A stretch of DNA of 17,279 nt, taken from an uncultured Eubacteriales bacterium (GTDB taxonomy: Bacteria > Bacillota_A > Clostridia > Peptostreptococcales > Anaerovoracaceae). The stretch lies in assembly GCA_902790885.1 (NCBI GenBank), contig CADATR010000022.1:1-17279 (forward strand), given 5' to 3'. Under the pieces are notes generated by a model. That model searched no databases and was not told the DNA's origin. It saw only the letters and a program-made list of their open reading frames with translations. The position numbers and the translations under genes were made by a program. Of this stretch, positions 1 to 17,279 are shown piece by piece. Numbering within the stretch: the stretch's first letter is position 1; the number at the start of each line of letters is the position of its first letter.

Positions 1-1174
1 CCTTCACGCCGCTTCGCGCCTCAGCGTTCGCAGTGCGCGCGAACCTCATGCCCGGGTGCACCGTCGGATAGATCATCAGATCCGGATGCTCCTCCCGCAG
101 GCTGTCGAAGGCCGCCCTGTCGCCGCCCGGAATCCCGTCGGCGTATAGCCTTTTCACATTCATGCCGTGATCGAGAAGCAGCTTGGCAAGTCCGAGAGGC
201 CTCGGGCAGAATGTATAGTCGATGCTGACAGTAGTATCTCCGATCAGCTTTTTAGTCTCTTCGAGTTCTTTTTCGCACTCAGTCCTCAGCGCCGCGATCT
301 CTTCGCTGCTGCGGGCTTCGATGCCAAGCGCCTCTGCCAGTCCGGCGAATGTTTCGTCTATCTCGTCGTAGTCGAAGCTGAACTTCAGGGCATAGTGCCT
401 GCCGCCCAGTCTCCCGGACAGCATGTCGCCTCCCGGAGCCGCGTCCGGATTGTACGAGATATATACATCGCTTTCCGCCATCTGCTGGTACTCATCATAG
501 GTTTTGCACGAGGTGATCTCATGCACCTTCAGCCCCTCTTTCCTGAGGATCTTAATAAGATCGCTGTCCTCATCGGTCGGAAGATCGTTTCCTATGATAG
601 CGACAGCCCGCGGGTCCCTCTCCCTCTCATGCAGGAGCATGTAGAGACGCGACCTCATGAGCTGATCAGGCGTCAGGCCGCTCTTTCGCATGATAGGATT
701 CATGTAGCAGTCGGTGAAATCGATATCTGGGAAGCGCCTCCTCAGGGTGTCGTATATCATGTCGAGATCGACTCCCGTGAAATGATGCACGCAGCTTGTA
801 TATACAAGGACTGCAGGCGGGCGCTTCGGGAGCTTGCTGATTATATCCGACACTCCCTCGATGACGAGGTCTTCCATGTCTCCGTCGAGGAGGTTGTTCT
901 CACGGATCGCAACTGTGGAGAATCTGTCGGCAGTTCCCATCTCAGCAGCTGTCAGCACGACTCCGCGCAGGCAGCCCGCGGCGCACACGAAGATTTCGTG
1001 TGCCTCCGGGATAAGCATCCCGGTGTGGACTATGTTCCACGTGCCGCGGGCCGGAGATGAATACTCCAGCCCCGACCTGAACGGAGCCGGGAACGCCGCA
1101 TCCGCGATCCGCACATGAGGGATCTCATCAATGCTGAGTTTTTTATTCTGTTTTTCGTAAACTTTTTTTAGCAT
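1..1174 (-). CDS. Nitrogenase component 1-like protein (NifD/NifK family), 3' end off the window
   Basis: I translated this from the reverse strand; about 391 residues are visible before the left edge. It reads as an Oxidored_nitro (nitrogenase component 1) protein. The N-terminal third has Cys64 and Cys68 in FVCAAGC and Cys128 in VYTSCVHH, placed like the Cys residues that hold the P-cluster or the simpler 4Fe-4S cluster in NifD/BchN/CfbD relatives. Family members take electrons from a NifH-type iron protein to reduce a bound substrate, and the NifH-like gene is just upstream. The ATG at 1174 is the first start after an in-frame TAA; its Shine-Dalgarno (AGAAAG) is weak. No nif operon partners or FeMo-cofactor genes are visible, so dinitrogen fixation is unlikely. 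Whether it pairs with a second component 1 subunit or works as a homodimer cannot be seen. The family call is firm; the substrate is unknown. Confidence 0.88.
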   Translation of the reverse strand, partial: MLKKVYEKQNKKLSIDEIPHVRIADAAFPAPFRSGLEYSSPARGTWNIVHTGMLIPEAHEIFVCAAGCLRGVVLTAAEMGTADRFSTVAIRENNLLDGDMEDLVIEGVSDIISKLPKRPPAVLVYTSCVHHFTGVDLDMIYDTLRRRFPDIDFTDCYMNPIMRKSGLTPDQLMRSRLYMLLHERERDPRAVAIIGNDLPTDEDSDLIKILRKEGLKVHEITSCKTYDEYQQMAESDVYISYNPDAAPGGDMLSGRLGGRHYALKFSFDYDEIDETFAGLAEALGIEARSSEEIAALRTECEKELEETKKLIGDTTVSIDYTFCPRPLGLAKLLLDHGMNVKRLYADGIPGGDRAAFDSLREEHPDLMIYPTVHPGMRFARTANAEARSGVK

Positions 1175-1262
1175 CTTTCTGATTTTGTAATTTTATTACT
1201 ATCTTTGCATAATCGATCATTTATCCGAGCCGCATACTGATCGAAAAAAGGAGTTATTTATT

Positions 1263-1306
1263 TTTTTCTACATTTTTTTGAAAAAACGGACTTATATGTA
1301 GAAAAA
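1263..1306. repeat. Palindrome copy 1, arms TTTTTCTACAT / ATGTAGAAAAA
   Basis: Left arm 1263-1273 and right arm 1296-1306 are perfect 11-bp inverted repeats separated by 22 bp. The spacer itself contains six T, one G, then six A. Ten bases of the arm are shared with the dyad at 1461-1505. It lies about 90 bp upstream of the nifD-like start. It could be a paired operator or an mRNA hairpin in the leader; the sequence alone does not decide. Confidence 0.75.
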
Positions 1307-1460
1307 CCCACTCGCGATGTTCTGGTTTGTCTCCCGTCACCAGCCAAATTAGTTTAACATCGGACGAATCAGTCATTGTTGCGATAATCAGGCGCTACAT
1401 CTGATACAATCGTCTCGTTTCTTCAGATGAATTTATATACAGCCATCGTAATCGCATCTT

Positions 1461-1505
1461 ATTTTCTACATGAAATGCCTAAAAAGGCTCCCTCATGTAG
1501 AAAAT
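1461..1505. repeat. Palindrome copy 2, 13-bp perfect arms with a nested hairpin
   Basis: ATTTTCTACATGA (1461-1473) and its exact complement (1493-1505) flank a smaller hairpin GCCT-AAAA-AGGC at 1477-1488. The arm core TTTTCTACAT matches the dyad at 1263-1306. On the minus strand the element lies about 100 nt downstream of the nifH-like stop codon. It could act as a terminator-like or mRNA-stabilising hairpin, or as a DNA site for a dimeric regulator. It lacks a GC-rich stem followed by a clean U-run, so it is not a classic intrinsic terminator. Confidence 0.75.
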
Positions 1506-1515
1506 TTTTGAAAAG

Positions 1516-1591
1516 TCCTTTTCAGGATCGCTTTTCGGCAACTGACTCTTTTCAGGGTTGCCTTTTGCAGCCGACTCCTCACTCAAGTGAG
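1516..1591. repeat. Three closely packed short dyads after the nifH-like gene
   Basis: Dyads are seen at 1516-1527 (TCCT-TTTC-AGGA; on the minus strand the loop reads GAAA, a GNRA tetraloop), at 1537-1562 (GGCAAC / GTTGCC outer stem with CTGA / TCAG inside) and at 1578-1591 (CTCACT-CA-AGTGAG). The hexamer CTTTTC recurs at 1518, 1531 and 1548, followed by CTTTTG at 1562, so the stretch also looks like a degenerate short repeat. Together with the palindrome at 1461-1505 it forms four consecutive structures directly behind the nifH-like stop. Confidence 0.6.
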
Positions 1592-1601
1592 CCGCATTTT
1601 G

Positions 1602-2357
1602 TTAATTTTTGCAGATTTCCAGGAGCGTCTTCGCCAGCCTGCGGTATTCGCCTGCCATCTCGCTGTCAGGGAAGGCCTCGATAACAGTCTTGCCCAGATC
1701 TTCCGCGTCGGTGACCGTCTCGCTCCTGCTCAGCTCGCCTATCACTTCCGATCCGATGTCGGAGGCGAGCTCAGCGACCTTCGCGTCCTCATCGCGGACG
1801 TTCCTGCGGTTCAGGATGATGCCGCCCAGAGTCGCGTAGCCCCTGTCCCTGAATCCGTCGAGCGCGAGCGCTATGTTCGCGGCGGCGTGGATTGCCATGT
1901 TCTCGCCCGAGGTTATCACAAACACCTTGTCGGCATAGCCGCCGCGCATCGGCATCGAGAAGCCGCCGCAGACGACATCGCCCAGAACATCGTAGATGAC
2001 CACATCAGGCTTGAAGGTCTCATAGGCACCCTTCTCCTTCAGCTTGTCGAGAGCCGCGATTATTCCGCGCCCCGCGCAGCCCAGACCAGGAGTAGGTCCG
2101 CCGGCTTCGACGCAGATGACTCCGCCGTAGCCTTCCTTTACCATGTCCTGCAGATCGAAGGCATTCTTGCGCTCTCTCACGAGGTCGAGCACCGTCGTCA
2201 TCTCGCCCTGTCCGTGCAGGCTCGAAGTCGAATCCGCCTTTGGGTCGCAGCCGATCTGCATCACTTTGTATCCCATATCCGCGAGCGCGGCTGACACGTT
2301 CGACACTGTGGTCGACTTGCCGATCCCGCCCTTTCCGTAAACTGCTATTTTGATCAT
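1602..2357 (-). CDS. NifH-like iron protein (nitrogenase reductase family), 251 aa
   Basis: This is an ATP-dependent reductase of the NifH/BchL/CfbC family. Such proteins are homodimers with one 4Fe-4S cluster between subunits and pass low-potential electrons to a component 1 protein. Seen here: the Walker A loop GKGGIGKST (residues 8-16); the switch I-type segment GCDPKADST (36-44); both cluster cysteines, Cys94 in GLGCAGRG and Cys130 in [11 protein letters not shown]; and Arg97, at the place where NifH can be ADP-ribosylated. At 251 residues it is shorter than typical NifH (about 275-295). The ATG at 2357 follows an AAAGGAAA site. It lies between the ABC ATPase and the component 1-like gene, so its partner is almost certainly the latter. 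It is not called nifH because the nif genes needed for nitrogen fixation are not in view. Confidence 0.95.
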
Positions 2358-2403
2358 TTATGTTTCCTTTCTTTCAGCAGAGAGCCCTGGTGCTGTCTGC
2401 GCC

Positions 2404-2499
2404 CGGGTGCATGCCTGGTGTGTCTGTGTCCGGACGCACGCACGTTATGTCTGTTTCCGGGTGCACGCCTGGCGTGTTTGCACCTGGTTGCACGCAGCG
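2404..2499. repeat. 27-bp imperfect tandem repeat, about 3.6 copies
   Basis: Units begin at 2404, 2431, 2458 and 2485; the last is partial. Each starts CGG or TGG followed by a TGCACGC-like core, and they differ at several positions. The third unit can also fold on itself (CACGCC-T-GGCGTG). Because the unit length is a multiple of three, the plus strand reads as four similar nonapeptides of the form VC-x-R-x-HA, but nothing else supports a gene there. The array fills most of the 147-bp gap between the ATPase stop (2505) and the nifH-like start (2357), so it would lie in the leader of the nifH-like message. Confidence 0.8.
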
Positions 2500-2504
2500 C
2501 AGCC

Positions 2505-3626
2505 TTACTCATACGTAGTCTTTACGCTGATATCCGGTATGAGGCTCAGTCTGTGCGAAAGCGCTTCGATCTCAGACTCTGGCCCCTCGAGCATGACGCT
2601 GATGATGTATTTTTCCGACCTCCTGTGCGGAAGCCCCATCCTGCCTATGAGCAGGTGATTGTATTCCCTGAACGCTTTATTTATTAGGTCTGCCCTCTCG
2701 TTGCTCCGCATTATGACGGTCACGGAGGCAAGTATAGCATCATCCTTCTTCTCTGCTTTCTCAGGAGCAGCCGCGGCCGCACCGCTGGCTGTTTCCGTTT
2801 CGCCCGCTACCCTTACGGCCACAACATTCTTCATTATACTGCGCGGCGTCTCCACCTCGCCTATAAGGGCGTCGACCCCGAAGGCCCGCCTGATGTTCTC
2901 CTCAGTCACCACGCTTGTGGTATCCCCGAATATGCTCCTTCCGTCTTTTGAGAGCATCAGCGCCTTACCTGCCCTCTGCAGGGCGTGAGCCGGATAGTGC
3001 GTATTGAATATGCACGCGACTCCCTCCGCAGCCAGAGCCGTCATCGTATCGAGCACGATAAGCTGGTTTTTGAAGTCGAGGTTCGACTCCGGCTCGTCGA
3101 GCACCAGTATCTCAGGCTCGGCCGCCATCGCGCGCGCTATCAGCACCATCTGGAGCTCTCCGCCGCTTATGGCATAGCACGGCTTGTCGGCGAGATGCCG
3201 TATCCCGAGTCTGTCCATCACGGTTTCGGCGACCTGCATGTCTTCCGCTGAAGGAGCTGAGAATGCTCCGATGCGGCTGCTTCGTCCGAGAAGCACCGTC
3301 TGAAAGGCCGTGTATGACACCGCGGCCGATCTGGCCTGAGGCACATACGCCATCTGCCGCCAGAGCCTGGATGCGGGGATGCCTCGTATGTCTTCGCCGT
3401 CAAGCAGGCTGCGCCCGCCCTGCCAGTGAAGCATGTCCATCATGCAGCGCAGGAGAGTCGTTTTGCCTGCACCGTTAGGCCCCAGTATGGCGAGTATCTC
3501 GCCCGGCCCGACTTCTATATTTATATCTTTCAGTATCTGCGGGCCGTTCTTATACGCGAAGCTTCCGTTCTCTATCCTGAGAAGAGCACCGCCGGAGCGC
3601 GCACCGTTTTTCAATGCTTCGCTCAT
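2505..3626 (-). CDS. ABC transporter ATPase with C-terminal TM1266/ACT-like regulatory domain, 373 aa
   Basis: Residues 15-265 are an ATP-binding subunit of the iron-siderophore/B12 class (FecE/FhuC/BtuD type): Walker A GPNGAGKTT (49-57), signature SGGEL (154-158), Walker B ILVLDE (173-178) and H-loop His210. An Ala/Glu-rich linker (about 272-297) leads to a domain at 298-373 that aligns without gaps with the free 81-aa protein encoded at 4838-5083, sharing EY-x4-IGRMG(I/L)P-x7-IIS. That domain is the TM1266 family, an ACT/NikR-C-like fold annotated as a putative regulator of the iron-only hydrogenase system. Usual FecE-type ATPases are about 250-270 aa, so the extra domain is real. The ATG overlaps the permease stop (ATGA), showing translational coupling. 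By analogy with MetN's C-terminal domain it may gate transport by ligand binding (inference). Confidence 0.93.
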   Translation of the reverse strand: MSEALKNGARSGGALLRIENGSFAYKNGPQILKDINIEVGPGEILAILGPNGAGKTTLLRCMMDMLHWQGGRSLLDGEDIRGIPASRLWRQMAYVPQARSAAVSYTAFQTVLLGRSSRIGAFSAPSAEDMQVAETVMDRLGIRHLADKPCYAISGGELQMVLIARAMAAEPEILVLDEPESNLDFKNQLIVLDTMTALAAEGVACIFNTHYPAHALQRAGKALMLSKDGRSIFGDTTSVVTEENIRRAFGVDALIGEVETPRSIMKNVVAVRVAGETETASGAAAAAPEKAEKKDDAILASVTVIMRSNERADLINKAFREYNHLLIGRMGLPHRRSEKYIISVMLEGPESEIEALSHRLSLIPDISVKTTYE

Positions 3627-4645
3627 ATCCTCCAGCCTCCGCTTCTTCTCATCAGAACTATAAAGAACGGCGCGCCTATCATGGCCGTCAGTATCGATAC
3701 CGGTATCTCAGCAGCGGATATGCTGCGCGCCAGTGTATCTACGATTATCATGAACACGGCTCCGAAGCTCACGGAGGCCGGCACTATCGAAAGATGGTTG
3801 TTGCCGAAGAGCATGCGGCACATGTGAGGTATAAGGAGCCCCACCCAGCCTACCTGTCCGCACATCGACACGCACGAGGCAGTGACGGCGGTCGCGGCCA
3901 CGACGGTGACCCCTCTGAGCAGGCGGATGTTCACACCCGACGCCCTGGCTTCATCATCTGAAAGAGGCAGAAGGTTCATGCGCCATCTTATGAGCATGAA
4001 CACCAGCACTCCCGCTATGATGACCGGTGCTCCGAGAGAGAGCGTGCGGTAGTTGGCCTTGTCGAGGCCGCCCATCAGCCAGTATGTGATCGCCGGCAGC
4101 TGTGACTCCGCGTCGGCGGCAAATTTTACAAAGGATATGAGCGCAGAGAATAGCGATCCTATCATTATGCCCGAGAGCACTATGTAGCTGAGGCCGCCTC
4201 TGTCCTTGCCCGAGCCCGCCAGCCATGTAAGCATAACTGCCGCGCCTCCCATCGCGAGGCCCATCAGCTGAATTCCGATCAGATCGAATCCGAGCAGTAT
4301 GCCGAGGGCAGCGCCAAAGGCCGCGCCGCTTGCGACACCGAGCGTGTCAGGCGTAGCGAGCGGGTTCGCAAAAAGGCTCTGGAACGCGCAGCCCGAGACC
4401 GACAGTCCCGCTCCTACGAGCACCGCCAGTATTATGCGCGGCAGCCTCAGCTGCAGCACGGTCTTCTCTACCAGCCCGCTCGATACATGCTTCCCGGCCA
4501 GCGCGGCGCGAAGCACGTCAAGCACCTCGCCCGGCGAGATGGACATGCGTCCTATCCCGAGGGCGATCAGGGCTGCGGCAAACGGCAGCACAATAAGTAT
4601 TGCGATCCATGCGGCTCCAAGCCTTCCGTCTCTTCTGAGGCTCAT
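3623..4645 (-). CDS. FecCD/BtuC-family ABC permease, 340 aa
   Basis: This is the membrane subunit of an importer for iron chelates, haem or corrinoids. The family normally has 10 helices and works as a dimer with an ATPase and a surface binding lipoprotein. Seen here are hydrophobic helices throughout and the family signatures LRLPR (about 67-71), FANPLATPDTLG, GQVGWVGLLIPHMCR near residue 265, and the C-terminal run with PVSILTAMIGAPFF. Length matches the family. It overlaps the ATPase start by four bases, so the two subunits are made together. No substrate-binding lipoprotein is visible in this window; it may lie beyond the left edge. The start at 4645 has an AAGGA about 11 nt upstream. The substrate cannot be read from the permease; a metal chelate or corrinoid-like compound is the family norm. 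Confidence 0.95.
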   Translation of the reverse strand: MSLRRDGRLGAAWIAILIVLPFAAALIALGIGRMSISPGEVLDVLRAALAGKHVSSGLVEKTVLQLRLPRIILAVLVGAGLSVSGCAFQSLFANPLATPDTLGVASGAAFGAALGILLGFDLIGIQLMGLAMGGAAVMLTWLAGSGKDRGGLSYIVLSGIMIGSLFSALISFVKFAADAESQLPAITYWLMGGLDKANYRTLSLGAPVIIAGVLVFMLIRWRMNLLPLSDDEARASGVNIRLLRGVTVVAATAVTASCVSMCGQVGWVGLLIPHMCRMLFGNNHLSIVPASVSFGAVFMIIVDTLARSISAAEIPVSILTAMIGAPFFIVLMRRSGGWRI

Positions 4646-4715
4646 CTGCTTGTTTTTCCTTTTTTCTTTGTTGTACGGCGGCTCCCTGCCAAATCAAAAC
4701 AGCCCCGCTCCGTGT

Positions 4716-4792
4716 GAAGCAAGGCTGCGTAAATCATATCAAGCGAACGCAAATAAGCGTCCTGTTAAACGATCAGCGTCGCATCTTGCTTC
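4716..4792. repeat. Inverted repeat in the leader of the permease gene
   Basis: GAAGCAAGGCTGCG (4716-4729) pairs with CGCATCTTGCTTC (4780-4792), with a small internal mismatch and bulge. A second hairpin, ACGC-AAATAA-GCGT, sits inside at 4747-4760. The element occupies the centre of a 192-bp gap between the TM1266-type gene and the permease. It could be a folded leader RNA or a palindromic insertion. I matched it to no riboswitch class. Confidence 0.55.
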
Positions 4793-4837
4793 GGCCTCAA
4801 GCCCTCTTCATGGGATTTCGGCTTCAGGAGGATGTCT

Positions 4838-5083
4838 CTAGACTTTGGCGTAGGCCACCTTGGCATTGATGCCGTCGAGGCGTCCGAGCGCTCCGGTGAG
4901 TGAGTTTATCTTATCCATCGGGGCGTCAATGGCTATGCTGATGATGCTGATCCCCTTTTCCTTATACGGGATCCCCATGCGTCCGATTATATATGCGGAG
5001 TATTCATGGAGAAGATCGTTCAGCATTTCCACACGGTCGGCCTGCGTGACAATAATGCTTATCACGGCGACTCTTGTATCCAT
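4838..5083 (-). CDS. Stand-alone TM1266-family ACT-like domain protein, 81 aa
   Basis: This small protein has alternating beta and alpha segments and the core EYSAYIIGRMGIP (residues 27-39) followed by SIISIAID. It matches the family annotated as iron-only hydrogenase system putative regulator (TM1266), which resembles the C-terminal ligand-binding domain of NikR but has no DNA-binding ribbon here. The start is the ATG at 5083, with AGGAG seven bases upstream; longer readings begin inside the promoter. The equivalent domain is fused to the ATPase two genes downstream, so both probably sense the same signal. The NikR nickel ligands (three His and one Cys) are not evident, so metal binding is not claimed. 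A promoter immediately upstream suggests it opens its own transcription unit. Confidence 0.88.
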   Translation of the reverse strand: MDTRVAVISIIVTQADRVEMLNDLLHEYSAYIIGRMGIPYKEKGISIISIAIDAPMDKINSLTGALGRLDGINAKVAYAKV

Positions 5084-5114
5084 TGTTGATCTCCTGTTTT
5101 TCAGTTGTATCGTG

Positions 5115-5143
5115 ATTGTACCACACGGTCCGCCGCGCGGCAA
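5115..5143 (-). promoter_or_regulatory. Promoter for the TM1266-type/permease/ATPase unit, overlapping a palindrome
   Basis: On the minus strand the -35 is TTGCCG (5138-5143) and the -10 is TACAAT (5115-5120), 17 bp apart, with an extended TGG before the -10. The -35 begins directly after the MFS stop codon. GCCGCGCGGC (5132-5141), a perfect 10-bp palindrome, overlaps the -35 and spacer and could be an operator. The start codon is about 30 bp downstream. Confidence 0.6.
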
Positions 5144-6388
5144 TCACCTGTGGGCTTTAACCTTGCCGATGGTCGTGATCACAACAGCGGCTCCGGCAGC
5201 CGTCACTGCCAGCGAAACGAAGGCAAGTGCCTTTGCCCCCGAGGCATCCAGTATCCAGCCACCCGTGAAGCTCGCCGCGATGGTTGAGAGCACTATCATC
5301 ATCGTGAAGAGCGCCTGCCCCTTGATAGCCTCTCCCGGACTCATTATCTCATTGATGTAGTACACCATTCCCGGCATCATGAGAGCGAAAGCGACCAGCT
5401 GAAAGAACTGCGCCGCGAAGAGCAGCGTCACCGACCCCGCGATCCAGCAAATGGCTATCTTCGCCGTGAACCCTACCGAGGCCAGCCTTATGAGCGTCAC
5501 GCTCGAAAAATGTCTGCGTATCCTGTCGTAGAACAGCATCGTAGGTATCTCGAGCAGAGCCATCAGCGAGAGTATCCTGCCCACCTGCTCCGTGGTGCCG
5601 CCCACGTTGTCCGCTATCTGCGCCATGTAATTCGTCAGCACCGCATTGCTGAAGAACAGTCCCGCGACTCCCAGATTCATGATGAAGAAATACTTGTTGC
5701 GGGCAATGAATTCCTTCAGGTCTATCCTTTCGTCATCATGATCCGCGGCGCTCTCACTCTCCGCGTTCGCGCTTTCTGCAAGTGCTGCAGTTTTTTTCTC
5801 TGCCGTTTCGCGGGTCATCATCAGAAAAGTGTTTTTTGTGAGGAGCAGGAGCGCTATAAGCAGCAGGCATGCCGCCTCGGCGCTTACAGGCAGCACCATC
5901 ACGCCCCTTTTCTCGACGAGAGTCCCGATCACGGCGACTATTGCCGAGAAGCCGAGCGAGCCTCCCGCGCGGCCTATGCCGAAGCTCACATCGATACCGC
6001 TTTTGCTGAGCCTGAATGCCAGCGAATTGAGTCCCGGCTGCAGCAGGGCATGCACGGCCAGTATGAGCACTATGGCAGCGGCCAGCATGAAGCTCCCGCC
6101 CGCAAAGATAAAGTATCCGGCGCCGATCAGCATCATTGCCAGAGTCATGTATACAGAGCTGTCGATCAGCTTTATTCCCCTGGCCCTGTCCATGCGGTCA
6201 GCGATAAAAGGCTGCATCACAAATGCCAGCAGATTGGCAGCTGCCAGCGTCATTCCTATATGCATGTTGTCGTAGCCTTTCGCGAGCATAAAAACCGAGG
6301 CAAAACTGCCGATGATCCCGTAGACCATCCAGTATGCCCCGAAAGTTGTCGCGTATTCGGCATTAAGTATGAAAGATCTCAAGTCCAC
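5144..6388 (-). CDS. MFS transporter, LacY/MFS_1-like type, 414 aa
   Basis: This is a major facilitator protein with two hydrophobic halves, compatible with 12 membrane helices. They are separated by a long hydrophilic loop rich in Ala, Glu and Asp (about 197-226), as usual between helices 6 and 7. The segment FGIGRAGGSLGFS in the first half resembles helix 5 of the LacY-like subgroup. The start is a GTG at 6388, 14 bases after the stop of the hydrolase-like gene, with GAGGGAGA upstream. It is tightly coupled to the two genes before it. It may export a product or take up a small organic substrate for the cluster; direction and ligand cannot be told from the sequence. Confidence 0.88.
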   Translation of the reverse strand: MDLRSFILNAEYATTFGAYWMVYGIIGSFASVFMLAKGYDNMHIGMTLAAANLLAFVMQPFIADRMDRARGIKLIDSSVYMTLAMMLIGAGYFIFAGGSFMLAAAIVLILAVHALLQPGLNSLAFRLSKSGIDVSFGIGRAGGSLGFSAIVAVIGTLVEKRGVMVLPVSAEAACLLLIALLLLTKNTFLMMTRETAEKKTAALAESANAESESAADHDDERIDLKEFIARNKYFFIMNLGVAGLFFSNAVLTNYMAQIADNVGGTTEQVGRILSLMALLEIPTMLFYDRIRRHFSSVTLIRLASVGFTAKIAICWIAGSVTLLFAAQFFQLVAFALMMPGMVYYINEIMSPGEAIKGQALFTMMIVLSTIAASFTGGWILDASGAKALAFVSLAVTAAGAAVVITTIGKVKAHR

Positions 6389-6402
6389 AATTCTCCCTCA
6401 GA

Positions 6403-7095
6403 TCAGAATTCGTCCGGTGAGAACTCGAGCAGACAGTCGTACTCTTCCTGCCCGAAGAGTGCGATGTAGTCCGCGACCGCTCTGTCAATAATTGCCTTTG
6501 AGTCTTCAGGAAAATGTTTGCAGAGCTCGTCGGCGACCGCGCAGTAGATATGAGCTGTATGGAAGTTGAAGTCTCTCATGGCGCTCGTTCCTAGCTCGGC
6601 CTTTTTATCCGCCATCATCTTAAGCTCGTCTTCGCTCAGCGGCTTTCCCCAGTCGAAGTCGCAGCGATCTCCGCCCCAGCTCATCGAAGTCGTCAGAGGC
6701 GTACAGACAGCTCCGCATCCGAATCCTTCATAGACCGCGGCATCCACATTGACGCAGTACTCGCGTCCGTATTCAAGTATGTCGTATTTCTTCCAGGCCT
6801 CGCACCACGCGCACTTTGCGATGTACGTCTGATAGGTAGGCTCCGAACGCAGCATCCCGAATTCCATCTGGCCTGCGTAGTCAGGCTTCCATTCTCCGTA
6901 AGCCTGGTTTGTCCACAGATCGACCGGATCGCCTGCCTTGCGGGCGCGCTCAGCCATTCTGGCGCCGCGCTCTCTTCCGTAGCGGATCATGCCGGCCTGT
7001 ATCGCCCTGCGGCCCTCCTCGCCCTTCGCCTCTATGGCAGCGCGGCTGAGGAAGGCGAACATCATCGCCTGGTTCTCTATTCTAAGTTCTGTCAT
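6403..7095 (-). CDS. Cys-rich L-2-amino-thiazoline-4-carboxylate hydrolase-family protein, 230 aa
   Basis: The middle and C-terminal part match the ATC hydrolase family (PF14196 type): KCAWCEAWKKYDILEYG (94-110), REYCVNVDAAVYEGF (111-125) and TSMSWGGDRCDFDW (136-149). The founding enzyme opens a thiazoline ring in bacterial L-cysteine formation, but most homologues in anaerobes have no tested function. This one carries at least nine cysteines, including CAWC (95-98) and CGAVC (127-131), which hints at a metal or cluster site, or simply structural thiols. I chose the ATG at 7095 over an upstream ATG at 7167 because AAAGGTGAG precedes it and it begins seven bases after the flavoprotein stop. 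The family assignment is good; the role in this cluster is unknown. Confidence 0.8.
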   Translation of the reverse strand: MTELRIENQAMMFAFLSRAAIEAKGEEGRRAIQAGMIRYGRERGARMAERARKAGDPVDLWTNQAYGEWKPDYAGQMEFGMLRSEPTYQTYIAKCAWCEAWKKYDILEYGREYCVNVDAAVYEGFGCGAVCTPLTTSMSWGGDRCDFDWGKPLSEDELKMMADKKAELGTSAMRDFNFHTAHIYCAVADELCKHFPEDSKAIIDRAVADYIALFGQEEYDCLLEFSPDEF

Positions 7096-7102
7096 TATTA
7101 TC

Positions 7103-7963
7103 TTACTCACCTTTATCCATTTCACTGAGGCGCTCGAGTATGGCGTGAGCAGCAACATTGCCCTCACCGACCGCCTTCGCGATCTGATACGGCCTGCCCG
7201 TGCAGTCTCCCGCAGCGTAGCAGCCCTTGAAGTTTGTCTCCTGGCTGCGGCCCACCTTTATGTGCGCGCCGTCCATCTCAAGACCCGGGAGCACCGTAGA
7301 CGGCGCGATGGCAGGCCTCAGGATGAAGATGCCGTCAACATCTATCTTTGTGCCGTCCGTAAGCTCAATGGATTCGCACTTCATGCCGCCGTCGAGCTTC
7401 TTCACAGGCAGCTTCAGCACTTCAGCGTTCTCAGCGTCTGTCGTGTATCCGAAACTCGTATAGATGTACAGCTTTCCGCATACCTCCTCGAGGTACTTGA
7501 TGTCGTGTTCCATGCGCTCATCTGTGCAGTATACAGCAGCGGTCTTTCCCTTATACAGGAAGCCGTCGCAGGTCGCGCAATAGCTCACGCCCGAGCCGAG
7601 CAGTCTCGCCTCGTTCTCCATCCCCTTGGCTGCCGCGATACCCGTCGAAAGCAGCACGGTGCGCGCCTCAAACATCTCATTGTCGGCGAGTATCATGAAC
7701 GATCCGCCCATATCAGCAATATTCGTAACGCGCTTGTCGACAGGCTCCAGTCCCATTTCTTCAGCCTGCGCGCGGAACTTTCCGTTGAGCTCAGCGCCCG
7801 AAACCATCGCCACGCCCGGATAGTTGGCTATCTTCTCGGACTTGCCTACCTTGTCGCTCAGCTCATTGGAGCCGAACCAGATGATATCCTTGTTGTGGAG
7901 CTTCAGAGTGAGCGCCGCCGAAAGGCCCGCAGGGCCCGTTCCGATTATTGCAACATCAAACAT
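7103..7963 (-). CDS. Thioredoxin-reductase-like flavoprotein lacking the usual NADPH motif, 286 aa
   Basis: It has the TrxR architecture: N-terminal FAD loop GTGPAG (8-13), redox-active CATC (129-132) and the C-terminal FAD motif CYAAGDCTGRPYQIAKAVGEG (248-268). In standard NADPH-dependent TrxR the CxxC is followed by GGGxxA and HRRxxxRA. Here the same region reads TAAVYCTDERMEHD, with no glycine motif and no arginine pair. That pattern fits ferredoxin-dependent flavin thioredoxin reductases and related deep-branching enzymes of clostridia. It may therefore use ferredoxin (inference) and reduce disulfides of a thioredoxin or of a cluster protein. No thioredoxin gene is adjacent. At 286 residues it is shorter than the usual 305-320. 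It lies 28 bp after the HypB-like gene and seven bases before the hydrolase-like gene. Confidence 0.87.
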   Translation of the reverse strand: MFDVAIIGTGPAGLSAALTLKLHNKDIIWFGSNELSDKVGKSEKIANYPGVAMVSGAELNGKFRAQAEEMGLEPVDKRVTNIADMGGSFMILADNEMFEARTVLLSTGIAAAKGMENEARLLGSGVSYCATCDGFLYKGKTAAVYCTDERMEHDIKYLEEVCGKLYIYTSFGYTTDAENAEVLKLPVKKLDGGMKCESIELTDGTKIDVDGIFILRPAIAPSTVLPGLEMDGAHIKVGRSQETNFKGCYAAGDCTGRPYQIAKAVGEGNVAAHAILERLSEMDKGE

Positions 7964-7991
7964 AGTTTTTTATACCCTCTTTCTTATTGAA

Positions 7992-8669
7992 TTACATAGC
8001 CTTCGACAGCTCTATCTGGCGGCGAAGCCAGCTTATCCATGCGTCGAATCCTTCGCCTGTCTTTGCCGACACAAAGAATATCTCTGACAGCGGATTCAGC
8101 GCATGCACTCTCTCAACGAATGCCTCGTCGTCGAAAGCGAAGAACTTGCGTGTGTCTGTCTTGTTTACAAGGACAGCCTGTGTGACCGTGAACATCAGAG
8201 GATACTTGAGCGGCTTGTCATCGCCCTCAGGCACCGACAGTATCTCGATATTGATGTTGGCGCCTGTATCCTGCTCGGCTGTGCAGACCAGATTGCCTAC
8301 GTTCTCAAGGAACACGAGATCGAGGTCGGATGTGTCGAACTCATTGATGGCCGCCTGTGTCATCGCAGCATCCATGCAGCACTCTCCGCCGGTGTGGATC
8401 TGCATCGAGCGCACGCCGGCTTCCGCCATCTTCTCGGCATCTACCGTCGCCTCGATATCCGCTTCCATCACGCCAATTTTATATTCATCACCAAGAGCTG
8501 CGATGGTGCGCAGCAGAGTGGTGGTTTTGCCCGCACCCGGCGAAGCCATTACGTTCACCATGAAGGTCCCGTTCGCCTTGTTCTGCGCTCTTACATCTGC
8601 GGCGATACGGTCATTCTCTTCGAATATCCCAACGTTTACATCTATTACACGTACATTATTTTCTGCCAT
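7992..8669 (-). CDS. HypB-type GTPase, paralogue with Cys-Cys metal site, 225 aa
   Basis: This is a SIMIBI-class GTPase of the HypB family, nickel chaperones that load [NiFe]-hydrogenase. Motifs: P-loop ASPGAGKTT (42-50), EADI (69-72), guanine-specificity NKTD (169-172) and the strongly conserved SVPEGDDKPLKYP. In characterised HypB the G-domain metal site is Cys-His plus a later Cys. Here the first pair reads GGECCMDA (Cys97-Cys98), with His replaced by Cys, while Cys129 is kept. The N-terminal CxxCGC or His-rich nickel store is absent. The neighbouring HypB has the standard Cys-His, so this copy has probably changed metal preference or role. No hypA, hypC-F or NiFe-hydrogenase genes are in the window. 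Shine-Dalgarno is weak. Confidence 0.88.
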   Translation of the reverse strand: MAENNVRVIDVNVGIFEENDRIAADVRAQNKANGTFMVNVMASPGAGKTTTLLRTIAALGDEYKIGVMEADIEATVDAEKMAEAGVRSMQIHTGGECCMDAAMTQAAINEFDTSDLDLVFLENVGNLVCTAEQDTGANINIEILSVPEGDDKPLKYPLMFTVTQAVLVNKTDTRKFFAFDDEAFVERVHALNPLSEIFFVSAKTGEGFDAWISWLRRQIELSKAM

Positions 8670-8696
8670 TTCTCTATCTCTTTCTTTTACCTTACT

Positions 8697-8846
8697 GAAG
8701 CCTCAAAAGTTCCTCTCTCGGGTACGCCTCGCGGCTCAAAATTTGCGACGCATCTGTTATGGGCTCGAGCTTCGCGTCAAAACCGCTCGCTCTCCCCTCA
8801 TAACAGGCTGCAAATTGGCCCCTCGTTCGGACACTTTTGAGTCTTC
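8697..8846. repeat. Long imperfect inverted repeat between the two HypB genes
   Basis: The outer arms 8697-8710 and 8833-8846 are complementary over 14 bp with one mismatch (core CTCAAAAGT / ACTTTTGAG). Inside, AATTTGC / GCAAATT (8740-8746 / 8810-8816) and CTGTTATG / CATAACAG (8754-8761 / 8799-8806) nest in order, with a CGAGC / GCTCG pair in the centre. The whole 150 bp can form one long, interrupted hairpin. It fills nearly all of a 192-bp gap, so it is either a small palindromic repeat element or a structured intercistronic RNA. Confidence 0.7.
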
Positions 8847-8861
8847 TTTATAACAAATTTA

Positions 8862-9539
8862 TCAGTCTACGTACTCCAGGATCTCGCGTGCGCGGTCGCC
8901 GAGCCATTCTGCCAGCGCTATCACGCCCTCTCCTGTCGCAGCAGATACCATGAATACCGGCGCATCCGGGCAGCGCTCCGCCACGTACTGCTTGAATTTT
9001 TCAGGGCTGAAATCGAAGGCCTCCATTGCGTCTATCTTGTTTACCGCAACGACGTCTGCCTTTGAGAACATAAGAGGATACTTGAGCGGCTTGTCGTCGC
9101 CTTCAGGCACTGACAGGATCACGAGGTTGATCTGTGCTCCTGTATCAAACTCCGCAGGGCATACGAGGTTGCCGACGTTTTCGAGTATGACGATGTCGAG
9201 ATCCTGCGACCCTATCTCTCTGAGGGCCTGGCGGCTCATGTCCGCGTCGAGATGGCACATTCCGCCTGTGTGGAGCTGCACCGAAGGGATCCCGGCGTCG
9301 AGCATCGTTCTTGTGTCGACGTCTCCGTCTATGTCCGCCTCGAGGACTCCTACCCTGAAGCTCAGCCTGAGCTGCTCCACGAGCCTGAGGATGGTGGATG
9401 TTTTGCCCGAGCCCGGCGAACTCATTACATTTATATATACCGTCTTTTCGGCTGCCAGCTCTTCGCGCAGCCTGTCAGCATCCGCGTCATTATCCGCCAG
9501 GATGCTTTCCTTAAGGTCTATGATCCTTACTTCTTCCAT
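8862..9539 (-). CDS. hypB: HypB-type GTPase with the standard Cys-His metal site, 225 aa
   Basis: It has the full HypB motif set: P-loop SSPGSGKTS (40-48), EADIDGD (67-73), the metal-binding HTGGMCHLDADM (Cys95-His96), NVGNLVC (Cys127), SVPEGDDKPLKYP and NKID (167-170). It lacks the N-terminal cysteine or histidine-rich nickel-binding extension, as in many clostridial HypB proteins. Known HypB dimers bind nickel at the subunit interface and deliver it when GTP is hydrolysed. It is the first gene of the minus-strand block, with an AAAGGAAG site 11 bases before the ATG. With no hydrogenase genes nearby, it may serve a distant hydrogenase or supply metal to the nitrogenase-like system. It is collinear in length with the next gene, which suggests a tandem duplication. 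Confidence 0.92.
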   Translation of the reverse strand: MEEVRIIDLKESILADNDADADRLREELAAEKTVYINVMSSPGSGKTSTILRLVEQLRLSFRVGVLEADIDGDVDTRTMLDAGIPSVQLHTGGMCHLDADMSRQALREIGSQDLDIVILENVGNLVCPAEFDTGAQINLVILSVPEGDDKPLKYPLMFSKADVVAVNKIDAMEAFDFSPEKFKQYVAERCPDAPVFMVSAATGEGVIALAEWLGDRAREILEYVD

Positions 9540-9642
9540 TACAATGACTTCCTTTCCATTTTATCTTTATCGGCCCCAACATCCCCCGGAACCCTAAAAA
9601 TTCCGCAGAACGCTTGAAATCCGTGTGATACAAGTGTATATA

Positions 9643-9651
9643 TGCTATAAT
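9643..9651 (+). promoter_or_regulatory. Extended -10 promoter for the acyl-CoA synthetase gene
   Basis: TGC followed by a perfect TATAAT (9646-9651) makes an extended -10 element. The region 17 bp upstream has no good -35, which extended -10 promoters tolerate. The leader to the ATG at 9808 would be about 150 nt. It contains a twice-repeated AGCTGACC (near 9682-9701) and the hairpin at 9765-9789. Confidence 0.5.
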
Positions 9652-9753
9652 ACTTTTTTGTAAATGCTCAGCTTACCCAAGAGCTGACCATTAGCTGACC
9701 GGCCGCAGCGCTGTTTTCACAGCAGGCCCGGCATCAGCATCCGTTATTGCACA

Positions 9754-9782
9754 ATTATATTTAAAGCCGGCATTTTACGCAA
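9754..9782 (-). promoter_or_regulatory. Candidate promoter for the HypB-led block
   Basis: On the minus strand, TTGCGT (9777-9782) and TATAAT (9754-9759) are separated by exactly 17 bp. Transcription would begin near 9747 and leave a leader of about 200 nt before the first HypB gene. The element overlaps the GCCGGC dyad and lies in the leader of the divergent acyl-CoA synthetase gene. No minus-strand promoter nearer to hypB looked better. Confidence 0.45.
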
Positions 9783-9789
9783 GCCGGCT
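9765..9789. repeat. AGCCGGC / GCCGGCT dyad in the divergent spacer
   Basis: Seven-base perfect inverted arms (9765-9771, 9783-9789) flank an 11-base spacer. The dyad lies just before the acyl-CoA synthetase ribosome-binding region and covers the -35 of the candidate minus-strand promoter. It could be an operator for the minus promoter or a hairpin near the plus-strand start. Confidence 0.5.
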
Positions 9790-9807
9790 GCATATTGGGG
9801 CACTTAC

Positions 9808-11649
9808 ATGAGCAGAAAATACACAGACGCAGAATACAGAAATATCAAGAGGCGTGAGCGCGAGGTCATCGAGCAGATGCTGACTGAGCTTAAGAAGTCC
9901 AAGGACAAGCGCTACCTCTTCAAAGACAAGCATGTCGTTACTGACATCAAGGACATGCTGAATTACAGCGCTGACGAGCACCCTGACCTTCCGCTCTTCA
10001 TGCAGAAGTATAAGCCGGACCAGCCTTTCAGGGAGATCAGCTTCAGGCAGGCGCGTGAAGACGTCAACGCTATCGGCACAGGTCTTCTTGAGCTCGGCCT
10101 CGAGGACAGGCACATCGGTCTCATCGGCCGCAACTCATCGGAGTGGGGCGAGTCCTACCTTGCCGTAATAGGAGGAGTCGGAGTCGTCGTTCCTCTCGAC
10201 AGAGAGCTCAACGAGAGCGAGCTGAAGCAGCTCACAATCAAGGGTGAGCTTGAGGCGGTCATCACCATAAACAACAAATACTACAAGATGTTCAAGAATA
10301 TAAAGGCCGACGGTGATACCAACCTCCGCTTTATCATCAATGCCGACATGGACGAGGACGAAGATGCCGAAGCAGGCCTCATCTCGTGGAAGAAGCTCCG
10401 CGAGAAGGGCCGCCACATGGTATGGAACGGAGACCGCCGCTACATAGACGCGCAGGTAGTCAACACCGACCTCGCATCCATCATCTTCACATCAGGCACA
10501 ACGGGCGTGGCAAAGGGCGTAATGCTCTCGCACCGCAACATGATGCTCGACACCATACTCGTGCAGTCCATGTTTGAGGCGCGTCCGAAGGACATCTGCT
10601 TCTCCGTTCTGCCGATGCATCACTGCTACGAATGCACCGCTACCTTCCTAAGCTGCGTCTACAGCGGAGCGACCGTAGCGTTCAGCCGCGGGCTCAAGTA
10701 CATCCGCAAGGATATCCTCGAGGTGAGGCCGACCATCATGCTGGCCGTGCCTGCCATCATCGAGAATTTCCACAACAAGATAAGGCGCTCAGTCGCTGAC
10801 AAGCTGACCGACAAGCAGATGAGAGTGTTTGAGCTCATGGACCGCGAGGCGAGCCGCTTCAAGGTGAAGCTGCCTAAGAAGGTCACAAAGGACATCGAAG
10901 AGGTATTCGGCGGCAGGCTGCACACGCTCATCTCGGGCGGAGCCCCTATCGACGGAGCCATACTCGACTCGTTCTGCAACATAGGCTTCAACGCCATCCA
11001 GGGCTACGGCCTCTCGGAATGCGCACCTATCGTTGCACTGAACCCGGCAAAGCGCAAGTATATGAAAAACGCCTCGGCCGGGCATCTGATGCCTTTTACC
11101 GAGTGCAAGATACTCGACGCCGACAGCAACGGCATCGGCGAGATCTGCTTCCGCGGGCCTCAGGTCATGATGGGCTACTACAAGGATCCTGAGAACACGG
11201 CTGCCGTGCTCGATGAAGAGGGCTGGTTCCACACCGGCGACATCGGTTATCTCGACCGCGACAACTATGTGTTCATCACGGGCCGCAAGAAGAACGTCAT
11301 CATTGCCAACAACGGCAAGAACGTCTATCCGGAGGAGCTCGAAAGCTACCTGCAGGCGCTTCCTTGCGTTGCGGAGTGCATGGTGTGGGGAGGCGACCGC
11401 GATCCTAACTCGCAGTGGAACGGCATCCACGCCACAGTAAGGCTCGACAAGGAATACCTCGAAAGGAAGTTCGGACCTGACTACACGCCTGAGCAGGCAG
11501 AGGAGCTTATCGATGCCGAGGTCGATAAGATCAACAGCGACCTTCCGAGATTCAAAAAGATCGCACACGTGATAGTGCGCGACCGCGAATTCGACAAGAC
11601 CACTACAAATAAGATAAGACGCTTCGTGGAAGACAACAAGCGCGCTTAA
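9808..11649 (+). CDS. Long-chain fatty acyl-CoA synthetase (AMP-forming), 613 aa
   Basis: This ANL-superfamily enzyme activates a fatty acid with ATP to an acyl-adenylate and transfers it to CoA. Motifs in order: phosphate-binding IIFTSGTTGVAKG (225-237), A5 GYGLSECAP (399-407), A7 GWFHTGDIG (472-480), the hinge region TGRKKN (491-496) and YPEELE, and a C-terminal lysine in TTTNKIRR that fits the adenylation lysine. Length suits the FadD/long-chain bacterial group. The first 40 residues are highly charged. No membrane segment is evident. It is a single-gene unit with its own promoter and a terminator at 11662-11693. The exact chain length, and whether the final acceptor is CoA or a carrier protein, cannot be fixed from sequence. 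Confidence 0.93.
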   Translation: MSRKYTDAEYRNIKRREREVIEQMLTELKKSKDKRYLFKDKHVVTDIKDMLNYSADEHPDLPLFMQKYKPDQPFREISFRQAREDVNAIGTGLLELGLEDRHIGLIGRNSSEWGESYLAVIGGVGVVVPLDRELNESELKQLTIKGELEAVITINNKYYKMFKNIKADGDTNLRFIINADMDEDEDAEAGLISWKKLREKGRHMVWNGDRRYIDAQVVNTDLASIIFTSGTTGVAKGVMLSHRNMMLDTILVQSMFEARPKDICFSVLPMHHCYECTATFLSCVYSGATVAFSRGLKYIRKDILEVRPTIMLAVPAIIENFHNKIRRSVADKLTDKQMRVFELMDREASRFKVKLPKKVTKDIEEVFGGRLHTLISGGAPIDGAILDSFCNIGFNAIQGYGLSECAPIVALNPAKRKYMKNASAGHLMPFTECKILDADSNGIGEICFRGPQVMMGYYKDPENTAAVLDEEGWFHTGDIGYLDRDNYVFITGRKKNVIIANNGKNVYPEELESYLQALPCVAECMVWGGDRDPNSQWNGIHATVRLDKEYLERKFGPDYTPEQAEELIDAEVDKINSDLPRFKKIAHVIVRDREFDKTTTNKIRRFVEDNKRA

Positions 11650-11661
11650 ATGGCACAATTC

Positions 11662-11693
11662 AAAAACGGACGGCAAGCAAGTCGTCCGTTTTT
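11662..11693. terminator. Bidirectional rho-independent terminator (acyl-CoA synthetase / pta)
   Basis: The arms 11662-11672 and 11683-11693 form an 11-bp stem (GC core CGGACG) with a 10-base loop. It is followed by T-rich sequence on the plus strand and TTTTTG on the minus strand. It lies 13 bp past the acyl-CoA synthetase stop and about 33 bp past the pta stop, so it can end both convergent transcripts. Confidence 0.88.
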
Positions 11694-11726
11694 TACTTTG
11701 CATTACAACTGCGAATTATCGAGCCA

Positions 11727-12737
11727 TTACAGTGCAGCTGTGATGATGGACATCTTATATACTTCTTCTGCGTCGCAGCCTCTCGAGAGGTCGTTGATCG
11801 GCGCGTTGAGTCCGAGCAGGATAGGTCCGTAAGCAGCGTATCCGCCGAGTCTCTGAGCGATCTTGTAGCCGATGTTGCCTGCCTCGATGATAGGGAACAC
11901 GAATGTGTTTGCGTAACCTGCAACAGGCGATCCAGGGAACTTCAGCTGGCCTACTGTAGGCGAAACAGCTGCGTCGAACTGCATCTCGCCGTCGATGGCC
12001 ATATCAGGATTGAGCTCCTTAGCGATCTTTGTAGCCTCTGCAGAGAGAGCTACTGTGTTGCCCTTGCCGGATCCCTTTGTGGAGAAGCTGAGCATCGCTA
12101 CCTTAGGATCGATGCCGAAAGTCCTTGCGCACTTCTCGATCTCTACTGCTACCTCAGCAAGCTTCTGAGCGCCTGTGAGTGTAACGTTGCCCTCTTTGTC
12201 CTTGCTGTCCTCATACGAGAGGTTTACAGCGCAGTCGCCCATGGCGATGGTCCTGAGGTTCTCGTCTCCGCAGTCTCTTGTGAGGATGAAGCAGGAGCTT
12301 ACGAGGTGAGCGCCCGGCTTTGTCTTTACAAGCTGGAGTGCAGGACGGATAGTGTCAGCTGTCGAGTATGTAGCTCCACCGAGCAGGCAGTCAGCCTTGC
12401 CCATCTTTACGAGCATGGTGCCGAAATAGTTGCCCTTCTTAAGAGCGGCAGCGCATTCCTCTTCAGTCATTTTGCCCTTTCTGAGAGCTACCATGGTCTC
12501 TACCATCTCGGCCATGCCCTCATACTTCTCAGGATCGATGATCTCAGCCTTGCTGATGTCGAATCCCTTCTCAGCCGCTGCAGCCTTTACTTCCTCTTCA
12601 TTTCCTACGAGCACTACGTCCATGAGTCCCTCTGCCAGCAGTCTTGCGGCAGCTTCCTGGATACGGGCGTCAGATCCCTCTGTGAAAACGATCTTCTTAG
12701 GCTCTGCTTTAACTTTTTCTATCAGTTTGTCAAACAT
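11727..12737 (-). CDS. pta: Phosphate acetyltransferase, 336 aa
   Basis: This enzyme interconverts acetyl-CoA plus phosphate with acetyl phosphate plus CoA in the acetate pathway. The whole chain matches the single-domain Pta type: N-terminal KIVFTEGSDARIQEAA, the middle MLVKMGKADCLLGGATYST, the conserved SFSTKGSGKG, the stretch MAIDGEMQFDAAV, and the C-terminal SRGCDAEEVYKMSIIT. About 330 residues is normal for this class; the long E. coli form has an extra N-terminal domain. I chose the ATG at 12737 over 12767 because GGAG lies eight bases upstream and the N-terminus then matches the family. Acetate kinase is not adjacent, so it must be elsewhere if present. Confidence 0.96.
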   Translation of the reverse strand: MFDKLIEKVKAEPKKIVFTEGSDARIQEAAARLLAEGLMDVVLVGNEEEVKAAAAEKGFDISKAEIIDPEKYEGMAEMVETMVALRKGKMTEEECAAALKKGNYFGTMLVKMGKADCLLGGATYSTADTIRPALQLVKTKPGAHLVSSCFILTRDCGDENLRTIAMGDCAVNLSYEDSKDKEGNVTLTGAQKLAEVAVEIEKCARTFGIDPKVAMLSFSTKGSGKGNTVALSAEATKIAKELNPDMAIDGEMQFDAAVSPTVGQLKFPGSPVAGYANTFVFPIIEAGNIGYKIAQRLGGYAAYGPILLGLNAPINDLSRGCDAEEVYKMSIITAAL

Positions 12738-12766
12738 GTTTTGTCTCCATAAATGATTTAGCAGCA

Positions 12767-12794
12767 ATAATAATTACCGTTCTTATTGTATCAA
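12767..12794 (-). promoter_or_regulatory. Promoter for pta
   Basis: On the minus strand TTGATA (12789-12794) and TATTAT (12767-12772) are 16 bp apart, within the 97-bp AT-rich gap upstream of pta. The leader would be about 23 nt. This gives pta its own transcript, separate from the membrane-protein gene upstream. Confidence 0.55.
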
Positions 12795-12833
12795 TGTAGG
12801 GTCGAAATTTAAATACTTTTATTGACTGCAGAC

Positions 12834-14090
12834 CTACAACATGTACCCGTGTCCGGTGAGTATGAGCAAAAAGTATCTGAGCTGTGAAAGCAGCGAGACA
12901 GCCAGAGCTGCCGCCAGTATCACAAGGTACACGATCCTCGCGGTTTTTCGTCCCTTGAATACGGAGTCCTTATTATATACATTCTCAAGAGCCAGTGCCG
13001 TACTTGCCAGATTGATGAAATATGTGCCGTACACCTTTCCCCAGCTGAAGTTGCCGTAATTGCCCCTTTTGCCTGTCTCAGTGATAAAGGCCCACTGCAG
13101 GACTCCGGCAAGGAATATGCCCAGCACAAACAGATACTTTCTGTCTTTGAATCTTTTGAAGTTTGCCGCGAACACGATGATCGCGAATGTCATGCCGAAA
13201 ATGAATCCGGCAACCGGCTTCTCTTCAAAGATATGCGAGATCTCAAAAATGACCCTGTGCTCCTCACCGTCCAGAGCTGCCTCAGCGTTGTTGAATTCGC
13301 GGGTCTGAAGATACAGTACATACAGCCCCGCCGGTATCATTGTGCAGCCCATGATGACCAGCTTTATAAATCTCCCCCAGAAGCCTTTGATGCCGCCTGA
13401 AAGCAGCTCTATGAGGAACAGCACGACTACTGTTATCGACATGCTGAGGAAGAAACTTGGCTTGGTAAACGCGGACATGAAGACCATAAATGCAGTCGCT
13501 GCCCACCAGCCCGGATGTACGCCTTTTTCATCATAATGCATGTACATCTTCAAAAAGCATAAGGACGCAATAAGCGACAGGAATGTCATTGTCTGCTGGG
13601 TAGGTGAATGCCACGCATAAGCCGAGAACGACTTTCTGTAATACCACTCGTGCAGCACAGGCACAAACGCAGGCCCTATGAACATCGCTGCCAGGGAGAA
13701 AAACTGCATGGCGTATCTCGGCACCCTGTCAAGCAGGCCGTCTTCTTTTATCAGGAACCTGATAAAAAGGAAATTGACCACTACAGTTGCCGCCACGACC
13801 GCCGCCATATAGACATTGGCCTCCATTATATTATCGTTGATCTGGTAAAAGTATGTGAACAGGAAGCCAAGCAGTCTGTCGTGTTCGACGCCTTCCTGTG
13901 CATTCGTTATCACATAAAAATGCATGTCTGACATGTACTTGTCATGATAATTGATGATCATGCGGTAGAACATCTCGAGACATGTCACGAAAAGCATTCC
14001 TATTGCTGTTGCCCATATAAGGTCGTTCCAGCCAAGAGTAACAGTGTAACCATTCTTCAGAAGCTCAGTATCAGTTTTTTCTCTTCTCAT
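12834..14090 (-). CDS. Multipass membrane protein, possible GT-C-type glycosyltransferase, 418 aa
   Basis: I do not recognise a named family. About ten hydrophobic segments are visible, for example near 24-44, 92-114, 126-148, 168-184, 196-230, 242-262, 293-310, 318-336, 352-370 and 385-412. The first loop after helix 1 carries acidic residues (YHDKYMSD, 48-55), and the long second loop has HSPTQQ (161-166). An early acidic extracytoplasmic loop and many helices fit GT-C-fold glycosyltransferases or EpsG-like polymer proteins, which use lipid-linked sugars. No standard catalytic signature proves it. The ATG at 14090 has only a weak ribosome-binding site. It is a single-gene unit with its own promoter, divergent from coaBC. 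Confidence 0.75.
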   Translation of the reverse strand: MRREKTDTELLKNGYTVTLGWNDLIWATAIGMLFVTCLEMFYRMIINYHDKYMSDMHFYVITNAQEGVEHDRLLGFLFTYFYQINDNIMEANVYMAAVVAATVVVNFLFIRFLIKEDGLLDRVPRYAMQFFSLAAMFIGPAFVPVLHEWYYRKSFSAYAWHSPTQQTMTFLSLIASLCFLKMYMHYDEKGVHPGWWAATAFMVFMSAFTKPSFFLSMSITVVVLFLIELLSGGIKGFWGRFIKLVIMGCTMIPAGLYVLYLQTREFNNAEAALDGEEHRVIFEISHIFEEKPVAGFIFGMTFAIIVFAANFKRFKDRKYLFVLGIFLAGVLQWAFITETGKRGNYGNFSWGKVYGTYFINLASTALALENVYNKDSVFKGRKTARIVYLVILAAALAVSLLSQLRYFLLILTGHGYML

Positions 14091-14152
14091 TTCTAAAAAT
14101 ATCAGTTATTTCCGGAGTATTTTCTTATCTGCGGGAAGTCCCGGCTTAGTCG

Positions 14153-14181
14153 ATTTTATCTCAGTAAAGCCCGCTTTTCAA
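14153..14181 (-). promoter_or_regulatory. Promoter for the membrane-protein gene
   Basis: On the minus strand TTGAAA (14176-14181) and TAAAAT (14153-14158) lie 17 bp apart. A small dyad CGGGA-AG-TCCCG (14132-14143) follows in the presumed leader, close to the start site, and could be an operator or a short hairpin. The leader to the ATG at 14090 is about 55 nt. Confidence 0.55.
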
Positions 14182-14282
14182 GGACAGTTCAGCAGCAGAA
14201 AACATGCCGTATAAGCAGAAAAAGCGTATTACAGGCAGCTGCTTCTTCCGATATCTTTTGCCGGCTTATTATTTGTGACGGC

Positions 14283-14311
14283 TTGACTGCATCCGCCTGC
14301 ACGTTTATGCT
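14283..14311 (+). promoter_or_regulatory. Promoter for coaBC
   Basis: TTGACT (14283-14288) and TATGCT (14306-14311) are 17 bp apart, followed by about 50 nt to the ATG. A strong GGAGG lies eight bases before the start codon. Confidence 0.55.
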
Positions 14312-14370
14312 TTGTATAAACTGAAATATCAGGCATTTGAAAAGCGGTTCCGTTCGCGGAGGTTATAAAT

Positions 14371-15570
14371 ATGGGAGAAAAGAAAAAAATTTTGCTGGGG
14401 ATCAGCGGCGGCATATCTGCCTACAAATCGGTATACATCGCAAGCGGTCTCAAAAAGAAAGGCTACGACGTACATGTCATAATGACTGACGGCGCTGCAA
14501 AATTCGTCACACCGCTCACCTTCGAGACCATGAGCGGCAATAAGGTCGTCACAGATGTGTTCGATCCTGCCAACGAGACTCCTACGGAGCATATAACGCT
14601 TGGCCAGTCTGCAGATCTGGCGCTGATAGCTCCCGCAACGGCTAACACCATCGCCAAGCTGGCGCACGGCATCGCAGACAACATGCTCACCACAACGATG
14701 CTGGCGTGCACCTGTCCTGTTCTCATCTCTCCGGCCATGAACACCGCGATGTTCGAGAATCCTGCCACACAGGCAAATCTCGAAACTCTTCGCAGCAGAG
14801 GCTATGAGATCATAGAGCCTGCCGAGGGAATGCTGGCATGCGGCGTTGAGGGCAAGGGCAAGATGCCTGAGCCTGATGTGCTCATCGGCTATGTTGAGCA
14901 GTGGGTGTCGAAAGATAAAGACATGGCCGGGCTCAAGGTGCTCGTGACTGCCGGTCCTACGCAGGAGGCCATCGATCCGGTACGCTATATAACGAACCAC
15001 TCCAGCGGCAAGATGGGCTACGCCATCGCTCGCATGGCTGCAAGGCGCGGAGCCGAGGTGACTCTTGTCTCCGGCAGAACAGCTCTTCCGAGGGAGCCTT
15101 TCGTTGAGACAGTAGACGTGCTGAGCGCTCAGGATATGTTCGACGCGGTCACATCGCGCGCTCCTGAGATGGATATAATCATAAAGGCGGCGGCCGTAGC
15201 TGACTACAGGCCTGCCGAAGTCGCGGCGCAGAAGATCAAAAAGAGCGATGCTGCCTCGGGACGCAGCATAGAACTCGAGCCGACGCAGGACGTGCTCGGC
15301 TACCTCGGCGAACACCGCAGAGATGATCAGTTCCTCTGCGGATTCGCGATGGAAACCAAGAACCTTCTCGAGAACGCGGCCAAGAAACTGGTAAAGAAGA
15401 ACGTCAACATGATATGCGCCAACAGTCTGAAGACCAAAGGTGCAGGATTCCAGGGCGACACCAACGTCATTACACTGCTTACCAGAGGCGGCATGAAACA
15501 GCTGCCGCTGATGAGCAAGCTCGATGCCGCCGACGCGATACTCGACGAGATCATGAAGGAAAGAGGATAA
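14371..15570 (+). CDS. coaBC: Bifunctional phosphopantothenoylcysteine decarboxylase / phosphopantothenate-cysteine ligase, 399 aa
   Basis: The fused enzyme makes 4'-phosphopantetheine for coenzyme A in two steps: CTP-dependent joining of cysteine to phosphopantothenate (CoaB part), then FMN-dependent decarboxylation (CoaC part). The CoaC half (1-180) shows LLGISGGISAYK (8-19), the conserved His74, PAMNTAMF (121-128, usually ending in Trp) and Cys157 in ACGVEGKGKMPEP. The CoaB half shows TAGPTQEAIDPVRYITN (193-209), SSGKMG (211-216), AAVADYRP and the lysines of KIKKSD. Length is normal. The start is supported by GGAGG eight bases upstream. It is a single-gene unit between a promoter and a shared terminator. 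Confidence 0.97.
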   Translation: MGEKKKILLGISGGISAYKSVYIASGLKKKGYDVHVIMTDGAAKFVTPLTFETMSGNKVVTDVFDPANETPTEHITLGQSADLALIAPATANTIAKLAHGIADNMLTTTMLACTCPVLISPAMNTAMFENPATQANLETLRSRGYEIIEPAEGMLACGVEGKGKMPEPDVLIGYVEQWVSKDKDMAGLKVLVTAGPTQEAIDPVRYITNHSSGKMGYAIARMAARRGAEVTLVSGRTALPREPFVETVDVLSAQDMFDAVTSRAPEMDIIIKAAAVADYRPAEVAAQKIKKSDAASGRSIELEPTQDVLGYLGEHRRDDQFLCGFAMETKNLLENAAKKLVKKNVNMICANSLKTKGAGFQGDTNVITLLTRGGMKQLPLMSKLDAADAILDEIMKERG

Positions 15571-15578
15571 GCTCCACT

Positions 15579-15610
15579 AAAAAAGAGGCAGGCGAGCCTG
15601 TCTCTTTTTA
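15579..15610. terminator. Bidirectional rho-independent terminator (coaBC / nfnB)
   Basis: The arms 15579-15593 and 15596-15610 form a 15-bp stem with one G-T pair and a two-base gap. It reads AAAAAAGAGGCAGGC on one side and ends in CTCTTTTTA on the other. The flanking A and T runs allow it to work in both directions. It sits 8 bp after the coaBC stop and 4 bp after the nfnB stop, filling the 44-bp convergent gap. Confidence 0.9.
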
Positions 15611-15614
15611 TGCT

Positions 15615-17027
15615 CTATTTCGCGGAGAGGTATTCGTCTATAGAAGCCGCCGCGAGTTTGCCGGCGCCCATAGCGCTTATTACCGTCGCTGCTCCTGTGA
15701 CCGCGTCGCCGCCGGCATACACGGCCTCACGGCTCGTGAGGCCGGCCTCGTCTACGACGATGCCGCCGCGGCGGTTCACCTCAAGTCCCTTAGTAGTGTT
15801 CTTGATCAGCGGGTTCGGACTGGTGCCGATCGCCATGATGACTGTGTCAACATCGAGCTCGTATTCGCTGCCCTCGATAGGAACAGGTCTTCTTCTGCCG
15901 CTCGCGTCAGGCTCTCCGAGTTCCATCCTGATGCATCTGATGCCTGTCACGAATCCGTTCTTAGGATCGCGCGGATCGTCAGGATTATTGTATCCGAGTA
16001 TCTCCACAGGGTTGTTCAGGAGTCTGAAATCGATGCCCTCTTCCTTTGCGTGCTCGACTTCCTCTGCCCTTGCAGGCAGCTCCTCCATTGACCTTCTGTA
16101 AACGATGTATACGTGCTCGGCTCCGAGTCTCAGCGCCGTACGGGCCGCGTCCATCGCAACGTTTCCGCCGCCTACTACAGCGACCTTTCCGCCCTTCATG
16201 ATCGGGGTCCTTGGGTCGTCCCTGAACGCCTTCATGAGGTTGGATCTTGTCAGATACTCGTTTGCCGAGTATACGCCCTTCAGCGTCTCGCCCGGGATGT
16301 TCATGAAGCTAGGCAGGCCTGCGCCCGATCCGATGAATACTGCTTCGAATCCCATCTCGTCGAAGAGCTCGTCGATGGTCAGCGTCTTTCCGATGATGAC
16401 GTTCGTCTCTACGTCCACGCCGAGATCCTTCAGTCCCTCGACTTCTCTTGCGACGATCGCCTTCGGAAGTCTGAATTCAGGGATTCCGTATACCAGTACT
16501 CCGCCCGCTGTGTGCAGAGCCTCGAATACGGATACCTCATATCCCTTCTTTGCCAGGTCGCCTGCGCAGGTGAGTCCCGACGGACCGGATCCTACTACCG
16601 CCACCTTGTGTCCGTTCGAAGCCGGAGCTTCGGCCTTCTCTGTCGCATTCGCGTTGTGCCAGTCAGCGACGAATCTCTCAAGACGTCCGATGCCTACAGG
16701 CTCGAACTTGATGCCCATCGTGCACTTCGCCTCGCACTGTGTCTCCTGCGGACATACTCTTCCGCATACTGCAGGCAGTGTCGATGTCTTGTTGATCACC
16801 TGATAGGCTCCCTCGTAGTCCTTCTCCTTGATCTTCATGATGAAGTCAGGGATGTTGACGTTTACAGGGCAGCCTGCCACGCATGGTTTGTTCTTGCAGT
16901 TGAGGCATCTCTGCGCCTCTGCCAGTGCTATCTCTTCTGTATATCCGAGCGCTACCTCGTCGAAGTTATGCGCACGCACCTGCGGATCCTGAGCAGGCAT
17001 TTCATGTTTCTTAGGGTCAAGTGCCAT
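15615..17027 (-). CDS. nfnB: NfnB/GltD-type iron-sulfur flavoprotein, 470 aa
   Basis: The N-terminus carries eight cysteines for two 4Fe-4S clusters: Cys41, 44, 49, 53 in CLNCKNKPCVAGC and Cys88, 92, 98, 102. Then come an FAD loop GSGPSG (146-151), an NADP(H)-binding GGGNVAMDAAR (286-296) and a C-terminal FAD segment with YAGGDAVTG. This is the glutamate synthase small subunit fold. Because the preceding gene encodes the NfnA-type partner, the better call is the large subunit of NADH-dependent reduced ferredoxin:NADP+ oxidoreductase, which couples ferredoxin and NADH oxidation to NADPH formation by electron bifurcation. A perfect AGGAGG precedes the ATG. The alternative is an NADPH-glutamate synthase beta chain, annotated gltD or gltA. 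Confidence 0.93.
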   Translation of the reverse strand: MALDPKKHEMPAQDPQVRAHNFDEVALGYTEEIALAEAQRCLNCKNKPCVAGCPVNVNIPDFIMKIKEKDYEGAYQVINKTSTLPAVCGRVCPQETQCEAKCTMGIKFEPVGIGRLERFVADWHNANATEKAEAPASNGHKVAVVGSGPSGLTCAGDLAKKGYEVSVFEALHTAGGVLVYGIPEFRLPKAIVAREVEGLKDLGVDVETNVIIGKTLTIDELFDEMGFEAVFIGSGAGLPSFMNIPGETLKGVYSANEYLTRSNLMKAFRDDPRTPIMKGGKVAVVGGGNVAMDAARTALRLGAEHVYIVYRRSMEELPARAEEVEHAKEEGIDFRLLNNPVEILGYNNPDDPRDPKNGFVTGIRCIRMELGEPDASGRRRPVPIEGSEYELDVDTVIMAIGTSPNPLIKNTTKGLEVNRRGGIVVDEAGLTSREAVYAGGDAVTGAATVISAMGAGKLAAASIDEYLSAK

Positions 17028-17048
17028 TTCATTTCCTCCTTTCAGTGC

Positions 17049-17279
17049 TTACGCGTTCTCTGCCATCTTATACAGATTGCAGGTCTCTTCATGTGCATGT
17101 CTCTCATAATCGAAGTACATGCGGCCTCTCGAGATGGCTTCATCGAAGTCTACCTCATATCCGTTGAAGTCCGGTCCGTCAACGCAGGCGAACTTCATCA
17201 CAGGGCCGTTCTCTGTGTTGAGAGTCAGTCTGCATCCGCCGCACATTCCTGTGCCGTCTATCATGATAGGGCTCATCGA
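17049..17279 (-). CDS. nfnA: NfnA-type FAD/2Fe-2S subunit, 5' part off the window
   Basis: Only the C-terminal 76 residues are visible; the reading frame stays open to the right edge, so the internal ATG at 17276 is not the start. The sequence has DGTGMCGGCRLTL and KFACVDGPDFNGYEVDFDE, the C-terminal 2Fe-2S signature of the PyrK/sulfide dehydrogenase-like FAD/NAD-binding proteins that form NfnA. This subunit binds NAD(H), FAD and a 2Fe-2S cluster and pairs with NfnB. The stop is 21 bp before the nfnB start, so the two are one operon. The arrangement nfnA-nfnB matches anaerobes such as Clostridium and Thermotoga. Confidence 0.9.
   Translation of the reverse strand, partial: SMSPIMIDGTGMCGGCRLTLNTENGPVMKFACVDGPDFNGYEVDFDEAISRGRMYFDYERHAHEETCNLYKMAENA

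Follow-up and report, generated by a model that had tools for sequence, protein, structure and literature searches.

The window, a 17,279-nucleotide stretch of DNA from an uncultured Eubacteriales bacterium, carries a cluster of nitrogenase-like (NFL) and importer genes that we think probably forms a HydG-independent route to the H-cluster of [FeFe]-hydrogenase. NflHDK would make the iron-carbonyl/cyanide substrate of HydE, using a precursor that is either imported or supplied by HypFCDE and a second NFL. In relatives, the NFL is tied to genomes that encode [FeFe]-hydrogenase and HydE, often lies beside HydE or HydF, and is accompanied by TM1266, with HydG nearly always missing. This genomic association is strong; the chemistry of the route is what we infer from it. 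The host of the cluster is probably a gut or rumen anaerobe.

Genes of the window

The gene set and strand given by the first-pass annotation held: all ten genes lie on the minus strand where it had placed them, and profile searches against Pfam and NCBIfam agree with the assignments. The order is HypB, HypB, TrxR-like, ATC-hydrolase-like, MFS, TM1266, FecCD, ABC ATPase, NflH, and NflD. NflD (2..1174), a nitrogenase component 1-like subunit, is cut by the left edge of the window, beyond which its 3' end lies, and it matched PF00148 (Oxidored_nitro) with 70.4 bits. NflH (1602..2357), a NifH-like ATP-dependent reductase, matched PF00142 (Fer4_NifH) with 292.5 bits. The cluster had been described as coupled to an importer, and this is borne out by the importer ATPase (2505..3626; PF00005) and the FecCD-type permease (3623..4645; PF01032, 270.4 bits) in the window, as well as by a binding lipoprotein (SBP) in relatives. 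Two features were missing from the first-pass annotation. One is a separate gene (4838..5083) of the TM1266 family, an "iron-only hydrogenase system putative regulator" (TIGR03959, 108.5 bits against a cut-off of 60.8), and the other is a TM1266-like domain (PF21699) at the C terminus of the importer ATPase, residues 300 to 370. BLAST detected such a piece in the window's importer ATPase and in 50 of 63 overall.

The remaining genes are accessory. These encode an MFS transporter (5144..6388; PF12832, 80.8 bits) found in close relatives only (11 of 54 loci), an ATC-hydrolase-family protein (6403..7095; PF14196, 92.4 bits; 15 of 53 loci) whose start at 7095 is inferred from the open frame, a TrxR-like flavoprotein (7103..7963) that contains a CATC motif and scored 160 bits with TIGR01292, below the cut-off of 343, and two HypB-type GTPases (GTPase 2, 7992..8669, 220.9 bits; GTPase 1, 8862..9539, 219.3 bits; TIGR00073 cut-off, 121.2). 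Scanning the window for Rfam families and tRNAs yielded no matches, and promoter and terminator scans gave scores within two standard deviations of shuffles.

NflH contains Cys94 and Cys130, and Cys64, Cys68, Cys128, and Cys156 of NflD are invariant across 25 aligned relatives. Cys64 and Cys128, placed by spacing and by alignment, respectively, occupy the positions of NifD Cys88 and Cys154, and Cys68 is present in addition. A search for a third P-cluster cysteine in NflK was negative; the NflK residue aligned with NifD Cys154 is Pro96, which is invariant. We also looked for the FeMo-co ligands Cys275 and His442 and found no invariant cysteine near the aligned position of Cys275, where the alignment is weak. 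An AlphaFold model of the NflD ortholog from L002 matched PDB structures of NifEN, nitrogenases, and Mar. NflH fell below the NCBIfam cut-offs for nifH (321 bits against 394), CfbC (312 against 402), BchL (194.5 against 345), and BchX (165.2 against 331). The window NflD matched no nifD, nifK, nifE, or nifN model at an E value of ≤0.001, and its sole NCBIfam match was a BchN model, with 22 bits against a cut-off of 324. In trees, NflH stood apart from BchL, and NflD and NflK stood apart from two Mar-like loci that were recognized as such by their neighbor genes only. The pair falls outside the nif, bch, and Mar-like references used, in keeping with the first-pass annotation. A tree with the pair firmly within the nif, bch, cfb, or mar clades, named there as grounds for refutation, was not obtained, from trees that held no Cfb reference and no IsrD sequence. 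Roles in F430 or tetrapyrrole synthesis and Mar or Isr roles were dropped on family scores, neighbors, cysteines, and these same trees, which lack Cfb and Isr references.

NFL clusters occur with [FeFe]-hydrogenase and HydE where HydG is nearly always missing

A protein search scored 4351 relatives, and the few names given among the best 120 of these were Mogibacterium. The locus comparison covered 80 loci, 31 close and 49 distant. A second component 1 protein, NflK, lies beside NflD in all 74 loci with sufficient flank, and the binding lipoprotein is next to the cluster in 61 of 67, so that the earlier guess that both lie past the left edge is true in relatives. The first-pass annotation had also asked whether ten families stay together. 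NflH, NflK, SBP, FecCD, ATPase, and TM1266 do so and form the conserved core; HypB, TrxR, ATC-hydrolase, and MFS, found in close relatives, do not. HypB occurs in 15 of the 31 close loci and in none of the 49 distant ones, where TrxR and ATC-hydrolase occur in one locus each. HydE or HydF is encoded within the cluster in 38 of the 80 loci; among the 31 closest, HydE is present in 9 and HydF in none, and neither is among the genes of the window itself. Within clusters of relatives, the encoded HydE proteins scored 521 and 539 bits and the HydF proteins scored 572 and 564 bits, all above their cut-offs.

In the known pathway, the CO and CN ligands of [FeFe]-hydrogenase are attributed to HydG. 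[FeFe]-hydrogenase (PF02906) and HydE (TIGR03956) are present in 37 of 37 NFL genomes, and HydF (TIGR03918) is present in 35, with no HydF found in the other 2. HydG exceeded its cut-off (TIGR03955) in just three, which are the genomes where NFL and HydG occur together. The best sub-cut-off match in the 34 HydG-less genomes reached 217 bits, and its alignment stopped at position 382 of the 470-position profile. Across the class, 391 genomes were sampled and scored for HydE, HydG, and NFL, while the HydF and PF02906 counts cover the 37 genomes. In this sample, HydG was found in 1 of 16 genomes with both HydE and NFL versus 231 of 241 with HydE and no NFL, and in 0 of 14 of the former after removal of G032 and G035, already part of the NFL genome set; the genomes counted are related to one another, and P values take no account of this kinship. 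NFL does not account for every missing HydG, since ten HydE-positive genomes have neither. H-cluster motifs were read in 11 loci: all three motifs were present in 7, two in one, and one in three. Near relatives of the window without HydG include L001, L002, and L007 (NflD 88 to 90% identical) and L011 (81%), which suggests that the window's own host lacks it as well.

The importer and HypFCDE with a second NFL replace one another

In type A clusters, such as that of the window, the NFL occurs with the FecCD-type importer, whereas in type B it occurs with HypFCDE and a second NFL (NflH'D'K'). Clostridium luticellarii DSM 29923 is one type B isolate without HydG. Among 82 genomes, 63 have only the importer SBP, 16 have only HypD, 2 have both, and 1 has neither; 79 thus have exactly one of the two, and the importer state changes at least nine times on the NflD tree. 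A tree-based pair test yielded 5 pairs, too few (P of about 0.125). These data show that the importer and HypF-HypC-HypD-HypE with a second NFL replace one another. HypFCDE adjoins NflH'/NflD' in all 16 NFL-linked hyp loci uncut at that point, and TM1266 and HydF lie within the same cluster in 7 type B loci. The HypE C terminus is PRIC in 12 of 12 HypE frames, and HypF, HypD, and HypE of the locus L069 exceeded their cut-offs.

The SBP profile matches 4ovk (a binding protein whose ligand is not known), the MolA protein HI_1472, and proteins that bind iron or nickel, and so points to no single ligand for the importer. Related type C clusters, consisting of NFL, SBP, permease, and ATPase, are plasmid-borne in Treponema saccharophilum and Sporomusa termitida and also occur in the genome G178, in each case with no hyd gene beside them. 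Since three genomes with type C encode HydG and one (G178) has no HydE match, the importer and NFL module can serve something else.

Proposed route, alternatives, and known systems

Driven by ATP and low-potential electrons, NflHDK would hand HydE an iron-carbonyl/cyanide unit in HydG's stead, and HydE and HydF would then complete the cofactor. In type A, the FecCD-type importer would bring in the precursor. In type B, cyanide would be formed from carbamoyl phosphate by HypF and HypE, HypCD would hold the iron, and NflH'D'K' would perform a reduction there, perhaps making CO. HypB, TrxR, and ATC-hydrolase may be lineage-specific helpers. Because 79 of 82 genomes have exactly one of SBP and HypD and the importer state has changed repeatedly, type A bacteria, the window's host included, could be auxotrophs that take up a small complex of iron with cyanide (or cyanide/carbonyl) made by type B bacteria through HypFCDE and NflH'D'K', an extension that we consider unlikely. 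If true, members of gut and rumen communities would share an organometallic "hydrogenase vitamin" in the way they share corrinoids.

A rather unlikely alternative, and the foremost one, is that NflHDK and the importer help to assemble or repair the H-cluster at a step other than that of HydG, for instance in iron supply, iron reduction, or TM1266-mediated regulation, with CO and CN supplied by the environment, by a divergent HydG, or by an enzyme not yet recognized. Excerpts of PMC9431212 report that HydE and HydF without HydG gave about 1% activation in vitro, from traces of diatomics, and propose an acetogen protein with atypical motifs as a HydG-like candidate. Iron chelates are substrates of this importer class, and the SBP profile resembles iron, nickel, and MolA-type binders. 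Yet the absence of HydG from 15 of 16 sampled type A and B genomes fits substitution better than an add-on, a known cyanide-making set takes the importer's place, and the best sub-cut-off HydG match stops short of the profile end.

The first-pass annotation proposed import and reduction of a metallophore, corrinoid-like, or thiazoline compound with no tie to hydrogenase. The type C clusters would suit this reading, whereas types A and B adjoin TM1266 and often HydE or HydF, nearly exclude HydG, and mostly have a TM1266-like domain fused to the importer ATPase; we now regard it as very unlikely, and siderophore reduction was likewise demoted to a rival. Neighbors and genome-wide pattern instead single out another option offered there, that a metal cofactor is built, and indicate the H-cluster rather than tetrapyrrole processing. 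A role of the cluster in serving [NiFe]-hydrogenase or another nickel enzyme, with HypB inserting nickel and the NFL building a nickel cofactor, was raised by the two above-cut-off HypB proteins and by HypFCDE adjoining NflH'D'K'. This idea, which seems to us extremely improbable, was set aside after counts of the [NiFe] large subunit: it was found in 3 of 22 NFL genomes (Clostridium thailandense plus a pair of type C genomes, one a fragment). Of 13 type B genomes tested, one has it, and it is absent from 5 of 5 type A genomes, a set that leaves out the window's nearest relatives. HypD is also absent from 33 of the first 37 NFL genomes, and HypB lies outside the conserved core.

A HydG-independent route of this kind would bear on a known puzzle. 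According to excerpts of a 2022 survey, HydG was not found in five of eight acetogenic clostridia, with no straightforward explanation, and such acetogens may have a divergent HydG (Di Leonardo 2022; PMC9431212). A nitrogenase-like enzyme in HydG's place could explain how bacteria with this cluster do without it. The cluster is a concrete, testable candidate substitute that connects the [NiFe] and [FeFe] assembly machineries; it would give the nitrogenase superfamily a likely new role, with relevance to hydrogen production in the rumen and gut.

NifHEN-like proteins near hydrogenase maturation genes were already noted, in one sentence in the available excerpt of Dos Santos 2012 (PMC3464626), for Coprococcus catus and other Firmicutes, as possibly helping to assemble the active-site metallocluster. 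This is very likely the association seen here, judged by description rather than by sequence. That excerpt makes no mention of the loss of HydG, the exchange of importer and Hyp genes, a second NFL, or the absence of [NiFe]-hydrogenase, and we found no paper linking such proteins to missing HydG; the system is, as first supposed, apparently undescribed. Like HydEFG maturation, NFL relatives have HydE, HydF, [FeFe]-hydrogenase, and TM1266 proteins, but HydG is missing in 34 of 37 genomes, with NflHDK and the importer or HypFCDE instead. The group IV NFLs IsrBHDK (isethionate reductase) and MarBHDK (methylthio-alkane reductase) share H, D, and K subunits and a radical SAM partner, and Isr also an ABC importer. 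In contrast, the radical SAM enzyme of the present cluster, where found, is HydE, and the window has no sulfur-assimilation genes and no Mar-type neighbors (NifB-like or sulfhydrylase). IsrD retains just one of three P-cluster cysteines, according to an excerpt of PMC11423573, unlike NflD, in which Cys64 and Cys128 correspond in position to NifD Cys88 and Cys154 and Cys68 is also present. CfbCD (F430) and DPOR/COR (Bch) also pair a NifH-like reductase with a component 1, with no FeMo-co expected; however, NflH is under the CfbC, BchL, and BchX cut-offs, and Cfb has no K subunit, whereas relatives of the window have NflK. Finally, type B clusters hold Hyp proteins, as does HypCDEF maturation of [NiFe]-hydrogenase, but 12 of 13 type B genomes lack the [NiFe] large subunit, and their hyp set is tied to NflH'/NflD' in every uncut NFL-linked locus.

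Gene content of the cluster and its relatives

Profile matches to Pfam and NCBIfam delineated a ten-gene cluster on the minus strand of the window, from 9539 to 2. Starting from the 9539 side, it encodes two HypB-type GTPases, a TrxR-like flavoprotein, an ATC-hydrolase-family protein, an MFS transporter, TM1266, a FecCD permease, an ABC ATPase with a C-terminal TM1266-like domain, the NifH-like reductase NflH, and the component 1-like protein NflD, which is truncated at the left edge. The profiles support these assignments, bearing out the gene content given in the first-pass annotation. TM1266 appears in NCBI model TIGR03959 as "iron-only hydrogenase system putative regulator," a name that gave the first pointer toward hydrogenase. 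The nflH and nflD genes are separated by 427 bases (1175-1601); in 11 close relatives the spacing between called frames is -28 to 382 bases.

The two HypBs (7992-9539) carry a Cys-His pair (HypB1, GMCHLDAD) and a Cys-Cys pair (HypB2, GECCMDAA) at the usual metal site. Genome-wide searches did not find HypD in three relatives (L001, L002, and L007), so these HypBs seem to be without their ordinary partners. The TrxR-like protein (7103-7963) retains CATC as read by eye; a GxGxxA motif was not seen by eye in its second Rossmann domain, and from its sequence the protein may therefore not use NADPH. The ATC-hydrolase-family gene (6403-7095) adjoins a system that may handle cyanide. Since 2-aminothiazoline-4-carboxylate (ATC) is a cysteine-cyanide adduct, this neighbor is of interest as a lead only.

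In one scan of GTDB-species contigs, 155 NflD relatives were confirmed, and the best 80 of these 155 loci were kept. They derive mostly from Clostridia metagenome-assembled genomes (MAGs) of rumen and gut, and several of the nearest carry the name Mogibacterium sp.; two loci belong to named Clostridium strains, L069 to C. thailandense and L077 to C. luticellarii. Counting only loci with sufficient flank, NflH was present in 74/74, TM1266 in 58/60, the ATPase in 60/67, and FecCD in 57/64. A second component 1 protein (NflK, 74/74) and a binding lipoprotein (SBP, 61/67), both expected beyond the left edge, were seen in the relatives. In the suggested test of whether the ten families stay together, NflH, FecCD, the ATPase, and TM1266 did so but not HypB (13/47), TrxR (16/49), ATC-hydrolase (15/53), and MFS (11/54), all of which are in close relatives; of these four, TrxR and ATC-hydrolase each occur at one of the 49 distant loci, and HypB and MFS at none. 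The maturases HydE and HydF lie in the cluster at 25/67 and 19/62 loci with sufficient flank. Both were identified by profile, with scores in relatives of 521 and 539 bits for HydE (cutoff, 254.6) and 572 and 564 bits for HydF (cutoff, 325.6). Same-strand HydE or HydF occurred in 38 of the 80 loci, and HydE together with HypB occurred in 4.

Placement of the nitrogenase-like proteins

NflH scored under the NCBIfam cutoffs for NifH, CfbC, BchL, and BchX. Quick trees, as suggested in the first-pass annotation for NifH and NifD, were built with nif, bch, and Mar-like reference sequences carried on plasmids (without Cfb or Isr), and the D and K clades stood apart from all of these. NflD, NflD' (from a second nitrogenase-like set, NflH'D'K'), and four D proteins from related importer clusters (type C) grouped together (SH-aLRT, 99); a separate clade held the K proteins (SH-aLRT, 100). 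A Sporomusa plasmid pair (L106) fell outside both on long branches, and the NflH set including L106 grouped less firmly (bootstrap, 80; SH-aLRT, 97). In Foldseek, models of NflD (pLDDT, 82.6) and NflK (76.7) fell among component 1 proteins. Cys64, Cys68, Cys128, and Cys156 of NflD were kept in 25/25 aligned sequences and Cys37 of NflK in 19/19. NflDK likely holds a single bridging [4Fe-4S] cluster, and we would not expect FeMo-co.

Nitrogenase-like genes with SBP, permease, and ATPase also lie on plasmids, at 9001-15297 of L122 (Treponema saccharophilum pTS1) and 4949-12273 of L106 (Sporomusa termitida pSPTER); no hydrogenase genes are annotated in the plasmid stretches shown. At L105 (G391), NflD has a very long branch (1.77) and is unlinked from the NflH'D'K'-HypFCDE locus of its genome (L104).

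[FeFe]-hydrogenase and its maturases, mostly without HydG

The genomes of 37 loci chosen from the 80 were searched for HydG, HydE, HydF, and [FeFe]-hydrogenase (PF02906). Hydrogenase and over-cutoff HydE were present in 37/37 and HydF in 35/37 (not found in G020 and G030), and HydG was present in just three (G014, G019, and G032, which is C. thailandense). The best HydG-profile match in the other 34, from C. luticellarii, reached 217 bits (cutoff, 312) and ended at position 382 of 470. Incompleteness of MAGs is an unlikely source of the HydG gaps because HydE and HydF were nearly always found. Among 11 hydrogenase loci read, seven had all three HydA motifs, one had two, and three had one.

As a control, 391 genomes from the class of C. 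thailandense were searched for HydE (over cutoff in 257), HydG (241), and the nitrogenase-like system. Matches of ≥450 bits, corresponding to types A and B (below), occurred in 16 genomes, every one HydE positive. HydG was found in 1 of these 16 compared with 231 of 241 HydE-positive genomes lacking the system (Fisher P = 7e-17, kinship ignored). Without G032 and G035, which are also in the 37-genome set, the count is 0/14. Ten HydE-positive genomes had neither HydG nor a type A or B system (G102, G111, G136, G197, G220, G252, G295, G320, G346, and G370); they may use another route still or be incomplete. Nine genomes had HydG without over-cutoff HydE. Five further genomes gave weaker nitrogenase-like matches: G109, G185, and G216 (309 to 321 bits, type C, HydG positive), G178 (288 bits, type C, neither HydE match nor HydG), and G306 (177 bits, HydG positive).

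Importer, Hyp set, and a candidate pathway

Type A clusters, like that of the window, run in the order TM1266, FecCD, ATPase, HydE (often present), NflH, NflD, NflK, SBP, and HydF (often present). Type B clusters contain NflH', NflD', NflK', HypF, HypC, HypD, and HypE, then NflD and NflK, and the importer is absent; seven (L086-L088, L090-L092, and L094) also have TM1266 and HydF, three of these with HydE. At L069, HypF (776 bits), HypD (388), and HypE (427) each exceeded the cutoff; the PRIC C terminus was present in 12/12 HypE sequences printed and CGTH in 12/12 HypD sequences. In window relatives G010, G016, G427, G428, G438, and G432, the Hyp set is unlinked from NflHDK and again preceded by NflH'D'K' (L109, L110, and L117-L120). 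NflH' or NflD' lies upstream of HypF in 16/16 hyp loci that are linked to nitrogenase-like genes and uncut there, a count that leaves out L081, a second hyp set carried by C. thailandense; L121 (G437) is cut at HypF. That these HypFCDE proteins serve a [NiFe]-hydrogenase is very unlikely: its large subunit was found in 1/13 tested type B genomes (C. thailandense, on the contig of its second hypD) and in 0/5 tested type A genomes.

In genome-wide searches of 82 type A or B genomes, 63 had SBP only, 16 HypD only, 2 both (those of L009 and L028), and 1 neither (L053) (P = 6e-14, kinship ignored). The NflD tree calls for no fewer than 9 changes of state for the importer and no fewer than 10 for HypD. 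A relatedness-aware test of five pairs on well-supported branches gave a mean of 3.8 pairs changing in opposite directions and 0 in the same direction (P ~0.125), which is suggestive only. L006, among the nearest tree neighbors of the window, lacks the importer and carries HypD. At L023, which is likewise without the importer, HypD was expected beforehand from the exchange and then found. This exchange implies that importer and Hyp set supply the same thing.

HydE takes on the Fe(CO)2CN unit of HydG. As reviewed by Di Leonardo et al. 2022 (PMC9431212), HydG converts tyrosine to CO and CN, as this unit or as free diatomics. With HydG gone, something else must supply the iron-CO/CN unit. The best reading, which we consider fairly probable, is that the H-cluster is assembled without HydG, by a pathway centered on a nitrogenase-like enzyme. 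In type B, cyanide would come via HypF and HypE, HypCD would be the carrier, and NflH'D'K' would perform a reduction that may form CO; in type A, a substitute would be imported. NflHDK, common to both, would catalyze the final reductive step ahead of HydE. The initial interpretation, import and reductive processing of a chelate or building of a metal cofactor, is supported in part, as to a nitrogenase-like, importer-linked system outside the tree references; for its function, H-cluster assembly is now the best reading.

Dos Santos et al. 2012 (PMC3464626) mention, in a single sentence, NifHEN-like proteins close to genes for hydrogenase maturation in Firmicutes such as Coprococcus catus, and suggest that they might contribute to building the active-site metallocluster; this is very likely the association described here. 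Among the matches listed in the open-access literature, no paper linked nitrogenase-like proteins to missing HydG. Di Leonardo et al. 2022 (PMC9431212) report that known motifs did not find HydG in five of eight acetogenic Clostridium species, naming a possible divergent candidate in all except C. autoethanogenum, and that five acetogens have HypCDEF without HypAB. Each reportedly has one [NiFe] hydrogenase, which keeps these species from being clean examples of type B. IsrBHDK (PMC11423573) is a different nitrogenase-like system from NflHDK.
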